A stretch of 64,000 nt of DNA from Alphaproteobacteria bacterium (GTDB taxonomy: Bacteria > Pseudomonadota > Alphaproteobacteria > MPNO01 > UBA2964), in NCBI GenBank assembly GCA_012103315.1, contig WLWZ01000001.1, positions 186,001 through 250,000 of the forward strand, read 5' to 3'. The notes under the pieces were generated by a model. That model made no database searches. It was not told where the DNA came from and was given only the letters and a program-made list of their open reading frames with translations. Position 1 is the first letter of the stretch. Each line of letters begins with the position of its first letter. A program made the translations under genes and the position numbers. This document shows positions 1 to 64,000 of the stretch, one piece after another.

Positions 1-856
1 TTGCCCAGCTGCGCGACGTAAACTCTTCGCGGAAGTCGTATGACTTCGAAAAGAACGCCTGAAAGGCAATATCACGGTCCCGGAAATAATCGAACCGCAC
101 CATGTCGAAATTATAACGGCCGCGCATGACCGGTAGCTGATCGGCCCAATAGTTTTTGATGCGCTCATAAACAATCGATCGGCCAGGTTCGACCTTCGCG
201 ACACGATAAGGACCGGCACCAGGTGGGGCCGTCATCGTCGTTTTGTCAAACTGCACCTTTTCGTAATAGCGCTTGGAAAGAACCGGCAGGCCGGCGATCT
301 GAAGTGGTAAATCGCGATTATTGGCGGCCTTGAACGTAAATTTGACGCGATGCTTGGTGAGCGCTTTTACGTCATCAACGTCGGCAAAGATAAAGCGATA
401 TTGGGGGTGTCCTTTTTTAACGAGAGTTTGGAAGGTAAAGACTACGTCGGCTGCGGTAATCGGAGTGCCGTCGCTGAACCTGGCGGTTGGGCGTAAATCA
501 AAAGTAATTGCACTTTTATCGGCGGCGACGGAAACAGTTTCAGCGACAAGCCCGTAAAGCGCATCCGGTTCGTCATTGGCGCGTTCCATGAGCGTGGCAT
601 GGATCAGCCCGACACCTCCCGCTGATACGCCCTTCAGGATATAGGGGTTAAGACTATCGAACGAATCAATACCCGCCAGACGTATCGTCCCACCCTTCGG
701 GGCATTGGGATTGACGTAATCAAAATGTTTGAACTCGCTGCTATATTTCAGATCGCCGAAGGCGGAGAGTCCGTGACTCTTTGGAAGCTCTTGAGCCTGC
801 GGGCTAGATGCAAGAATTGCGGCTAAGACAGAGCCGGAAAGAAGGCGACGGATCAT
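1..856 (-). CDS. ABC transporter substrate-binding protein, family 5 (YejA-like), C-terminus missing
   Basis: Periplasmic binding protein for an oligopeptide-type ABC importer, by family. The visible 285 residues begin MIRRLLSGSVLAAILASS, a Sec signal peptide (Arg pair, hydrophobic core), then a domain with the family's YVNPNAPKGG, FDLRP and YERIKNYWAD-type stretches. The frame stays open to base 1, so the C-terminal half lies outside the window. Its ATG overlaps the stop of the next gene upstream (ATGA), so translation is probably coupled. It is clearly paralogous to that gene: the same NPNAPKGG and NPYILKG/NPYIIKG segments recur at matching places. Permease and ATPase genes would be expected past the left edge. 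Substrate is not known; the YejA group includes peptide and microcin C binding proteins. Confidence 0.9.
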   Translation of the reverse strand, partial: MIRRLLSGSVLAAILASSPQAQELPKSHGLSAFGDLKYSSEFKHFDYVNPNAPKGGTIRLAGIDSFDSLNPYILKGVSAGGVGLIHATLMERANDEPDALYGLVAETVSVAADKSAITFDLRPTARFSDGTPITAADVVFTFQTLVKKGHPQYRFIFADVDDVKALTKHRVKFTFKAANNRDLPLQIAGLPVLSKRYYEKVQFDKTTMTAPPGAGPYRVAKVEPGRSIVYERIKNYWADQLPVMRGRYNFDMVRFDYFRDRDIAFQAFFSKSYDFREEFTSRSWA

Positions 857-2700
857 TTAGATCCTGACTTCTGGCGTTTGGGTTGAACGGTAGCTGCTTT
901 CTTGGCATCGACCCACCAGGAGAAAAACCCGATCCCAAAACTTGGACGTTTGGCCGGCTGGCCAAACTTGTCCCACCAGGCAATGCGGTCGGCCCGAATG
1001 TGCCATTGCGGGATGACAAAATGGTTCCATTGTAGGACGCGGTCCAGGGCCCGTGAGGCAACGACCAATGATTTGCGATCCTTTGCGGCAACGATTTTCT
1101 CAACCAAGGCATCTATGGCTGGGTCCTGAATGCCAATTAGGTTGCGGCTCCCAGCACGGGTGGCGGCTTTGCTATGCCAGTAATTTCGCTGTTCGTTCCC
1201 CGGCGACAATGATTGCGCAAAGGTCGTTACGATGACATCGTAATCAAAATCACGTACGCGGTTCTGATATTGCGCAGGGTCGACGGTCCGAATCTTTCCT
1301 TTGATTCCCAATCTTTTTAGGTTGCGAATAAATGGTGAAACGACGCGTTCGAACGCTGGGCTGACGAGAAGAAATTCTATCTCCATCGGCTTGCCGGTTG
1401 TTGGACTGACGAGCTGATTGTTGACGATTTTCCAACCTGCTTTTTTGAGCAGGCGGACAGCTTTCCGCAAATTTCGGCGATTGTTGCCTGACCCGTCTGT
1501 CTTTGCAGGTTTGTAAACCGCCTTGAAAACCTCGTCGGGCACTTTTCCTCTGAGTGGGTTCAGTAATTTGAGCTCTGCCGCGGTGGGTGGTTTAGAGGCC
1601 GCGAGATCGGAGTTTTCAAAAAAGCTCCAGGTGCGGCTGTACTGGCCATAAAACAGCTGGCGGTTCGACCATTCAAAATCGAATGCATAGGCTAACGCTT
1701 GTCGGACGAGTTTGCTTTCGAATTGTGGACGTCGGATGTTGAAGGCGAAAGCTTGCATCCCCGCTGGACGTGTATGTTTCCAAAGAGCAGTTTTTACATC
1801 ACCGCGTTTGCGGGCGGGGAAGTTATAACCCGTAGCCCAGTCTTTGGAGGAGCCTTCAAATCGGAAATCATACAAACCCGCTTTGAAGGCTTCGAGGGCG
1901 ACAGCCTGATCGCGGTAATAATCATAGCGCACAATATCGAAATTATGTTGCCCAACGCGAAGCGGAATGTTTTGCCCCCAGTAATTTTTTACACGTTCAT
2001 AGATAATGAATCGGCCGGGCTCGAACGATTTGACCTTATAGGGGCCACTGCCAAGTGGTGGTTTTAGGGTTGTCTTGGAAAAGTCTCTTTTGCTCCACCA
2101 TGCTTTGGACAAGACTGGTAATTGCCCGACGATCTGGGGCAATTCGCGGTTTGGCGGTCCCGTGAAACTGAATTTGACGCGGTGGGTATTAAGCTTTTCG
2201 GCTTTAGCGACGTTGGCGTAATAATAGCGATAGAACGGTTGCCCTTTAGTTTTGAGCGACGTGAAGCTGAAAACGATGTCATCGGCTGTTATCGGCGATC
2301 CATCGTGAAATTTGGCTTCTTTGCGCAAGTTGTAGATGACGAAAGATAGATCATCTGGGACTTCAACTGATTCAGCGATAATGCCGTATTCACTCAAGCT
2401 GTCATCAGCGGGTGAACTCATCAATGTTTCAAATACTAAGTTTGATCCAGTCGCTGGATCGCCTTTGATGATGTAGGGATTAAAGCTGTCGAAGCCGCCA
2501 ATCGAGTAGAGATGAACTTCGCCGCCTTTCGGTGCGTTGGGATTCACATAATCCAGATGTTTAAATCCTGGATCGTATTTGGGCTTGTCGCCGAGCGTCA
2601 TTGCATGTCGTGGCGTCAAGGATTGGGCGCTGATACCGGGAGCTGAAACGGCCTGCATTAGCAAGCTCGCTGTACATATTGCGAAGAGTGCTTTGTTCAT
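853..2700 (-). CDS. ABC transporter substrate-binding protein, family 5 (YejA-like)
   Basis: Full-length periplasmic solute-binding protein (about 615 residues) of the peptide/opine/nickel family, YejA-like branch. A signal peptide (MNKALFAICTASLLMQAVSA) precedes the binding domain. Landmarks are YVNPNAPKGGEVHLY, FETLMSSPADD, FHDGSPITADDIVFS and NYWGQNIPLRVGQ near residues 50-260, and the late RVRDFDYDVIVT segment, all usual for this family. The reading frame opens with a GTG at 2712 directly after the hisN stop, but the ATG at 2700 has a good ribosome site (GTGAGGG) and gives a cleaner signal peptide, so I chose it. It sits between hisN and a second paralogous binding protein that it overlaps by 4 bases. 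Having two binding proteins suggests one importer with two substrate ranges (inference). Confidence 0.93.
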   Translation of the reverse strand: MNKALFAICTASLLMQAVSAPGISAQSLTPRHAMTLGDKPKYDPGFKHLDYVNPNAPKGGEVHLYSIGGFDSFNPYIIKGDPATGSNLVFETLMSSPADDSLSEYGIIAESVEVPDDLSFVIYNLRKEAKFHDGSPITADDIVFSFTSLKTKGQPFYRYYYANVAKAEKLNTHRVKFSFTGPPNRELPQIVGQLPVLSKAWWSKRDFSKTTLKPPLGSGPYKVKSFEPGRFIIYERVKNYWGQNIPLRVGQHNFDIVRYDYYRDQAVALEAFKAGLYDFRFEGSSKDWATGYNFPARKRGDVKTALWKHTRPAGMQAFAFNIRRPQFESKLVRQALAYAFDFEWSNRQLFYGQYSRTWSFFENSDLAASKPPTAAELKLLNPLRGKVPDEVFKAVYKPAKTDGSGNNRRNLRKAVRLLKKAGWKIVNNQLVSPTTGKPMEIEFLLVSPAFERVVSPFIRNLKRLGIKGKIRTVDPAQYQNRVRDFDYDVIVTTFAQSLSPGNEQRNYWHSKAATRAGSRNLIGIQDPAIDALVEKIVAAKDRKSLVVASRALDRVLQWNHFVIPQWHIRADRIAWWDKFGQPAKRPSFGIGFFSWWVDAKKAATVQPKRQKSGSK

Positions 2701-2712
2701 GATTACCCTCAC

Positions 2713-3492
2713 CTAAGTGTTCAGGATATCGATTATCTGCGGCAAAACTGTGGCATCCCCCGTCGCAATAATGCGTCCGTCTGACTCCATATCCAATACA
2801 TCTCCCTGCCAATCCGTCATGCTGCCGCCTGCCCCTGAAATTACCGGGATAAGTGCGAAGAAATCGTAAGGTTTTAGATCTGCTTCGACGATCAAATCAA
2901 TGTGACCATTTGCCAATAATCCGTAGGCATAACAGTCACCGCCATACATGGTCATCGCCACTTCTTCTGACAATCCTGAAAATTGGGCGTTGTCTGAACC
3001 GTCAAACATATCGGGCGATGTAGCATTCAACGTCGCTTTTCCAGGGGTAGAACATTGGCGTGTCGTGACGCTGGCACCGTTAAACGTCGTGTGTTGGCCG
3101 ATGGCGCCGAGCCATCGTTCCCCCAAAACAGGTTGGTCAATGAGGCCCAAAATTGGAGTCCCGTTCTTAAGCAGCGCGATGAGGGTTCCAAAGAGTGGCT
3201 TTCCCGCCAAGTACGCTTTGGTGCCGTCAATTGGGTCGAGGACCCAAACATATTCAGCATCAGTCCGATCCATCCCGTGTTCCTCACCGAATATACCGTG
3301 CTCGGGATACTGTTGGGTTATCAGTTGGCGCATTGCCTGCTCTGCATCGCGATCCGCGATGCTTACCGGTGTTTGGTCGGGTTTGGTGTCGACGGCTACA
3401 GCTGTTCGAAAGTGACGGCGCAGGATTGGGCCTGCAGAATCGGCAAGAGAACCTGCGAATTCACTGAATTCCTGAGGGCATGTATTAACCAT
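2713..3492 (-). CDS. hisN: histidinol-phosphatase, inositol monophosphatase family
   Basis: Mg2+-dependent phosphatase of the inositol monophosphatase fold, 259 residues, the usual length. It carries the metal-binding motif FGEEHG, the signature WVLDPIDGTKAYLAGKP and a late KPYDFFAL segment in place of the WD motif of true inositol phosphatases. This pattern (DGTK plus KPYD) marks the histidinol-phosphatase branch, which removes phosphate from L-histidinol phosphate in histidine synthesis in the cytoplasm. It starts at an ATG and is followed without a gap by the two binding-protein genes, so the three are probably cotranscribed even though their functions look unrelated. A general IMPase role cannot be excluded, but the motifs favour HisN. 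Confidence 0.88.
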   Translation of the reverse strand: MVNTCPQEFSEFAGSLADSAGPILRRHFRTAVAVDTKPDQTPVSIADRDAEQAMRQLITQQYPEHGIFGEEHGMDRTDAEYVWVLDPIDGTKAYLAGKPLFGTLIALLKNGTPILGLIDQPVLGERWLGAIGQHTTFNGASVTTRQCSTPGKATLNATSPDMFDGSDNAQFSGLSEEVAMTMYGGDCYAYGLLANGHIDLIVEADLKPYDFFALIPVISGAGGSMTDWQGDVLDMESDGRIIATGDATVLPQIIDILNT

Positions 3493-3648
3493 AGTCTGAG
3501 TCTGACCATAAACAGTAGCGAAGGAAAGATATCTTCGACGTCACGTTATACGGAACGTTCTTAGATATTGATTGTGGCCGGACAATATCAATAGGCTTTG
3601 CAGCTGTCAGCCGCACATAAGTTGTTCGTCGAGAAATTTTTTAGAAGG

Positions 3649-4128
3649 TTAGTGGAAGGTTTTGTAGCTGAACGCGCCAATCAAATGGGTAACGGTGTCG
3701 CCGTCATCGGTAACGGGCAGAAATACGCTGCGATAGAGAATATCGTCACCGTCAGCATTGGTAAATTCGCCAACATCTGCAATAGGCCTCTTCATTTCTG
3801 CTGCAACACGCCAGAAGACGAGACCCCGTTCAATCGTCGATGGCATAATCTCACTCACGGGAAAGCTTAACGGATCATGGGCTAACGCGTCGCGAAAATT
3901 AGGGCCACATTGAATTATGATATCCTTTTTTTCATGTGAACCAACGGCGATAACGAAGACGCTATCACTCAACCCATCGTGAAGAATGTTTAAACAGGAG
4001 TCTCGGTCTGGAATTTGCGCCGTCCCACGGAGCTTATCCCAACGACGCAAGGCGCGACCGACGACGCGCCTCTCATCGATTGAAACTTCAGAAGTCGAGC
4101 TTTGTGAGGGCGCCGCTGTGTCGAGCAT
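3649..4128 (-). CDS. PAS domain protein (PAS_5 type)
   Basis: A 159-residue single-domain protein matching the alphaproteobacterial PAS_5 family, whose members are small cytosolic proteins of unknown signal. Recognisable parts are LRRWDKLRGTAQIPDRD (residues about 27-43), the central SDSVFVIAVG strand, CGPNFRDALAHDP and the late FLPVTDDGDTVTHLIGAFSY. There is no signal peptide, membrane helix or output domain, so it would act by binding another protein or a ligand. The ATG at 4128 directly abuts a 12-bp perfect inverted repeat, which makes its expression a point of interest (separate entry). It stands alone between hisN and cycM, on the same strand as both. Confidence 0.85.
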   Translation of the reverse strand: MLDTAAPSQSSTSEVSIDERRVVGRALRRWDKLRGTAQIPDRDSCLNILHDGLSDSVFVIAVGSHEKKDIIIQCGPNFRDALAHDPLSFPVSEIMPSTIERGLVFWRVAAEMKRPIADVGEFTNADGDDILYRSVFLPVTDDGDTVTHLIGAFSYKTFH

Positions 4129-4165
4129 ATAGAGTTATCCCCAGCCAAGATGTGGATAACTCTAT
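4129..4165 (-). promoter_or_regulatory. 12-bp perfect palindrome with two DnaA-box-like sequences, abutting the PAS gene start
   Basis: The arms ATAGAGTTATCC (4129-4140) and GGATAACTCTAT (4154-4165) are perfect inverted repeats around a 13-base spacer. One half contains TTATCCACA on the minus strand (4151-4159), an exact DnaA box. The other contains TTATCCCCA on the plus strand (4135-4143), a one-mismatch box. The minus-strand transcript would carry a 12-bp hairpin ending one base before the ATG, with the likely Shine-Dalgarno bases (GGGGA) inside the 3' arm. It may be a DnaA site, another protein's operator or a translation-blocking hairpin. The repeat is certain; the role is inferred. Confidence 0.6.
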
Positions 4166-4176
4166 CGAATTTATAG

Positions 4177-4191
4177 TTAACAGAACCTTAC
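4177..4191. promoter_or_regulatory. possible CtrA-like site
   Basis: TTAA, seven bases, then TTAC matches the alphaproteobacterial CtrA consensus TTAA-N7-TTAA with one mismatch. It lies about 50-60 bases upstream of the PAS gene start, next to the DnaA-box palindrome. Such short motifs occur by chance, so this is only a pointer. Confidence 0.22.
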
Positions 4192-4223
4192 CAGCCCAAT
4201 TAACATCCTATGGATGTCGATTT

Positions 4224-4745
4224 TTATGGTAGCGGTTTTGGCGATGCGCTTAGCGAGCGCAGATACGCGATCAAATTGGCACGATCCTTGGCTTTTTTGA
4301 TCCCGACGAACGCCATTTTCGTACCTTTGATATATTTCCGAGGCTTAACAAAGAACTTATTGAGCTCCTCGTAACCCCATTTTTTCTTCATCGCCATCAT
4401 GCCGGAAGAATATTTATAGCCATCACCACCGCCCATAGTACGGTCAACAATTTCCCAAAGCGCGGGGCCAATCTTGTGTTTGCCGCCTTGATTAAAGGTG
4501 TGACAGGCCTTGCACAGGTTGGCGACCTTCTTGCCTTTTTCAACATTGGCGCTGGCGAGTAGCGGGCCAATGGGTTCCAGTTTCTTTTCCTCTTTCTTCA
4601 CCGGCGCTGGTGCGTCTGCAACGACCACTGAGCTCTTATGGTCCTTTGGTTTGACCAGAGCATCACCGATAATACCGATGACCATTGCGACAAGGGCGAC
4701 GGTAAGGATGGCGCCTGCGATTTTATTAATCTCAAATGAGGACAT
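4224..4745 (-). CDS. cycM: membrane-anchored cytochrome c (CycM/c552 type)
   Basis: A 173-residue mono-haem cytochrome c. An uncleaved N-terminal helix (residues about 9-31) anchors it in the inner membrane. A charged, Pro/Ala/Lys linker follows, then a class I cytochrome c domain with the haem motif CKACH at residues 78-82 and a likely axial Met in GTKMAFVG at 144. This is the CycM architecture of alphaproteobacteria, which carries electrons from the bc1 complex to cytochrome c oxidase. The ATG has a GAGG ribosome site. It diverges from kdsB-pheA across about 190 bases, an arrangement common in alphaproteobacteria. Confidence 0.9.
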   Translation of the reverse strand: MSSFEINKIAGAILTVALVAMVIGIIGDALVKPKDHKSSVVVADAPAPVKKEEKKLEPIGPLLASANVEKGKKVANLCKACHTFNQGGKHKIGPALWEIVDRTMGGGDGYKYSSGMMAMKKKWGYEELNKFFVKPRKYIKGTKMAFVGIKKAKDRANLIAYLRSLSASPKPLP

Positions 4746-4937
4746 GTTGGAACCTCGATGGGTCAGGAATCAATTTGGGCCTTAATAGGCCCCTATAGCG
4801 TGTTCAGTACAGTAAAATATGCCTAATTTTCCGTTTATATGGCACCATTTGGCGACGTGGCGTGTTGCCGCATACACCCGGGACACGGTAAAGAGGCATA
4901 GAACAACCTGTTAAAAACACATGCTGAAAGCCATTTT

Positions 4938-5669
4938 GTGAAGCCAATTATTATAATTCCTGCGCGTCTTGCCTCGACACGTCTTCCAGATAAGCCGCTT
5001 GCCGATATAGCGGGGCTACCAATGATTGTGCATGTGTTGCGTCGCGCAGAGTCCGCCAAGGTCGGGCCCGTACTTGTCGCCTGCGGCGATCAGGCTATCG
5101 CCGACGCGGTCACGGCAGCAGGGGGGCATGTGGTCATGACCGATCCCGATTTGCCGAGTGGCTCTGACCGGGTTTATGCGGCACTCGAAATGTTCGACCC
5201 GAACGGCGAACATGATGTGGTTGTGAATTTACAGGGTGATCTTCCAACAATTGATCCAGCAGTTATCAAAGCAGTGCTCACGCCGCTGAGTAATACAGCA
5301 GTCGATGTTGCAACCCTCGTTACAGAAATTGCCGATGAAACCGAACGACTGGACTCCAACGCGGTAAAGGTTGTGGTCGGATTGGCCGATCGAGAAACTG
5401 TTGGGCGCGCTCTTTATTTTAGCCGCGCCCCCGTTCCAACCGGTGAAGGCGCGCATTATCACCATATCGGTATCTATGCTTATCGGCGCGAGGCGCTACG
5501 TCGGTTTGTAGATTTGCCAGAAAGTGTTTTGGAAAAACGCGAGAATCTGGAACAACTTCGTGCGTTGGAGGCTGGAATGCGCATTGATGTTGCACTCGTT
5601 GACACCATCCCGGACGGTGTCGATACTCCCGCCGATTTAGAACGCGCCCGCGAAATATTGAAAACTTAA
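4938..5669 (+). CDS. kdsB: 3-deoxy-manno-octulosonate cytidylyltransferase (CMP-Kdo synthetase)
   Basis: Activates Kdo with CTP to CMP-Kdo for lipid A/LPS core assembly in the cytoplasm. The 243-residue protein has the N-terminal nucleotide-binding signature [16 protein letters not shown], the [12 protein letters not shown] segment, [11 protein letters not shown] (metal-binding Asp) and [12 protein letters not shown], all in the usual order. The start is a GTG at 4938; the sequence immediately after it is the conserved first strand, so a later start is unlikely. It is followed after 22 bases by pheA on the same strand, probably one operon, and is divergent from cycM. Confidence 0.96.
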
Positions 5670-5691
5670 GCCCAGTCAGGCATTTAAAGTC

Positions 5692-6552
5692 ATGGCCATT
5701 TCAAAAAAATCATCGAACACCATTGTGTTTCAGGGTCTACCTGGCGCCTATTCCCACTTGGCGTGCCAGCAGGTGTATCCCAAAATGTACGCTCTGCCAG
5801 CGCAGACATTTGAGGATATGTTTGCCGCTGTTGAAGATGGCCGCGCAAAATATGCGATGACACCGATTGAAAATTCGGTAGCTGGTCGGGTAGCTGATAT
5901 ACACCGATTAATGCCGGACTCCGGACTGTTCATCGTGCGCGAGCATTTCATGCGGGTAAATCATCATCTTCTCGTGCCCAAGGGAGCGACGCTAAAATCA
6001 ATTCGCGTTGTGCGTAGTCATGTGCATGCGCTGGCACAGTGCCGGGCGATCATTCAAAAATTGAAGTTGGATGCAATCGTTCATGCCGATACGGCAGGCG
6101 CTGCCAAGGAGCTATCAGAACATGGCGATACTGGTGAAGCGGCTATTGCGTCAAAGCTCGCAGGTGAAATTTATGGGCTGAAATCGCTACGGGCTAATAT
6201 TGAAGATGCGGATCATAACACAACGCGTTTTGTCATTTTATCGCGGAGGCCGCAGAAGCAAGCCCGTATATCGGGACCGCTGGTTACCAGCTTCGTCTTT
6301 CGGGTTCGGAATGTCCCGGCCGCTCTTTTCAAATCACTTGGTGGTTTTGCAACCAACGGCGTCAATATCACCAAGCTCGAAAGCTATATGGTGAAAGGCA
6401 GTTTCAAGGCGACGCAGTTTTATGCCGACGTCGAAGGTCATCCCGATGATGAAAGTCTGAAACTCGCCTTGGAAGAACTTAAGTTTTTCTCTCATGAAGT
6501 CCGGGTGCTCGGGACCTATCCCGCTGCGGCTTATCGGAAACGTAATCAGTAG
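5692..6552 (+). CDS. pheA: prephenate dehydratase
   Basis: Converts prephenate to phenylpyruvate, the committed step to phenylalanine. The 286-residue protein is the monofunctional alphaproteobacterial form with no chorismate mutase domain. The catalytic domain spans about residues 10-190 (FQGLPGAYSH, MTPIENSVAGRV, DHNTTRFVILSRR with the essential TRF). The C-terminal ACT domain spans about 200-280 (ALFKSLGGFATNGVNITKLES). The ESRP allosteric motif of enteric PheA reads ESYM here, as in related organisms. It follows kdsB closely and converges with nudC. Confidence 0.95.
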   Translation: MAISKKSSNTIVFQGLPGAYSHLACQQVYPKMYALPAQTFEDMFAAVEDGRAKYAMTPIENSVAGRVADIHRLMPDSGLFIVREHFMRVNHHLLVPKGATLKSIRVVRSHVHALAQCRAIIQKLKLDAIVHADTAGAAKELSEHGDTGEAAIASKLAGEIYGLKSLRANIEDADHNTTRFVILSRRPQKQARISGPLVTSFVFRVRNVPAALFKSLGGFATNGVNITKLESYMVKGSFKATQFYADVEGHPDDESLKLALEELKFFSHEVRVLGTYPAAAYRKRNQ

Positions 6553-6577
6553 AGCTTAACCTATTGGTTATGGCTCT
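6551..6577. terminator. weak hairpin between convergent pheA and nudC
   Basis: AGAGC and TAACC pair with GGTTA and GCTCT around the loop TATT, starting in the pheA stop codon. There is no clear T-run on either side, so it is at best a weak bidirectional terminator. Confidence 0.28.
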
Positions 6578-7488
6578 ATCCCGAGGGCCCACTCGGCTAT
6601 GAGTCGTCGCGCGATCGATACCGAATGTGGTTTTTCAGCATAGGCATTTGCTTCATCGAGCAATTCTTCGCGGGTGAACCAGCGTGCTTCCGCTAATTCG
6701 TCATCTGTAATATTGATCGTTTCGCTTTCTGCCTCCGCAAAAAAGCCGAGCATCAGGTTCGACGGAAACGGCCAAGGCTGTGAGGAATGATAGCGAACGT
6801 TGGTGATCGGAATGCCAACTTCTTCCATCACTTCACGGGCAACGGCGCCTTCTAGTGTTTCCCCCGGCTCAACGAAGCCGGCCAAAATAGAAAATCGGTC
6901 CTTCGACCACTCTTTCTTGCGACCCAGAATGATCTTGTCCCCAGAACTGACGAGCATAATGACCGCCATATCAGTCCGTGGAAAATGCTGGGTCTTGCAA
7001 TTTGCGTTGGTGCATAGCCTCATATGCCCACCATCCCTAGGTACAGAAGGATGACCACAGCGCCCGCAGAATCTGTGGGTCTTGTGCCACTGGGCAATGG
7101 CGCGGGAATAGGCGAGAAGCCCGCCGTCTTCGCGCGGTAAATCGAGTCCGATATCACGAATATCGGTAAACTCACCTGTTTCCTTTAGAGCTGGGTGTTC
7201 GTGGGGCTCATCCATATGGGAAAGGTCGATAGAAAAATGCGGCACACCGTCCTGATACCCAAGAAATATGAGAAATGATTTGTCATCAAGGATGTCGTTT
7301 ATATGCAATGCCGAAAGACGTACCGCTTCGGGATTATTGGCGTTTTGCGCGATTAGGTTACGGGTTCGCCAGATCGGTATGAGTACGGCATCGGTGCCGG
7401 CAGCAAGTGATTGTAGCCAGGCCGAATCAGTTCGACGTTCCGCCATGCGATTGAGGCCGGTTTCGCCGTAAAAATTTGCAGATTTCAT
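6568..7488 (-). CDS. nudC: NAD+ diphosphatase / RNA decapping Nudix hydrolase NudC
   Basis: Hydrolyses NAD(H) to NMN(H) and AMP, and in studied bacteria also removes NAD caps from RNA. The 306-residue protein has an N-terminal domain, a four-Cys zinc ribbon (CGRCGH then CTNANC), the Nudix box GFVEPGETLEGAVAREVMEEVGI read across residues about 205-227, and the C-terminal SQPWPFPSNLMLGF that defines NudC (SQPWPFPxS). The ATG at 7488 is the first good start. It is convergent with pheA and divergent from the SRP RNA. Confidence 0.95.
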   Translation of the reverse strand: MKSANFYGETGLNRMAERRTDSAWLQSLAAGTDAVLIPIWRTRNLIAQNANNPEAVRLSALHINDILDDKSFLIFLGYQDGVPHFSIDLSHMDEPHEHPALKETGEFTDIRDIGLDLPREDGGLLAYSRAIAQWHKTHRFCGRCGHPSVPRDGGHMRLCTNANCKTQHFPRTDMAVIMLVSSGDKIILGRKKEWSKDRFSILAGFVEPGETLEGAVAREVMEEVGIPITNVRYHSSQPWPFPSNLMLGFFAEAESETINITDDELAEARWFTREELLDEANAYAEKPHSVSIARRLIAEWALGIEP

Positions 7489-7548
7489 GATTGCAGCCTC
7501 GCACAGAGGACTTATCGACGCAATGTTACGTGAAATGTGTTTAGCATC

Positions 7549-7578
7549 TTGGGGCGGCGTGAAGTTTCCTGATATAGT
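7549..7578 (+). promoter_or_regulatory. likely sigma-70 promoter of the SRP RNA gene
   Basis: TTGGGG (7549-7554) and TATAGT (7573-7578) are separated by 18 bases and lie just before the RNA's 5' stem. Matches are imperfect but the position is right for a stable RNA gene. Confidence 0.45.
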
Positions 7579-7580
7579 AT

Positions 7581-7684
7581 CGGTGGGAGGTTGGCGACGG
7601 ACGAGTTCCTCGCTAACCCGGTCAGGTCTGGAAGGAAGCAGCCGTAACGAGTCTTTCTCGGGTCGTCAGTCCAGCCTCCCACCG
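7581..7684 (+). ncRNA. ffs: signal recognition particle RNA (4.5S type)
   Basis: The small bacterial SRP RNA, partner of Ffh in cotranslational membrane targeting. The diagnostic apical loop, GGTCAGGTCTGGAAGGAAGC followed by AGCC, lies at 7620-7643. The ends pair as one long stem: 7581-7594 pairs with 7671-7684 with a single G-U. Length (about 104 nt) and hairpin shape fit the family. The exact ends are inferred from the pairing. Its place just upstream of dnaX is a familiar alphaproteobacterial arrangement. Confidence 0.96.
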
Positions 7685-7742
7685 GATTTTCCTCATCGGG
7701 TGTATCCGTAACAGCGAACAGGCCAGACAGGGGCAAAGCAAC

Positions 7743-9569
7743 GTGGCAAACGACGATACTCCGTCACCTCAGCCGTATCGTGTTCTCGCCCGGAAGTACC
7801 GGCCCCGAACCTTTGCAGAACTGATCGGTCAGGACGCGATGGTGCGGACCCTGACCAATGCCATTCACGCGGATCGTTTGCCGCATGCCTTTATTCTGAC
7901 CGGTGTCCGCGGTGTTGGGAAAACCAGCACGGCCCGTATTATTGCGCGAGCACTCAATTGCGTCGGTGAAGATGGCAATGGTGGCCCAACACCTGAATCA
8001 TGCGGTGTCTGCGCGCATTGTTTGGCGATTACTGAAGATCGGCATGTCGATGTCATCGAAATGGACGCAGCCAGCCGGACTGGGGTCAATGATATAAGAG
8101 AGCTCATTGACGGTGTCCGCTATCGGCCTGTTGATGCCCGTTTTAAGATTTATATCATCGATGAAGTTCATATGCTGTCTTCCAGCGCATTTAACGCGTT
8201 GCTCAAGACGCTGGAAGAACCGCCGGAGCATGTAAAATTTATTTTCGCAACGACGGAAACCCGAAAAGTGCCGGTTACGGTTCTTTCCCGCTGCCAACGA
8301 TTTGATCTCAGGCGAGTTGATGCAGAAACACTGATTGCTCACTTCAATTCCGTGGCGGAACAAGAGTCGGCGTCAGTCGCAGAAGGGGCGATGGGGTTAA
8401 TTGCTCGCGCTGCAGACGGTTCGGTGCGGGATGGCTTATCGTTACTTGATCAGGCGATCGCCCACGCTGGGACGGCTGAAGGCGGCGAAGTTTCTGAGGA
8501 AGCCGTCCGTGACATGCTGGGCTTGGCTGACGGTGGCCTGATTTACGATCTTTTTGCAGCGGCTATGCAGGGGATGGTCGATGAAGCGCTGAATATATTT
8601 AATCAACTTTACGATGCAGGCGCGGATCCGGCGATTGTTTTGCAAGATTTATTGCAGCTGACACATTGGCTGACCCGAATTAAGTTGTCGCCCTCCGCTG
8701 CAGAGGGGCAGGGGATCTCGCAAATAGACCGTGACCGGGGTCTGTCACTGGCAGAGACATTATCAGTTCCGACGCTGGGCCGGACATGGCAATTACTGCT
8801 CAAAGGGTTGAGTGAAGTCCAGAGCTTGCCGTCATCGGCGCAGGCGGCGGAAATGGTGTTGATCCGGCTTGCCTATATGGCCGATCTTCCCAACCCTGCA
8901 GATTTGGTCCGCACTTTGAAGGATGACTCTGGAGCTGCACCGCCTGTACCACAGGCTGCGGCTTCGCCTTCACCCTCTCCTGATCTTGCGCCAACGCACG
9001 CATCACAGGATGATAGTGCTCCCCGAATGGCGAGCGGAATGGGGTCTCGTGATGTGATGCCACAGCCTTTGTCTGATCCAGATCAGACGCCGCCAATTCA
9101 GGAAACGCAACAAGCACCGTTGCTGGAAGAACCAAACACAGGTCTCCAGAGCTATGAGCAGATTGTTGCGATGTTTGAAGATCGTCGTGAAGCAATTTTA
9201 CATGCGACATTGATCAATCACGTTCATCTCGTGCGATTTGAAGTCGGGCATATAGCGTTGAGAACAGAACCCGAAGCTCCTTCCGATCTCGCGACACGGG
9301 TCAGCAAGTTTTTGAGCGAATGGACAGGTGATCAGTGGCTCGTCAGTCTTTCCGAAGAAATTGGTGCGCCGACTATTCGCGAGCAGCAGGATGTGCAGGA
9401 AGCAGAACGGCGAGGTAAGGCGACAGGCCATCCGCTGGTTCAGGCGGCGTTGGAAGCTTTTCCTGGGGCCACCGTTGAAGCTATTACTGAACAGACCCCT
9501 GAAGAGTTTCTCGATTCCGTTGAGGACGAGGATGACGACGATACCGAAACCGAAAAGGCAGACTCATGA
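7743..9569 (+). CDS. dnaX: DNA polymerase III subunits gamma/tau
   Basis: Clamp-loader ATPase of the replicative polymerase, 608 residues. The AAA+ module at residues about 15-230 has Walker A (GVRGVGKTS), a four-Cys zinc site (CVGEDGN...CGVCAHC), the DEVH box (IIDEVHMLS) and sensor 1 (FIFATTE). It is followed by the collar domain (230-370), a Pro/Ser/Gln-rich linker (about 400-470) and a tau C-terminal domain ending in an acidic tail. The start is a GTG at 7743 preceded by AGGGG; the family motif [13 protein letters not shown] begins soon after. Its stop overlaps the ATG of the YbaB gene. I did not see an evident A-rich slippage site. Confidence 0.96.
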
Positions 9570-9889
9570 AGAATCTCGGCCAAATGATGAAGCAGGCCCA
9601 GGAAATGCAAACCAAAATGCAAGAAATGCAGGAGAAGCTCGTTGAGATCGAGATTTCTGGTGCGTCTGGAGGCGGTATGGTTACGGTCCGACTAAATGGC
9701 AAGGGCGAAATGCTTGGTCTGCATATTGATCCTTCGCTCTTCAATTCAAACGATGCCGAGGTCGTCGAGGATCTGATTGTCGCTGCGTTTTCCGATGCAA
9801 AAGGAAAATTGGAAGTTCGAGTTGCCGAAGAAATGTCTAAGGTTACCGGTGGTCTCAACCTGCCACCGGGTCTTAACCTGCCGATCTGA
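9566..9889 (+). CDS. YbaB/EbfC family nucleoid-associated protein
   Basis: Small DNA-binding protein, 107 residues, that forms a tweezer-like dimer in known members. The N-terminal coiled helix is Met/Gln/Glu-rich ([19 protein letters not shown]), followed by the conserved [21 protein letters not shown] and a C-terminal LPPGLNLP tail. The ATG overlaps the dnaX stop (ATGA) and recR follows 39 bases on, the dnaX-ybaB-recR order found across bacteria. Role in nucleoid structure or recombination is by family only. Confidence 0.95.
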
Positions 9890-9928
9890 TTTCCGAATGA
9901 TCTCACTAGATTTTAAGGATGTTCGTTA

Positions 9929-10522
9929 ATGGCTGTTAGTGCCATTGATCAGCTTATACAGCTATTTGCACGGTTGCCGGGGCTTGGCCCCAGATCGGCA
10001 CGCAGGGCGGTATTGTTCCTTATTAAGCGGCGGGAAAGTCTGATGTTGCCGTTGGCACAGGCCCTAGGTGACGCCGCAGATGCCATGAAAAGTTGCGATA
10101 TTTGTGGCAACATTGATGTCTCTGATCCCTGTTCGGTCTGCATTGATACGCGACGCGACGTATCCGTTATTTGTGTTGTTGAGGATGTCGCAGACCTCTG
10201 GGCGCTTGAACGAACGGCTTCCTTCAGCGGCCTCTATCACGTGTTGGGCGGCACATTGTCAGCGCTCGACGGTATAGGTCCAGAAGATTTGGCGATTGCT
10301 GGTCTGGTTGCTCGGTCGGAATCTGACAAAATTGCTGAAGTAATTCTTGCGACATCGGCGACAGTCGATGGACAGACAACCGCACACTATGTAGCAGAAC
10401 GGTTGGCCGCTTGCGGCGTTAAAATATCTCGCCTGGCGCATGGTGTACCAGTTGGCGGTGAACTGGATTACCTCGATGACGGAACCTTGTCGGCGGCGCT
10501 TAAAGCCCGCCGGGCAATTTGA
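9929..10522 (+). CDS. recR: recombination protein RecR
   Basis: Part of the RecFOR complex that loads RecA at gaps, 197 residues as usual. In order: an N-terminal helix-hairpin-helix ([17 protein letters not shown]), a four-Cys zinc finger ([16 protein letters not shown]), a Toprim domain ([16 protein letters not shown] ... [15 protein letters not shown]) and the C-terminal [19 protein letters not shown] with a Walker-like loop. AAGGATG provides a ribosome site before the ATG at 9929. It is in the dnaX-ybaB operon. Confidence 0.96.
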
Positions 10523-10547
10523 TCAACCTAGGGATGGAACATCAAAA

Positions 10548-11198
10548 ATGATTACCTGCATTCCCGAGCTCCTAACACCAGAAGAGACTGCCCGCTTGCG
10601 GGCCCTTTCTAAGAATGCAGATTATGAAAGCGGTACAGCGACCGCAGGAAAGCGGATCCACGATATCAAAAATAATTTACAGATGAAGGATGGCTCTGTT
10701 GGACAGCAAGAGGTCCATCAAGTTTTGGGTGTTGCTCTGCAGCGCAACCCATTATTTCAAAGCGTTGCGTTACCCAAGGTCATCTTTCCACCAACATTGA
10801 GTCGTTACAGTGATGGTATGACTTATGGCAGTCATGTCGACGCAGCAATTATGGGTAATATGCGGGTCGATATTTCGATCACAGTATTTTTGAACGAACC
10901 CGACAGCTACGAAGGTGGCGCCCTTATCCTTGAAAGCGGTGCAGGTGAACAGCTCGTGAAGTTACCGCCTGGTCATGCAGTGGTTTATCCAACGGGCGTC
11001 TTTCATCGAGTCTCACCGGTCACCCATGGAGAGCGCCTTGCGGCGGTTACCTGGATCCAGAGTGCGGTCCGAAATGCGGAGCAGCGTGCTGTCTTGCATG
11101 ATCTCAGAACGGCGATTGATCAGCTCGATGACGAAGAAACGATACCGCTCTTGGTCAAGACACACGCCAATCTTTTGCGGATGTGGACCGATATTTAA
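10548..11198 (+). CDS. Fe(II)/2-oxoglutarate-dependent dioxygenase, PiuC/PKHX type
   Basis: A 216-residue cupin-fold hydroxylase of the prolyl-4-hydroxylase-like PiuC family, often linked to iron supply but with no settled substrate. The iron ligands are visible as H and D in SHVDAAIMG and the distal H in TGVFHRV; the 2-oxoglutarate Arg is likely in HGERLAAVTWIQS. The ATG at 10548, preceded by GGGATGG, begins the conserved MITCIPELLTPEE. The frame is open upstream into recR but that part is not homologous. It follows recR by 25 bases and converges with the nucleoside transporter. Confidence 0.9.
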   Translation: MITCIPELLTPEETARLRALSKNADYESGTATAGKRIHDIKNNLQMKDGSVGQQEVHQVLGVALQRNPLFQSVALPKVIFPPTLSRYSDGMTYGSHVDAAIMGNMRVDISITVFLNEPDSYEGGALILESGAGEQLVKLPPGHAVVYPTGVFHRVSPVTHGERLAAVTWIQSAVRNAEQRAVLHDLRTAIDQLDDEETIPLLVKTHANLLRMWTDI

Positions 11199-11199
11199 A

Positions 11200-12435
11200 C
11201 TAGAGGATTAAGCCAACCAGAGCAGCTGTCAGACATGTGGCCAAGACACCTGCTACAATCGACCGCATGCCGAGACCAACGATTTCGCTCCGCCGCTCCG
11301 GTGCCATTGCTCCTAACCCTCCGATCATAATGCCCAGACTTTGGAAGTTTGCGAAGCCGCACAGGGCATAGGTCATGATTAGTTTGCTGTGGTCGCTAAG
11401 ACTGGCTTCTGGCGTCTGAGCCATCTTGAGGTAGGCAAGTAGCTCGTTAAGAACGACCTTGGTTCCCAGGAGGCCGCCGGCGGTTCCTGCCTCGGACCAC
11501 GGGATACCAATAAGCCATGCGACTGGCGCCATGAGATATCCTAATAGTCCTTGCAATGTGATTGGACTGCCGCCCCAGTTAGGAAGCAACCCAAGACCGG
11601 CGTTCACCAAAGCAACCAGTGCGACGACAACAATCAGCATTGCGCAAATATTGAGCAGTAAGGTAAGCCCGTCGAGTGTTCCCTTGGTAACCGCATCCAT
11701 AGAATTTTGATATTGGCTTTCGAGCTTGATCGCAGCCTCGTCCTCGTTGGCTGTTTGCGGCACCATGAGTCGTGCAACAATTATGGCAGCCGGCGCGTTT
11801 AGGATCGAAGCTGTTAGCAGATGTCCGATCGGGTCAGAGATAACCCCGGTTAGGAATGTTGCATACAAAACCATCACGGTACCGGCGATCGTTGCCATGC
11901 CAGCAACCATAATAACAAATAGGTCGCTTCGACTGGCCCGCGCCAGGTAGGGTCGAACCAAAAGAGGCGCTTCAACCATGCCGACAAATACGTTGGCCGC
12001 GGTACTAACGCCTGCGGGCCCGCCGACACCCAGGATTTTTTTAAGACACCACGCAAAGCCCCGTACGATTGCTGGCAAGATGCGCCAATAATACAGCAAT
12101 GCCGAAAGAGCGCTGATCACCAACACCAGCGGTAAGGCCTGAAATGCTAGGATAAACGCACTATTGCCGGGTTTCGGCTCGAACGGCAGTTGTCCACCCC
12201 CCAAATAGCCGAGCAGAAATGAGGTGCCCTGTTGTGTAGCGTGCTGTAAGGCCGTGACGACTCCGTTTAACGCGAGAAATCCATCACGGGCGAGCGGCAA
12301 CTTTAACAGGATAAGCGCTAAACAGAACTGCAAGGCAAGCCCGGCAACGAGCGTTCGAACCGGGATAGCTCGCCGGTTTTCGCTAATTGCCCACGCCAAC
12401 AACAGAAGTACAAAGATGCCAAGGATAGCTTGTAT
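11200..12435 (-). CDS. NupC-type concentrative nucleoside transporter
   Basis: Inner-membrane ion-coupled nucleoside importer, about 411 residues if started at 12435. Family marks include the GGGQLPF segment, STAANVFVGMVEAPLLVRPYL, ATIAGTVMVLYATFL, LLGTKVVLNELLAYL and YALCGFANFQSLGI near the C-terminus, with many hydrophobic helices. The start is odd. The first common start codon is a TTG at 12402, which would cut the first helix in half. Thirty-three bases upstream in frame lies ATA (12433-12435) with a strong GAGGAG site 8 bases before it, and the residues read from there (IQAILGIFVLLLLAW) match the usual family beginning. An AUA start is therefore likely. Confidence 0.88.
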   Translation of the reverse strand: MQAILGIFVLLLLAWAISENRRAIPVRTLVAGLALQFCLALILLKLPLARDGFLALNGVVTALQHATQQGTSFLLGYLGGGQLPFEPKPGNSAFILAFQALPLVLVISALSALLYYWRILPAIVRGFAWCLKKILGVGGPAGVSTAANVFVGMVEAPLLVRPYLARASRSDLFVIMVAGMATIAGTVMVLYATFLTGVISDPIGHLLTASILNAPAAIIVARLMVPQTANEDEAAIKLESQYQNSMDAVTKGTLDGLTLLLNICAMLIVVVALVALVNAGLGLLPNWGGSPITLQGLLGYLMAPVAWLIGIPWSEAGTAGGLLGTKVVLNELLAYLKMAQTPEASLSDHSKLIMTYALCGFANFQSLGIMIGGLGAMAPERRSEIVGLGMRSIVAGVLATCLTAALVGLIL

Positions 12436-12449
12436 GGTTTGTGCTCCTC

Positions 12450-13574
12450 TTACTCTCCAATACGATGAATGCTCGCGATGCCCTCACCGGAGACATGATC
12501 AATGGCGTCAGGGTCGTCGCCAGGCTCGCCGAGTTCTATCTCGGTAATGCGTTCACCACGCTTGGATACTTTTTGGGCAGAAGTTCGTATTTCTTTTAGA
12601 TCTTTCTCAACTAAACCAAAGTGTTTTTCGAGATTCTCAGCTCGTTGGTCGAGACGTCCGACATCACTGAGCATGGTCATGACCTCTTTTTGGATCACGC
12701 TCGTTTGTTCCTGCATTTGCGCGTCCTTGAGGATGGCCCGCACCGTGTTGAGCGTAGCCATTAAGGTCGTGGGAGACACAATCCAAACTCGCTTAGCATA
12801 GGAATGTTCAACGACTTTGGCGAAGTTTGCGTGTAGTTCGGCGTATACCGCCTCAGAAGGTAAAAACATCAAGGCCGATTCGGCTGTTTCACCAGGAACG
12901 ATATAGCGGTCAGCGATGTCATTGACGTGTTTGCTAACGTCTGTGATTAGTTGACGTCCTGCTGTTGTCCGCCCTGTATCATCTTTAGCCTCCACAAGTG
13001 CTCGGTAACTTTCTAACGGAAACTTGGCATCGATAACGATAGAGCCTGGCGGGTTCGGCAAGTGAATGAGGCAATCTGCTCGTTTGCCATTTCCAAGCGT
13101 TGCTTGGAAATCAAAGGCAGAAGGGGGAAGGGCGCTTTTTACGAGATCCTGTAGTTGGATTTCACCAAATGCTCCGCGCGCCTGCTTGTTTGATAACACA
13201 TCCTGAAGACTAACGACCTGGCTAGACAGCTCTGTGATGTTTTTCTGAGCGGCATCAATAACGGCAAGCCGCTCCTGTAGCTTGGTCATGGTTTCGCCGG
13301 TTTTGGTCGTACTTTGCTGCAGATTATCGCCTACCTTCTTGGAAAGGTCCGCCAGCCGTTCTTCCAGCGTTTTGCTCAAGGCGCGCTCCTGCGCCTGTAA
13401 TCTCTCGGCTAGTTGTGCCTGTTGTGCGGCATTTGTTTCTGCCATCTGTGCTAGGCGGCCAATTAGCTCCGCCTGAGCGTCCGGAGTCTTTTGGTTATTT
13501 CGGAGCAATATAACGGTCAACGCTATGGCGAGGATAGCAGCGATAGCAATTGCGACGACTGAAACGGTATCCAT
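12450..13574 (-). CDS. rmuC: DNA recombination protein RmuC
   Basis: RmuC-family protein, 374 residues, which limits inversions at short repeats in E. coli. An N-terminal membrane helix (residues about 5-24) leads into a long Gln/Ala/Glu coiled coil (about 30-115). The PD-(D/E)XK-like RmuC domain follows, with RGAFGEIQLQDLVK, ADCLIHLPNP, SIVIDAKFPLESY (catalytic Asp and Lys) and MFLPSEAVYAEL. A second coiled coil ends the protein. The ATG at 13574 is the only sensible start. It lies just upstream of the nucleoside transporter on the same strand and is divergent from def. Confidence 0.95.
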   Translation of the reverse strand: MDTVSVVAIAIAAILAIALTVILLRNNQKTPDAQAELIGRLAQMAETNAAQQAQLAERLQAQERALSKTLEERLADLSKKVGDNLQQSTTKTGETMTKLQERLAVIDAAQKNITELSSQVVSLQDVLSNKQARGAFGEIQLQDLVKSALPPSAFDFQATLGNGKRADCLIHLPNPPGSIVIDAKFPLESYRALVEAKDDTGRTTAGRQLITDVSKHVNDIADRYIVPGETAESALMFLPSEAVYAELHANFAKVVEHSYAKRVWIVSPTTLMATLNTVRAILKDAQMQEQTSVIQKEVMTMLSDVGRLDQRAENLEKHFGLVEKDLKEIRTSAQKVSKRGERITEIELGEPGDDPDAIDHVSGEGIASIHRIGE

Positions 13575-13744
13575 ATCAATAGTTCCGGCGGAAAATTAGC
13601 GGTCCAAAACTCCCTGAATAACAAGCATACCATGGGATTTGGCGAATCAAGGGGCACTTGATTTTCTGGCTCTGTTCTTGACCTGCGCGGCGCTAAGGCA
13701 TACCTAAATCGCTCTTTGTTATGAAACAGGTTACGCGGCGCGGA

Positions 13745-14263
13745 ATGGCGATACCTTCGATCATAAAGGCACCTGACCCGATCTTGAAAAAACGTTGTGT
13801 GGCTGTGGAAGCCGTCGACGATGAAATCAGGACATTGATGGACGATATGCTGGAGACTATGTATGCCGCACCCGGTGTCGGATTGGCGGCACCGCAGGTC
13901 GCAGTCCATAAACGGGTTATCGTCGTCGATACCTCACGTGGGGATTCCGATCGATCTCCAATCCGGATGGCAAATCCTGAAATTATCGAGATGTCGGATG
14001 ACCTCGCCGTATATGACGAAGGTTGTCTGTCTTTTCCCGATCAGTACGCAGAAGTAGAGCGTCCAGCCAAAGTGCGGGTGCGATTTATTGACTACGATAA
14101 CGAAATTCGGGAGATGGAAGCAGAAGAGCTGTTATCGACCTGTATTCAGCACGAAATGGATCATCTCGATGGCAAGCTCTTCGTTGATCACATCTCGATG
14201 CTGAAACGGAATATGATCCTCCGGAAAATGTCCAAGCTCAAAAAAACCGGAGCCTTGAAGTAA
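13745..14263 (+). CDS. def: peptide deformylase
   Basis: Removes the formyl group from nascent proteins at the ribosome exit. All three metal motifs are intact: GVGLAAPQ, EGCLSFP and QHEMDH. The frame opens at an ATG at 13721, but the ATG at 13745 begins the usual MAIPSIIKAPDPILKK and gives 172 residues, the normal length, so I chose it; neither has a strong ribosome site. It starts the def-fmt-truA operon; fmt follows after 5 bases. This order is widely conserved because Def and Fmt act on the same formyl cycle. Confidence 0.96.
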   Translation: MAIPSIIKAPDPILKKRCVAVEAVDDEIRTLMDDMLETMYAAPGVGLAAPQVAVHKRVIVVDTSRGDSDRSPIRMANPEIIEMSDDLAVYDEGCLSFPDQYAEVERPAKVRVRFIDYDNEIREMEAEELLSTCIQHEMDHLDGKLFVDHISMLKRNMILRKMSKLKKTGALK

Positions 14264-14268
14264 CGGCT

Positions 14269-15213
14269 ATGGCAGCCTTGCGCCTCGTATTTATGGGTAC
14301 GCCTGAGATTGCGGTGCCTGCACTTTCCGCTCTTTGGAATGACGGGCATGAGGTCGTCTGTGCGTACAGCCAGCCACCGCGACCCTCTGGACGCGGTCAT
14401 CGGGTAACGCCTTCGCCTGTTCATAACTTTGCCGAAGATCATGGAATTCCGGTACGAACGCCTGAGAATTTTAAGTCCGCTGAAACTGTATCTAATTTTG
14501 CGGATTTGAATGCGGATTTAGCTGTAGTGATGGCCTATGGCTTAATCCTACCCGCCACAATTTTGGAAGCACCCCGGTTGGGCTGTATCAATATTCATGT
14601 GTCGTTGTTGCCGTGCTGGCGTGGGGCGGCCCCGATCCAGCGCGCCATTATGGCGGGTGATGACGAGACCGGCGTGACAATCATGCAAATGGATGAAGGG
14701 TTGGATACCGGGCCTATCCTGAGACAGGATCGGGTGCCCATAGGACAGGAGACAACGGCGGAAAGTTTGCACGACAGGCTTGCTCAGCTGGGTGCGGCAT
14801 CAATTTGTGATGCCTTGGTTGATCTGCAAGCCGGGGATGTCGACCCGATGCCACAGTCAGACGTTGGCGCGACCTACGCTGCGAAAATCACGCGCGACGA
14901 GGGGCTCCTTGATTGGCGTCAATCAGCGATTGATGTTGAACGGCGAATACGAGCCCTTAACCCCTGGCCGGGGACTTGGTTTGAACGCAATGGCGAGCGC
15001 ATCCGGATTCTATCTGCCGAATTGGTTAATGGAGCCGGGGAACCGGGTACTATCCTCGATGAGTGCGCCGTTATTGCTTGTGGTGACGGTGCGATCAAAC
15101 CGCTGGTCATGCAACGACCAGGGAAATCGGCGACCGATGCGGAAGCATTCCTTCGGGGGTATGACTTGCCAGTAGGGACTGTCTTAGCGTTGCCACAAAC
15201 AGGTGATCGATGA
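14269..15213 (+). CDS. fmt: methionyl-tRNA formyltransferase
   Basis: Transfers formyl from 10-formyl-THF to initiator Met-tRNA. The 314-residue protein has the N-terminal [15 protein letters not shown], the catalytic SLLP-type region [17 protein letters not shown] with the following [19 protein letters not shown], and a C-terminal tRNA-binding OB domain (about 205-310). The SLLPRWRG consensus reads SLLPCWRG here, a change outside the Asn-His-Asp triad. It is preceded by def and overlaps truA by 4 bases (ATGA). Confidence 0.96.
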
Positions 15214-15962
15214 CCCGTTACTATCTCGTCATCGAATATGACGGTACGGATTATGTCGGTTGGCAGCGACAGGATAACGGTCCCTCCATTCAGGAAGAGC
15301 TAGAAAAAGCCATCCAAAGATTTTGCGGTGAAATCGTTACTATCCAGGGGGCAGGCAGGACAGATGCCGGCGTTCATGCGTTGGGGCAGGCGGCTCACGT
15401 CGATATCGAGCGCGATACTGATGCCAATACGGTGAAGGATGCGCTCAATGCTCATTTGCGGCCTCACCCTATAGCTGTTCTCCAGGCTGCTGAGGTCCCT
15501 GATGAGTTTCATGCGCGGTTCTCTGCGCAGGCACGGTCATATATTTATCGGATTATTAATCGTCGGGCCCCTTTGACGACCCAACGGCATTTGGCGTGGC
15601 ATGTGGGGGTAACTCTTGATGCATCAGCGATGCATGAGGCGGCACAACGCTTGGTTGGCAAACATGATTTCACGACATTTCGTGCCAGTGTGTGTCAGGC
15701 GAAGTCACCGATCAGATCGATGACGTCGCTCGATGTGACCTATGAAGGTGATACTATAGATATACGCGCCAGCGCCCCGTCTTTTTTACATCATCAGGTA
15801 CGAAACTTTGTCGGCACGTTGAAGCTGGTCGGTGAAGGAAAATGGACGGCGGACGATGTCAGTAATGCTCTCGCAGCCTGTGACCGGACCAAAGCCGGCC
15901 AGACAGCACCGCCGGGGGGATTATTTCTAACAGACGTTAGCTACCCGCCAAACAATCTATGA
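15210..15962 (+). CDS. truA: tRNA pseudouridine(38-40) synthase
   Basis: Makes pseudouridine at positions 38-40 of tRNA anticodon arms. The 250-residue protein has the opening [18 protein letters not shown], the catalytic Asp in [29 protein letters not shown] and the late [18 protein letters not shown], all conserved. It is the third gene of the def-fmt-truA operon. Its 3' end overlaps the end of the convergent membrane protein gene by 22 bases, so the two transcripts are antisense there. Confidence 0.96.
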
Positions 15963-16531
15963 CCAGCCAGGAGTTTGGTCGTCCAGCTCTCGACGACAAG
16001 GCCGAGCATCAGGTCTAACAGGACGACACCCAACGCCCCCATACTTGGAATCATGAGCGCGACGCGAGCGATATAACCTTGGTAAATCAGTATCGCAATG
16101 ATGGCGATGACACTGACAATTCCGGCAAATGCGGGCGGTAACATACCTGTCTTGGCTAACGTTGTGAGCGCTAGCATGAGTGTAATTTGCAGCAGCGCCG
16201 CCCAGTTATACGCCGCGAAGTATCGGCAGAATTGGTCTTCGCGATCGATGATCCGACACACGGAGAGCATCACAAAGGGCATTGCGAACCACCCTACGAC
16301 GTAGCCTGATGTTTGAATAATGAGTGCCGGTAATGCGCCGACGGTGATCATTGTTTCAGGCGTCCGCATCATAACAAGAGCGATGTAAGCAGGTAGCGCA
16401 AATATTGCCGACCAATAAGATCGCCAGAAAGCGCTTACGGTATTTTCAAACAGCAGGAGACCGTCGGCATCGAAGCGGGCCAGCATCCAGGCCCCGAATA
16501 TTGAACGGCTGGTCTCTTTAAAATTGATCAT
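15941..16531 (-). CDS. small polytopic membrane protein of unknown function
   Basis: A 196-residue integral membrane protein that I do not recognise with certainty. Hydrophobic segments lie at about residues 35-55, 65-90, 105-125, 132-152 and 160-180, so about five helices. A short soluble stretch ([19 protein letters not shown]) lies between helices 2 and 3. The layout resembles Yip1-like proteins, but I cannot confirm that. The ATG overlaps the dapE stop (ATGA), placing it third in a dapD-dapE operon, and its end overlaps truA from the other strand. Coupling to the lysine/diaminopimelate genes suggests an envelope role, which is only an inference. Confidence 0.75.
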
Positions 16532-17682
16532 TCGGCGAAATAGCCGTCCAAAACCATCTCGTAAATATCGGTCAGCTGCTCCATGTCAGACAATCGAGCG
16601 CACTCGTCGACTTTATGCATGGTTTGACTGATCAACCCGAACTCTGCGATTGGGCAGAAATCTTTTATAAATCGGGCATCCGAGGTGCCGCCTGTTGTAC
16701 TGAGGTCGGGTTTTAGACCGGTTGCTTTCTCCACAGCGTCCGATAGCAGACTGCTTAGTTTGCCGGGGGGTGTTAGAAACGCCTCGCCGGTGATTTGAAA
16801 TTCAACATCATAATCGCCGCCGACGGCATCAAATTTTTCCTTTAACCAAGCCATGAGAGACTCGCTGGTATGGAGATCATTGAAGCGGATGTTAAATGCT
16901 GCGGTTACTTCGCCGGGAATGATGTTCGTTGCTGTGTTCCCAACATCAATCGTTGTCAGCTGAAGGTTCGACGGTTGAAAATGATCTGTGCCCTCATCGA
17001 GGGATTCTGAAGTTATCGCCTCGAGCATGGCAATCATGCGCGGCAAGGGATTGTCTGCTAAATGTGGATAGGCTGTATGGCCCTGCATACCGTGGACTGT
17101 CAGCCATCCCGAGATCGAGCCCCGCCGACCGATCTTGACCATTTCACCCAGCTTATTTGGATTGGTTGGTTCTCCGACGATACAAGAATCCAGGGTCTCA
17201 TTCCGTTCGGCCATCCAGTCGAGGACTTTGCGGGTTCCATTAATCGACGGTCCTTCTTCATCGCCGGTAATAAGGAGGCTGATTGATCCATTGAATTTGT
17301 CTGACCTTTTTCCCAGAAAGCGCGACATGCCCGAAACAAAACAGGCGATGCCGCCCTTCATGTCGGTGGCACCGCGGCCATAGAGTGTGCCGTCGATGAC
17401 CTCGCCGCCAAACGGGTCGACTGTCCAGCCCGCTTCATTGCCAACCGGAACCACATCAGTATGGCCAGCATAGCAAAAATTTGGCCCCTTAGTTCCGAGA
17501 CGGGCATAAAGATTATCGACATCAGGCGTACCTTTCTCCGAAAAAATCATCCGGTGGCAGGTAAACCCCAGCCCTTCGAGAGCGGCTTGTAACACTCCAA
17601 GCGCACCTTCGTCTGCCGGTGTCACGCTTGGGCAACGGATTAGCGCTTGTGCCAGCTCTAAGGCATCGATGGTGTTACTCAA
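16528..17682 (-). CDS. dapE: succinyl-diaminopimelate desuccinylase
   Basis: Zinc metallohydrolase that converts N-succinyl-LL-diaminopimelate to LL-diaminopimelate and succinate, for lysine and peptidoglycan. The 384-residue M20-family protein shows [12 protein letters not shown] (metal His), [11 protein letters not shown] (bridging Asp), [15 protein letters not shown] (catalytic and metal Glu pair) and the late [11 protein letters not shown] and QTMHKVDEC. The start is a TTG whose last two bases overlap the dapD stop (TTGA), so translation is probably coupled. The membrane protein gene follows with an ATGA overlap. Confidence 0.96.
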
Positions 17683-18536
17683 TCGCGTAACAGGTCGTTG
17701 ATCGACGTGCGTGATCGGGTTTTTTCGTCGACCCGTTTTACAATCACCGCGCAGTAAAGGTTTGGTCCAGGGGTGCCGTCTGGTAGCGGCTTCCCGGCGA
17801 TTGTACCGGGAACGACAACGGAATAAGCCGGAACGGTGCCCATATGTATTTCACCGGTTGCGCGGTCGACGATTTTTGTTGAGGCGCCGAGGAACACACC
17901 CATTGATAAAACAGCACCATCTTCAACAATGACGCCTTCTGCTACCTCTGAGCGTGCACCGACAAAGCAGTTATCACCTATGATCACAGGCTCGGCCTGG
18001 AGTGGTTCTAGAACGCCGCCGATCCCCACACCGCCAGAGATATGGCAGTTCTTCCCAATCTGGGCACAAGACCCAATGGTTGCCCATGTGTCCACCATTG
18101 TTCCGGAATCCACATACGCTCCGATATTGACAAAGCTTGGCATCAAAACAACGCCGGGCGCAATATAGGAACCGCGTCGCACTGTGCTGTTTGGAACAGC
18201 CCGGAAGCCGGCATCGCGAAACCGCGCATCATCCCAACCAGCGAATTTGGGTGCGACTTTGTCAAACCAGGGTGCTTCGCCGCGGACGGGGTCAGTGGGG
18301 CCGCCGGGCATCGGAGCATTGTCAAACAAACGGAAGGAAAGCAGGACGGCCTTCTTTAGCCATTGTTCCACTTGCCAGCTACCGTCAGATTTAGTTGCGA
18401 CCCTGAAATCACCAGAATCTAGACCGTCAAGGGCGGTTTCAATAGCGTCGCGAACGTCGCCGGTTGTGCTGGGGGACACCGAGTCCCGATCTTCCCATGC
18501 TTGATCTATAGTCGCTTGTAGGTCGCTGCTGCTCAT
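17679..18536 (-). CDS. dapD: 2,3,4,5-tetrahydropyridine-2,6-dicarboxylate N-succinyltransferase
   Basis: Succinylates tetrahydrodipicolinate, the step that commits the succinylase branch of lysine/diaminopimelate synthesis. The 285-residue protein has an N-terminal helical domain and then a left-handed beta helix of hexapeptide repeats (about residues 110-225: [51 protein letters not shown]). The ATG lies at 18536. It is the first gene of the dapD-dapE-membrane protein operon; about 100 bases separate it from the HAD gene upstream on the same strand. Confidence 0.97.
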
Positions 18537-18637
18537 CTGGTTTACCTGTTCTTGCGCAAGTGATTGGGTTTAAAAAACGGCCCCCGCACCATAGTTGTAG
18601 CCATGGTTCTGTCAACTCTGTGACGCGGTGATGGTGA

Positions 18638-19327
18638 TCAGGCGGACGGTGTTTCTATGATAGTTTTTATCCACACCTGAAGGTCATCCACGATATGGTC
18701 GATATAATTTTCAACGCTGACATCTTTTGCCCATTCAGCGCCGGACTTCTTCCATACTGTCATCATGCCTAGCTCGGCGGCTGGCTCGAGATTGCGGGGG
18801 ATATCATCAATCATTGCGGCACGGATGGGGTTGACGTCGTAGGTGTCACATAGCTGCTGATACCCGTCGATTGCCGGTTTTGGAACATATTCTGCCGCTT
18901 GGATATCGAAAATTGCTTCAAAAACGTCTTTTTTAAACCCCATGCGATCAAGGACCATCTCTGCGTGTCGTGCAGACGCATTGGTATAGATAATCTTCCG
19001 GCCTTTCAGGCGGGCGATGTCAGCCCCAAATGATGGATTTGGCTCGACCTCGTTTAGATCCATCGGTGTCATTTCTTCAAAATATTGCGCGGGGTCAAGC
19101 CCGTCGTGAATCATCAACCCCCGAAGAGTAAGACCATATTTTCTGAAATATGATTTTTGGACCTGATGTGCTTCTTCGCGACTAATACCGAGATATCTCG
19201 CGACGAAACCGCCCATATGTTCGTCGATATGCGCCAATAAGCGCTTCGTTACAGGGTAAAGGGTGTTGTCGAGGTCGAATATCCAGGTTTCGACTTCTTG
19301 CGGTGAAATTTTGTTTTTTTGGTTCAT
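18638..19327 (-). CDS. pyrimidine 5'-nucleotidase, HAD superfamily
   Basis: HAD-type phosphatase of the SDT1/pyrimidine 5'-nucleotidase subfamily, 229 residues from the ATG at 19327. The nucleophile motif WIFDLDNTLYP, the TNAS motif (IIYTNASARHAEMVL), a Lys in VPKPAID and the acidic AAMIDDIPRNLEPA give motifs I to IV. The frame also allows a TTG at 19357, but the residues it adds are not family-like. It would dephosphorylate pyrimidine nucleotides; the natural substrate cannot be told. It is divergent from the EAL protein gene. Confidence 0.85.
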   Translation of the reverse strand: MNQKNKISPQEVETWIFDLDNTLYPVTKRLLAHIDEHMGGFVARYLGISREEAHQVQKSYFRKYGLTLRGLMIHDGLDPAQYFEEMTPMDLNEVEPNPSFGADIARLKGRKIIYTNASARHAEMVLDRMGFKKDVFEAIFDIQAAEYVPKPAIDGYQQLCDTYDVNPIRAAMIDDIPRNLEPAAELGMMTVWKKSGAEWAKDVSVENYIDHIVDDLQVWIKTIIETPSA

Positions 19328-19453
19328 TGAGCGTCTTTTGGACAGGGTCGGGTGCAAGAGATTATGTGGCGCCGAGACAACGAATTGTTAAGCCCCGCTT
19401 CTTACTATCATGCAGCTTCTAGATTAGCGTCCAAAATCGCATATGGGTTTATC

Positions 19454-21199
19454 ATGGCGACAACTGATTTACAGCAGGGAGGCGTATCCGGTTACGTAGA
19501 ATCCCTCCGTCGCGAACGAGACCGGTTTGTAGCGTTGGCGTTCTGTGCAGCCGATATTCTGGTTGAGATCAATAATGAACAAAAAATCTTATTTGCTGCT
19601 GGTGCAACGCATTCCCTGATAGGGACGGCGCCTGAAGTTCTTGTTGGTACGACATTTTTAGATTTCATACATCCCGATAAAATGCCGCTGGTACGTGAGA
19701 TGTTAGAAAATATGTCGCCAGGCACCCGGCTCGACCCGGTACAGGTTGAACTCGCCGGAACTACCGGGTCCGCCCTGCCAGTGTCGATGACGGGGTATCA
19801 CCTTCCAGATATGCCCGGTCACCATTATTTTGCCTTTCGGTTAATTCCGACAAAGTCGGTTGTTGAAGTTCCGGCTAGCGCAGAACGAGATTCAGATACG
19901 GGGCTCCTTAAGAAAGAGGCTTTCGCGGAAATCGCTAGCCGACAAATTCAAGAAGCGGAAAGTCGGGGCGAGCAATTAAAGCTGACCATGATCCACACTG
20001 GGGATCTGGATGAATTTCGTGATCGGCTTGATCATGAAAGTTCTGAGACCCTTATGCGGTCGATGGGTGCATGCTTGCAGGCTAGTTCCGCCGCTGGTCA
20101 ATCGGCAGCGCAGTTGGACGATGGTGCCTTCGGTTTTCTCCATGATGATGCATTTGATGTAGACGGAATTACCGGCAAGATTGAGGAGATATTCCGCACA
20201 GCTGATCCAACTGGTGACGGTGTGTCGGTCAAATCGGGCACGATCGATGCAGATGTTGGCGAGTTGAGTGAAGCGGACTCTGTTCGGGTCATGCTCTATA
20301 CCGTCAATCGGTTTTGTGATCGACAGGGCGAAGATTTTGATATGACCAGCCTGTCTGGGAGTCTCGAAAAATTGACGCGGGAAAACACAGAAACTCTTTC
20401 CAAATTTCGTGAAATTACAGACAAGGGGAACTTCGATGTGGCGTTTCAACCGATCGTGTTCCTAGCGGATGGCCTAGTTCATCACTATGAAGCCTTAGCG
20501 AGATTTAACAAAAAAATAGAGGCCTCACCATACAAACTAATTACATTCGCCGAGAACACCGGGATTATTGCAGACTTTGATTTGGCGATGTGCGCTCGTG
20601 TTCTGAATTGGCTGTTGATTGCCAAAAAACAAGGTCATGAATATCTTGTTGCAATCAATGTTTCTGGCCAATCGTTGGCGAATACCGCCTTCATCGCAGC
20701 ATTGCATGATCAGTTGCAGCGAGCAGACTCTGTGCGCAAGCAACTCCTTTTCGAAATCACCGAATCCGCTAGCATTGAAGATTTAGGGGCGGCAAATCGA
20801 TTTATTCAGGGTCTTAGAAGTTTCGGGCATCAGGTGTGTCTCGATGACTTTGGCGCTGGCGCTGCTGCGTTGCGGTACTTGCACGCCCTGGAAGTCGATA
20901 TCGTTAAAATTGACGGACAATATGTCCGAAGTGCCGCACGCAATGATCGTAACCGTGCCTTTCTCAAGGCAGTCACTGGCCTATGCCACGATCTAGGTAT
21001 CGCGACAGTTGCTGAAATGGTTGAGGACGAGGAATGTGCGGAGATGCTACGTGCCTGCAATGTCCGGTTTGGCCAAGGCTATCTGTTTGGAAAACCAAGT
21101 TTTTCCGTTCCTGACGCTTCGGTGGATCATGATGCCGCCATCCTGTCAGTTGAAGCGCTACGACATCGCAACCCCATAACCGCACGAAAACGACAATAA
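19454..21199 (+). CDS. PAS / degenerate GGDEF / EAL protein, probable c-di-GMP phosphodiesterase
   Basis: Predicted to hydrolyse c-di-GMP. From the ATG at 19454 it has about 581 residues. An N-terminal PAS-like domain (FVALAFCAADILVEINNE onward) is followed by a GGDEF-like domain whose signature is lost, and then an EAL domain from about residue 320. The EAL domain looks competent: EALARF (346-351), AINVSG, LFEITES, CLDDFGAG, VKIDG, ATVAEMVED and GQGYLFGKP are all present. No membrane helix or signal peptide is evident. The frame also runs back to a GTG at 19352; neither start has a clear ribosome site. It precedes a diguanylate cyclase and a DUF2336 protein on the same strand. Confidence 0.88.
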   Translation: MATTDLQQGGVSGYVESLRRERDRFVALAFCAADILVEINNEQKILFAAGATHSLIGTAPEVLVGTTFLDFIHPDKMPLVREMLENMSPGTRLDPVQVELAGTTGSALPVSMTGYHLPDMPGHHYFAFRLIPTKSVVEVPASAERDSDTGLLKKEAFAEIASRQIQEAESRGEQLKLTMIHTGDLDEFRDRLDHESSETLMRSMGACLQASSAAGQSAAQLDDGAFGFLHDDAFDVDGITGKIEEIFRTADPTGDGVSVKSGTIDADVGELSEADSVRVMLYTVNRFCDRQGEDFDMTSLSGSLEKLTRENTETLSKFREITDKGNFDVAFQPIVFLADGLVHHYEALARFNKKIEASPYKLITFAENTGIIADFDLAMCARVLNWLLIAKKQGHEYLVAINVSGQSLANTAFIAALHDQLQRADSVRKQLLFEITESASIEDLGAANRFIQGLRSFGHQVCLDDFGAGAAALRYLHALEVDIVKIDGQYVRSAARNDRNRAFLKAVTGLCHDLGIATVAEMVEDEECAEMLRACNVRFGQGYLFGKPSFSVPDASVDHDAAILSVEALRHRNPITARKRQ

Positions 21200-21248
21200 G
21201 TGCGATTGCCTGAGGCGGAGTCGAACTAAAACGCAACCGATCTGATTT

Positions 21249-22982
21249 ATGACATCAATTTTTTCAAACTTAATACCAAGGGCAAAGACCCGCCGAAAGA
21301 CCATTCTCGAACTGGTATCGGGTAACGACGCGTTTAACGCCTATCCGGGTCCGGTCGTGATTTTGGACGCGGCAGGAAATTTTCTGGCTGGTAACGACGA
21401 AGCGTCGAGGTTAGCTGTGGTGCTTCGTTTTGGTGCGATAAGTTCTATGGACCCATGTCTTCGCGAGGCTATTTTAGCAGGTGTCCCCGCCAATGTGCCT
21501 TTTTCTTATGACCATGTTGATGCTGCCACTGGTCAGCTAGAACACCGCACCTATGATTTCCAGGTACTGCCCGTAGAGTCGAATGAACTAATTATCGTTG
21601 TTGGCAGAAATACCGCTTTTGAAAGTGCCTTTCGAGGCGCTCTTGCGGAGTCGCGGCAGCGTTACAAAGACCTTGTGGAAGTTTGCGGCGATTTTAGTTG
21701 GGAAACGGATAGTGATGGACGGTTTGTCTTTGTCTCGCCTTCAGGTGCTCTAGGATATACCGCGGAGCAGCTCGTCGGGTCTTTAGCGGAATGTTATCTC
21801 CATGATGTTGGTAGAGGGCTGTCACCGTTCGCGACTGATACTCAAGTGTCGGACATTGATATCTGGTTCAAAAGAGAAGATGCCGGACTTGCTTGTCTCG
21901 AAGTTTCTGCGCGTCCTGTGCATGATGCGTCAGGGACGTATCGCGGCGCTCGCGGTGTTTGCCGGGACGTGACGGCGGACCGTGATCGCGAACAGGAATT
22001 AGCGCGCACCCAGGTTCGCGAAAACCTAATCGCCCATATTATTCGAACCATACGAGACGAGATCGAGCCGGCGGCAATGTTAGATGCAGCTGCCCGTATT
22101 ACGGCCCAGGCCGTGGATGCGGCAGGGTGCACTATTTTGCGAATAGATCAGGAAGGGAACTTCATTGAAGCGGTGTCCTTCGGCTCTGATGCCCCGGACA
22201 ATTTGACTATTGCTTCGCTTCTTACTCACCTTCATTCGGATGGACATTCTGTCGAGGTTAATCGTGATGGCTTGGCGCTCCTCATGGCCCAAACCTCTTG
22301 TCGTCAGGAAAATAACGGCGCGATTGTGTTGTGGCGAGATGAAGAAGAGGGGGCATGGAGTATGGAGGAATGCGCGGTCACAGATGACGTCGCTGTTCAT
22401 ATGGGTGTCGCCTTACAACAAATCTCCTACCAACTTGAACTAGAGACTTTGTCCCGAACTGATCCCCTAACCGGACTATTGAATCGACGCGCTTTTACGG
22501 GCGAACTCGAAAGTAGGGTGCAACGAGCGGCAGAAACGGGCGCCCATGGTGCGCTAATTTATATTGATCTCGATAACTTCAAACCCGTGAACGATATTTT
22601 AGGGCATCAGAAAGGGGACGAAGCGTTGGTTGCGGTTTCAACAATGCTAACGCAAGCCACCAGGCCTGGTGATTTGATTGCTCGGTTGGGGGGTGATGAA
22701 TTTGCGTTGTGGTTGGATCGTACCGGTGAGGACGCAGCGGCGGCCAGGGCGGAGGAAATGCTCGAGGCATCGTGCTGTCTAGCGCCATACTCGGGTGACC
22801 CTGAACGGCCCCTCGGTATCTCGATTGGTATCGCTGTTCACCTGCCGGTGTCCAATGAGAGCGTCGATGGACTCACCAGCCGGGCTGACGATGCGATGTA
22901 CGACGTTAAAAATAACGGCAAGGCTGGCTACGCCATTGCGCCTGCCGTCGTGGAACACAATGAACAGGCGATATCAAAATGA
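21249..22982 (+). CDS. PAS-containing diguanylate cyclase (GGDEF)
   Basis: Predicted to make c-di-GMP, 577 residues, cytosolic. Two PAS-like domains (about 30-110 and 130-250, the second with ETDSDGRFVFVSPSGALGYT) are followed by a GAF-like region (about 265-400). A C-terminal cyclase domain opens with RTDPLTGLLNRRAF and has an intact GGDEF at 481-485. Five residues upstream is RPGD, a match to the RxxD product-inhibition site, so feedback inhibition by c-di-GMP is likely. Its stop overlaps the ATG of the DUF2336 gene. Next to the EAL protein it forms a synthesis/degradation pair. Confidence 0.93.
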   Translation: MTSIFSNLIPRAKTRRKTILELVSGNDAFNAYPGPVVILDAAGNFLAGNDEASRLAVVLRFGAISSMDPCLREAILAGVPANVPFSYDHVDAATGQLEHRTYDFQVLPVESNELIIVVGRNTAFESAFRGALAESRQRYKDLVEVCGDFSWETDSDGRFVFVSPSGALGYTAEQLVGSLAECYLHDVGRGLSPFATDTQVSDIDIWFKREDAGLACLEVSARPVHDASGTYRGARGVCRDVTADRDREQELARTQVRENLIAHIIRTIRDEIEPAAMLDAAARITAQAVDAAGCTILRIDQEGNFIEAVSFGSDAPDNLTIASLLTHLHSDGHSVEVNRDGLALLMAQTSCRQENNGAIVLWRDEEEGAWSMEECAVTDDVAVHMGVALQQISYQLELETLSRTDPLTGLLNRRAFTGELESRVQRAAETGAHGALIYIDLDNFKPVNDILGHQKGDEALVAVSTMLTQATRPGDLIARLGGDEFALWLDRTGEDAAAARAEEMLEASCCLAPYSGDPERPLGISIGIAVHLPVSNESVDGLTSRADDAMYDVKNNGKAGYAIAPAVVEHNEQAISK

Positions 22983-24277
22983 GTGGGCTACTTTCTAGAT
23001 TGCTGGGCCGTGGGAATTCAGGACAGGGCAAAATTGACTATGAACAAGCGAAAGAGCTTGCCGCTAATGAGTCTGCCTCTGAACGTCAAGCGTTAGCCGC
23101 GCGCAAAGACGTAGAACCGGAGATTCTATATTTCCTCGCGGAAGACGGCGACGTCAATGTAAGGCGCGCTATTGCTGCCAATGAAGCGGCGCCAGCTCAT
23201 GTTGCTCCGATACTGGCGAATGACGACGATGAAGAGGTGCGCTGCAATCTAGCACAGCGGATTGGTAAGCTGGCCCCTCAGCTCAATGCGGCCGCACAAG
23301 AACGCATTGGAAATATCGTCAACGATGTTCTTGAGGTTCTTGCTCAAGATCAACTGCCTCGTGTCCGGCAGTTGCTCGCGGAAGAATTAAAAGGTAGCGA
23401 CACCGTTCCGGTTTCTGTGGTTGAACGTTTGGCGAGAGATGATGAGGCAACTGTCGCGGCCCCTGTCTTGGAATATTCACCTCTCTTAGATGATGAAATA
23501 CTTCTTGAAATCATCCAGGGTGCGCCAGAAAGTGATGCGCTGACAGCAATTTCCAATCGGAACAATCTCGCAGAATCCGTATCGGAAGCCGTCGTTGAAA
23601 CAGATGATGAACAAGCGGTTGCCGCTTTGTTGTCTAATCAAAGCGCACAAATCAGGGAAGAAACACTGGACGCTTTGGTTAACCGGGCGCCGACGAAATC
23701 AAGTTGGCACAAACCGTTGGTTCGGCGTCCTGCTTTGTCACAAACATCTCTTCGACGACTGTCCGAGTTTGTTGCATCTGGCTTGTTACGCGACCTTGAA
23801 CGCCGTCGCGACATTGATTCGGATACCGCGTCAACGATTAACAATGCGATGAAAAAACGATTGATCGACGAACCTCCCGAGGCAACTCAAAGTTCCGATT
23901 CTGACGACACACAGGATGACGAGGAGCGGGAACTCGCTGATGAGAAGGCAAAACGGTTGTTTGATGCCGGTGAACTGGATGAGGCGGCAATTGTTGCAGC
24001 TCTCAATCGCGGGGAACGCGGTTTTGTGACTGAAGCGTTGGCGCTAATGGCAGAAATCCCTGCTTTGGTCGTCAGCAAGTCTGTTGCGATGAATAGCGCG
24101 AAGGGTATGACTTCTGTTGCCTGGAAGGCTGGGCTATCCATGGAGTCAGCGGTGGAACTGCAGTTGCGTCTCGCCCGGGTACAACCATCGAAAGTTCTTC
24201 AGCAGAAACCTGGTCGTGAGTTTCCGATGAGCGATGACGATATGATGTGGCAAATTAATTTCTTCGGTGGGAAATAG
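22979..24277 (+). CDS. DUF2336 domain protein (HEAT-like)
   Basis: A 432-residue cytosolic protein with the DUF2336 fold, found mostly in alphaproteobacteria and of unknown function. The first 270 residues are short helical repeats resembling HEAT/armadillo units (AARKDVEPEILYFLAEDGDV, RRAIAANEAAPAHVAPILA, LARDDEATVAAPVLEYSPLL). A charged linker (SSDSDDTQDDEERELADEKAK) and a second helical domain (about 320-432) follow. The ATG overlaps the stop of the diguanylate cyclase gene (ATGA), implying coupled translation and a linked job, perhaps as a scaffold or output partner in c-di-GMP signalling (inference). Confidence 0.88.
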   Translation: MSGLLSRLLGRGNSGQGKIDYEQAKELAANESASERQALAARKDVEPEILYFLAEDGDVNVRRAIAANEAAPAHVAPILANDDDEEVRCNLAQRIGKLAPQLNAAAQERIGNIVNDVLEVLAQDQLPRVRQLLAEELKGSDTVPVSVVERLARDDEATVAAPVLEYSPLLDDEILLEIIQGAPESDALTAISNRNNLAESVSEAVVETDDEQAVAALLSNQSAQIREETLDALVNRAPTKSSWHKPLVRRPALSQTSLRRLSEFVASGLLRDLERRRDIDSDTASTINNAMKKRLIDEPPEATQSSDSDDTQDDEERELADEKAKRLFDAGELDEAAIVAALNRGERGFVTEALALMAEIPALVVSKSVAMNSAKGMTSVAWKAGLSMESAVELQLRLARVQPSKVLQQKPGREFPMSDDDMMWQINFFGGK

Positions 24278-24347
24278 ACGGGCTGGCAAACGGCCAGCGA
24301 ACAGCTTAATTTGAAGAAACGAGGCTGTAATATCCTGGATATAATCT

Positions 24348-25145
24348 TTGTCTGCGCTTGGTAATACTCCAACAACGAGCAGTATCCCTTCTGCGGAGGA
24401 TGACGGAACACGTGTTGACGTTCTCGATCTTGTTAAATCATATCGCCTTGGTGAAGATTCTATAGATGTCCTGCGGGGGCTGAGCCTCACCGTGTCTGCC
24501 GGTGAAATCGTGTCGATCATGGGCCCGAGTGGCTCGGGCAAAACGACCTTGCTTAACTGTATTTCCGGCATCGATTCACCGGATACCGGCGAAGTACTGA
24601 TTGCCGGTAAGGTAGTCGATTATACGTCTGAGCGCGCCCGTACAAATTTGCGTCGTCATAATATTGGCATGGTATTCCAGTTCTTTAACCTCGTGCCCAC
24701 TCTAACAGTCCGCGAAAATGTTGCATTGCCATTCTTGATCGCACGACAGGCAAATGGTGGCGCAGACGATCGGGTCCAGAATTTACTAAAACGCGTCGGT
24801 ATTGAAGGACGGGCTGACCACCGTCCGTATCAGCTGTCTGGCGGTGAAATGCAGCTGGCATCGATTGCGCGTGCTCTTGCACACCAACCTGCGGCAATCT
24901 TGGCCGACGAACCCACCGGCAATGTTAATCCCGCGGTCGGTCGGTCAATCATGAATACCCTTCGTGATGTTGCGAAATTAGAGGAAACCGCCGTTCTGTT
25001 GGTGACGCACAGTCCCGAACATGCAGCTTGGTCGGACAGAGTTTGTTTCCTTAAAGAAGGCGTGATCGCAGCAGAACTCAACCATGATGGGGATGCCGAT
25101 AACGTGCGCCCAATTCATGAAACGCTTTTGAAGCTGGGGATCTAA
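24348..25145 (+). CDS. ABC exporter ATPase, LolD/MacB type
   Basis: ATP-binding subunit of an FtsX-type ABC system, 265 residues. It has Walker A (GPSGSGKTT), a Q-loop (MVFQFFNLVPTLT), the signature LSGGEMQLASIARAL, Walker B (AILADEPTG) and the switch His (VTHSPEHA). Two details differ from the usual LolD text: the signature has M and L where QQR-type residues are normal, and the D-loop reads GNVNPA rather than GNLD. The only plausible start is a TTG at 24348 just after an in-frame stop. A TATAAT sequence (24340-24345) sits right before it, so promoter and start are unusually close. The permease follows 7 bases on. Confidence 0.9.
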   Translation: MSALGNTPTTSSIPSAEDDGTRVDVLDLVKSYRLGEDSIDVLRGLSLTVSAGEIVSIMGPSGSGKTTLLNCISGIDSPDTGEVLIAGKVVDYTSERARTNLRRHNIGMVFQFFNLVPTLTVRENVALPFLIARQANGGADDRVQNLLKRVGIEGRADHRPYQLSGGEMQLASIARALAHQPAAILADEPTGNVNPAVGRSIMNTLRDVAKLEETAVLLVTHSPEHAAWSDRVCFLKEGVIAAELNHDGDADNVRPIHETLLKLGI

Positions 25146-25152
25146 CGACCGA

Positions 25153-27309
25153 ATGCTGTCAACAGTTGGATTAGCGGGACTTTTGGCCTGGCGCAGTCTG
25201 CGCCATCATCGTGTCGTCGCCTTCGCCACGATTCTCGGCATCGCGATCGGTATGACCGTCGTGTGTGCCGTGTTAATCGTCGACAACAATACACGCTCCG
25301 TAGAAGTTCAAACCCCGGTTGAAGAGCTCTCAAAAGAACAAAAGGCCGACCCTGGAAAACTCACAAGGCAACATCTCGGTATCCCTTCGATCAGCATTGC
25401 GCCACGAATTGAAAGCATAAGGTTCGAACGGAATGGCAAAGAGACCGGCAATCGGCTGGTACCAACTCAGCAAGGCAAAGGACGCTTTGTAAACAACGAT
25501 AAGACATTTGCGGCACAGGGTGAAGAGGATTACGTCGCAATGCGTTTGGCCGTTCGTCTCGCCTCTTTATTGTCGTTTCTGGTTGGTGCTGTGATCGTCT
25601 TTTTTACGATGCGTTTCTCGGTTGCTGCCCGCGCACGAGAATTTTGCCTCTTGTTATGCCTTGGTGAGAGCCGTGCCGGCGTAGCGGCATCTCTACTGCT
25701 CGAAGCCGCTATTCTCGGCATTGTTGGAACGATTGTCGGTTTGCTAATTTCGATGCCGGCGGGACGGATGCTGTTGGCGGAGGGAATATCAACGACCGGC
25801 CAAAGACCAGAAGGCAGTGACATCTTACCTTGGCCGGAATTGATCGCGATGACCGGCATCAGCGTTACAATTGCGTTATTGGGTGTCGCAGGACCTGTTC
25901 GCTCGATTTTCCGTATGGAAATAGCCCAGGTGCTCCAGCCCCGTTTTCTGAGTGAGGACGCGCAGGGGCGGGATTTGAAAGCCACCGGTTTGTGGTGGCT
26001 GTTGCCGCCGGCTATCGCCGCTGCTTACGTCCTGGGCAGGCCGTTTCTCATATCTTGGCTGTCAGTCATTCATTTTTTTCTTTTCGAAGCCGCCTTTGTC
26101 ACCTTCCTGGCAGCGGCCACCTTATGGTGGGTTCCCCCATTGTTACGCGGTGCAATTCGGTTGTTCGAAACTGTCATAAAGCCGCTTCTTCCGCTCGAAG
26201 CCTTATTGACGGGGCGAAGAATGAGGCTGGCGACCAAACAAATCGGCTTTGCTGTCATTGGCATTGTATTGGTGTTCAGCATGCTGACCGCGTTGCATGA
26301 TATTACCCGTTCGTTGAAGGATGAGATCTCGAGGTGGGGCCAAGTGGCTCTTGTCCCTTATATATTTTACGAGCGCACTTCCGTGCCGGGAGATCCGGAA
26401 GCATTCCGACGTTTGCTCGGCCTGAATGGATTAGTATTTTACCGCCTGTCGGCAAAAATTCCCGGGGCCTTGCCAATGCGGTTGGTGAGCGCCGAAGACG
26501 TCAATCCGATACGGCAAACTTTAGGGCGCCCGCTACTGGTCCCGGGTACGGTTATATTTTCTAAAACGTTGGCTGCCCGATTTGATATATCGGCGGGTGA
26601 TGCACTCTCTATTGAACAAAAAGGCGTAAAACATCGTTTCAAGGTCGTCGAAGTTTCTGATGATCTTGGGTTTTACGCAGAGGATGGAAAGTATATCGAT
26701 CTTCGTTCTTATGCTGTTTTCAGCGACGGAAATCCGCTGTTTGCCGGAAATTTAGAACGAACGCTTGGACTTTACGGTGTCGCGCAGTTTAAAGACGGTT
26801 CGCTGCCACTTTGGCGTCCTATACGGGACGATGCACTCTATCCGTACTATCTGAGGACCCGCTTTGGATTAGTGAGTGGGTATCGCCAGACAAGAGAAAT
26901 TGACCGAGATTTCCTGATCTTCGACTTCATTTTGGTGATGACCGTCATTTTGGCTACGATAGGCGTTGCCAATACGTTGTTAATACAGGTTCATGGACGA
27001 GAACGGGAATTCTCGGTCCTGCGAACCATTGGCATGGATCGCTTTCAGATCGTGAAGATGCTTGTCGCTGAGGGGTTAATTGTGGGTTTCGTCGGAGCGT
27101 TGCTCGCCGCTGTCATCGGCAATATTCTCGGTGCGGTCAGTGTCTCGTTTCTGGATCACTTCACGCTGTTCGATTACCGCTTTCTGCTGTCAGCCCATGC
27201 TACAGGTCTTATTTCCCTGATTTGTATCGCGACTTGTTTGATCGCGGCAATTTACCCAGCAGTCGTCGCTGTCCGCACGTCGTCTGCGGAGTCTTTGCAT
27301 TACGAATAA
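25153..27309 (+). CDS. ABC exporter permease, FtsX/MacB family, two-module form
   Basis: Large membrane subunit, 718 residues, partner of the ATPase just upstream. The first helix (about 20-38) is followed by a roughly 100-residue periplasmic stretch and then a cluster of helices (about 130-260) containing the first FtsX core. A middle helical pair (about 280-330), a second extracytoplasmic domain (about 400-580) and a C-terminal three-helix FtsX core (FILVMTVILATIGVANTLLIQVHGRE) complete it. This duplicated layout resembles permeases that export lipids or lipoproteins rather than sugar or peptide importers. No adaptor or outer-membrane gene is adjacent. Substrate unknown. Confidence 0.85.
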   Translation: MLSTVGLAGLLAWRSLRHHRVVAFATILGIAIGMTVVCAVLIVDNNTRSVEVQTPVEELSKEQKADPGKLTRQHLGIPSISIAPRIESIRFERNGKETGNRLVPTQQGKGRFVNNDKTFAAQGEEDYVAMRLAVRLASLLSFLVGAVIVFFTMRFSVAARAREFCLLLCLGESRAGVAASLLLEAAILGIVGTIVGLLISMPAGRMLLAEGISTTGQRPEGSDILPWPELIAMTGISVTIALLGVAGPVRSIFRMEIAQVLQPRFLSEDAQGRDLKATGLWWLLPPAIAAAYVLGRPFLISWLSVIHFFLFEAAFVTFLAAATLWWVPPLLRGAIRLFETVIKPLLPLEALLTGRRMRLATKQIGFAVIGIVLVFSMLTALHDITRSLKDEISRWGQVALVPYIFYERTSVPGDPEAFRRLLGLNGLVFYRLSAKIPGALPMRLVSAEDVNPIRQTLGRPLLVPGTVIFSKTLAARFDISAGDALSIEQKGVKHRFKVVEVSDDLGFYAEDGKYIDLRSYAVFSDGNPLFAGNLERTLGLYGVAQFKDGSLPLWRPIRDDALYPYYLRTRFGLVSGYRQTREIDRDFLIFDFILVMTVILATIGVANTLLIQVHGREREFSVLRTIGMDRFQIVKMLVAEGLIVGFVGALLAAVIGNILGAVSVSFLDHFTLFDYRFLLSAHATGLISLICIATCLIAAIYPAVVAVRTSSAESLHYE

Positions 27310-27318
27310 GATGGTGGG

Positions 27319-28017
27319 TCAGGCGTTGAAGCCTAGCGATTTCAGCGCCGGCATTAACTCGTTAAAATGTGAAATAACGATGTCGGATTTTAATTCTTCG
27401 GGTGTCAGGGCGGTATAACCAAAATCTACCGCGATGACGGGAATACCCGCATTCCGAGCTGCGCCAACATCGGTCTCGCTGTCACCGACCATGAAGGTCT
27501 TCTCTGGTCTGCGACCGGTTTTCTCTATGACGGCGAGCAAATGCGTGGCGTCAGGTTTGCGGACCAGAAGGGTATCACCACCAATGACTGCATCGTCAAA
27601 GAAACGTGCAAGCTGGAGCCCTTCCAGAACCTGCTCAGTCATCTCTTGAGGTTTGTTTGTGCAGACTCCGAGGGCGGTGCCGCTTTCTGACAAGGTTACC
27701 AGCGCTTCCAGAACCCCAGGGTACGGACGAGAATGGACAGTCGATGCGGTACCGTAATAATCCAGAAAGCGATCAAATCCTGCATCTATCCGGGCCTCCT
27801 CGCCGGTGATTTTTCGCTCAATAAAGGCGAGCTCTATAAGATTGCGCGCCCCGCCACCAATCATGAGGCGTGTCTCTGCCGGGTCCAAGGTTTGTAAGCC
27901 TTCTTCTTCAAGAACGCGGTTCAGCGCGACATGTAGATCTGGAAGCGTGTCCACCAATGTTCCGTCGAGGTCGAAGATAACGGCGTGATCAGACACAGTT
28001 TGTGTTGTCTCAGTCAT
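27319..28017 (-). CDS. gph: phosphoglycolate phosphatase
   Basis: HAD phosphatase of the Gph/PGP type, 232 residues, which clears 2-phosphoglycolate from DNA repair or photorespiration. Motif I is VIFDLDGTLVDTLPD, motif II lies in GVCTNKP, the Lys motif is VRKPDATH, and the last motif is MVGDSETDVGAARNAGI. The ATG lies at 28017. It is the last gene of the leftward rpmH-to-gph string and converges with the ABC permease gene. Other HAD phosphosugar substrates remain possible. Confidence 0.88.
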   Translation of the reverse strand: MTETTQTVSDHAVIFDLDGTLVDTLPDLHVALNRVLEEEGLQTLDPAETRLMIGGGARNLIELAFIERKITGEEARIDAGFDRFLDYYGTASTVHSRPYPGVLEALVTLSESGTALGVCTNKPQEMTEQVLEGLQLARFFDDAVIGGDTLLVRKPDATHLLAVIEKTGRRPEKTFMVGDSETDVGAARNAGIPVIAVDFGYTALTPEELKSDIVISHFNELMPALKSLGFNA

Positions 28018-28035
28018 GACCTGTCGAGGCGCCGG

Positions 28036-28998
28036 TTAGCGTTTCTTACGACGTTTAGGGGCTTGCCGGATCAGTGTGCCGACACCGTGTTCGGTAAATA
28101 TCTCGAGGATCAGGGCATGTGGAACCCGGCCATCAAGAATAACTGCTGCTTCAACGCCACCCTTAACCGCATCCAGGCAGGTCTCGGTCTTTGGAATCAT
28201 GCCGCCCTTGATGGTCCCGTTGCGGATATTGCTACGGCCCTGGGTAGCCGTCATCTCGGTGATGAGTTTGCCCTTCCTATCGAGAACACCTTTTACATCG
28301 GTCAACATCAATAGACGAGAAGCGTCGACCGCGGCAGCGATTGCACCGGCTGCGGTATCAGCGTTGATGTTATAGGTGACACCTTTGGGCCCAGTCCCCA
28401 GCGGAGCGATGACCGGGATGATGTCGGAGGAGGCGAGCTCTTCCAAGACACCAGAATTGATTGCAACCGGGTCGCCGACGAAACCGAGATCGACAACTTT
28501 TTCGATATTTGAATCTGGGTCTCGTTTCTTCCGTTTCAGTTTTCGCGCCTGAATTAGATTGCCGTCTTTGCCCGACAGGCCAATGGCCGTGCCACCAGCT
28601 TCATTAATGGCACCGACTACCTGTTTGTTGATGCTGCCGGCAAGAACCATTTCAACGACTTCAACCGTGGCCGCGTCGGTAACCCGCAGACCATCGATGA
28701 ACGAGCTCTTGATCTTTAAGCGCTCAAGCATGGTGCCGATCTGTGGTCCGCCACCATGCACGACAATCGGGTTGATTCCGACCTGTTTGAGCAAGACGAT
28801 GTCTCTGGCAAAAAGCTTGGCCAGCTCCGGGTCCCCCATCGCGTGGCCACCATATTTGACGACAAAGGTTTTGCCGGCATAGGCACGCATATAGGGCAGG
28901 GCTTCGGAAAGGGTTCTCGCCTTTTCCAGCCGTTTGTCCTGAGTGTTCGCTCCACTCGAATTTATCGTTTTTGATGTAGCCATCGACCTACTCGCCAT
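28036..28998 (-). CDS. argB: acetylglutamate kinase
   Basis: Phosphorylates N-acetylglutamate, the second step of arginine synthesis. The 320-residue amino-acid-kinase-fold protein shows [66 protein letters not shown] and the late [12 protein letters not shown]. Two starts are possible: ATG at 28998 without a ribosome site, or ATG at 28983 preceded by AGTAGG; the second would give 315 residues. It lies 16 bases after engB. An argD-like aminotransferase begins at 63.2 kb, so the arginine genes are scattered. Confidence 0.96.
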
Positions 28999-29014
28999 TT
29001 AATCGCGCGGCACT

Positions 29015-29683
29015 CTATATGAATTGCTGGGGCGCTGCCAGCGCAGCGAGCGATGCGCGAAGCTCTTGGATCCCGACATTTTTGCGCGCACTCGTGGCAA
29101 TAATATCAGGATGTCCGGCGGGATGTTTCTTTCGCATCGCATCAAATGTTTTCGAGAATTCTGAAAGCGAGGATTTGGAGACCTTGTCGGCCTTGGTTAA
29201 GACGATTTGGTAAACGACCGCAGCTTGATCCAGCTCGGTCATTAAAGTTTCATCCGACTCTTTTATACCATGCCGTGCGTCAATCAATAGACAGAGCCGG
29301 TGCAAAGTAACTCGGCCTTTAAGATAGTCATGCATCAGGGTAGTCCAGTCCTTGATGCGGTCCTTCGATGCTCGGGCGTAACCATACCCTGGCATATCGA
29401 CCAGTGCCATCCGATCACCCAGATTAAAAAAATTGAGTTGTTGTGTGCGCCCCGGTGTCCGTGACGTGCGGGCGAGCGCCGTCTGACCGGTGAGTGCATT
29501 AATAAGGCTAGACTTTCCGACATTGGAACGACCGGCGAAGGCAATTTCAGGCAATGTTGGTGGTGGCAGATTATCGAGCTTGGTAGAACCGGCAAAAAAT
29601 TGGCAGTTGCCAGCAAACAGCTTTCTGCCGAATTCGACCTGTTCTTGATCGACGTTTACACCGCCTACCGTTTGCTGTGCCAT
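29015..29683 (-). CDS. engB: ribosome biogenesis GTPase EngB (YsxC/YihA)
   Basis: Essential GTPase of 222 residues that assists 50S subunit assembly. The G motifs are clear: G1 GRSNVGKSS, G2/T in RTSRTPGRTQQLNFF, G3 LVDMPGYGYA, G4 TKAD and G5 TSARKN. An N-terminal extension of about 40 residues precedes the GTPase domain, as in other alphaproteobacteria. It lies between yidC and argB in the leftward operon. Confidence 0.96.
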   Translation of the reverse strand: MAQQTVGGVNVDQEQVEFGRKLFAGNCQFFAGSTKLDNLPPPTLPEIAFAGRSNVGKSSLINALTGQTALARTSRTPGRTQQLNFFNLGDRMALVDMPGYGYARASKDRIKDWTTLMHDYLKGRVTLHRLCLLIDARHGIKESDETLMTELDQAAVVYQIVLTKADKVSKSSLSEFSKTFDAMRKKHPAGHPDIIATSARKNVGIQELRASLAALAAPQQFI

Positions 29684-29714
29684 AGCCCTGTCCCTGTTCG
29701 GGACGCTGGGTGGG

Positions 29715-31541
29715 TCAGGGGTTCACCTTGACTCCCATGCGCCGCATGATGACCCATTGCTGGGCGATCGACAGAATATTGTTCCACGCCCAGTAAATCA
29801 CGAGCCCTGCCGGGAAACGTGCCAGCATAAAGGTGAACATGAGGGGCAAGAACATGAAGATTTTAGCCTGCATGGGATCCGCCGGAGCTGGATTCAGTTT
29901 TTGCTGCAAGTACATCGTTATACCCATCAGGATGGGCCAGATCCCGATGAGCAGGAATTCTGGTGGCGTCCACGGGATGAGGCCGAAGAGGCTAAAGACG
30001 GACGTCGGGTCGGGGGCTGAAAGGTCCTGGATCCAACCGTAAAACGGCGCATGCCGCATTTCGATTGAAACAAACAGAACCTTATAGAGCGCAAAGAATA
30101 CCGGAATCTGGACAAGCATCGGGAAGCAGCCAGCGGCCGGATTGACCTTTTCGGTTTTGTAGAGCTGCATCATTGCTTCGTTCATCTTCGCCCGGTCTTC
30201 TTTGTGACGATCGCGCAGCTTGGTCATTTTCGGCTGTAACTGTTTAAGGCGGCTCATCGCACGATAGGATTTGTTGGCGAGCGGGAAGAAAGCCAGTTTG
30301 ATCAAAACGGTGAGGAACAGAATCGCCAGCCCATAGTTACCGATGTGATCAGCAAACCATAGCAAGACATAGAAAATCGGCTTTGTTAAAAAATAAAACC
30401 AGCCAAAATCAATTGCGAGATCAAATCGGGATATCCCAAGATTCTCTTCATAGGAATCGAGGAGCTTGACTTCTTTAGCACCGGCAAACAGCCGGTTGCT
30501 GACGGACCCCGAGCTACCCGCCTGAATAACTTTTGGATCACCGAGATAATCGACCTGATACTTATCAGCCTTCAATTGCAGGTTATGTCTGAAATTTGTT
30601 TGTATGTCGGTTTTTTGGTCTGGAATAAGAGCAGTGAGCCAGTATTTGTCTGTAATACCGATCCATCCGCCCTTGCTCCTTTGGCTGATATTCTTGGCTT
30701 CCTGAACATCGTCATAATCAAGTTCTTTTAGCTGGCCGTTGAAGACCCCCAGCAATCCTTCGTGCAGAATAAAAAAGCCCAGCGTTTCTGGCGTTCCCGT
30801 ACGAGAAACAAGGCCATATGGGTATAATGTTATGGCTTTAGTGCTGTTGTTCTCGACCGTTTGCGTGACAAAAAACATATAGTTTTCATCCAGTGCAATC
30901 GCGCGAACGAATTTGATCCCCTGGCCATTATCCCAGCTCAGCTTGATAGGCTGTTTGGGCGATAAAGTGGTCCGGTCAGCTGTCCAGACGGTTTCAGGGG
31001 TGGGGAGCTTGACGCTCGAGTTGCTCGAGACCCAACCGAATTGAGCGTAATATGGGTTCTTGGTTCCAGTAGGTGAGAGGAACGTAATATTCGGGCTCTT
31101 TTGATCGAGAGTCTCGCGGTATTTGGTAAAAGTCAGATCGTCAATCTGACCGCCCTTGAGCTGGATCGAACCGACGAGGCGGTCAGAACTGATTTGAACT
31201 CGCGGTGTCTTCTTTAAAACAGCAAGGCGCGCCTTCATCCGGTCAACAGCTTTTGGCGGAGTAGGGATGCCAACGACGGGCGCGGTCGGTACCTGCGCTC
31301 CGCTGCCGGGGACGGCAGGTGCAACGGTTGGCGCCGCGGGGGATGGAACAGTTGCCCCCGTGCTCGGAGCGGCTGCCTTTTGCCCTGGAACCGCAGCCGG
31401 TGGGTTTTTGGCGGCCTCAATCTGCGCTGCTTTACGGGCAGCCATTTCTTTTTCAATGCGGGGCTGTTCATAGAGAAACTGCCAACCGAGCAGGATTGTA
31501 ACAGAGGCGACGACGGCCATTATGAGATTACGCTGTTCCAT
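29715..31541 (-). CDS. yidC: membrane protein insertase YidC
   Basis: Inserts proteins into the inner membrane, alone or with SecYEG. The 608-residue protein has the Gram-negative layout: an N-terminal helix (MEQRNLIMAVVASVTILLGW), an Ala/Pro-rich linker (about 35-90), a large periplasmic beta domain (about 115-360) and a C-terminal group of five helices with PLANKSYRAMSRLKQLQP, the coiled cytoplasmic hairpin and PAAGCFPMLVQIPVFFALYKVL. A conserved Arg for substrate insertion lies in this region. It follows yidD by 5 bases. Confidence 0.97.
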   Translation of the reverse strand: MEQRNLIMAVVASVTILLGWQFLYEQPRIEKEMAARKAAQIEAAKNPPAAVPGQKAAAPSTGATVPSPAAPTVAPAVPGSGAQVPTAPVVGIPTPPKAVDRMKARLAVLKKTPRVQISSDRLVGSIQLKGGQIDDLTFTKYRETLDQKSPNITFLSPTGTKNPYYAQFGWVSSNSSVKLPTPETVWTADRTTLSPKQPIKLSWDNGQGIKFVRAIALDENYMFFVTQTVENNSTKAITLYPYGLVSRTGTPETLGFFILHEGLLGVFNGQLKELDYDDVQEAKNISQRSKGGWIGITDKYWLTALIPDQKTDIQTNFRHNLQLKADKYQVDYLGDPKVIQAGSSGSVSNRLFAGAKEVKLLDSYEENLGISRFDLAIDFGWFYFLTKPIFYVLLWFADHIGNYGLAILFLTVLIKLAFFPLANKSYRAMSRLKQLQPKMTKLRDRHKEDRAKMNEAMMQLYKTEKVNPAAGCFPMLVQIPVFFALYKVLFVSIEMRHAPFYGWIQDLSAPDPTSVFSLFGLIPWTPPEFLLIGIWPILMGITMYLQQKLNPAPADPMQAKIFMFLPLMFTFMLARFPAGLVIYWAWNNILSIAQQWVIMRRMGVKVNP

Positions 31542-31546
31542 GACCT

Positions 31547-31810
31547 TTATTTTGCTTTCGTATAAGTGATTTCAGTTGTCTCGGGGACTGGGTCATATCC
31601 TGCCCCGCCCCAGGGGTGGCATCGGCCAATTCGTTTCATAGCCATCCAGCCGCCACGAAGTACCCCGAAACGCGAAACGGCATCAGCGGCGTAGTGTGAA
31701 CAAGAGGGCGCATATCGGCAGGTCGCTGGAAACAAGGGCGAAATTACCCATTGATACAGGCGGATGACGCCGCGAATAAGTGATCGCAAAAAGATCGAGA
31801 ATAAGTTCAT
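31547..31810 (-). CDS. yidD: membrane protein insertion efficiency factor YidD
   Basis: Small amphipathic inner-membrane-associated protein (87 residues) that helps YidC-dependent insertion. The family core is plain: [34 protein letters not shown] read across residues about 13-46, with its conserved Cys pair, followed by [17 protein letters not shown]. It sits between rnpA and yidC with gaps of 3 and 5 bases, the classical position. Confidence 0.96.
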
Positions 31811-31813
31811 TGC

Positions 31814-32218
31814 TTATATACTCTCCCTATCTTCTTTTTGGCCGTCATTGTTTCCGTCCTGCCATTTATCTAATTTTTGCAGTGCGCCTTCCAGATCACC
31901 GACTAACGCATCAAACTTTCGACCTGGCGTCGCCGCCCGTCCGATGATGACATAGTCATGTCCTTCGGCTGCGTGATCTTTTAGCACGACATCGGCTGCA
32001 GCGCGAAGTCGTCGACGTGCACGGTTCCGTACGACGGCGTTGCCCACCTTCCGACTGACGGTAAAGCCTATCCGAATATTGTCGGCGGTAGCATCTTGAT
32101 CAAGGGGCGGCTGTTCCTGAGCCTGAAGGACGAGACCGGGCATGGCACATTTTTTCCCACCGCGCGCAACGCGGAGAAATTGATGGCGACGTTTCAGGCG
32201 CTGAGGCGCCTCGGTCAT
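31814..32218 (-). CDS. rnpA: ribonuclease P protein component
   Basis: Protein subunit of RNase P, which trims tRNA 5' leaders. The 134 residues include RLKRRHQFLRVARGGKK, IRIGFTVSRKVGNAVVRNRARRRLR (the RNR-type basic signature across about 50-75) and HDYVIIGRAATPGRKFDALVGDLEGAL. The C-terminal tail is longer and more charged than in enteric RnpA. It lies 3 bases after rpmH, so both come from one transcript. Confidence 0.95.
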   Translation of the reverse strand: MTEAPQRLKRRHQFLRVARGGKKCAMPGLVLQAQEQPPLDQDATADNIRIGFTVSRKVGNAVVRNRARRRLRAAADVVLKDHAAEGHDYVIIGRAATPGRKFDALVGDLEGALQKLDKWQDGNNDGQKEDRESI

Positions 32219-32221
32219 CGT

Positions 32222-32356
32222 TCAGGCTGACAGACGTTTGCGGCCCCGAGCGCGACGGGTAGCAAGAACCCGGCGACCGCCAACGGTGGCTTTACGGGCA
32301 CGAAACCCATGACGACGTTTACGAACGAGAACGCTCGGTTGATATGTGCGCTTCAC
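32222..32356 (-). CDS. rpmH: 50S ribosomal protein L34
   Basis: A 44-residue, very basic ribosomal protein beginning [18 protein letters not shown] and ending GRKRLSA, unmistakable for L34. It begins with GTG at 32356, preceded by a good GCGGAG site 8 bases upstream. It is the first gene of the rpmH-rnpA-yidD-yidC-engB-argB-gph string and has a strong sigma-70 promoter just upstream. No dnaA gene lies on the other side, unlike in many bacteria. Confidence 0.97.
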
Positions 32357-32398
32357 GGTAGAACTCCGCAAATAAAGAGTTTGTTTAAAAGAGGGGGC

Positions 32399-32427
32399 TG
32401 TATAAGGTTTTGGCGCCGTGAAGTCAA
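32399..32427 (-). promoter_or_regulatory. sigma-70 promoter for the rpmH operon
   Basis: On the minus strand, TTGACT (32422-32427) and TATACA (32399-32404) are separated by exactly 17 bases, close to the -35/-10 consensus. Transcription would start near 32392, giving a leader of about 35 bases before the rpmH GTG. It is one of the best promoters visible in the window. Confidence 0.8.
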
Positions 32428-32615
32428 TTCATTGCAGTACCCTAAATTTACCCTCTTCACGTTTAGTTTAGCGCCAGTTGATTGGTTCACCCCCCTACGG
32501 TGACTAGATCAGTGTAGAATGACTATGGTACATGCAATTGGATAACGAATTAGTGGGATTGGCTGGGCAAGCGTCTAATCAACGCGCCGCAGCTCTTTTT
32601 CCGAAGGAGAAAACC

Positions 32616-33371
32616 TTGGGTGATGAAGCGCAGAATGACTCCACGGCACCGGAAAGCAGTGAAAAGGTGGGGTTTTCGCCAGCAAAGCTGATCCCCGTCG
32701 CCATCCTGATAGCTGGTTTTTCTGCCTTCTTTGTCTTCGATTTAAATCAATATCTATCTTTTGATGCCCTCAAAGAGAACCGTGAAGCGTTGACCCAATG
32801 GGTTGCTAACACCGGCATTGTTGCTTGGTTGGTTTATGCCGGCATTTATGCAGTGGTTACTGCATTCTCCGTTCCAGGTGGCGCAGTCATGACAATTGCT
32901 GGTGGTTTTTTGTTTGGCCCTTGGCTTGGGGGGGCCTTGACAGTCTTCGGTGCGACGCTTGGCGCGACGGCTGTCTTTCTGGTTGCCCGCTATGCCTTGG
33001 CCGACCTGTTGCGCGAAAAAGCGGGTAATGCCATTCGCAAGATGGAAAAGGGGTTCAATGAGGATGCTCTGAGTTATCTTTTGTCTCTGCGCCTTATTCC
33101 TGCATTTCCGTTCTGGCTGGTGAATTTGGTCCCCGCTTTTTTGAATGTTTCGGTCGGTGTTTATATTTTCGGCACGGCTGTTGGAATCATTCCGGGAACC
33201 CTAGTGTTTTCGTTTTTCGGTGATGGAATAGGTGCGGTACTTGAAGCTGGTCAAGATATCGACCTTGGTATTATTTTTGAGCCACGGTTCCTCTTGCCGA
33301 TTATCGGGCTAGGCGTGCTTGCCTTGATGCCTGTGCTCTATAAAAAGATCAAAGGCCGTTCGGCCTCATAA
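32616..33371 (+). CDS. TVP38/TMEM64 (VTT domain) family membrane protein
   Basis: DedA-superfamily inner-membrane protein, 251 residues from the TTG at 32616. That TTG follows a strong GAAGGAGA site and gives a normal N-terminus; an earlier ATG at 32532 adds 28 unrelated residues and lacks such a site. Helices lie at about 25-45, 65-90, 95-125, 165-190 and 220-240, counting from this start. The VTT core includes FSVPGGAVMTIAGGFLFGP, GATLGATAVFLVARYAL and LRLIPAFPFWLVNLVPAF. Related proteins are thought to move lipids. It pairs with the flavin oxidoreductase that begins 27 bases on, a partnership also seen in other bacteria. Confidence 0.88.
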   Translation: MGDEAQNDSTAPESSEKVGFSPAKLIPVAILIAGFSAFFVFDLNQYLSFDALKENREALTQWVANTGIVAWLVYAGIYAVVTAFSVPGGAVMTIAGGFLFGPWLGGALTVFGATLGATAVFLVARYALADLLREKAGNAIRKMEKGFNEDALSYLLSLRLIPAFPFWLVNLVPAFLNVSVGVYIFGTAVGIIPGTLVFSFFGDGIGAVLEAGQDIDLGIIFEPRFLLPIIGLGVLALMPVLYKKIKGRSAS

Positions 33372-33398
33372 AATAAATAACCTGCCACGGAGTTTCCC

Positions 33399-34823
33399 AT
33401 GGGTGAACGGATTGAAACTGATGTTTGTGTCGTTGGTGCAGGCTCAGGCGGCCTGTCATTCGCTGCTGGTGCTGTTCAAATGGGCGCTGATGTCGTCCTC
33501 CTCGAAAAAGGTGAGATGGGGGGAGACTGCCTAAACTATGGTTGCGTTCCGTCGAAGGCTCTGATTGCGGCTGGTCACGCCGCGTACGCGGTGCGATCCG
33601 CCAAACGGTTTGGTGTTGAGGCTGCTGAACCGACCATCGATCATGAAAAAGTTCGGGCCCATGTTAAAGGCGTGATTGCGGATATTGCGCCGCACGATTC
33701 CCAGGAACGATTTGAAGAGCTTGGTGTAAAAGTCATTCGCGAGCATGGCCGTTTCAGTGGACACCGGACTGTCGTTGCTGGGGACCACGAGATTTATGCT
33801 AAGCGGATCATTATTTCCACTGGCTCAGTGCCTGCGGTACCTCCAATAACTGGTCTTGATGCGGTGCCGTTCTTTACCAATGAGACGATTTTCGATCATG
33901 GCGAACCGATAGAGCATTTGTTGGTGATCGGTGGTGGTCCGATCGGTTTGGAACTAGCGCAGGCGCACAGACGGCTTGGAGCGAAGGTAACGGTCATAGA
34001 AGGGCTTAAGGCACTAGGGAATGATGATCCGGACCTCGCCATTGTGGTGAAGGATCGCCTCGTGTCGGAGGGCATCGACATTCATGAAGGGGCGTTGGTC
34101 CAGTCTATTTCTGGGGATGTTGGGTCGATTGCCATTGAAGCGGAACGTGATGGCGAGGCCCTTAAGTTGGAAGGGTCTCATCTTTTGATAGCTGTTGGCC
34201 GCACACCGAATATTAGTGACTTAAATCTTGAAGCTGCAGACATTGAGTCAGGGAGCGACGGTATTCCCGTTAATGCCCGGATGCAGACCTCAAACAAACG
34301 CGTTTTTGCTATCGGAGATGCTGCGGAAGGATACAATTTTACCCATATAGCGGGGTATCATGCCGGCATTGCGATCCGGAATATCCTCTTTCGGTTACCG
34401 GCAAAGTCGGATTACACCGCCGTGCCCTGGGTCACCTACACGTCGCCGGAGCTCGCCCAGGTTGGTTTGGGGGAAGAGGCGGCACGCCAACAGTATGGCG
34501 ATGTGAATGTTCTGGGGGCTAAATTCGCTGACAATGACCGAGCCCGCGCCGAAGCGGAGACAGACGGCATGCTTAAGGTGATTACGACTTCCAAAGGTGT
34601 CGTTGTCGGGGCCAGCATGGTTGGTGAGAAGGCTGGTGAGATCATTCAGAGTTGGTGCTTGCCAATCGCGAAAAAGATGAAAATTAAAGACGTCGCTGGA
34701 TTAATCCTGCCTTATCCAACATTGGGTGAAATTAACAAGCGGGCCGCAGGGTCTTACTATACGCCGTCGCTGTTCAGCGAGCGTACCCGAAAAATCGTTC
34801 GGTTCCTTCTGTCATTAGGATAA
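33399..34823 (+). CDS. FAD-dependent pyridine nucleotide-disulfide oxidoreductase
   Basis: Flavoprotein of the mercuric reductase/dihydrolipoamide dehydrogenase group, 474 residues. It has the FAD motif VVGAGSGGLSFAAG, the redox-active pair GGDCLNYGCVPSK (C-x4-C), the NAD(P) motif VIGGGPIGLELAQ and the second FAD contact VFAIGDAAEG. In true dihydrolipoamide dehydrogenase the C-terminal active site reads HPT with a His-Glu pair. Here it reads LPYPTLGEINKRA, so that His is replaced by Tyr and lipoamide is unlikely to be the substrate. A cytosolic quinone or thiol reductase role with the adjacent TVP38 protein fits better. GGAG precedes the ATG. Confidence 0.88.
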   Translation: MGERIETDVCVVGAGSGGLSFAAGAVQMGADVVLLEKGEMGGDCLNYGCVPSKALIAAGHAAYAVRSAKRFGVEAAEPTIDHEKVRAHVKGVIADIAPHDSQERFEELGVKVIREHGRFSGHRTVVAGDHEIYAKRIIISTGSVPAVPPITGLDAVPFFTNETIFDHGEPIEHLLVIGGGPIGLELAQAHRRLGAKVTVIEGLKALGNDDPDLAIVVKDRLVSEGIDIHEGALVQSISGDVGSIAIEAERDGEALKLEGSHLLIAVGRTPNISDLNLEAADIESGSDGIPVNARMQTSNKRVFAIGDAAEGYNFTHIAGYHAGIAIRNILFRLPAKSDYTAVPWVTYTSPELAQVGLGEEAARQQYGDVNVLGAKFADNDRARAEAETDGMLKVITTSKGVVVGASMVGEKAGEIIQSWCLPIAKKMKIKDVAGLILPYPTLGEINKRAAGSYYTPSLFSERTRKIVRFLLSLG

Positions 34824-34902
34824 TCGCCAATAGAATCAATAAGCCAGCGTCTGTCTGACAGCCTTCTCACAACAAGTTGAAAGCGAGTGATCGGGTCGTT
34901 GG

Positions 34903-34931
34903 TTGGTGTCTTGTCTCAGCGTGATTATGTA
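34903..34931 (+). promoter_or_regulatory. possible promoter for the Cys-rich repeat protein
   Basis: TTGGTG (34903-34908) and TATGTA (34926-34931) are 17 bases apart. If used, it would give an untranslated leader of about 105 bases before the ATG at 35044. Motif quality is modest. Confidence 0.3.
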
Positions 34932-35043
34932 AAGGGCGCGGAGAATTACGGGTCGCCACGACAATTGTGTTAAGGCCGCCGCACTCCGCCCCCGGATAAT
35001 GCTTTGTTCGGTGTCGAAAATTCTTTTAGGACGGGAGATCCAG

Positions 35044-35328
35044 ATGAATATCAAGAAAACCGCTACAATTATCAGCGTCGCCGCGATTGCTGCTGCGGCT
35101 ACAGCTCTGCCGGCTGCTGCTGCAGACATCAGCAAGTCTAGCAATGTCCAGCTTGCTGCTTGTAACCCTTGTGCTGCCAAGAAACGTGGCTGTAATCCTT
35201 GTGCCGCAAAGAAGGGCTGCAACCCATGCGCTGCTAAACGTGGCTGCAATCCTTGTGCCGCCAAGAAGGGCTGCAATCCCTGCGCTGCTAAGCGTGGTTG
35301 CAATCCTTGTGCCGCGAAGAAGCGCTAA
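35044..35328 (+). CDS. secreted Cys-rich protein with six CNPCAAK repeats
   Basis: A 94-residue protein. Residues 1-27 form a Sec signal peptide rich in Ala (cleavage probably after ALPAAAA). The mature part is nearly all repeat: six copies of CNPCAAK, starting at Cys40, 50, 59, 68, 77 and 86, each followed by KG, RG or a close variant. This gives twelve Cys in six C-x2-C pairs, alternating with Lys/Arg. A GGGAG ribosome site precedes the ATG, and a strong terminator with a UUCG loop follows, so it is a one-gene unit. The composition suggests metal or haem binding, or a substrate for Cys modification. I know no proven function for such repeats. Confidence 0.88.
   Translation: MNIKKTATIISVAAIAAAATALPAAAADISKSSNVQLAACNPCAAKKRGCNPCAAKKGCNPCAAKRGCNPCAAKKGCNPCAAKRGCNPCAAKKR
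35159..35325 (+). repeat. tandem DNA repeat coding for CNPCAAK units
   Basis: Six near-identical units of 27-30 bases (GGCTGCAATCCTTGTGCCGC-like) make up most of the Cys-rich gene. Third-position changes between units keep the peptide almost constant, which implies selection on the protein and not a recent DNA expansion. Confidence 0.85.
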
Positions 35329-35347
35329 AAGCGTATCTTAGATAGAT

Positions 35348-35381
35348 AACGTCGTCTGGCTTCGTGCCGGGCGACGTTTTT
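35348..35381 (+). terminator. Rho-independent terminator after the Cys-rich gene
   Basis: AACGTCG pairs with CGACGTT and the inner CTGGC with GCCGG around a TTCGT loop; a run of T follows (35377-35381). Stable stem plus T-run on the plus strand. Confidence 0.85.
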
Positions 35382-35465
35382 CTATTTGAGGGATAGGTTT
35401 CCTCGGATGTTTTGGCAGAACATCTTCTTTGTCGCGATCCGCCAATTATCTGTATAGTGCCGCAG

Positions 35466-36899
35466 ATGGCATCAAATATTTCACATAATGCAAAGCGTGG
35501 CGTGGGCCTTTCGGCTCGTTTACTCCTGCTTACCATCTTTTTTGTCATGTTGAGCGAAGTGTTTATTTATGCGCCGTCGATCGGGCGCTACCGGCTCGTT
35601 TATCTTGAAGAAAGAATAGCAGCCGCACATTTGGCAAGTCTCGCACTTGAAGTTCCTGCCGATAATCTTGTTGGGAAGCAACTCCGTAAGGAATTACTGG
35701 ATCACGCGAAGTCTTTCGGCATTGTTTTAAAACGTCCAGATAGAAAATCGTTGATGCTGTCCGACGATATGCCTCCGGAAATTGACGTAACATTCCACCT
35801 CAGCAATCACAGTTTTATGGGGTTGATTGGCGACGCCTTTGATATTCTTCTCAGCGATGGCAGCAGGGTTTTTCGGATTATTGGCCCTTCGCCCAAGGAT
35901 CCTAATATCATTGTAGAAACCGTGATCGCAGAAGCCCCCCTCCGTGCCGCGCTAATCGATTATTCCCTAAACATTTTGGCATTGTCGATCATGATTTCAC
36001 TTATGACGGCAGTCTTAGTCTATGGGAGTTTGCAATGGCTATTTGTCCGGCCAATGCGGTCATTAACCGCGGTGATGGTGATGTTTCGGAAGGCGCCAGA
36101 AGACGGAACTCGCTTGGTTCAACCTGGAAAAAGAACAGACGAACTTGGTGTTGCGGAACGCGAGCTAGCAGGCATGCAACGAGGGTTGAGGACGGCGCTT
36201 ATCCAGAAGACCCGTCTTGCGGCTCTCGGCACGGCGGTCGCTAAAATCAACCACGACCTTCGTAATATTCTCGCGACGGCTCAGCTCGTATCGGATCATT
36301 TGGAAGTCTCCGAAGACCCCAACGTAAAACGAGTTGCACCGACCATGATGGGGGCCATCGATCGTGCTGTAACGTTATGTTCAAAAACCATACGCTTCGT
36401 ACAAGAAGGGGCGACGGAGTTAGAAGTCACACAGTTTGGGTTGGCACCTTTGCTGGATGAACTCTCTGATGCCGCGGGGACGATGGGTGATGGCAATGCA
36501 GTCCTAGATAGTCGCGTTGATGCAAGACTGGAATTACATGCCGATCGCGACCAGATGTATCGCGTTTTACTGAATCTTGCGCGCAACGCTTTCGAGGCAG
36601 GTGCCACCCGCGTGACCGTGCGAGCCCATTCTGAGGTCGGTCATGCCATTATCGAAATCACAGATAATGGTCCGGGCCTACCAGAACGCGTCCGCGGCGA
36701 ACTTTTTCAGCCTTTTGCGCGTTCTTCGCGGGCCGGTGGATCTGGATTAGGCCTTTCGATAGCTCGAGACCTGATGCTGGGCCATGGTGGCGATATCAGC
36801 CTGGCTCGGAGCACGGATGAGGGCACGGTGTTTCGGCTGACCTTGCCCATTGAACCTAATCAGGGAGAGCGTTCGACCCCAACATTAGTGCATGGTTAG
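35466..36899 (+). CDS. orphan sensor histidine kinase
   Basis: Membrane-bound sensor kinase, 477 residues from the ATG at 35466 (an upstream TTG at 35412 is possible). A first helix (about 20-38), a periplasmic domain of about 130 residues and a second helix (about 170-192) lead to a HAMP-like linker (RPMRSLTAVMVMF). The dimerisation domain with the phospho-acceptor His263 (KINHDLRNIL) follows, then the ATPase domain: NLARNAFEAGA (N box), DNGPGLP (G1), GGSGLGLSIARDL (G2). The H box, HDLRN, is an alphaproteobacterial variant. No response regulator gene is adjacent, so its partner lies elsewhere. Confidence 0.9.
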   Translation: MASNISHNAKRGVGLSARLLLLTIFFVMLSEVFIYAPSIGRYRLVYLEERIAAAHLASLALEVPADNLVGKQLRKELLDHAKSFGIVLKRPDRKSLMLSDDMPPEIDVTFHLSNHSFMGLIGDAFDILLSDGSRVFRIIGPSPKDPNIIVETVIAEAPLRAALIDYSLNILALSIMISLMTAVLVYGSLQWLFVRPMRSLTAVMVMFRKAPEDGTRLVQPGKRTDELGVAERELAGMQRGLRTALIQKTRLAALGTAVAKINHDLRNILATAQLVSDHLEVSEDPNVKRVAPTMMGAIDRAVTLCSKTIRFVQEGATELEVTQFGLAPLLDELSDAAGTMGDGNAVLDSRVDARLELHADRDQMYRVLLNLARNAFEAGATRVTVRAHSEVGHAIIEITDNGPGLPERVRGELFQPFARSSRAGGSGLGLSIARDLMLGHGGDISLARSTDEGTVFRLTLPIEPNQGERSTPTLVHG

Positions 36900-36936
36900 A
36901 CTGCGATACTGGCAAACTTGGTATGCAGTCGGTAAG

Positions 36937-36964
36937 TTGCGGTTAATCACCGATGGGGTATACA
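36937..36964 (+). promoter_or_regulatory. likely promoter for the 59-residue membrane protein
   Basis: TTGCGG (36937-36942) and TATACA (36959-36964) are 16 bases apart, about 36 bases before the ATG at 37001. It supports the small gene being real. Confidence 0.5.
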
Positions 36965-37000
36965 AGGTGTGTATTTCGTTTCGTTAAATGAGGTTCTACA

Positions 37001-37180
37001 ATGAAACAGTTGGGTAATTGGATTATGGGCGCGGTAACCGCAGTTATGGCGGTGGGCGGTCTGTTTGTTGCAGCAAACTCTGGCCACGGTGTTCCCTATT
37101 ATGGCGGGCTTCTATTCTTTGGATTTTCTGTCTTTTTCGTGTTTCACCTAATCCGGGTTAGTTTTGACCACGAGGCCTAA
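37001..37180 (+). CDS. 59-residue membrane protein
   Basis: A small reading frame with all the signs of a gene: a promoter upstream, a GAGG site 7 bases before the ATG, and a sequence with two hydrophobic helices (residues about 8-25 and 35-52) joined by a short SGHGVPYYGG loop. It starts MKQLGNWIMGAV and ends with a charged FDHEA tail. Function unknown. It lies between the histidine kinase and an isocitrate-lyase-family gene that starts 35 bases downstream, so it may be cotranscribed with the latter. Confidence 0.72.
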   Translation: MKQLGNWIMGAVTAVMAVGGLFVAANSGHGVPYYGGLLFFGFSVFFVFHLIRVSFDHEA

Positions 37181-37215
37181 CGCGCTTTAGGTCCAATAAA
37201 AGGTATAAAGTTTTG

Positions 37216-38079
37216 ATGCAGTCCAACGCCGATAAGCTTCGGGGCCTCCTGGCTACTCCTGACATCCTGGTGGCGCCCGCCTGTTATGACGCTCTTTCCG
37301 CGCGGTTGATTGAACGTGCCGGGTTTGGGCTTAGCTTTATGAGCGGATTTGCAGTATCTGCGGCGCGCCTTGGTCTGCCAGATACTGGTCTCATTTCGTA
37401 CGGCGAGATGCTCGAGCAGGGCCGGAATATCTGTAACGCGGTGTCGATTCCCGTTATTGGAGACGGCGATACTGGTTATGGCAATGCTTTGAATGTGAAG
37501 CGGACCGTGTTGGGTTACGCTCAGGCCGGGTTTGGTTGCGTTATGATTGAGGATCAGGTCGCGCCAAAAAGGTGCGGACATACCCGTGGGAAACTAGTTG
37601 TTGATCGCGAGGAAGCGGTTGGCCGGATCAAGGCGGCTGTCGATGCCCGCGACGAGGGCGCTGATATTCTCGTGATGGCGCGTACAGATGCACGGGCAAC
37701 TGACGGGTTTGATGAAGCAATGTGGCGTATCAAAGCCTTTGCTGACGTCGGTGCCGACATCTTGTTTCTAGAAGCACCTGAAAGCGAACAAGAGATGCGC
37801 GGTTTTTGCGACGGTGTAGCGGGCCATAAGATGGCTAACCTTGTTGAACAGGGTGATACGCCTCTGCTACCACCCGATGTTTTGCATGAGATGGGCTTTA
37901 AGATTGTCCTGTATCCGTTGACGATGATTAAAGCCGCTATGGCGGCGATGGAAGACGCCCTTCAAATGTTGAAAGTGGGGCAAACCCCTGATGCTCTGGC
38001 GGAGTTTGCGCATCTACGCGATGTTGTCGGTTTCAACGATTATTACGAAGCTGAGCAGAAATACGCTTCCGGCGAATAG
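37216..38079 (+). CDS. isocitrate lyase / PEP mutase family enzyme
   Basis: TIM-barrel C-C or C-P bond enzyme, 287 residues, of the group that includes methylisocitrate lyase, oxaloacetate decarboxylase and PEP mutase. Seen in the sequence: FMSGFAVSAARLGLPDTGL, VIGDGDTGYGN (metal Asp pair), MIEDQVAPKRCGH (the KRCGH active-site motif), MARTDARAT and EAPESEQE. The motif set fits lyases acting on 2-hydroxy or 2-oxo dicarboxylates, but the exact substrate cannot be read from the sequence. The ATG at 37216 is preferred over a TTG one codon earlier. It converges with the GST genes across a hairpin. Confidence 0.88.
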   Translation: MQSNADKLRGLLATPDILVAPACYDALSARLIERAGFGLSFMSGFAVSAARLGLPDTGLISYGEMLEQGRNICNAVSIPVIGDGDTGYGNALNVKRTVLGYAQAGFGCVMIEDQVAPKRCGHTRGKLVVDREEAVGRIKAAVDARDEGADILVMARTDARATDGFDEAMWRIKAFADVGADILFLEAPESEQEMRGFCDGVAGHKMANLVEQGDTPLLPPDVLHEMGFKIVLYPLTMIKAAMAAMEDALQMLKVGQTPDALAEFAHLRDVVGFNDYYEAEQKYASGE

Positions 38080-38096
38080 CCCTTCCGCAAGGGCTA
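38077..38096. terminator. hairpin between convergent genes
   Basis: TAGCCCTT and AAGGGCTA are a perfect 8-bp inverted repeat around CCGC, starting in the stop codon region of the lyase gene and ending 2 bases before the GST stop. T-runs are short (GTTTA on plus), so it is probably a modest bidirectional terminator. Confidence 0.5.
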
Positions 38097-38098
38097 GT

Positions 38099-38719
38099 TT
38101 ATCCCAACCCTACCATTACGAATTCACGAAAAGCTGGGCGCGCTTGCAAGGAAGCATACCAGCGTTCCAGGTTGGGCAATGGTTTACGGTCCAACTCGTC
38201 AAAGGCGTACCAGCGATAGACATAAATCCCGATCGGGATGTCACCTATTGTTAGTGTGTCGCCGGCTATAAAAGCTGTATCTGCAAGATAACTGTCTAGA
38301 ATCTCCAGATTGGTTTGGGTTGTCGCAATAGATTTGTTGATCGCGTCCCAATTTCTGTTTTCGGGCTTGTCGCGAATTAGGCCGTGAAACATGCCAGTAA
38401 AGCCTGGGCCCAGGGTTGCGAGCTGCCAATCCATCCAACGGTCTGCATCGGCTCGAATCTGTAGATTTTCGGGAAATAATGACCCTAAACCGTATTTTGC
38501 GGAAATCATGCGAACGATTGCATTGGACTCCCACAAAATAAAATCCCCGTCGATCAAAACAGGGACTCTTCTATTAGGATTCATCTGGGAGAATGCGTCT
38601 GTATCGACGACACCAAATTCACGACCGGCATCTTCACGTTCATAGTCGACGCCTAGCTCCGCGCAACACCACAAAACCTTTTGGACATTTGAAGAGCTCT
38701 TACGCCCGATAATTTTCAT
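38099..38719 (-). CDS. glutathione S-transferase family protein (copy 2)
   Basis: A 206-residue GST. The N-terminal thioredoxin-like domain (about 1-80) has RKSSSNVQKVLWCCAELGVDY and the glutathione-binding segment RVPVLIDGDFILWESNAIVRM with the cis-Pro and the Glu-Ser pair. The C-terminal helical domain includes RWMDWQLATLGP and TLTIGDIPIGIYVYRW. It is a close paralog of the gene directly upstream: the same length and blocks such as SSNVQKVLW, WESN and GDIP. The gap between them is 4 bases, so they are a coupled tandem duplication. Substrate unknown. Confidence 0.92.
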   Translation of the reverse strand: MKIIGRKSSSNVQKVLWCCAELGVDYEREDAGREFGVVDTDAFSQMNPNRRVPVLIDGDFILWESNAIVRMISAKYGLGSLFPENLQIRADADRWMDWQLATLGPGFTGMFHGLIRDKPENRNWDAINKSIATTQTNLEILDSYLADTAFIAGDTLTIGDIPIGIYVYRWYAFDELDRKPLPNLERWYASLQARPAFREFVMVGLG

Positions 38720-38723
38720 TCAG

Positions 38724-39344
38724 CTAGGCCATCGGATTCATTACATGGTCCTGAAAGGCAGGACGTTCACATAGTAGATCATACCAGCGCTGAACGTTGT
38801 GATACGGCTCACGCTCGATATCCATACTGAACCAGCGATAGGCTGTGATCCCAAGAGGGATATCACCTACGGTGAAATTGTCGCCAGCTATGTATTTTGA
38901 GTTCGCCAGATGATTATCCATAATTGCGATGTTCGCTGACAGTTTCTTGCGCGAAGCCTCAATAGCGTCAAGATCGCGATCTTCTGGCGCTGTACGGACC
39001 ATCCCCCAAAATACGGGAACAAGCGTTGGGCTCATGGTTGTAACTTGCCAATCCATCCACCGTTCGGCATTGCCTCGAATTTGAAGGTCATCAGGGTACA
39101 GCGAACCTGGCGCGTGTTTTGCGGCCAGGTAGCGGGTGCAGGAGTTGGACTCCCACAGGACGAATTCTTCGTCGATAATGGTCGGGACTCTGCCATTGGG
39201 GTTGAGAGCGCGATATTCGGGTGTGTCGTTGCCGCCAAACGGCCCCCCGAGATCCTCCCGTTCAAAAGGCAATTCCAACTCGCCGCAAACCCATAATACT
39301 TTTTGGACATTTGACGAGGTGTCGCGCCCGATAATCTTTAACAT
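38724..39344 (-). CDS. glutathione S-transferase family protein (copy 1)
   Basis: Paralog of the next gene, also 206 residues when started at the ATG 39344, which has a GGGAG site; a GTG at 39368 is in frame but poorer. It shares the N-terminal GRDTSSNVQKVLWVCGELELPFERED, the RVPTIIDEEFVLWESNSCTRYLAAKHAPGSLYPDD block and NFTVGDIPLGITAYRW. Helical C-terminal domain with RWMDWQVTTMSP. The pair lies in a leftward string with a VOC protein and a DMT transporter, a grouping suggestive of small-molecule detoxification (inference). Confidence 0.92.
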   Translation of the reverse strand: MLKIIGRDTSSNVQKVLWVCGELELPFEREDLGGPFGGNDTPEYRALNPNGRVPTIIDEEFVLWESNSCTRYLAAKHAPGSLYPDDLQIRGNAERWMDWQVTTMSPTLVPVFWGMVRTAPEDRDLDAIEASRKKLSANIAIMDNHLANSKYIAGDNFTVGDIPLGITAYRWFSMDIEREPYHNVQRWYDLLCERPAFQDHVMNPMA

Positions 39345-39375
39345 TTTAAACTCCCAATTACCCGCCACACCTAGG

Positions 39376-39789
39376 TTAAGGCGTTTCTTCCGACGGCCCT
39401 TTTAGTTCTACAAAATTTCCATCTGGGTCCTGAAAATAGACTGATGGTCCGTATCCTTGTGCGCCGAAGCGACGTCCGCTCCGTTCGACTGTAACGTCGT
39501 TCTGTTCAAGATAGGCGACAATCGCCTCCTCATCAAATTCACTTAATGTCAGGGCGAAGTGATCAACGTTCTGTCCTTCGTCTGGCGAGCCGTAACCTGA
39601 CCGTTGGCCGATATCGCTGTCGATAGGAACAAGGTCGATCATAGAGACGCCTGCTTGATACTGATACAGTCCGTCCGAAATGCGTTTTTCGGGAAAGCCT
39701 AGAACATCGCGATAAAATTTGATCGATTTCTCGATATCGGCGACACGCAGAACAACATGATCAAGTTTGGTGACATGGATGGGATTCAT
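39376..39789 (-). CDS. VOC family protein (glyoxalase/dioxygenase fold)
   Basis: A 137-residue vicinal-oxygen-chelate protein. It has two beta-alpha-beta-beta-beta modules: LDHVVLRVADIEKSIKFYRDVLGF at the start (metal His) and VDHFALTLSEFDEEAIVAYL in the middle, ending YGPSVYFQDPDGNFVELKGP (metal Glu). This pattern fits fosfomycin/glyoxalase-like members, but the substrate is not readable. The ATG at 39789 with a GGAGAG site is preferred to an upstream in-frame start at 39804. Confidence 0.9.
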   Translation of the reverse strand: MNPIHVTKLDHVVLRVADIEKSIKFYRDVLGFPEKRISDGLYQYQAGVSMIDLVPIDSDIGQRSGYGSPDEGQNVDHFALTLSEFDEEAIVAYLEQNDVTVERSGRRFGAQGYGPSVYFQDPDGNFVELKGPSEETP

Positions 39790-39852
39790 TTTTCTCTCCG
39801 CCAAGGCCTTGTGTCGCGACTATATCACGCACGGTTCTCTGACCCAGAGTTC

Positions 39853-40755
39853 TTAGGCGTCGGGCTTGGCCGCTGATTTCTTGATCATACTTTCCCGCCA
39901 TGTAATGTAGTAAGTCGCGGCAAAAATAATGGCGCCACCGATCCAGACCCAAACGTCGGGCCATTCCGTGTAGAGGAAGAACCCAAAGGCCGCAGCGATA
40001 GGAAGTCGTAAAAAGTCAAACGGCATCACAAAGCTCGCATCTGCGGCAGCGAAGGATCGGATGATGCAAGCATGCGCCGTGTAGCCAAAGACGCCAAGCA
40101 AGATGATTGGAACAGTATCGGACCAGTCTGGCGTAACCCAAACATAAATTGCCGGGATCGCGGAAACCGGAATAAAGATGATCGACATGTACAGCAGGAT
40201 GGCATTCGGTGAGTCGGTGTTCGAAAGTGATTTTGTGGAAGTCTGTGAGGCTGCGTAAAAGATTGCTGATAGGACAACAGCGATTGTACCGGTGCTCAGC
40301 TCCACAAAACCGGGCCGAATTATGACGAGCGCGCCTACAAAGCCAAGAGCTGTAGCGATCCATCGGTGCGGACCGACATGTTCCTTGAGAAAAATAGTCG
40401 CCATTACGATGGTGAAAAGAGGGACGGTAAATTGAAGGGCCTGAAGATCTGCCAGTGTCACAAGCGTAACACCGATAAACCATCCAACATTGCCAAGATA
40501 ATGGATGGTGTTGCGAAAAACATGAAGCGGAAGCCGCTTTGTTTGAAGGTCGTCCCGTTTTTGGCGCAAGGCCCAGGGAAGAATAATCAGGAAGCTGACC
40601 ACACTGCGTAGAAAGATCATTTGCAGGACATGATATTTGTCCTGAATGTCCCGAATGACAATTGCCAACAGGATAAGAGAGATGCCGCCAAGTACCATCC
40701 ATATCGCACCACGTGCGGTCGCGGGCAGCGCATCAAAGGCGCGTACGATAATCAT
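39853..40755 (-). CDS. EamA/DMT family transporter
   Basis: Ten-helix inner-membrane transporter of the drug/metabolite superfamily, 300 residues, made of two EamA repeats (about 15-145 and 155-290). Typical segments are WMVLGGISLILLAIVIRDI, FLIILPWAL, LQALQFTVPLFTIVMATIFLKEHVG and the late SFVMPFDFLRLPIAAAFGFFLYTEWPDVWVW. Members export amino acids, metabolites or drugs; the substrate is unknown here. It lies 18 bases after the gamma-glutamyltransferase gene on the same strand, perhaps linking transport with glutathione turnover (inference). Confidence 0.92.
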   Translation of the reverse strand: MIIVRAFDALPATARGAIWMVLGGISLILLAIVIRDIQDKYHVLQMIFLRSVVSFLIILPWALRQKRDDLQTKRLPLHVFRNTIHYLGNVGWFIGVTLVTLADLQALQFTVPLFTIVMATIFLKEHVGPHRWIATALGFVGALVIIRPGFVELSTGTIAVVLSAIFYAASQTSTKSLSNTDSPNAILLYMSIIFIPVSAIPAIYVWVTPDWSDTVPIILLGVFGYTAHACIIRSFAAADASFVMPFDFLRLPIAAAFGFFLYTEWPDVWVWIGGAIIFAATYYITWRESMIKKSAAKPDA

Positions 40756-40773
40756 CCGCGATCTTGGGTTATG

Positions 40774-42531
40774 TTAGTCGCCATGGGCAACGCCTTCTCG
40801 GCGTGGATCGGCTCCACCTTCATAACCGCCGCTGCGCACTCTAATCCCGTGTAACCCGCTAGTTTTCGTTCGGATACGGATTTGGTGCCCAAGTTTTTCT
40901 AAAGAGGGCGCGAGTGCTTCTAGTTTTGTCCCTTTTTCGAGCTCGGTTTTACGGTTCTTGTTTAGGAAATTAGGCAATGCGATGGCGTCTTGCATGGTCA
41001 TTTTCCAATCCAGTCCTGCAATCAGCGCTTTCAGGACATAGCCAATTATGCTGGAGCCCCCGGGAGACCCTACGGCCATGACGAGCTTACCATCCTTGTC
41101 GGTAACGATTGTTGGCGACATGGAACTGCGGGGTCGTTTCCCTGGCTCCGCCCGATTAGCTTTAGGGTGACCATTTACGCGCGGGACAGAAGCAAAATCC
41201 GTCAACTCGTCATTGAGCACAAAGCCGCGCACCATGATCCGTGATCCGAAGGCCGTCCCGATGGTTGTTGTCATGGAAACAGCATTGCCCTTGGCATCAA
41301 TGACACTGATATGGCTGGTTGAAATCGGGCGATTGTCCCCGTCATCTGGCGCATAGTCTCGTTGCACAAGTTGTGGTGGAACGCCGGGCATTGCCTGTCC
41401 CATTGCTTTATCCGCAGAAATCTTTGCAGCTCGAGATTTCAGGTAATTCTTATCTAGAAGCCCGGCGACAGGGATCTTCACAAAATCTGGGTCACCGAGA
41501 TATTGATTGCGGTCAGCGAAGGCAAGCTTGCTGGCTTCGGCAACGAGATGAACTGCTTGTGTCGATAGGGGCGGAATACGGGAGAGATCATATGGCTCTA
41601 GCATCGACAGTATCTGTGCTACAGCGATTCCACCGGATGTCGGTGGCGGCATGCCGCAGACTCGCCATTGCCGGTAGGGATGGCAGAGGATGCGACGTTT
41701 CTTAGCTTGATAACTGGCAATATCCGAAACGGTCATTTTTGCTGGCAAGTGGTGTGTGTTGGTCACTGCTGCTGCAATGTCGCGAGCAATTGTTCCGGTA
41801 TAAAATGCGTTTGCGCCTTTGGCTGCTACTTGGCGCAAGGTATCGGCGAGATGCGGATTCTTGAGGAGTGTCCCAACCGGTAGCGGTTCGCCATCCCGAG
41901 TGAAAAAGAAGCGTCTGGTGACCGGAAAGTTCTTGAGGTGCCGGTTGCGCTTGATCATCGCGTGTAAACGGGGCGAAACTGAGAAGCCTTTGTTTGCCAT
42001 ATCAATCGCCCGGTTAAACAGGCGAGCCCACGGAAGTTTTCCATGCCGTTTGTGCGACAACTCCAGCATGCGAAGCAGGCCGGGGATTCCTACGCCCTTG
42101 CCTCCTGCCATGCGCTGTCGCCAGGGTATCTTTTTCCCCTGTGCATCAAGGAATAAGTTTTCATTGGCAGACTTTGGCGCGGTTTCTCGTCCGTCATAGG
42201 CGTCAATCACGGGTGGTAGGCCGTCTGTCGCGTTGCCTGGCTGGTAATGCAGCAAAAACGCACCGCCGCCGATCCCCGAACTTTGGGGTTCGACGAGGGT
42301 TAAAACCATCTGGGTAGCGATTACGGCATCCACGGCGCTGCCACCTTGCCGTAAAATGTCCAAGCCAGCTCCGACCGCGAGGGGATTTGCTGCCGCTACC
42401 ATATGTCGTTTAGCGGTTGGTGATCCGGTATGTTCACAGCCGACTAAACTCAATAGGAACGAGCCAAAGAGAATAGAGATGCTAGCCTTCCGGGGGCGTG
42501 CTGGGTCGGATTTATTGAATAATGTGATCAT
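40774..42531 (-). CDS. ggt: gamma-glutamyltransferase, lipoprotein form
   Basis: Cleaves or transfers the gamma-glutamyl group of glutathione in the periplasm, 585 residues. The N-terminus ends in a lipobox (LVGC, Cys32), so it is probably lipid-anchored, unlike the soluble enteric enzyme. The Ntn-hydrolase marks are GGGAFLLHY, DGRETAP, GVPGLL-type GVGIPGLLRML, PPPTSGGIAVAQIL, the nucleophile Thr405 in PISTSHISV where autocleavage occurs, and SSMSPTIV and GSPGGSSIIGYVL. It is divergent from panB. Confidence 0.94.
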   Translation of the reverse strand: MITLFNKSDPARPRKASISILFGSFLLSLVGCEHTGSPTAKRHMVAAANPLAVGAGLDILRQGGSAVDAVIATQMVLTLVEPQSSGIGGGAFLLHYQPGNATDGLPPVIDAYDGRETAPKSANENLFLDAQGKKIPWRQRMAGGKGVGIPGLLRMLELSHKRHGKLPWARLFNRAIDMANKGFSVSPRLHAMIKRNRHLKNFPVTRRFFFTRDGEPLPVGTLLKNPHLADTLRQVAAKGANAFYTGTIARDIAAAVTNTHHLPAKMTVSDIASYQAKKRRILCHPYRQWRVCGMPPPTSGGIAVAQILSMLEPYDLSRIPPLSTQAVHLVAEASKLAFADRNQYLGDPDFVKIPVAGLLDKNYLKSRAAKISADKAMGQAMPGVPPQLVQRDYAPDDGDNRPISTSHISVIDAKGNAVSMTTTIGTAFGSRIMVRGFVLNDELTDFASVPRVNGHPKANRAEPGKRPRSSMSPTIVTDKDGKLVMAVGSPGGSSIIGYVLKALIAGLDWKMTMQDAIALPNFLNKNRKTELEKGTKLEALAPSLEKLGHQIRIRTKTSGLHGIRVRSGGYEGGADPRREGVAHGD

Positions 42532-42687
42532 AGGCTTTTAGATTATATCTTACGGTTGTTTATGATCTATAGAGTAGCTAGCGCCAAGGAAATCCTTTCG
42601 CATGGTTGGGAATCCGGGTAAAAGCATGCCGAAACAAGGTGCCACTTGATTTGTGACGCTGGAATCTGCAGGAACCGGAGAACGATA

Positions 42688-43521
42688 TTGAGCGCGGTGG
42701 GCCACACAAGAGGGCACATTACGGTGCCACAAATCAGGGAACGTAAAGGCGGCGAACCTATCGTATCGCTCACGGCCTACAGCGCCCCTATGGCTTCTCT
42801 TCTGGATCCGCACGTTGATCTGTTCATCGTGGGCGACTCTGTTGGAATGGTATTTTACGGCATGGATTCAACGTTGGGCGTAACGTTGGAGATGATGATT
42901 GGCCATGGCGCTGCTGTTGTTCGCGGGTCAGAAAAAGCCTGCGTTGTTGTTGATATGCCATTTGGCAGCTATCAGGAGTCTCATTCCCAGGCATTTCGAA
43001 ATGCCGCGAAGGTGATGAAGCGAACCGGCTGTGATGCCGTGAAGCTGGAAGGCGGTGCTGAGATGGCAGAGACCATTAGTTTTCTGACGTCGCGAGGTAT
43101 TCCTGTCATGGGGCATGTCGGGCTTATGCCGCAAAGTGTGAATAGCCTTGGCGGCTATCGTGCCCGCGGTAGAGGTCGAGCAGAAGCCATGAAGATAATT
43201 TCCGACGCTCGGGCGATTGCTGATGCCGGTGCTTTCTCGATTGTCGTTGAAGGTGTTGTCGAACCATTAGCTCGGGAAGTTACAAATTCTGTTGTTGTGC
43301 CGACAATTGGCATCGGTGCCTCTGCCGAATGTGATGGTCAGGTTTTGGTCACGGAGGACATGGTTGGGTTGTTCAATGACTTCACACCAAGTTTTGTGAA
43401 ACGATATGCCGATCTTGGGACCCTGGTTGGTGAGGCGGCTGAGTCCTATGGACAGGATGTCCGGGCGCGTCGCTTTCCTGCAGCAGAGCATTGTTTTAAG
43501 GTCAAGAACAACAAATCGTAA
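42688..43521 (+). CDS. panB: 3-methyl-2-oxobutanoate hydroxymethyltransferase
   Basis: Makes ketopantoate in pantothenate/CoA synthesis. The TIM-barrel protein shows [36 protein letters not shown] (metal Asp), [37 protein letters not shown] and [18 protein letters not shown] start it at the TTG 42688, preceded by CCGGAG, giving 277 residues. The frame is open back to 42646 but those residues are not family-like. It is followed by panC 60 bases on. Confidence 0.96.
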
Positions 43522-43581
43522 TCAATCTCGTTTTGGCCTAAAATTACTGTCGCATTTCTATTTTGTATTTTCTGAAGCTTG

Positions 43582-44457
43582 ATGCCCAATACCGTCGAAA
43601 CAACATCAATGTCAGAGACAATCGTTCGCAGCGTTGAGGGCCTCAGGGTAACGGTGGCTGCTTGGCGGCGCGACGGTAAAACCGTTGGGCTTGTACCGAC
43701 CATGGGCGCGATCCATGTAGGTCATCTCAGTTTGGTTTCTGAAGCTAAGGCACGCTGTGACAAAGTCATCGCGAGTATCTTCGTCAATCCTACCCAGTTT
43801 GGTGAGAACGAAGATTTTGACGCTTATCCCGCCGATGAAGTGCATGATGTTAGGGAACTTTCAGACGCTGGAACTGATTTGGTGTTTTGCCCAGGACGCG
43901 ATGATGTTTATCCTGAAGGGTTCTCTACGATTGTCTCTGTCACCGGAGTGACATCAGGTCTTTGCGGCCCTTTCCGGCCCGGCCACTTTGATGGTGTGGC
44001 GACGGTGGTCGCTAAACTACTTTTGCAGTGTTTGCCCAATGTTGCGGTGTTTGGCGAGAAGGATTATCAGCAATTGCTGGTCATTCGTCAGGTTGCCAGG
44101 GACTTGAATATTCCGGTAGATATCATCGGTGCACCGATTATTCGGGAAGCAGACGGATTAGCAATGTCGTCCCGCAATCGATATCTATCCGTCGATGAGC
44201 GTGCTTTAGCGCCGCAGCTCAACCGAGTTCTGGCAGATGTGGCGGCGGCGATATTGACCAAGCCCAGCGATTGCCAATCTATTTGTCGTAACGCACGGGA
44301 AGAATTGCTTGAATTGGGATTTATGTCTGTCGATTACGTATCCGTATGTGATACGGATACGCTTGACCTTTTGAAATCATACACTGGTTCGGCGCGCGTT
44401 TTTGGCGCCGCTCGACTTGGCACAGCGAGACTGATCGACAATCTTGCAATCGCCTAA
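43582..44457 (+). CDS. panC: pantothenate synthetase (pantoate-beta-alanine ligase)
   Basis: Joins pantoate and beta-alanine with ATP. The 291-residue nucleotidyltransferase-fold protein has VPTMGAIHVGHLSLV (HxGH variant reading HVGH), SIFVNPTQFGENEDFDAYP, FRPGHFDGVATVVAKLL, FGEKDYQQLLVIRQ and SSRNRYLS (KMSKS-like loop). Starts at the ATG 43582 or at a later ATG (43609) are both possible; neither has a strong ribosome site. It is paired with panB and converges with the beta-helix protein gene. Confidence 0.96.
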   Translation: MPNTVETTSMSETIVRSVEGLRVTVAAWRRDGKTVGLVPTMGAIHVGHLSLVSEAKARCDKVIASIFVNPTQFGENEDFDAYPADEVHDVRELSDAGTDLVFCPGRDDVYPEGFSTIVSVTGVTSGLCGPFRPGHFDGVATVVAKLLLQCLPNVAVFGEKDYQQLLVIRQVARDLNIPVDIIGAPIIREADGLAMSSRNRYLSVDERALAPQLNRVLADVAAAILTKPSDCQSICRNAREELLELGFMSVDYVSVCDTDTLDLLKSYTGSARVFGAARLGTARLIDNLAIA

Positions 44458-44468
44458 TGGCGACCCAA

Positions 44469-45947
44469 TCATAAATTAGGTCGGCAACGCCAATTCTTTC
44501 CGTCGAAAAGGCAGTCCATTGTATCACCATTTTTAGCGCGCCAGAGTTCACTAGAGGTCCCGCGCAGGTTTCCAGATTTAAAGTTAAATAGAGTGTTGTT
44601 GTCGTTTATTAGGATAGTTCGACGAGCACCTGCCCACCCATTTCTCAGATGGGTGATAGTGGTATCCTGCGTATTTCGAGTTTGGAACCATTTAGAAAAA
44701 TGGGTTGTTGGCTTGGTGTCCCCATCCTCAAAAACTGTAACATCCTTACGGCCCTTGCCGGCGAAGGAATCACCATCAATTTTGGCGTTTAGCGACCTCG
44801 CGCCTCGACCACGAAATATATAGGGAGTCTTTTCATAGGCATCCTGTCCGAGCCAAAGATTTCCCTGGCTGATAAAGGTTGCTCCGGGTTGAGTTGAACT
44901 CAGGCGTACACGCGGCATACGGGGGAGGGTATTTGTCCCAAACAGGTTGTTATCTAGAAGTAAGGGGCCCGGGTTTTGGACGTTGATCATTATCCCGTCA
45001 TCCGCCAGTTTCGCCGCTGTATAGCGAACACCTTGAATATGAATTGGCCAACGGGCGCCGGTTGGTCCTCCTGTCGTAAGCAATCGTGCTGAATCTTCAA
45101 AATTTCCATTGATAACTGAAATTAAGACGTTCGGAGAGCCTAGGAGAAAATCGGCAACTGTGTTTCCGCCACCACCGCCGCCGTACCATGAAAAGGAACC
45201 GTGCGTTGTACGGACACCGGCAAGACCAAAACTATATCCACTAAATGTACAGGAATAAAAACGATTGGTATGTGATTGGGAATGCTCAACTGAGTAGCCA
45301 TAACCATGATAGTTGCGGACTTGGCACCGCAGGAATTCATGAAAGTCATTATTGTTGTCGCCACCAGCACCCTCGGCGATCCGGAACCCATTCGTCAGGC
45401 CGCCTTTCTTTGTGCCGTTGATAACGATGCGCTGAAAATGGTTTTGTGACGGTACCCAAATTCTTTTTGCCCCATTTTCGGTTTGTATCCCGGTAAAGAG
45501 AGGCTTCCTGGGGCTCGACTCAATCCGAAAATCACTCATTACGACGTCACGAGCGTCTTGTAGAAGAAACATCGGAACATCTGGAGGGCCACTCCAGATG
45601 AATCGGGTTGCCCCGACGCTCACGCCAGTAAATTTTAGCCCTAAAACATTTTCGATATGTAGTGTTTTGGAAATCTTATAGGTCCCGGCGGGCACAAAAA
45701 CGCCACCGCCACGACTATTTAGAATAGCAGCATCAATGGCGCCCTGAACGGCCTTGGTATCGTCGGCACGACCATCGGCCATAGCGGTGAACGGCATTTG
45801 TCGTGGATTTGTGTGACCCAGAATGGGCTGTGGATGCGTCGCCGCTGGCCCCGAATACTGTGCCTCGGCCAATTGGGCGCCGCTGGCGACCGCGACAGGC
45901 GCCGCCATGAGGGCTTTCACAAACTCTCTTCGCTCCCAACTCAACAT
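44469..45947 (-). CDS. Tat-exported right-handed beta-helix protein (pectate lyase superfamily)
   Basis: A 492-residue exported protein. The N-terminus LSWERREFVKALMAAPVAVA has a twin-Arg pair (residues 6-7) and a hydrophobic stretch, a Tat-type signal. A Pectate_lyase_3-like beginning follows: MPFTAMADGRADDTKAVQGAIDAA and GGGVFVPAGTYKISKTLHIE. The centre is rich in Asn, Gly and Thr, as in parallel beta helices. A polysaccharide-acting or tailspike-like role fits the fold, but no catalytic site can be assigned. A terminator lies between it and the lipoprotein gene upstream. Confidence 0.78.
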   Translation of the reverse strand: MLSWERREFVKALMAAPVAVASGAQLAEAQYSGPAATHPQPILGHTNPRQMPFTAMADGRADDTKAVQGAIDAAILNSRGGGVFVPAGTYKISKTLHIENVLGLKFTGVSVGATRFIWSGPPDVPMFLLQDARDVVMSDFRIESSPRKPLFTGIQTENGAKRIWVPSQNHFQRIVINGTKKGGLTNGFRIAEGAGGDNNNDFHEFLRCQVRNYHGYGYSVEHSQSHTNRFYSCTFSGYSFGLAGVRTTHGSFSWYGGGGGGNTVADFLLGSPNVLISVINGNFEDSARLLTTGGPTGARWPIHIQGVRYTAAKLADDGIMINVQNPGPLLLDNNLFGTNTLPRMPRVRLSSTQPGATFISQGNLWLGQDAYEKTPYIFRGRGARSLNAKIDGDSFAGKGRKDVTVFEDGDTKPTTHFSKWFQTRNTQDTTITHLRNGWAGARRTILINDNNTLFNFKSGNLRGTSSELWRAKNGDTMDCLFDGKNWRCRPNL

Positions 45948-45962
45948 CGTACTACTCCAAAC

Positions 45963-46004
45963 AAAAAAGCCGAGAGCTACTTTATCGCTGGAGTAGCTTT
46001 CGGC
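45963..46004 (-). terminator. Rho-independent terminator after the lipoprotein gene
   Basis: Minus strand: GCCGAAAGCTACT pairs with AGTAGCTCTCGGC (one G-U pair) around a 10-base loop and is followed by six T. It lies 39 bases past the lipoprotein stop. Confidence 0.88.
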
Positions 46005-46042
46005 CTAATTGATTCTTTGTCGAGAATGTATTTTGACAAACC

Positions 46043-47227
46043 CTAGCGTACGTAAAGATGGACCTCGTTCGATTTAGCATCAGCGCTTGTGATCGCTGAC
46101 AAACGTACCCGTTGGAGGGGTAATCCCATCTCTGAGAGTGATCTCAGAACTGTTTCTGCATTCCGTTTCGATTTGTTAGAGGCGACGGTTACTTGCGCAG
46201 CGCTACCTTGTCCAGTTGCGACAGCGATCAGATCGAACCCTGCTTGCGGTCGCCGCTGAAGAACACGATTAACGGCTGTGTAAAGAGCTTGTTGATATGA
46301 CACGTTTGGCCGATCAAAACGGATGACGACAAGTGGTCGGCGGCCAGCCGTACTTGCCGCGCTAGAATTTCTAGATCCAGTTGCCGCGATCGGGGCAGCT
46401 GTTGCATATGCCCTATTTGCTAGGCTATTGCCCAGAGATTCACCGTTCTTGATGGCGAGTGAAAGGGCCGTAAGATTGCTGCGTTCGGCGGCGACATAGG
46501 CAGTCTGCCGATTAATATCTTCACTCAATTCGTTTAGAAGTCGATCAATCAGGACAACTGTCCGATTTACTTCGTCTTCGAGAATTGCGAGTTGACGGTG
46601 GTCCGCTTCAACTGCACCACTTAGCCCGTATGCCGCACGCGTAGTTTCAAGAAGGTAGGCAGACATCGTACTCGTGCCTGCTACCGCGTTCGCGAGCGAA
46701 TTCATTTGGGAAACATCGCGATCAATGCTGGAAAGCCCTGATTGCGCTATGTTCCACTGGTTGACCATGTAAGGATTACCCGGCGTCGTTCCCACTTGAA
46801 GGCGAGAGTTAATCGACGCAATCGCGCTATGATATGCAAGCGAATGTCGGCCGGTCTCACCTCGGATACCCTGCAGAGTACTGTTCTGTTGACGAATTTG
46901 TTGCCGCATACGCTGCAACTCACCGCGAAGTAAGTTAGTTTTTTGTCCGACGAACGTCCCGGTGGTTTGACCAGGCGTTACCGTTGGGGGGACAAAATTG
47001 GTCGTCCCCAGTGCTGGTGGAGCTGTAGCACCCACAACAGGCTGATTCCGCCTTTCTCCCTGTGAGGGAGCAATTGGGATCACCTTTCCGGCTTTTGAAG
47101 CCACTGTGGTAGCGGCGCTAGGGCTATCGCCTGTTAACGAGGGCCATAGTGAATCCATTGAAAATGAACAGGCCGACAGTGCGGCGGCTGAACAAATAAC
47201 TGTTAAGTGGGACAGTGCTCGGGCCAT
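46043..47227 (-). CDS. lipoprotein with coiled coil and C-terminal OmpA-like region
   Basis: A 394-residue lipoprotein of unknown function. The lipobox is LSAC (Cys20). A low-complexity Pro/Thr/Ala region (about 25-90) is followed by a helical coiled coil with Gln/Arg/Leu heptads (about 95-265, including LLRGELQRMRQQIRQQNSTL) and a C-terminal domain (about 295-394) with RPLVVIRFDRPNVSYQQALY and NAETVLRSLSEMGLPLQRVRLSAI. That last part looks like an OmpA-type fold but lacks the usual full signature. It probably spans periplasm and outer membrane. It has its own terminator and reads away from the tRNA. Confidence 0.72.
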   Translation of the reverse strand: MARALSHLTVICSAAALSACSFSMDSLWPSLTGDSPSAATTVASKAGKVIPIAPSQGERRNQPVVGATAPPALGTTNFVPPTVTPGQTTGTFVGQKTNLLRGELQRMRQQIRQQNSTLQGIRGETGRHSLAYHSAIASINSRLQVGTTPGNPYMVNQWNIAQSGLSSIDRDVSQMNSLANAVAGTSTMSAYLLETTRAAYGLSGAVEADHRQLAILEDEVNRTVVLIDRLLNELSEDINRQTAYVAAERSNLTALSLAIKNGESLGNSLANRAYATAAPIAATGSRNSSAASTAGRRPLVVIRFDRPNVSYQQALYTAVNRVLQRRPQAGFDLIAVATGQGSAAQVTVASNKSKRNAETVLRSLSEMGLPLQRVRLSAITSADAKSNEVHLYVR

Positions 47228-47477
47228 GTATCGGGCCTCACCCGTAGTGATAATTGAAAAATCCTAGACTTCTAATAAACGCGATGAATTGATTGTTGTA
47301 AATAGTGCCAACCCATTGATTCCCGCAGATATTACTCAATGGATTATGGCTTAACAAGCTGTATTGCAAAGAATTCTATGTGACGTCGTGGGAATGCTTG
47401 CCAATTCATGTCAATTTAAGTAACGTCCGCGCCTCTTCTCGGCATACTGGCTGGGATTTCGCCACTAAGCGAGTACT

Positions 47478-47554
47478 GCGCCCGTAGCTCAGCTGGATAG
47501 AGCACTAGACTACGAATCTAGGGGTCGGGAGTTCGAATCTTCCCGGGCGCGCCA
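47478..47554 (+). tRNA. tRNA-Arg (anticodon ACG)
   Basis: A 77-base tRNA with the acceptor stem GCGCCCG/CGGGCGC, D-loop AGCTGGATAG, anticodon stem CTAGA/TCTAG with loop CTACGAA (anticodon ACG), T-loop GTTCGAATC and encoded CCA end. The A34 would be edited to inosine by TadA to read CGN codons. It lies alone; the 250 bases upstream hold no gene. Confidence 0.97.
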
Positions 47555-47660
47555 TTTCTCTTCTCATTATAGCTGTGGAAGCCGCAATAATTCACTTAAT
47601 GACAAGTCGGGTAGCGAGAACTAGATTTTTGCTGACTTTTGGCTGTGGAAATTGTCCAAT

Positions 47661-48662
47661 ATGACCGACACCTCTGGCGTTCCAACCAGAGCATCCGCGA
47701 AACAAGCTGGATTTGCTATTGTTAAGGCAGCAATTTCCTTCGGGCTTCTCTATCTTTTATTCCAGACCTATGACATCGAAGCCGCCCTACGACGGGTTGC
47801 TGGCATCGAGTTAAGCGGATTTTTTATCGCTGTAGCTTTGCTGCTAATAGCGATTGTTTTCGCTGCCTGGCGCTGGCAGATAATCGTTCGGGCTCTTGGC
47901 GCAAGTCTACAGTTTAGAACGGTGTTTTCTCTGGTCTGGATTGGTATGTTTTTTAACCAGGCCTTGCCGTCAAATTTAGGTGGAGATGCGGTACGCATTT
48001 GGATCTTTTATCGGCAGGATGGCGTTTTAAAGCGTGCTATCGGGAGCGTTCTCCTCGACCGTGTGGCGGCCCTTGTCGGGCTCGCCTTACTTGCATTGCT
48101 AACGTTTCCACTAGCTGCGCAGTTCATAGATGATACGGCGATCCTTGCCATCCTTGCTTTTCTTGTGACCATAATTTTTGTCGGATTGCTCGCCCTTTTG
48201 TGGCTCGACCGTTTTATGGTGCTGTTTCGTCGGTTGTTACCGTCGCGTTTGTACCTGTCGATCACGTCGCTCGCGGAGGACTCTAGGATTGTCTTAGCGC
48301 CGCACCGTTTTGGGCCTCACGTTTTGGGACTTTCTATCGCCAACCAAATTCTCATGGTGTTAGTCATGTTTGCGCTCGCCAAGGGTCTATCCATTGATGT
48401 CGAATTATTGGCACTGTTGGTGTTGATTCCGCCGGTAATACTAGCTTCTTTGTTACCGATTTCATTTGCAGGTTGGGGCATACGTGAAGGGGCCATGATT
48501 GCAATGTTGGGAACTGTTAGCGTACCTCCTGAAAACGCCCTTGTTCTATCCGTGGCATTCGGGTTTCTTACTCTAATAATGTCGTTGCCTGGGGCCTGCG
48601 TGTGGCTCTTGTCTGGAAATCGTAAATTGCCTAAAGACAATTCGGAACATACCGAGGGCTGA
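47661..48662 (+). CDS. flippase-like membrane protein (LPG synthase TM domain family)
   Basis: Polytopic inner-membrane protein, 333 residues from the ATG at 47661 (a TTG at 47652 is possible). It matches the UPF0104/lysylphosphatidylglycerol synthetase transmembrane family: AISFGLLYLLFQTYDI, FAAWRWQIIVRALGASL, LPSNLGGDAVRIWIFYR, GSVLLDRVAALVGLALL and the late LLPISFAGWGIREGAMIAML are the usual landmarks, spread over about eight helices. It lacks the catalytic domain of MprF, so a lipid-flipping or unknown transport role is likely. It follows the tRNA by about 100 bases. Confidence 0.88.
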   Translation: MTDTSGVPTRASAKQAGFAIVKAAISFGLLYLLFQTYDIEAALRRVAGIELSGFFIAVALLLIAIVFAAWRWQIIVRALGASLQFRTVFSLVWIGMFFNQALPSNLGGDAVRIWIFYRQDGVLKRAIGSVLLDRVAALVGLALLALLTFPLAAQFIDDTAILAILAFLVTIIFVGLLALLWLDRFMVLFRRLLPSRLYLSITSLAEDSRIVLAPHRFGPHVLGLSIANQILMVLVMFALAKGLSIDVELLALLVLIPPVILASLLPISFAGWGIREGAMIAMLGTVSVPPENALVLSVAFGFLTLIMSLPGACVWLLSGNRKLPKDNSEHTEG

Positions 48663-48723
48663 CCGGGAATTTGTGACAGATATCGTGCTTGTCGCATAGC
48701 GCGGTTATCGCAATTAAAGGAAC

Positions 48724-49137
48724 ATGATTTTGTCTGATGTCGATGAAGTTCTGTTTGCCAATGAGGTGTTTTATCGAGCTTTCGCAGATAGAGACCCCCA
48801 GGTGATGGAAGACCTGTGGTCCGACGTCGCTCCGGTGTGCTGTTTGCACCCAGGTTGGGGACCGATCTTTGATCGACAGGGTATTGTTACAAGCTGGGCC
48901 GCCATATTGACCAATCCCGAGTCACCAGAAATAAAGTGCCGAGATGCCAAAGTGTTGGTCTATGGAAATGTTGCCAGTGTTATCTGTTTTGAAGAGCTTC
49001 CCGGCGGCTCCTTGATCGCGACCAATATCTTTCATCGCGAAGGGAGCCTCTGGAAGATTGTGCATCATCAGGCAGGGCCAACGTCTGCGGCGCCAAGTGA
49101 CGAGGCGGCAGGAGATGCCGCCCGCCAGCTGCATTAA
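48724..49137 (+). CDS. SnoaL-like / NTF2-fold protein
   Basis: A 137-residue small cone-shaped NTF2-like protein, predicted from VFYRAFADRDPQVMEDLWSD, CLHPGWGPIFDRQGIVTSWAAIL and TNIFHREGSLWKIVHHQAGP. These match the SnoaL_3 group found in many alphaproteobacteria with no proven reaction. No signal peptide. It is in the same direction as the flippase-like gene (61 bases upstream) and converges with the CoxG-like gene. Confidence 0.85.
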   Translation: MILSDVDEVLFANEVFYRAFADRDPQVMEDLWSDVAPVCCLHPGWGPIFDRQGIVTSWAAILTNPESPEIKCRDAKVLVYGNVASVICFEELPGGSLIATNIFHREGSLWKIVHHQAGPTSAAPSDEAAGDAARQLH

Positions 49138-49149
49138 TTTTTACCCAGA

Positions 49150-49767
49150 TTAGGGTTCTTTTGCACCAAACAAGCGTTTGATTGCATTCCATATTACTTT
49201 TAATCCCATGCCGCCGACTTGAACTGGGGCAGCTGTGGGCGATGGTGAGTCCTGGACAGTTGCAGCCTCGCCAGATTTTGCGTTCGAGTGATCATTAGCA
49301 GCCGTGTCGGAGTCTGCGCCGATAACATCATTTTCTAGATTTTCGGCGAATTGCCCAATGATTTGCTGGGAAAGATCTTTCACCATGCCAACGCCGCGTC
49401 CGTACTGTGCAACCGCGCCCGAAAGCTGAAGGCTTGTATCGATGATAACCTTGGTACCGTTATCACATGGTTCCATGCGGAAGGCGACATTGGCGTGCGC
49501 TCCGCCACGGCCTTTGGCATCAGTACCTTGGGCTTTTAACTTTGCACTATGGTTCGCGGTATCAAGTTCTTCAAACGTGGTTTGACCGTTAAACGTTAGG
49601 GCGACAGGGCCCAGCTTGACGGAAATTTTGCCTTTGTACGTTTTGTCGTCGACCACTTCGGTCAATTCGGCACCAGGTACGCAAGGCGCGATACGTTCAA
49701 TATCCATCAGGATGTCCCATGCCTGATCAATAGGGACAGGAACCTCAAATTCGTTGTCGAACTCCAC
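49150..49767 (-). CDS. CoxG-like SRPBCC-fold protein
   Basis: Lipid- or quinone-binding-fold protein related to CO dehydrogenase subunit G, 205 residues. It begins at the GTG 49767 (AAGGA site) and reads MEFDNEFEVPVPIDQAWDIL. Downstream come ERIAPCVPGAELTEV, YKGKISVKLGPVALTFNG, AKLKAQGTDAKGRGGA and a YGRGVGMVKDLSQQIIGQFAENL helix. A Ser/Ala/Pro linker then leads to a C-terminal amphipathic helix (LKVIWNAIKRLFG), likely a membrane tether. In studied CoxG proteins this fold delivers electrons or quinones to a molybdenum hydroxylase. Here it lies about 1.5 kb from the CoxL-like gene, on the same strand, with egtB between. Longer starts in this frame are not family-like. Confidence 0.88.
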   Translation of the reverse strand: MEFDNEFEVPVPIDQAWDILMDIERIAPCVPGAELTEVVDDKTYKGKISVKLGPVALTFNGQTTFEELDTANHSAKLKAQGTDAKGRGGAHANVAFRMEPCDNGTKVIIDTSLQLSGAVAQYGRGVGMVKDLSQQIIGQFAENLENDVIGADSDTAANDHSNAKSGEAATVQDSPSPTAAPVQVGGMGLKVIWNAIKRLFGAKEP

Positions 49768-49937
49768 AGCTTTGTCCTTTCTTTGACCTATATCGAGAAT
49801 TCGTATTTCAACGATCTTATCCCATAGCTGCTCGCCGCCGTCCATCCGGCGATTTCGGTTATATAAACATGACCTTTCCGGATTGTGTGTGAACAGGTAA
49901 TTTTGTGAAAAGCAGGGTGCAGTAGCGAGACATTGGC

Positions 49938-51269
49938 ATGGCGGGTTTTCCAAAAATACAACAGGTTTCGACTAAATATCTTGAGCAAACTATTCGAGAT
50001 TCAGATGCGCGAACCATCGCGTTGATTGCGGGGCTTGACGATGAACAATTGATGGGGCCGAGACTCGGCATTGTAAATCCCATGCTGTGGGAAATAGGCC
50101 ATATAGCTTGGTTTCATGAAAAATTTATCTTACGGGATCGTGATCAGCGGCCACCGGTCTTGGAGAACACCGATGTACTTTATGATTCCATGGCTGTTGC
50201 ACATGCGACGCGCTGGGATCTCGATTTGCCGGATCTCGAAGCGACGATTAATTATCGCGAAACTATTCGCGACTTGATTATTGAGCGTCTCGGTTCAGAC
50301 GAGCTTGCCACAGTTGAGAATTCCTATTTTACGCAACTCACGGCCTTTCATGAAGATATGCATGATGAGGCATTTACGTACACGCGACAGACACATGGTT
50401 ATCCACCACCGCTCTTTGTCGAGGAGGTGCCAGTGGCGGTTGATGATGCAGGACCGTATCCCGGGGATGTAGATATTCCGGGTGGTATTCATATGCTCGG
50501 TTCGTCACCAAAAGCTCCTTACTTCATGGACAACGAGAAATGGGGTCAGGGCTACGAGGTCAAACCGTTCTCGATTTCTAAGGCCCCGGTAACAAATGCG
50601 GAGTTCCTGGCATTTGTCGATGCTGGCGGATACCAGAGAGAAGAGCTTTGGACCAAGGCGGGTTGGCAATGGCGCAATCACACAGCTGCTGAGCGTCCTG
50701 TCTATTGGCAAAAATTGGATGGCAACTGGCAGGTCAAATATTTTGATCAGTTTGAGGCACTGCGACCTGATGCGCCTGTTGTTCATATTAACTGGTTTGA
50801 GGCGCAGGCCTGGTGCAAATGGGCGGCGCGTCGTCTGCCTTGGGAAGGAGAGTGGGAGGTCGCAGCGTCCCGAGCGCCACAGCCCGACAGTGAGATTCTT
50901 AAAGGTCCTGAGACTCGCTATCCATGGGGCAATGAAAGCGCCGCCCGCAGACATGCTAATCTTGATGGGTATTACGGCAGACCGGTTGATGTGGGAGCAT
51001 TTCCTGAGGGCGATAGTGCTTATGGTTGCCGTCAGATGATCGGGAATGTTTGGGAATGGACTGAATCTGTCTTTGCCCCCTTCGAGGGATTTGTAGCTGA
51101 TCCATATACTGATTATTCACAGCCATGGTTCGATGGTCGACATGCTGTGTTACGCGGTGGGTCCTGGGCCACCCGCAATAGGATTGTCTGGAACACGTTC
51201 CGGAATTTTTATACTTGTGACCGGCGTGATGTTGTTGCTGGGTTCAGAACCTGTGCGCTTGAGATTTAG
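49938..51269 (+). CDS. egtB: EgtB-like iron-dependent sulfoxide synthase
   Basis: Non-haem iron enzyme of the EgtB/OvoA/SenA group, 443 residues. The N-terminal DinB-like four-helix domain carries the iron ligands H55 (EIGHIAWFH) and H138, H142 with E144 in FHEDMHDEAF (HX3HXE). The C-terminal FGE-sulfatase-like domain (about 175-443) contains PGGIHMLGSS, PVTNAEFLAFVDAGGY, RRLPWEGEWEVAA, MIGNVWEWTESVF and VLRGGSWATR. EgtB couples hercynine and gamma-Glu-Cys or Cys to a sulfoxide in ergothioneine synthesis. The EgtD methyltransferase that makes hercynine is not within this window, so a related substrate (for example in ovothiol- or selenoneine-type chemistry) cannot be excluded. Confidence 0.85.
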   Translation: MAGFPKIQQVSTKYLEQTIRDSDARTIALIAGLDDEQLMGPRLGIVNPMLWEIGHIAWFHEKFILRDRDQRPPVLENTDVLYDSMAVAHATRWDLDLPDLEATINYRETIRDLIIERLGSDELATVENSYFTQLTAFHEDMHDEAFTYTRQTHGYPPPLFVEEVPVAVDDAGPYPGDVDIPGGIHMLGSSPKAPYFMDNEKWGQGYEVKPFSISKAPVTNAEFLAFVDAGGYQREELWTKAGWQWRNHTAAERPVYWQKLDGNWQVKYFDQFEALRPDAPVVHINWFEAQAWCKWAARRLPWEGEWEVAASRAPQPDSEILKGPETRYPWGNESAARRHANLDGYYGRPVDVGAFPEGDSAYGCRQMIGNVWEWTESVFAPFEGFVADPYTDYSQPWFDGRHAVLRGGSWATRNRIVWNTFRNFYTCDRRDVVAGFRTCALEI

Positions 51270-51282
51270 CGAAGCAGCAAAG

Positions 51283-53616
51283 TTAGGCGGCAGTGTTTTC
51301 GCAGTTGTCTTGAATAAGTTTCCACAGCCTGTTTGCTGTCGCGGGCATTGGCACATCCTTAATGCCGTATGGCTTTAAGGCATCGATCAACGCGCTTTGA
51401 ACACAAGGGAGAGCGCCTACACATCCAGCTTCACCGGCTCCTTTAATTCCAAGCGGATTTGTTGGCGAGGGGATACCGGCTGTAACAACTTCAATCGAGC
51501 ACATATCGTCGGCTCGAGGCATGCAATAATCCAGGAACGATGCGGATAAAAGCTGTCCACTTTCAGGATCATAATTCAAGTCTTCGCAAATTGCCTGGCC
51601 GAGACCTTGACTGATGCCGCCATGAATTTGTCCCTTGAGCAGCAACGGATTGATGACCGTGCCGACATCGTCGACGACAACGTATGATATAAATTCTGTG
51701 GTGCCGGTATCAGGATCGATCTCGATCTTACAAAAATGACAACCATTGGGGAAGGTAGGTGCTTTGGGTTTAAAGGCCGCAAACGCCACGAGAGTGGGTT
51801 CAATATCGGGCGGTAAAACCATCAGCGCGTAGGCAGTTTGAGCGACCTCTTCAATGCGCACTGAACGATCCGTGCCGGCAACAGCAAAATTGCCATCGTC
51901 AAACGCGATATCAGTTTCAGCCGCCTCCAGCATATGGGCAGCGATTTTTTTACCATGCTCAATTATTCGATCACTCGCCATTTGTAGCGCCGCACCGCCG
52001 TTGCCGGCTGATCGCGAGCCAAAGGTGCCACGGCCATGGGCGACGATATCCGTATCGCCTTGGATCAATGTGACGTTGTTGAGCTCGACACCAAGCAATT
52101 CGTTGATTAGCTGTTTAAAGGTCACATCATGGCCTTGTCCCTGTGAAAGCGTGCCCATCAAGATGCTGCAATGACCGGAACCGTCGAAACGAATTTCTGC
52201 TGTCTCTTCGATGGGGGCGGCAGATTGTTCAATCCCAAACCCGACCCCTAGGCCGCGAAGTTTGCCCCGCTCGGCAGACAGGGCGCGCCGTATCTCGAAA
52301 CCCTCATAGTCAGCGAGCTTTACGGCTTTCTCCAAAACATCAGGGAAGTCACCGGAATCATAATTAAAGATCAGACCAGTTTGATAGGGCATGGCGTTCG
52401 CGGGGATTAGATTTCGACGCCGTAGTTCAACCCGGTCGATTCCCATTTCGATGGCGGCGGTATCTATGGCTTTTTCGATCGCCAAACTTGCTTCCGGACG
52501 ACCGGCGCCGCGATAGGGGCCAAGCCAGTTGGTGTTGGTAAATACCCCAGTAACCGCTGTGTATATTGCAGGTGTGGTGTAGACTCCCGCCAAACCCCCG
52601 AGATTATTGGTCGGTGCATGCGGCGTCATTGAGCCAAGATAGGCGCCCAAATTGGCAATCGTATCGACGCGGAAGGCGAGAAATTTTCCATCTTTATCCA
52701 ATGCCAGTTCCGCTGTGACGTCATTGTCGCGGGCGTGGTTGTCGGACATCAGGGACTCAGTTCTGTCTGCTGTCCATTTGACGGGCCGCTCCAAAAGCTT
52801 TGACGCCCACAAAACCAGAATTTGGTCGTGGTAAATGTCGCCTTTCATACCGAAAGCACCACCAACATCTCCTGAAATCACCCGGACTTTTGAGGGCGGT
52901 AAATTCATCACACTGGCGACATGATCTCTGATGCCATGGACACTCTGCGTGCTGGTGTGCAGGGTGTAGCGATGAAGTCTTTGGTCATAGTCGCCAATAG
53001 AGATGCGGGGCTCCATAGCATTCGCCGAGATTCGGTTAATGTGATAGTCGATTTTGGTGATGTGATCGGCATTTGCGAAGGCTGTCTCAACAGCATTTTT
53101 ATCGCCGAGTTCAAAGAAGAAACATTCATTATTGGGACATTCATCCCAAATCGCCGGGGCACCTGGCTTTACGGCATCCTTGCTCGCGGTGACAGCAGGT
53201 AGGATTTCATAATCGATATCGATAAGTTCCGCGGCGTCTTTCGCTTGCGCATAGCTGTCGGCAACGATGAACGCGACTTCGTCGCCAACCAGCCGAACAT
53301 GATCGCTAGAGAGAGCCGTGCGCGGTGCCGTAAACATTGGTGATCCGTCGCGCTTTTGGCGGGGCACGGCGACCGGGAATGGTGAAAATCCCGTGGTGTC
53401 CCAGTCCTCCCCGGTCAGAACAAGTTGTACTCCAAGCGCTGACTGGGCTGCGGAAGTATCGATTGAAAGGATCTTGGCGTTGGCATGCGGTGATCTAAGG
53501 AGGTAGCCATAGCATTGGTTGGCCAAAACAAAATCGTCGCCATACTGACCTCGACCTTGCAACAGTCTCGGGTCTTCTGTCCGCGGGACCGGTTGTCCAA
53601 TACCAAATTCGCCCAT
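51283..53616 (-). CDS. molybdopterin-binding large subunit, xanthine/CO dehydrogenase family (copy 1)
   Basis: Catalytic subunit of a molybdenum hydroxylase, 777 residues. It begins MGEFGIGQPVPRTEDPRLL, with domains as in CoxL: GDVGGAFGMKG (pterin contact), NWLGPYRGAGRPEAS, GQGHDVTFKQ, AHGRGTFGSRS and the catalytic Glu in IKGAGEAGCVGALP. The active-site loop reads PYRGAGR, not the AYxCSFR of true form I CO dehydrogenase, so CO is an unlikely substrate. The iron-sulfur and flavin subunit genes usually found beside it are absent here. A GGAG ribosome site precedes the ATG. Confidence 0.92.
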   Translation of the reverse strand: MGEFGIGQPVPRTEDPRLLQGRGQYGDDFVLANQCYGYLLRSPHANAKILSIDTSAAQSALGVQLVLTGEDWDTTGFSPFPVAVPRQKRDGSPMFTAPRTALSSDHVRLVGDEVAFIVADSYAQAKDAAELIDIDYEILPAVTASKDAVKPGAPAIWDECPNNECFFFELGDKNAVETAFANADHITKIDYHINRISANAMEPRISIGDYDQRLHRYTLHTSTQSVHGIRDHVASVMNLPPSKVRVISGDVGGAFGMKGDIYHDQILVLWASKLLERPVKWTADRTESLMSDNHARDNDVTAELALDKDGKFLAFRVDTIANLGAYLGSMTPHAPTNNLGGLAGVYTTPAIYTAVTGVFTNTNWLGPYRGAGRPEASLAIEKAIDTAAIEMGIDRVELRRRNLIPANAMPYQTGLIFNYDSGDFPDVLEKAVKLADYEGFEIRRALSAERGKLRGLGVGFGIEQSAAPIEETAEIRFDGSGHCSILMGTLSQGQGHDVTFKQLINELLGVELNNVTLIQGDTDIVAHGRGTFGSRSAGNGGAALQMASDRIIEHGKKIAAHMLEAAETDIAFDDGNFAVAGTDRSVRIEEVAQTAYALMVLPPDIEPTLVAFAAFKPKAPTFPNGCHFCKIEIDPDTGTTEFISYVVVDDVGTVINPLLLKGQIHGGISQGLGQAICEDLNYDPESGQLLSASFLDYCMPRADDMCSIEVVTAGIPSPTNPLGIKGAGEAGCVGALPCVQSALIDALKPYGIKDVPMPATANRLWKLIQDNCENTAA

Positions 53617-53706
53617 TATCTACTCCTGGAAATAAAGATTTCAGAAGGGACTGTATCTGTCTCGATTGCGCACTGCTACCCGGCACACGTAAATGCTGTA
53701 GGAATC

Positions 53707-53738
53707 AAAAAAGGGCGGCCCCGTAGGGCCGCCCTTTA
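53707..53738 (-). terminator. Rho-independent terminator of cytochrome c' copy A
   Basis: Perfect 12-bp inverted repeat AAAGGGCGGCCC / GGGCCGCCCTTT around a 4-base loop, with six consecutive T at the base on the minus strand. It lies 21 bases past the cytochrome stop. Confidence 0.9.
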
Positions 53739-53758
53739 TAGAAAGAGAAATTTGTAAA

Positions 53759-54286
53759 TTAGCTTTTCTTGGCTTTCTTTCCTCGGAACGGTTTGTGGCA
53801 ACCACCACAGGTTTTGCCAATACCTTTTGCGCCAGCCTTGGCGTTTCCGGATTTAGCAGCAGCAGCGACTGTAGAGGCGGCGGCCCACATTTTATTGTTA
53901 GCAGTAATGAACTTCTTCCAGTTCTTCCAGATTGCGGCTTTTGACCGTGTAGCCTTGGCACCAAGCTTTGCGCGGCTTGTACCCTTAGGAAACATTTGGG
54001 GCATCCGGTTTGCTTGCTTGATAATGATGTTGGAGGCTTGAATGACCAATTGGGCATTGCCGGCTTTTGCGGCAGCTTTCATTGCTTTATTGGCCTTGGA
54101 AATTGCCTTCATTGAGGCGCGACGGGCAGCCACAATAGCCATTTTCTTTTTATTGCCATGATGAGCAGCGACTTGCTGATATTCCTTTACGCCTTCAGCA
54201 GATGCAGTTTGTGAAACTGTGACGCCCGCACTCAGGACTGCTATCGCCAGTCCCGCTGTAAGTGTTGATTGGATCCATGTCTTCAT
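53759..54286 (-). CDS. cytochrome c' (copy A), strongly basic
   Basis: Periplasmic four-helix cytochrome c', 175 residues. A Sec signal peptide (MKTWIQSTLTAGLAIAVLSA, cleaved near ASAEG) precedes a helical bundle, and the haem site CGGCH is at residues 160-164 near the C-terminus, as in the family. The mature protein is unusually rich in Lys and Ala (KANKAMKAAAKAGNAQ, GKKAKKS) and must be strongly cationic. Family members bind NO or CO at five-coordinate haem, or carry electrons. It is followed by a strong terminator and preceded by its own leader, so it is a single-gene unit. It is a paralog of the next one. Confidence 0.9.
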   Translation of the reverse strand: MKTWIQSTLTAGLAIAVLSAGVTVSQTASAEGVKEYQQVAAHHGNKKKMAIVAARRASMKAISKANKAMKAAAKAGNAQLVIQASNIIIKQANRMPQMFPKGTSRAKLGAKATRSKAAIWKNWKKFITANNKMWAAASTVAAAAKSGNAKAGAKGIGKTCGGCHKPFRGKKAKKS

Positions 54287-54330
54287 TTCGGTTCACTCCT
54301 CCCGAATTCTATAAATTGGTTTTGGGTAGT

Positions 54331-54342
54331 TTCCCATCCCAC
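54331..54342 (-). promoter_or_regulatory. leader box shared with the second cytochrome c' gene (copy A)
   Basis: Minus-strand GTGGGATGGGAA, 44 bases before the ATG. The paralog has GTGGGTTGGGAA (11 of 12 equal) 50 bases before its ATG. It may be an operator or a -35-like element; the role is inferred from conservation between the two copies only. Confidence 0.4.
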
Positions 54343-54400
54343 CACGTTAACACAATAAACTCCAACTTATTCCTGAATAGGCTTATTTTACAGCAATCAA

Positions 54401-54428
54401 AAAGGGCGGCTCAATTGAACCGCCCTTT
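54401..54428 (-). terminator. Rho-independent terminator of cytochrome c' copy B
   Basis: AAAGGGCGG pairs with CCGCCCTTT (9 bp) and the loop contains the palindrome TCAATTGA; a T-run lies at its foot on the minus strand. It lies 22 bases past the copy B stop and closely resembles the copy A terminator. Confidence 0.88.
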
Positions 54429-54449
54429 GTCCGAAACAAGATTCGGAAT

Positions 54450-54977
54450 CTAGCTTTTCTTCTTTTTGGCTTTTTTGCCGCGGAAAGGCTTGTGGCAACC
54501 GCCACAGGTTTTTCCGATGCCTTTCGCGCCCGCTTTGGCGTTACCAGCTTTGGCTGCCGAGGCGACGGCAAGAGCGGCGTTTTTCATATTGTTAGCTGCC
54601 GCGACGAATTTTGACCAATCTTTCCAGATTGCTGCTTTGGCGCGCGTCACCTTTTTGCCGAGATCGGCACGGCTGGAGCCTTTGGGAAATAATCCAGCTA
54701 TTTTGTCAGATTTTTCCGCGATGTCATTCGCTGCAGCGGCCACAGCGTCGGCATTCCCTGCTTTTGCGGCTTTCTTCATCGCTTTATGAGCTTTTGAGAT
54801 TGCGCGGAAATTCTTGACCCTTGCTTTAACCACAGCCATTTTATTTCCGTGATGGGCTGCAAGCTGAGTGTTTGCTTTTACGTCTTCAGCAAGCGCAGAC
54901 GATGTTAGAGTGGTCCCTGTGCCCAGGATAGCGACAGCCATGCCTGCGATAAGGGTTGATTTGATCCATATCTTCAT
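54450..54977 (-). CDS. cytochrome c' (copy B), strongly basic
   Basis: Paralog of the preceding gene with the same length (175), a signal peptide (MKIWIKSTLIAGMAVAILGT), a Lys/Ala-rich helical bundle (KAHKAMKKAAKAGNAD) and CGGCH at residues 158-162 followed by KPFRGKKAKKKKS. The two proteins keep AAHHGNK, FPKGSSRA/FPKGTSRA, AAIWK and AKAGAKGIGKTCGGCHKPF. The leader, ribosome site (AATTCGGGAGGA) and terminator are also alike, so the entire unit was duplicated. The cationic tail is longer here. Function (electron carrier, NO binding or sensor) is not determinable. Confidence 0.9.
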   Translation of the reverse strand: MKIWIKSTLIAGMAVAILGTGTTLTSSALAEDVKANTQLAAHHGNKMAVVKARVKNFRAISKAHKAMKKAAKAGNADAVAAAANDIAEKSDKIAGLFPKGSSRADLGKKVTRAKAAIWKDWSKFVAAANNMKNAALAVASAAKAGNAKAGAKGIGKTCGGCHKPFRGKKAKKKKS

Positions 54978-55027
54978 ATCGGTTTATTCCTCCCGAATTT
55001 CGAAAAATAACGTTGTGGGCCTAGACC

Positions 55028-55039
55028 TTCCCAACCCAC
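55028..55039 (-). promoter_or_regulatory. leader box shared with the first cytochrome c' gene (copy B)
   Basis: Minus-strand GTGGGTTGGGAA, 50 bases before the ATG of copy B; see the matching box of copy A. A CGTT lies 15 bases downstream, loosely like an ECF-type -10, but the same is not seen in copy A. Confidence 0.4.
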
Positions 55040-55100
55040 AAACAAACTATGAAGCGAAAATATTCCGAGAGACAATGAAATTATTGTGACGATAGTTTCG

Positions 55101-55877
55101 CTATCGGCCTTGCAAGTGGTCGTGAACGATTTCTCCCAAGGCGACCAGCTTTTTGCGATCCACTTTGCCAATCAGAGCATATGCGTAGGGTTTCTCGATC
55201 CAATAAAAGGCGGAGACGCCGCGATCTTCTACAATCTGGAACTTGGTTTCCTTTTCGTCAGGTGCGCTCCGCACATAGAGCGTTAAACGCTTGCGATCCT
55301 TGGTTTGGAACATGAATTGCGCGGCGGGTCTGCCTATATCAGAAACCAAACGGCCACCAACGAGCTTATAGCCAGCCTCGTTCAAGTCAGGCGGGTTTAG
55401 CTTGCGGCCGACGCGTTTGGACAGCCAACGGACGAGATGTTTTTCCTCAGCCTTGGCCTCGACGGCGTGTCGACGTTCCTTGGTAAACACTACATGCGCG
55501 CTCACCGCTTGATTGACAAACCCGGCTTTTGTAATGACTTGCGTAGCACCAATTTGTTCATGTGCGAGCCAGCCTCCAGCGGCACCAACGACTAGCAGAA
55601 CGATCGCGGCTGCCGCGCGCATCCAATGATTGCTGTTTGATGCAGTAGCTGGCATTCGGGCAATAATTCGAGTGAAGCGCATAGGAACGGGCTCGGATAA
55701 AATTTCACTATTGATGTTTGCCAATAGTTCGTTATCGGCGCGCATCAACTCTAGCCGAGCAGCATCTTCGGGATTTTTGGCAAGCCAAGCGCTAACGGCA
55801 GTTTGGCTCTCCGAGTCGAGTTCTCCGTCGAGATAGGCGTTTAGTTCAGCGTCGCCAATATTCTTCATATCACTCAT
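55101..55877 (-). CDS. anti-sigma factor, membrane-bound, without zinc motif
   Basis: A 258-residue inner-membrane protein that probably holds the ECF sigma factor encoded just upstream. The N-terminal cytosolic part (DAELNAYLDGELDSESQTAVSAWLAKNPEDAARLELMRADNELL, read over about 8-51) is the anti-sigma domain, but without the His/Cys zinc triad. One helix follows (about 88-106, RAAAAIVLLVVGAAGGWL). The periplasmic domain (about 115-258) has KLNPPDLNEAGYKLVGGRLV, a pattern known from such regulators. The ATG overlaps the sigma gene's stop (ATGA), a standard sigma/anti-sigma arrangement. Confidence 0.9.
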   Translation of the reverse strand: MSDMKNIGDAELNAYLDGELDSESQTAVSAWLAKNPEDAARLELMRADNELLANINSEILSEPVPMRFTRIIARMPATASNSNHWMRAAAAIVLLVVGAAGGWLAHEQIGATQVITKAGFVNQAVSAHVVFTKERRHAVEAKAEEKHLVRWLSKRVGRKLNPPDLNEAGYKLVGGRLVSDIGRPAAQFMFQTKDRKRLTLYVRSAPDEKETKFQIVEDRGVSAFYWIEKPYAYALIGKVDRKKLVALGEIVHDHLQGR

Positions 55878-56467
55878 GATCCGGACTCCTTTGAATCCTG
55901 ATCACTGCCTTCCATTATGTCTCTCAACCTGTGGCGGCCGCGGGCCAATCGGGACATTACCGTGCCAACCGGCACTTCCAGAACAGCGGCCGTTTCGGCG
56001 TAGCTCAGACCCTCCACACCAACCAGCAACACAACAGCTTTTTGATCAAGCGATAGCTTGTCTAAAGCGCGTTCGAGGTCGCGAACCAGCAGCCCATCAC
56101 CTTGTGCTGGGGCTATCGCACTACGATGGCTTTCAGCAACATCATCGTTGGTTCCCGCTGGTGGCGCCCGTCTCGCTTTGAGTACTGCATTGATGTGCAG
56201 GTTGTGCATGATCGTAAACAGCCAGGCACGCAAATTAGTCCCTGGCTGAAAAAGATGAATTCGAGACAGGCCGCGTTCGAGACAATCCTGAACCAGATCG
56301 TCTGCCGCTACGGCATCTCGGAGTAAGCTCAACGCGTAACGTCGTAGCCGAGGAACTTCCGCAACTATGTCTTTCTTGATACCAGTCAGCGTATCTGTCT
56401 CCTGCTGCGCCGCTGCCTTGGGGTTCGCGTAATTTCGCAAGGCGGGCGATAGATTGGGACCATCCAT
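55874..56467 (-). CDS. ECF-type RNA polymerase sigma factor
   Basis: Alternative sigma factor of about 197 residues. Region 2 contains LVQDCLERGLSRIHLFQPGTNLRAWLFTIMHNLHINAVLK (residues about 59-98). Region 4 has LSLDQKAVVLLVGVEGLSYAETAAVLEVPVGTVMSRLARGRHRL, a helix-turn-helix. There is no extra domain. It is cotranslated with the anti-sigma gene, and the SDR gene lies 41 bases upstream on the same strand. The cytochrome c' genes downstream are natural candidate targets, but no promoter consensus proves this. Confidence 0.93.
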   Translation of the reverse strand: MDGPNLSPALRNYANPKAAAQQETDTLTGIKKDIVAEVPRLRRYALSLLRDAVAADDLVQDCLERGLSRIHLFQPGTNLRAWLFTIMHNLHINAVLKARRAPPAGTNDDVAESHRSAIAPAQGDGLLVRDLERALDKLSLDQKAVVLLVGVEGLSYAETAAVLEVPVGTVMSRLARGRHRLRDIMEGSDQDSKESGS

Positions 56468-56508
56468 GTCTCTCGATACCCTATTTAGCGCGATCTGCCC
56501 AACGAAAC

Positions 56509-57357
56509 CTATTCAGAGTCGCGGAGTTCAAACCCTGCTGGAATCATCTGAGCTTTGGCTGCGTCGGTAGGATCAATAGCGGTATCCCACTTGTCGGCTT
56601 CAAACCGGTGGCCCGTGATGCCGTCGGAGGCGCTGGAAGCGAGCCAAAGGATTGGAGGCCCCATCACGGCGGGGTCGGCGGGTTCTTTGCCAGAATGATG
56701 TGTGCCGGATTCTCGCCATTCAGTCGGCATGATTGCCGTATCTGCGGCGCGTCCAGGAATCAATACGTTTGAAGTAATACCAGTTCCTTCTAAATCTTCT
56801 GCCCAAATGCGCGTAGAGGCTTCAAGTGCGGTTTTGGAGGGTCCGTAGGGGAAGAAACCATTGCGCTGCATGGTACCGATACTCGTCGTGACATTGACGA
56901 TCCGGCCCCAACCTTGTTTGAGCATGTGTGGCACGGCTATGGCTGCCATATGGAACGGGCCCATCGTGTTAGTGTCAAATGTTGCCTGCACCTGGGCAAT
57001 GTCAGCTTCCCAAAACTTAGTGCGGTCCGTCATAAAGTTTTCGCTAAACGGTCGCATGCCAAGCCCGGCATTATTAATAACCATGTCGACCTGGCCAAAT
57101 CGATCAACCGTAGCATCTATAATCCCGTGGCACTCTTCGGCACTCCGCAGGTCAGCTGCCATCGCATGAACATCGCCACCACTGTTGCCGATGACGCCGG
57201 CAACATCCGCTTCGATAAGCGGAATATCATCCGCGATGTGGCTAGGGGCGACGACTTTAGCGCCAGCGGCACTAAGCGCGAGTGTCATGGCCCTGCCGAG
57301 ACCGCGACTACCACCCGTAACGACACAAACTTTTCCAGCGATAGATGGATCGGACAT
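56509..57357 (-). CDS. SDR-family oxidoreductase
   Basis: NAD(P)-dependent short-chain dehydrogenase, 282 residues. Rossmann motif VCVVTGGSRGLGRAM, NNAGLGM (NNAG), the catalytic Ser in VNVTTSIGTM and Tyr-Lys in YGPSKTALEA; a late GRAADTAIMPTEWRE segment follows. A C-terminal extension (about 230-282) is longer than in classic SDRs. It lies between the copy 2 molybdopterin subunit gene (38 bases upstream) and the sigma gene. Substrate unknown. Confidence 0.92.
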   Translation of the reverse strand: MSDPSIAGKVCVVTGGSRGLGRAMTLALSAAGAKVVAPSHIADDIPLIEADVAGVIGNSGGDVHAMAADLRSAEECHGIIDATVDRFGQVDMVINNAGLGMRPFSENFMTDRTKFWEADIAQVQATFDTNTMGPFHMAAIAVPHMLKQGWGRIVNVTTSIGTMQRNGFFPYGPSKTALEASTRIWAEDLEGTGITSNVLIPGRAADTAIMPTEWRESGTHHSGKEPADPAVMGPPILWLASSASDGITGHRFEADKWDTAIDPTDAAKAQMIPAGFELRDSE

Positions 57358-57395
57358 TATTTTCTCCCTGACTTTTTCTTTTCGTTAGAACCATC

Positions 57396-59732
57396 TTAGG
57401 CCGCTTGTGCGGCTTTGGCTTCCTGGATTGTTTGCCAGATTTTGTGTGGTGTTGCTGGCATGTCGATGTGAGCGACACCCAGCGGTTTGAGGGCATCGAC
57501 GACGGCATTGATAGTCGCCGGTAATGCCCCGGTCGGACCGGATTCTCCGCCGCCTTTTGCACCGATGAGGTTTGAAGCGGTAGGAACTGGCGCGCTAATA
57601 ATGTCCATGAAACACATGCCGTCGGCACGCGGGACACAATAATCCATGAGCGACCCTGATATGAGCTGGCCGGTCTCGTCATAGACGATATCTTCCATCA
57701 GCGCTTGGCCAATACCCTGAATAATGCCGCCGTGCATTTGCGCTTTGAGCAGCAGTGGATTCACCACCGTGCCGACATCATCGACGCAGACAAAATTCAC
57801 AATGTTTGTGGTGCCGGTGTCGGGATCAATCTCGAGCTCGCAAATTTGAACACCTGTTGGCCAGTTCCAATATTGCGGCGTGAATGTGCCAATCTCATTT
57901 AGTCCGGGTTCTATCTCTGCCGGGATTGCCGAAGCACTAAAAGCGGCCTTGGCGACCTCAATAATTGTCATGGTTCGGTCGGTGCCGGCGACTGTGAAAA
58001 CCCCATCCTTAAATTCAAGATCAGCCTCTGCGGCTTCTAAGACGTGTGCGGCAATGATGGTTGCCTTTGCGATTGTCTTGTTACAAGCAAGGGCGACAGC
58101 GGAGCCGCCAATCGACATTGATCGCGAGTTAAATGTCCCACGGCCATAGGTGACCATATCAGTGTCGCCCTGCACATAACGGATTGTAGAGGGCTCGAGC
58201 CCTAACCGGTCACAGACGATTTGCTTGAAGACAGTTTCGTGTCCTTGACCGTGACTTATTGTCCCCATTATCAGCGTAACGGTGCCTGACGGATCAAACC
58301 GGATGCTGCTCGATTCCAGGTTGGGTGAAGATGTTTTCTTAACAGTATTGGAAATACCTAGACCACGAAGCATGCCGCGTTTTGCTGCTTCGGCACGCCG
58401 TGTCTCGAAGGTTTCGTATTCGACGGCCTTTAGAGCTTTTTCCATGTTGTCGGGGAAATCACCAACATCGTAGGTAAAGCCAAGCGCGTTGGTCCACGGC
58501 ATTTGGTCGGGTGTGACACTGTTCTTTTGTCGTATCTCAACAGGATCCATCCCGAGTTCTCTTGCCGCTAAATCGACAAGCCGTTCCCCGACATAGGCTG
58601 CTTCCGGAGCTCCGGCGCCTCGATAAGGGTTGGTCTCGCAATTATTTGTAAAAACGCCGGTGACTTCGACATGCACCGCTGGGGTTTTATAAATGCCCGC
58701 AAGTGTCCCCAGATTGTTAGTTGGCGGTCGCGGGCCACGAATTGACAAATAGGCCCCCATGCTAGCGATGGTCTTTACTTTCAGGCCGAGGAAGTTTCCT
58801 TCCTTGTCGAGCGCCAGGGCAATGTCTGTAACGTTATCGCGGGCGTGTGTGTCGGACATAAAACCCTCTGACCGATCACACCGCCATTTCACCGGACGGC
58901 CCACCAAACGTGAAGCCCAGAGCACGAGAGGTAATTCGTTATAGGTGCCACCCCGCATGCCAAAGCTGCCACCGACATCACCCGGGATGACGCGGATGTC
59001 GGTTTCAGGAATGTTGAAAATTTCTCTCGCCAACTGATAGCGCAGCGGGTGAGGGTTTTGCAGGCCGGTATAAAGTGTGTACCGACCTTGCCGCTCGTCA
59101 TAGTCCCCGATACAGCCACGTGGCTCCATCGCTACGGCGGTTACGCGATTAACCACCATTTTCTGTTGAACAATGTGATCGGCACGGGCAAAAGCGGCTT
59201 CGACAGCGGCGGCATCACCCTTTTCCTCAAAGAAGGAAATATTGTCGGGGCAATCTGGCCAGACAGATGGTGCTCCATCCGCTACGGCGCTCTCAACATC
59301 GGTTACTGACGGCCGCGGTTCGTAATCAACCTCGATGAGTTCGGCGGCATCGCGTGCTTCCGCCATTGTCTCGGCGACCACAAAAGCGACACAGTCTCCG
59401 ACCAGTCGGACCTGGTCCTTGACCAGTACAGGGTGCTCGGGATGATACATTGGCGAGCCGTCTTTTTTCTTTTTATTGGCGTCCTCGCAGGGCAACCCGC
59501 CATAATTCTCTTTGGCCCAGTCTTCGCCAGTCAGCACACGCAATACACCGGGGGCTGCTTTAGCAGCCGCTGTGTCGATTGATCGAATACTCGCCATGGC
59601 GTAGGGCGAACGCAGAACATAGGCCCATGCCTGATTGCGCAAATTGACGTCATCGAGAAATTCGCCACCGCCGGTCAGTAGCCGAGGATCTTCCTCGCGA
59701 GGTACAGATTGCCCAACCGAAAATTCGCCCAT
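57396..59732 (-). CDS. molybdopterin-binding large subunit, xanthine/CO dehydrogenase family (copy 2)
   Basis: A 778-residue paralog of the copy 1 subunit, beginning MGEFSVGQSVPREEDPRLL. It has GDVGGSFGMRG, NPYRGAGAPEAAY in the active-site loop (where copy 1 has PYRGAGR), GQGHETVFKQ, YGRGTFNSRS and the catalytic Glu in AKGGGESGPTGALP. The loop again excludes form I CO dehydrogenase. No small or medium subunit genes lie nearby, so partners must be encoded elsewhere or shared with copy 1. An AAGGG-type ribosome site precedes the ATG. The SDR gene follows. Confidence 0.92.
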   Translation of the reverse strand: MGEFSVGQSVPREEDPRLLTGGGEFLDDVNLRNQAWAYVLRSPYAMASIRSIDTAAAKAAPGVLRVLTGEDWAKENYGGLPCEDANKKKKDGSPMYHPEHPVLVKDQVRLVGDCVAFVVAETMAEARDAAELIEVDYEPRPSVTDVESAVADGAPSVWPDCPDNISFFEEKGDAAAVEAAFARADHIVQQKMVVNRVTAVAMEPRGCIGDYDERQGRYTLYTGLQNPHPLRYQLAREIFNIPETDIRVIPGDVGGSFGMRGGTYNELPLVLWASRLVGRPVKWRCDRSEGFMSDTHARDNVTDIALALDKEGNFLGLKVKTIASMGAYLSIRGPRPPTNNLGTLAGIYKTPAVHVEVTGVFTNNCETNPYRGAGAPEAAYVGERLVDLAARELGMDPVEIRQKNSVTPDQMPWTNALGFTYDVGDFPDNMEKALKAVEYETFETRRAEAAKRGMLRGLGISNTVKKTSSPNLESSSIRFDPSGTVTLIMGTISHGQGHETVFKQIVCDRLGLEPSTIRYVQGDTDMVTYGRGTFNSRSMSIGGSAVALACNKTIAKATIIAAHVLEAAEADLEFKDGVFTVAGTDRTMTIIEVAKAAFSASAIPAEIEPGLNEIGTFTPQYWNWPTGVQICELEIDPDTGTTNIVNFVCVDDVGTVVNPLLLKAQMHGGIIQGIGQALMEDIVYDETGQLISGSLMDYCVPRADGMCFMDIISAPVPTASNLIGAKGGGESGPTGALPATINAVVDALKPLGVAHIDMPATPHKIWQTIQEAKAAQAA

Positions 59733-59903
59733 TTTTCTTTCCCTTTAGACCGGTAACCTATTATGCGGGATCATAACGGAAGGGGGTGATGGCAACAACG
59801 GTTCGGCAGTGTGATTTAGGGGAACTGGGACTACCATTCCTGCAATCGGACGATATTATGCTATGACCCTGCTGGCGGTCGTTGATGCCGCAGCTGAGAA
59901 ACA

Positions 59904-62228
59904 ATGAATGACGTTATGAAACGCACGACTTTTGCCGGCCTGTTTTTTGCTTTTTTACTTATCACTTCTGTAGCGACGACTGTTTCCGTTGCTCAAACGG
60001 GCATGTCTGCGCCGAGTACAGTGACGACAGCAACGAGCGAACAAGAGCTTAAGTCACTCATTAAGACCCTGGAGAACGACGCTGAACGAAAGAAGCTGAT
60101 TGGTCAGTTAGAAATTTTGCTTGCAGCTAAATCCGGTAAGTCATCGGAGGGATCGAAACCGGTCGGAATTGGTGCTCGGGCGATTGGGTTCTTCTCGGGC
60201 AGAATGGAGCAGCTCAGCGGTGAAATCGTTGCCGGGACCCGCGCCATTCTGGACCTCCCTAATATTTTTAGCTGGGCATCAGAACAGATATCAAATCCCG
60301 AGCAACGCACCCGATGGATTGAGATCATCTGGAAAGTCTTTCTTTCGATTGCGATCGGATTTGTTGCTGAGCGCCTGATGCGGATGCTTCTGGCTCGTCC
60401 GAGAAAGGTCCTTGAGACTAAAGACATTGATGGGTTGTGGGTGCAGGTTTCTGCACTGTTAGCGCGCACGGCGCTCGATATCGTTCCGATAATTGGTTTT
60501 GTGGCGGGCAGCTATGCGGTGTTGCTGTTGGTCGACCCCGGTGCTGTTAGCCAGGAAGTTATCATTGCGCTAATTATGGCGAATGTCATTGTTCGGCTGA
60601 TCATGGCGTTAGCACGCATGATCCTGGCACCGGTCGCTGGCTCGCTCCGTCTGCTCCCAATCAAAGATGTCGACGCTAATTACATGTTCATATGGGCCCG
60701 GCGATTGACCGATGTTTCGGTCTATGGCTACGCCCTCGTTCAAATTTCGCAACTTCTTGGATTACCAGCTGAAGGCGCTGACACGTTCCTTAAAATTATG
60801 GGGTTGTTCGTCGCTCTGCTTCTCGTCGTGTTTATCCTGCAGAACCGTAATCTCGTTGCTAACTGGCTTCGCGGGACTGAAAAAGATTCCGACTCTACAG
60901 CGCCATTTCGCAGCAAAATTGCTGATATCTGGCATGTGCCCGCATTAATTTATGTGGTCGCGCTTTATGCCGTTTGGGCGCTTGCCGTTGAAGATGGCTT
61001 TGGCAAACTGTTGCAAGCGACGGTGCTCACGATCATCATTCTCATTGCGGCTCGGCTTATTCAACTCGCGATAAACCGAACTTCGCGCCGGTTATTTTCT
61101 TTGAAGCCGGAAGTAAAACAGCGCTATCCCAGTCTCGAGGCGCGGGCCAACCGGTATCAGCCAATCTTGGAGAAAACGACCTCCATCGTTGTCAATATCG
61201 TGGCGACATTCACGATACTTGAAGCTTGGGGGCTTGATGCATTTGATTGGTTAAAAACGCCCTTTGGTCAACGGGTCTCCGGAAGCCTTATCACAATTGC
61301 TCTGTTGTTGATCATTGCCATTATAATTTGGGAGATGACCAGTGCTGTTGTGGAGCGGTATCTCTCGCGCGGTGATGGTGATGTTTCGGCACGAACGCGG
61401 ACATTGCTGCCGCTTCTTCGCACGGCGGTGCTGGTAATCCTTGTGACTATTGTGGTGATGGTGACGCTTTCCGAGCTAGGGCTCAACATCGGCCCCTTGT
61501 TGGCGGGAGCAGGAGTAATCGGGCTAGCAATCGGGTTCGGTGCGCAAACCCTCGTGAAAGACATTATTACGGGTCTGTTTATTTTAGTTGAAGATCACAT
61601 CTCTGTTGGCGATGTGGTCAAGGTCGGTAGCCACGCCGGCACCGTTGAGAAAATTACATTACGCACCATTCAACTTCGTGATCTTGGGGGCACGGTGCAT
61701 GTCGTGCCGTTTAGTTCTGTGACCACACTAGAAAACATGACGAAAGATTTCTCTCGTTACGTCTTTACCGTCGGTGTCGCCTATCGCGAAGATACGGATC
61801 ATGTTGTGGATGTCTTACGCGAACTCGGTGATGAGTTGTTACAGGACGAGCGGTACAAACCCTTTATTCTCCAACCGCTGGAAATTCTCGGCGTCGATAG
61901 CTTTGGTGACAATGCGGTGAACATTAAGGCACGCATTACGACCGTTCCGGTCAAACAATGGGCTGTTGGACGGGAGTTTAATCGTCGGATGAAGCAACGT
62001 TTTGACGAACTTGGAATTGAAATCCCATTCCCGCATCGTACGATTTACTTTGGCGAAGATCTATCCGGAAATGCCCCGCCAGCACGGATTGCAACTGTTG
62101 ATAATGAAGCGCATTTGTTAGAGCAGAAGAAAAAGCAGGATCATCAGGATAAAGTTGCTTCTCAGAGACGAACGAGCGCCACCCCAACACCAGAGACCGG
62201 CGGCGCTGACGGGTCGGATGGCGATTAA
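59904..62228 (+). CDS. large MscS-family mechanosensitive channel
   Basis: A 774-residue inner-membrane channel. A signal peptide (residues about 1-30) and a short periplasmic helical region lead to multiple hydrophobic helices (about 140-500), then the MscS pore helix and beta domain: GAGVIGLAIGFGAQTLVKDIITGLFILVEDHISVGDVVKV (read over 530-569). The cytosolic alpha/beta domain ends near residue 720, and a charged C-terminal tail (EQKKKQDHQDK, TSATPTPETGG) follows. It would relieve turgor on osmotic downshock. It starts at the ATG 59904. The ABC-2 permease follows 18 bases on. Confidence 0.92.
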   Translation: MNDVMKRTTFAGLFFAFLLITSVATTVSVAQTGMSAPSTVTTATSEQELKSLIKTLENDAERKKLIGQLEILLAAKSGKSSEGSKPVGIGARAIGFFSGRMEQLSGEIVAGTRAILDLPNIFSWASEQISNPEQRTRWIEIIWKVFLSIAIGFVAERLMRMLLARPRKVLETKDIDGLWVQVSALLARTALDIVPIIGFVAGSYAVLLLVDPGAVSQEVIIALIMANVIVRLIMALARMILAPVAGSLRLLPIKDVDANYMFIWARRLTDVSVYGYALVQISQLLGLPAEGADTFLKIMGLFVALLLVVFILQNRNLVANWLRGTEKDSDSTAPFRSKIADIWHVPALIYVVALYAVWALAVEDGFGKLLQATVLTIIILIAARLIQLAINRTSRRLFSLKPEVKQRYPSLEARANRYQPILEKTTSIVVNIVATFTILEAWGLDAFDWLKTPFGQRVSGSLITIALLLIIAIIIWEMTSAVVERYLSRGDGDVSARTRTLLPLLRTAVLVILVTIVVMVTLSELGLNIGPLLAGAGVIGLAIGFGAQTLVKDIITGLFILVEDHISVGDVVKVGSHAGTVEKITLRTIQLRDLGGTVHVVPFSSVTTLENMTKDFSRYVFTVGVAYREDTDHVVDVLRELGDELLQDERYKPFILQPLEILGVDSFGDNAVNIKARITTVPVKQWAVGREFNRRMKQRFDELGIEIPFPHRTIYFGEDLSGNAPPARIATVDNEAHLLEQKKKQDHQDKVASQRRTSATPTPETGGADGSDGD

Positions 62229-62246
62229 AGTAGGAAGTATCTTAAA

Positions 62247-63041
62247 ATGAGTGTTGTGCAGCCGCGTGAAATTGGCGCCGTAAACTGGCTCGGTGTCCGG
62301 ACCCATATCACCAAAGAAATTCACCGCTTTTTTAAGGTTGGCCTGCAAACACTTATGGCACCTGCTGTCACGACGTTGATGTTTCTGGCGATCTTTACGC
62401 TTGCGTTGGGACGGGCCGTTCAGGTGATTGGCGGCGTTCCATTTGTCGAGTTTTTGGCTCCTGGTCTGATAATCATGGCGATTATCCAGAATGCCTACGC
62501 CAATACTGTCAGTTCGGTCATGATTTCCAAAATTCAGGGCAATATAGTTGATATGTTGATGCCGCCATTGTCACCGGGAGAGTTTATTACCGGTTTCGTG
62601 ATGGGCGGCGTTGCGCGTGGCATTCTTGTGGCTATATGCGTTGGGCTGGCGATTTGGATTTTCGTCCCCCTACGCATTCATAATATTTGGTTCATCTTGT
62701 TTCATGCGATAGCAGCGTCTTCTCTATTATCGATGGTTGGGCTACTGACCGGCGTCATTGCGGAGAAATTTGATCATCAAGCCTCGATCAGCAATTTCGT
62801 GATTACGCCGCTCTCCTTTTTGTCCGGAACGTTTTATTCCATCGAACGGTTGCCGGGCTTTTGGCAGGATGTCGCAATGGCGAACCCGTTCTTTTATATG
62901 ATCGATGGTTTCCGCTATGGCTTTATCGGTCATGCCGATGCATCTCTGACGTTTGGAATGTTGCTTCTGCTTGGACTGAATATCGCGCTGTGGGCGGTGT
63001 GCTATCGCCTTGTCGCGAGTGGTTATAAATTGAAGAGTTAG
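62247..63041 (+). CDS. ABC-2 type transporter permease
   Basis: Six-helix membrane subunit of an ABC-2 exporter, 264 residues. Family segments are [63 protein letters not shown] (cut here for length), [21 protein letters not shown] and [19 protein letters not shown], as in NodJ/drug-export permeases. No ATPase gene is adjacent on either side, which is unusual. It may use an ATPase encoded elsewhere. An argD-like aminotransferase follows 127 bases downstream. Confidence 0.9.
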
Positions 63042-63168
63042 GGCGTTTGCCCCCTGTAATAAAAACGCTGATCTCTCTTCGCTAACGTTGACATTCGCAG
63101 GGCTGAAGCCTAATTCTCCCGGCTTTGTGGCGATGTTATGCTGTTTGAAAAACAGCGGGAGTGAAACA

Positions 63169-64000
63169 GTGACACCTGAGGTTATGCCGAGCTATGGACG
63201 GGCCGATCTTGCCTTTGAGCGGGGTGAGGGTGCTCACCTATTTTCGACCGATGGAAAACGCTATCTCGACTTCGCTGCTGGCGTCGCGGTGAATGCCCTT
63301 GGTCACAACCATCCACTGCTGGTTAAGGCACTAACCGATCAAGGCACAAAGCTTTGGCATGTGTCTAATTTGTATCGCGTTCCCGAGCAGGAAGAGTTGG
63401 CGCGCAAGTTAGTCGCTGCGAGCTTTGCTGATAGCGTCTTTTTTTGTAATTCAGGCGCTGAGGCCGTGGAGGCCGGTATCAAGATTGTCCGAAAGTTTCA
63501 GGCTGAGACTGGTCATCCTGAGCGGTACCGGATTGTTTCTTTCGACAGCAGCTTCCACGGCAGAACTCTGTCCACGATTGCGGCGGCGAATAACGCTGCG
63601 CACGTTGCTGGATTTGGACCGATGCCCGATGGTTTTGATCAGGTTCCGTTCGATAATTTAAATGAACTGCGGAATGCCATTACGCCGGAAACGGCGGGCA
63701 TAATCGTCGAACCGATTCAAGGTGAGGGCGGTATCCGCCCGTCGAACGCTGAGTTTCTAAAAGGTCTTCGGGAAGCCTGCGATGAGTTTGGCTTGCTGTT
63801 ATTCTTTGATGAAGTCCAGACTGGAATTGGACGCGCTGGAAAGCTCTTTGCTTACGAAAATTTTGGCGTTGCACCCGATGTAATGTCGCTTGCTAAAGGT
63901 CTGGGTGGCGGATTCCCTGTTGGCGCCTGTTTAGCGACGGAAAAGGCCGCAGTCGGGATTGTCCCTGGCACTCACGGCAGCACATTTGGCGGCAATCCTC
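63169..64000 (+). CDS. argD: acetylornithine/aspartate aminotransferase family (ArgD-like), C-terminus missing
   Basis: Class III PLP aminotransferase; the visible 277 residues are the N-terminal two thirds. Start is a GTG at 63169 with a GGGAG site. Features: [35 protein letters not shown] (PLP phosphate contact), [48 protein letters not shown] and the PLP Lys in [14 protein letters not shown]. The N-terminus and these motifs fit acetylornithine aminotransferase (arginine synthesis) more than other class III members. The right edge cuts it. Confidence 0.93.

Follow-up and report, generated by a model that had tools for sequence, protein, structure and literature searches.

A proteobacterial family of Cys-repeat proteins with signal-like N-termini, often encoded beside DUF6969 and FGE-like genes and often fused to cytochromes

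The small CNPCAAK-repeat protein P0001, encoded in the window (the whole stretch of 64,000 nucleotides analysed here), is one member of a proteobacterial family of Cys-repeat proteins that carry signal-like N-termini, occur free or fused to cytochrome domains and are often encoded beside genes for DUF6969 and for an FGE-sulfatase-like protein. P0001 is not an orphan, and its large bacterial family appears to be undescribed. The preliminary description of the gene had missed the P460-fused paralogue of P0001, the conserved partner genes and the breadth of the family. The explanation that we tentatively favour, and regard as possible by analogy, is that P0001 would be a bufferin-like exported thiol peptide that binds a soft metal such as copper, and that DUF6969 would take the position held by the MNIO enzyme in bufferin systems. 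More specifically, each Sec-exported protein would be a basic thiol polymer without a fixed structure, its Cys separated by Asn-Pro, Ala, Gly and Lys; in the periplasm it may either bind a soft metal, for which Cu(I) is the likeliest candidate, or handle redox stress beside haem proteins. DUF6969 would act on or guard the Cys in the cytoplasm before Sec export, as MNIO does for bufferins, and in many alphaproteobacteria a secreted FGE-like CGxC protein would work with the repeat system outside. Larger members of the family have the repeat fused to P460 or c-type cytochrome domains.

The CNPCAAK gene and its locus

The translation of P0001 starts MNIKKTATIISVAAIAAAATALPAAAADISKSSNVQLAACNPCAAKKRGCNPCAAKK and contains 12 Cys in six exact CNPCAAK units, which are joined to the signal-like N-terminus by the linker DISKSSNVQLAA (Table 1). 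Translation thus bears out the preliminary description of six units following a signal peptide, the signal and its AAA cleavage region being judged by eye. The ribosome site and strong terminator that had been proposed are likewise present, the terminator stretch having a folding energy of -37.9 kcal/mol (z -7.3). A second in-frame ATG lies upstream at 34999, versus the start codon of relatives, which corresponds to 35044. Among the six 21-nt units all 7 variable columns are third codon positions and none of the 14 first and second positions varies, an arrangement with a chance of 1 in 116,280 if columns were random. Since variation is confined to third positions, the identity of the units is kept at the protein level and does not simply reflect recent DNA duplication, in agreement with the selection suggested earlier. 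P0001 matched no family in Pfam or NCBIfam, had no useful relative among solved structures and gave no tblastn match against phages and plasmids with the low-complexity filter on. Across the 64-kb window, the P0001 gene was the only find of our Cys-repeat detector.

Table 1. Features of the repeat locus, in window coordinates
Feature	Position	Strand	Basis or remark
VTT (TVP38/TMEM64-type) membrane protein	32532..33371	+	Pfam; conserved upstream neighbour
FAD/NAD disulfide oxidoreductase, related to MerA/dihydrolipoyl dehydrogenase	33399..34823	+	Pfam/NCBIfam; conserved upstream neighbour
RBS-like GGGAG	35033..35037	+	6 nt 5' of P0001 ATG (sequence)
Secreted CNPCAAK-repeat protein P0001	35044..35328	+	94 aa; signal-like residues 1-26, short linker, six units
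Array of six 21-nt CNPCAAK units, short K/R/G linkers	35161..35319	+	
Single CNPCAAK units	35161-35181, 35191-35211, 35218-35238, 35245-35265, 35272-35292, 35299-35319	+	
Intrinsic terminator	35348..35378	+	13-pair stem, then T tail
Sensor histidine kinase (HAMP-HisKA-HATPase)	35412..36899	+	Pfam; conserved downstream neighbour

The order VTT protein, FAD oxidoreductase, repeat gene and histidine kinase is seen again in seven other loci, of which L148 and L151 belong to the genus of the source genome and the others are L013, L020, L028, L036 and L044, and the neighbours in loci sharing this order are 49-89% identical. The number of units varies between loci: the window gene has six, that of L148 four and that of L059 two. 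Such freedom is expected of a capacity-type binder and, with the CxxC pairs in a basic chain that hold the 12 Cys of P0001 and the metal and redox genes nearby, it would suit an unmodified metallothionein-like periplasmic buffer whose plain CxxC thiols would hold Cu(I) or Zn(II) and for which DUF6969 would be only a chaperone or metal-delivery factor. We consider this buffer unlikely: free thiols need protection in an oxidising periplasm, and the almost constant company of DUF6969 suggests that the protein does more than bind passively. Variable unit number and low-complexity Cys/Ala/Lys repeats would also be compatible with an envelope component that serves as a disulfide-crosslinked structural matrix or as an adhesive peptide, a very unlikely reading that leaves DUF6969, the FGE-like protein and the cytochrome fusions unexplained.

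Spread of the repeat and its cytochrome fusions

Of 385 alphaproteobacterial genomes, 38 contain the CNPCAAK DNA pattern and none the reversed control pattern, and a scan of genome contigs confirmed by tblastn yielded at least 79 repeat loci, nearly all in alphaproteobacterial MAGs. Homologues with a conserved repeat are therefore numerous, clearly contrary to the absence that the preliminary description had named as a refutation and as befits its independent exported Cys-rich gene, and its proposal to search genomes for the repeat and record the neighbours has led to a wide family with DUF6969, the FGE-like protein and cytochromes as partners. Two main forms are found, often side by side: a short one of about 80-160 aa, and a long one with N-terminal repeats and a C-terminal cytochrome P460 domain. 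The source genome has both, its 348-aa long paralogue (L009:7728-8774, contig C20) passing the gathering score of PF16694 (28.4 bits against 27). Counting against the favoured explanation, three different contigs of this genome carry the short gene, the P460 fusion and the pair of FGE-like and DUF6969 genes.

Among 21 long P460-fused sequences, C136, C139 and H140 (CxxCH) and K77 are invariant, and in alignment the invariant Lys coincides with the TVKE lysine of the solved P460 2je2, which we take to be the P460 cross-linking Lys. A P460 gene, usually fused to the repeat, is present in about 50 of the 79 loci among the matches listed. The fusion partner of the repeat is a c-type cytochrome rather than P460 in L089, L157, L159, L161 and L165, which come from other bacteria. 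These fusions, with the invariant Lys and CxxCH, would fit an electron-transfer or NO/hydroxylamine module in which the repeats are a tether or a docking/redox segment for P460 and c-type cytochromes, the free short proteins binding the same partners. Such a module seems quite unlikely to us, as many loci have only the short form. Moreover, the repeat and DUF6969 are shared by three unrelated architectures (free, P460, cytochrome c), which makes the repeat their common element rather than the haem domain. That the repeat itself binds haem, as had been entertained earlier, is unlikely: the units read CNPCA, with no CxxCH, the His being absent. Haem enters the family only via paralogues fused to P460 or c-type cytochromes.

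Two further observations concern individual loci. In L014 (and L151), the orthologue from genome G300 has an in-frame TGA for a Cys codon in the second unit (CNP*AAK), and repeats continue beyond it. Although the genus of G300 has SelA and SelB genes, selenocysteine is the less likely reading: this is one case among all loci, for which the simpler explanation, probably correct, is a nonsense mutation or an error of sequencing. Separately, at L050:638-1129 and ten other loci a secreted, cupredoxin-looking protein of 160-190 aa without a Pfam match is encoded near repeat genes.

Our literature search found no paper on CNPCAAK or NPCAAK repeats, subscription journals being mostly outside its reach and novelty accordingly not proven; for NPCNPC-type strings it returned unrelated papers only. 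Nor did it find any paper linking exported Cys-repeat peptides, DUF6969, the variant FGE-like protein and cytochrome P460.

DUF6969 and the FGE-like protein as partners

Clustering of the neighbours revealed DUF6969 and the FGE-like protein as the striking partners besides two-component regulators. DUF6969 (PF22308) is about 240 aa long, has no evident signal peptide and is apparently cytoplasmic. Among the 385 sampled genomes, DUF6969 is present in 35 of the 38 that are repeat-positive (Fisher p=6e-22) and the FGE-like gene in 22 of these 38 (p=8e-19), p-values that are indicative only, since the sampled genomes are phylogenetically related. Conversely, 22 of the 31 FGE-like-positive genomes have the repeat pattern and 29 have DUF6969. 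In all 38 repeat loci that hold a DUF6969 gene, the repeat lies within 3 kb of it. The DUF6969 and FGE-like genes adjoin on contig C23 of the source genome, away from the repeat genes.

The association was also assessed in reverse, by an HMM-based count over DUF6969 loci from genomes without the exact CNPCAAK pattern and from a phylum-wide sample. A secreted Cys-repeat ORF lies within 3 kb of DUF6969 in 12/31 loci of the former and 11/17 of the latter, and likewise in 6/7 loci of FGE-positive, pattern-negative genomes; these counts come from a crude detector that missed L154 and L155 (NPCGPK) and L177 (NPCAAK) and gave one or two hits that are doubtful frames. The motifs linked to DUF6969 vary, comprising NPCAAK, NPCGPK (L154-156), CGAC-K (L118, L119), CAAKKP (L166), C-Ala-Ala and, in protein P0002 of Burkholderia glumae, KCAPK. 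Constant among them are regular Cys amid Ala, Gly, Lys and Pro, and because regular Cys survive the changes of motif, this points to Cys chemistry, not a fixed motif, as what matters. The Cys-Ala repeats linked to DUF6969 at L107:5709-6051 and L167:5884-6367 (CCAAEGC, CAACAAC) have no Pro in the repeat, and their proteins have possible lipoprotein-type N-termini. DUF6969 is also found without a detectable repeat neighbour, in Azospirillum and Sinorhizobium meliloti, and its role may for this reason be broader.

Invariant or near-invariant residues of DUF6969 are His, Glu, Asp and Asn, including H52, H70, H72, E76, H79, H81 and H114. Its AF2 model is confident (pLDDT 90); searched against the PDB by Foldseek, it had no match at E<=0.001 (best 0.43), and the best VIA-align hit (Z = 4.6) was uninformative. 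From the invariant His, Glu and Asp and a confident model without a fold match, we infer that DUF6969 may be an enzyme. Apparent DUF6969 fusions were discarded, as their long open frames look like non-coding extensions in GC-rich DNA. No paper on DUF6969 and no solved fold was found in the literature and among solved structures. A more specific proposal is that DUF6969 represents a new class of cytoplasmic metal-dependent enzymes modifying the Cys of exported repeats, in a RiPP-like system that would be unrelated to MNIO, extend over Proteobacteria (Alpha, at least Beta and other classes) and be coupled to P460 and the CGxC FGE variant; we regard it as rather doubtful. If DUF6969 does modify or load the Cys, exported thiol metallophores would be made in two independent ways, by this system and by that of the MNIO bufferins. 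The repeat loci give a first functional context to DUF6969, which is now annotated as "hypothetical protein", for example on plasmids of Azospirillum and Burkholderia.

The FGE-like partner is a clear PF03781 member (148 bits against a cut-off of 23.3; 5e-43), is apparently secreted and has an invariant CGxC within a GGSWDDKGCGxCRxAARH-type motif. Another PF03781 protein, EgtB-like, is encoded in the window itself at 50460-51251 (447-aa frame). In 39/45 loci an FGE-like gene is found no more than 3 kb from a Cys-repeat gene, and C-x-P is contained in CNPC, which together would suit conversion of the first Cys of C-x-P into formylglycine by the FGE-like protein, giving a polyaldehyde peptide. 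In FGE, the Cys pair of the copper site is spaced C-x4-C. The CGxC of the partner is in the right region for this pair but spaced differently, and the AF2 model is weak at the active site. On the substrate side, CNPCAAK has Ala at +4 in place of the Arg of CxPxR, a motif that is absent; the FGE-linked repeats of L118 and L119 are CGAC without Pro, and in L122 most repeats read NPCAA and C-x-P is infrequent. The evidence does not support formylglycine being formed through the canonical FGE motif, and the polyaldehyde peptide is the least probable of the alternatives considered here. The literature search retrieved no paper joining P460 with formylglycine-generating enzyme or cysteine-rich proteins.

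Metal and redox context and comparison with known systems

Metal binding and a scaffold of modified Cys, both put forward in the preliminary description, remain the two leading readings, and both fit the DUF6969, FGE-like and cytochrome partners. Neighbours of the repeat loci include SCO1, cytochrome c, MsrP and a YeeE-type sulfur transporter, and sigma-70 with NrsF in Skermanella. On a Burkholderia glumae plasmid, the KCAPK-repeat peptide and DUF6969 (L174:4592-5684) are accompanied by thioredoxin, CcdA, ECF sigma/zf-HC2, arsenosugar glycosyltransferases and a TVP38/FAD oxidoreductase fusion. In Caulobacter, sigma-F/NrsF responds to chromium and cadmium (PMC3511200).

The source genome has two MNIO genes (PF05114), neither near the repeat loci, one of them on the contig of the window about 33 kb before its start. 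MNIO was rejected as the usual partner: phmmer with both MNIO proteins against all loci found a single neighbour, at the edge of L115. This locus (L115:1-837 and 2976-3291) is the only one with an MNIO-like gene a few kb from an NPC-type secreted peptide and DUF6969.

Several known systems share parts of this arrangement. Cytochrome P460 (PF16694) corresponds to the C-terminal domain of the large paralogues, with CxxCH and a Lys aligned to the P460 Lys region; the matched solved P460 proteins, however, are without a long Cys-repeat N-terminal half, and P0001 is without a P460 domain. The FGE/SUMF1 family (PF03781; PvdO, EgtB, CalU17) includes the apparently secreted partner, which differs in its invariant CGxC and in being linked to repeats without CxPxR. 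Metallothioneins resemble P0001 in being small and very Cys-rich, mostly in CxxC pairs, whereas P0001 is exported, has no sequence match and has conserved partner genes. The closest parallel to the bufferin-like peptide that we tentatively favour is with bufferins and oxazolins, which are exported Cys-rich RiPPs modified by MNIO, the bufferins chelating excess copper (PMC12452194). Common to both sides are a signal peptide and numerous Cys at regular intervals, as well as repeats, which in oxazolins are EGKCG; rare fusions join bufferins to cytochrome c and to FGE-sulfatase, and Buf1 clusters hold sigma/NrsF genes (PMC12452194). P0001 differs from them in having no DUF2282 match, and the family as a whole differs in its repeat sequences and in its usual partner, which is DUF6969 and not MNIO.
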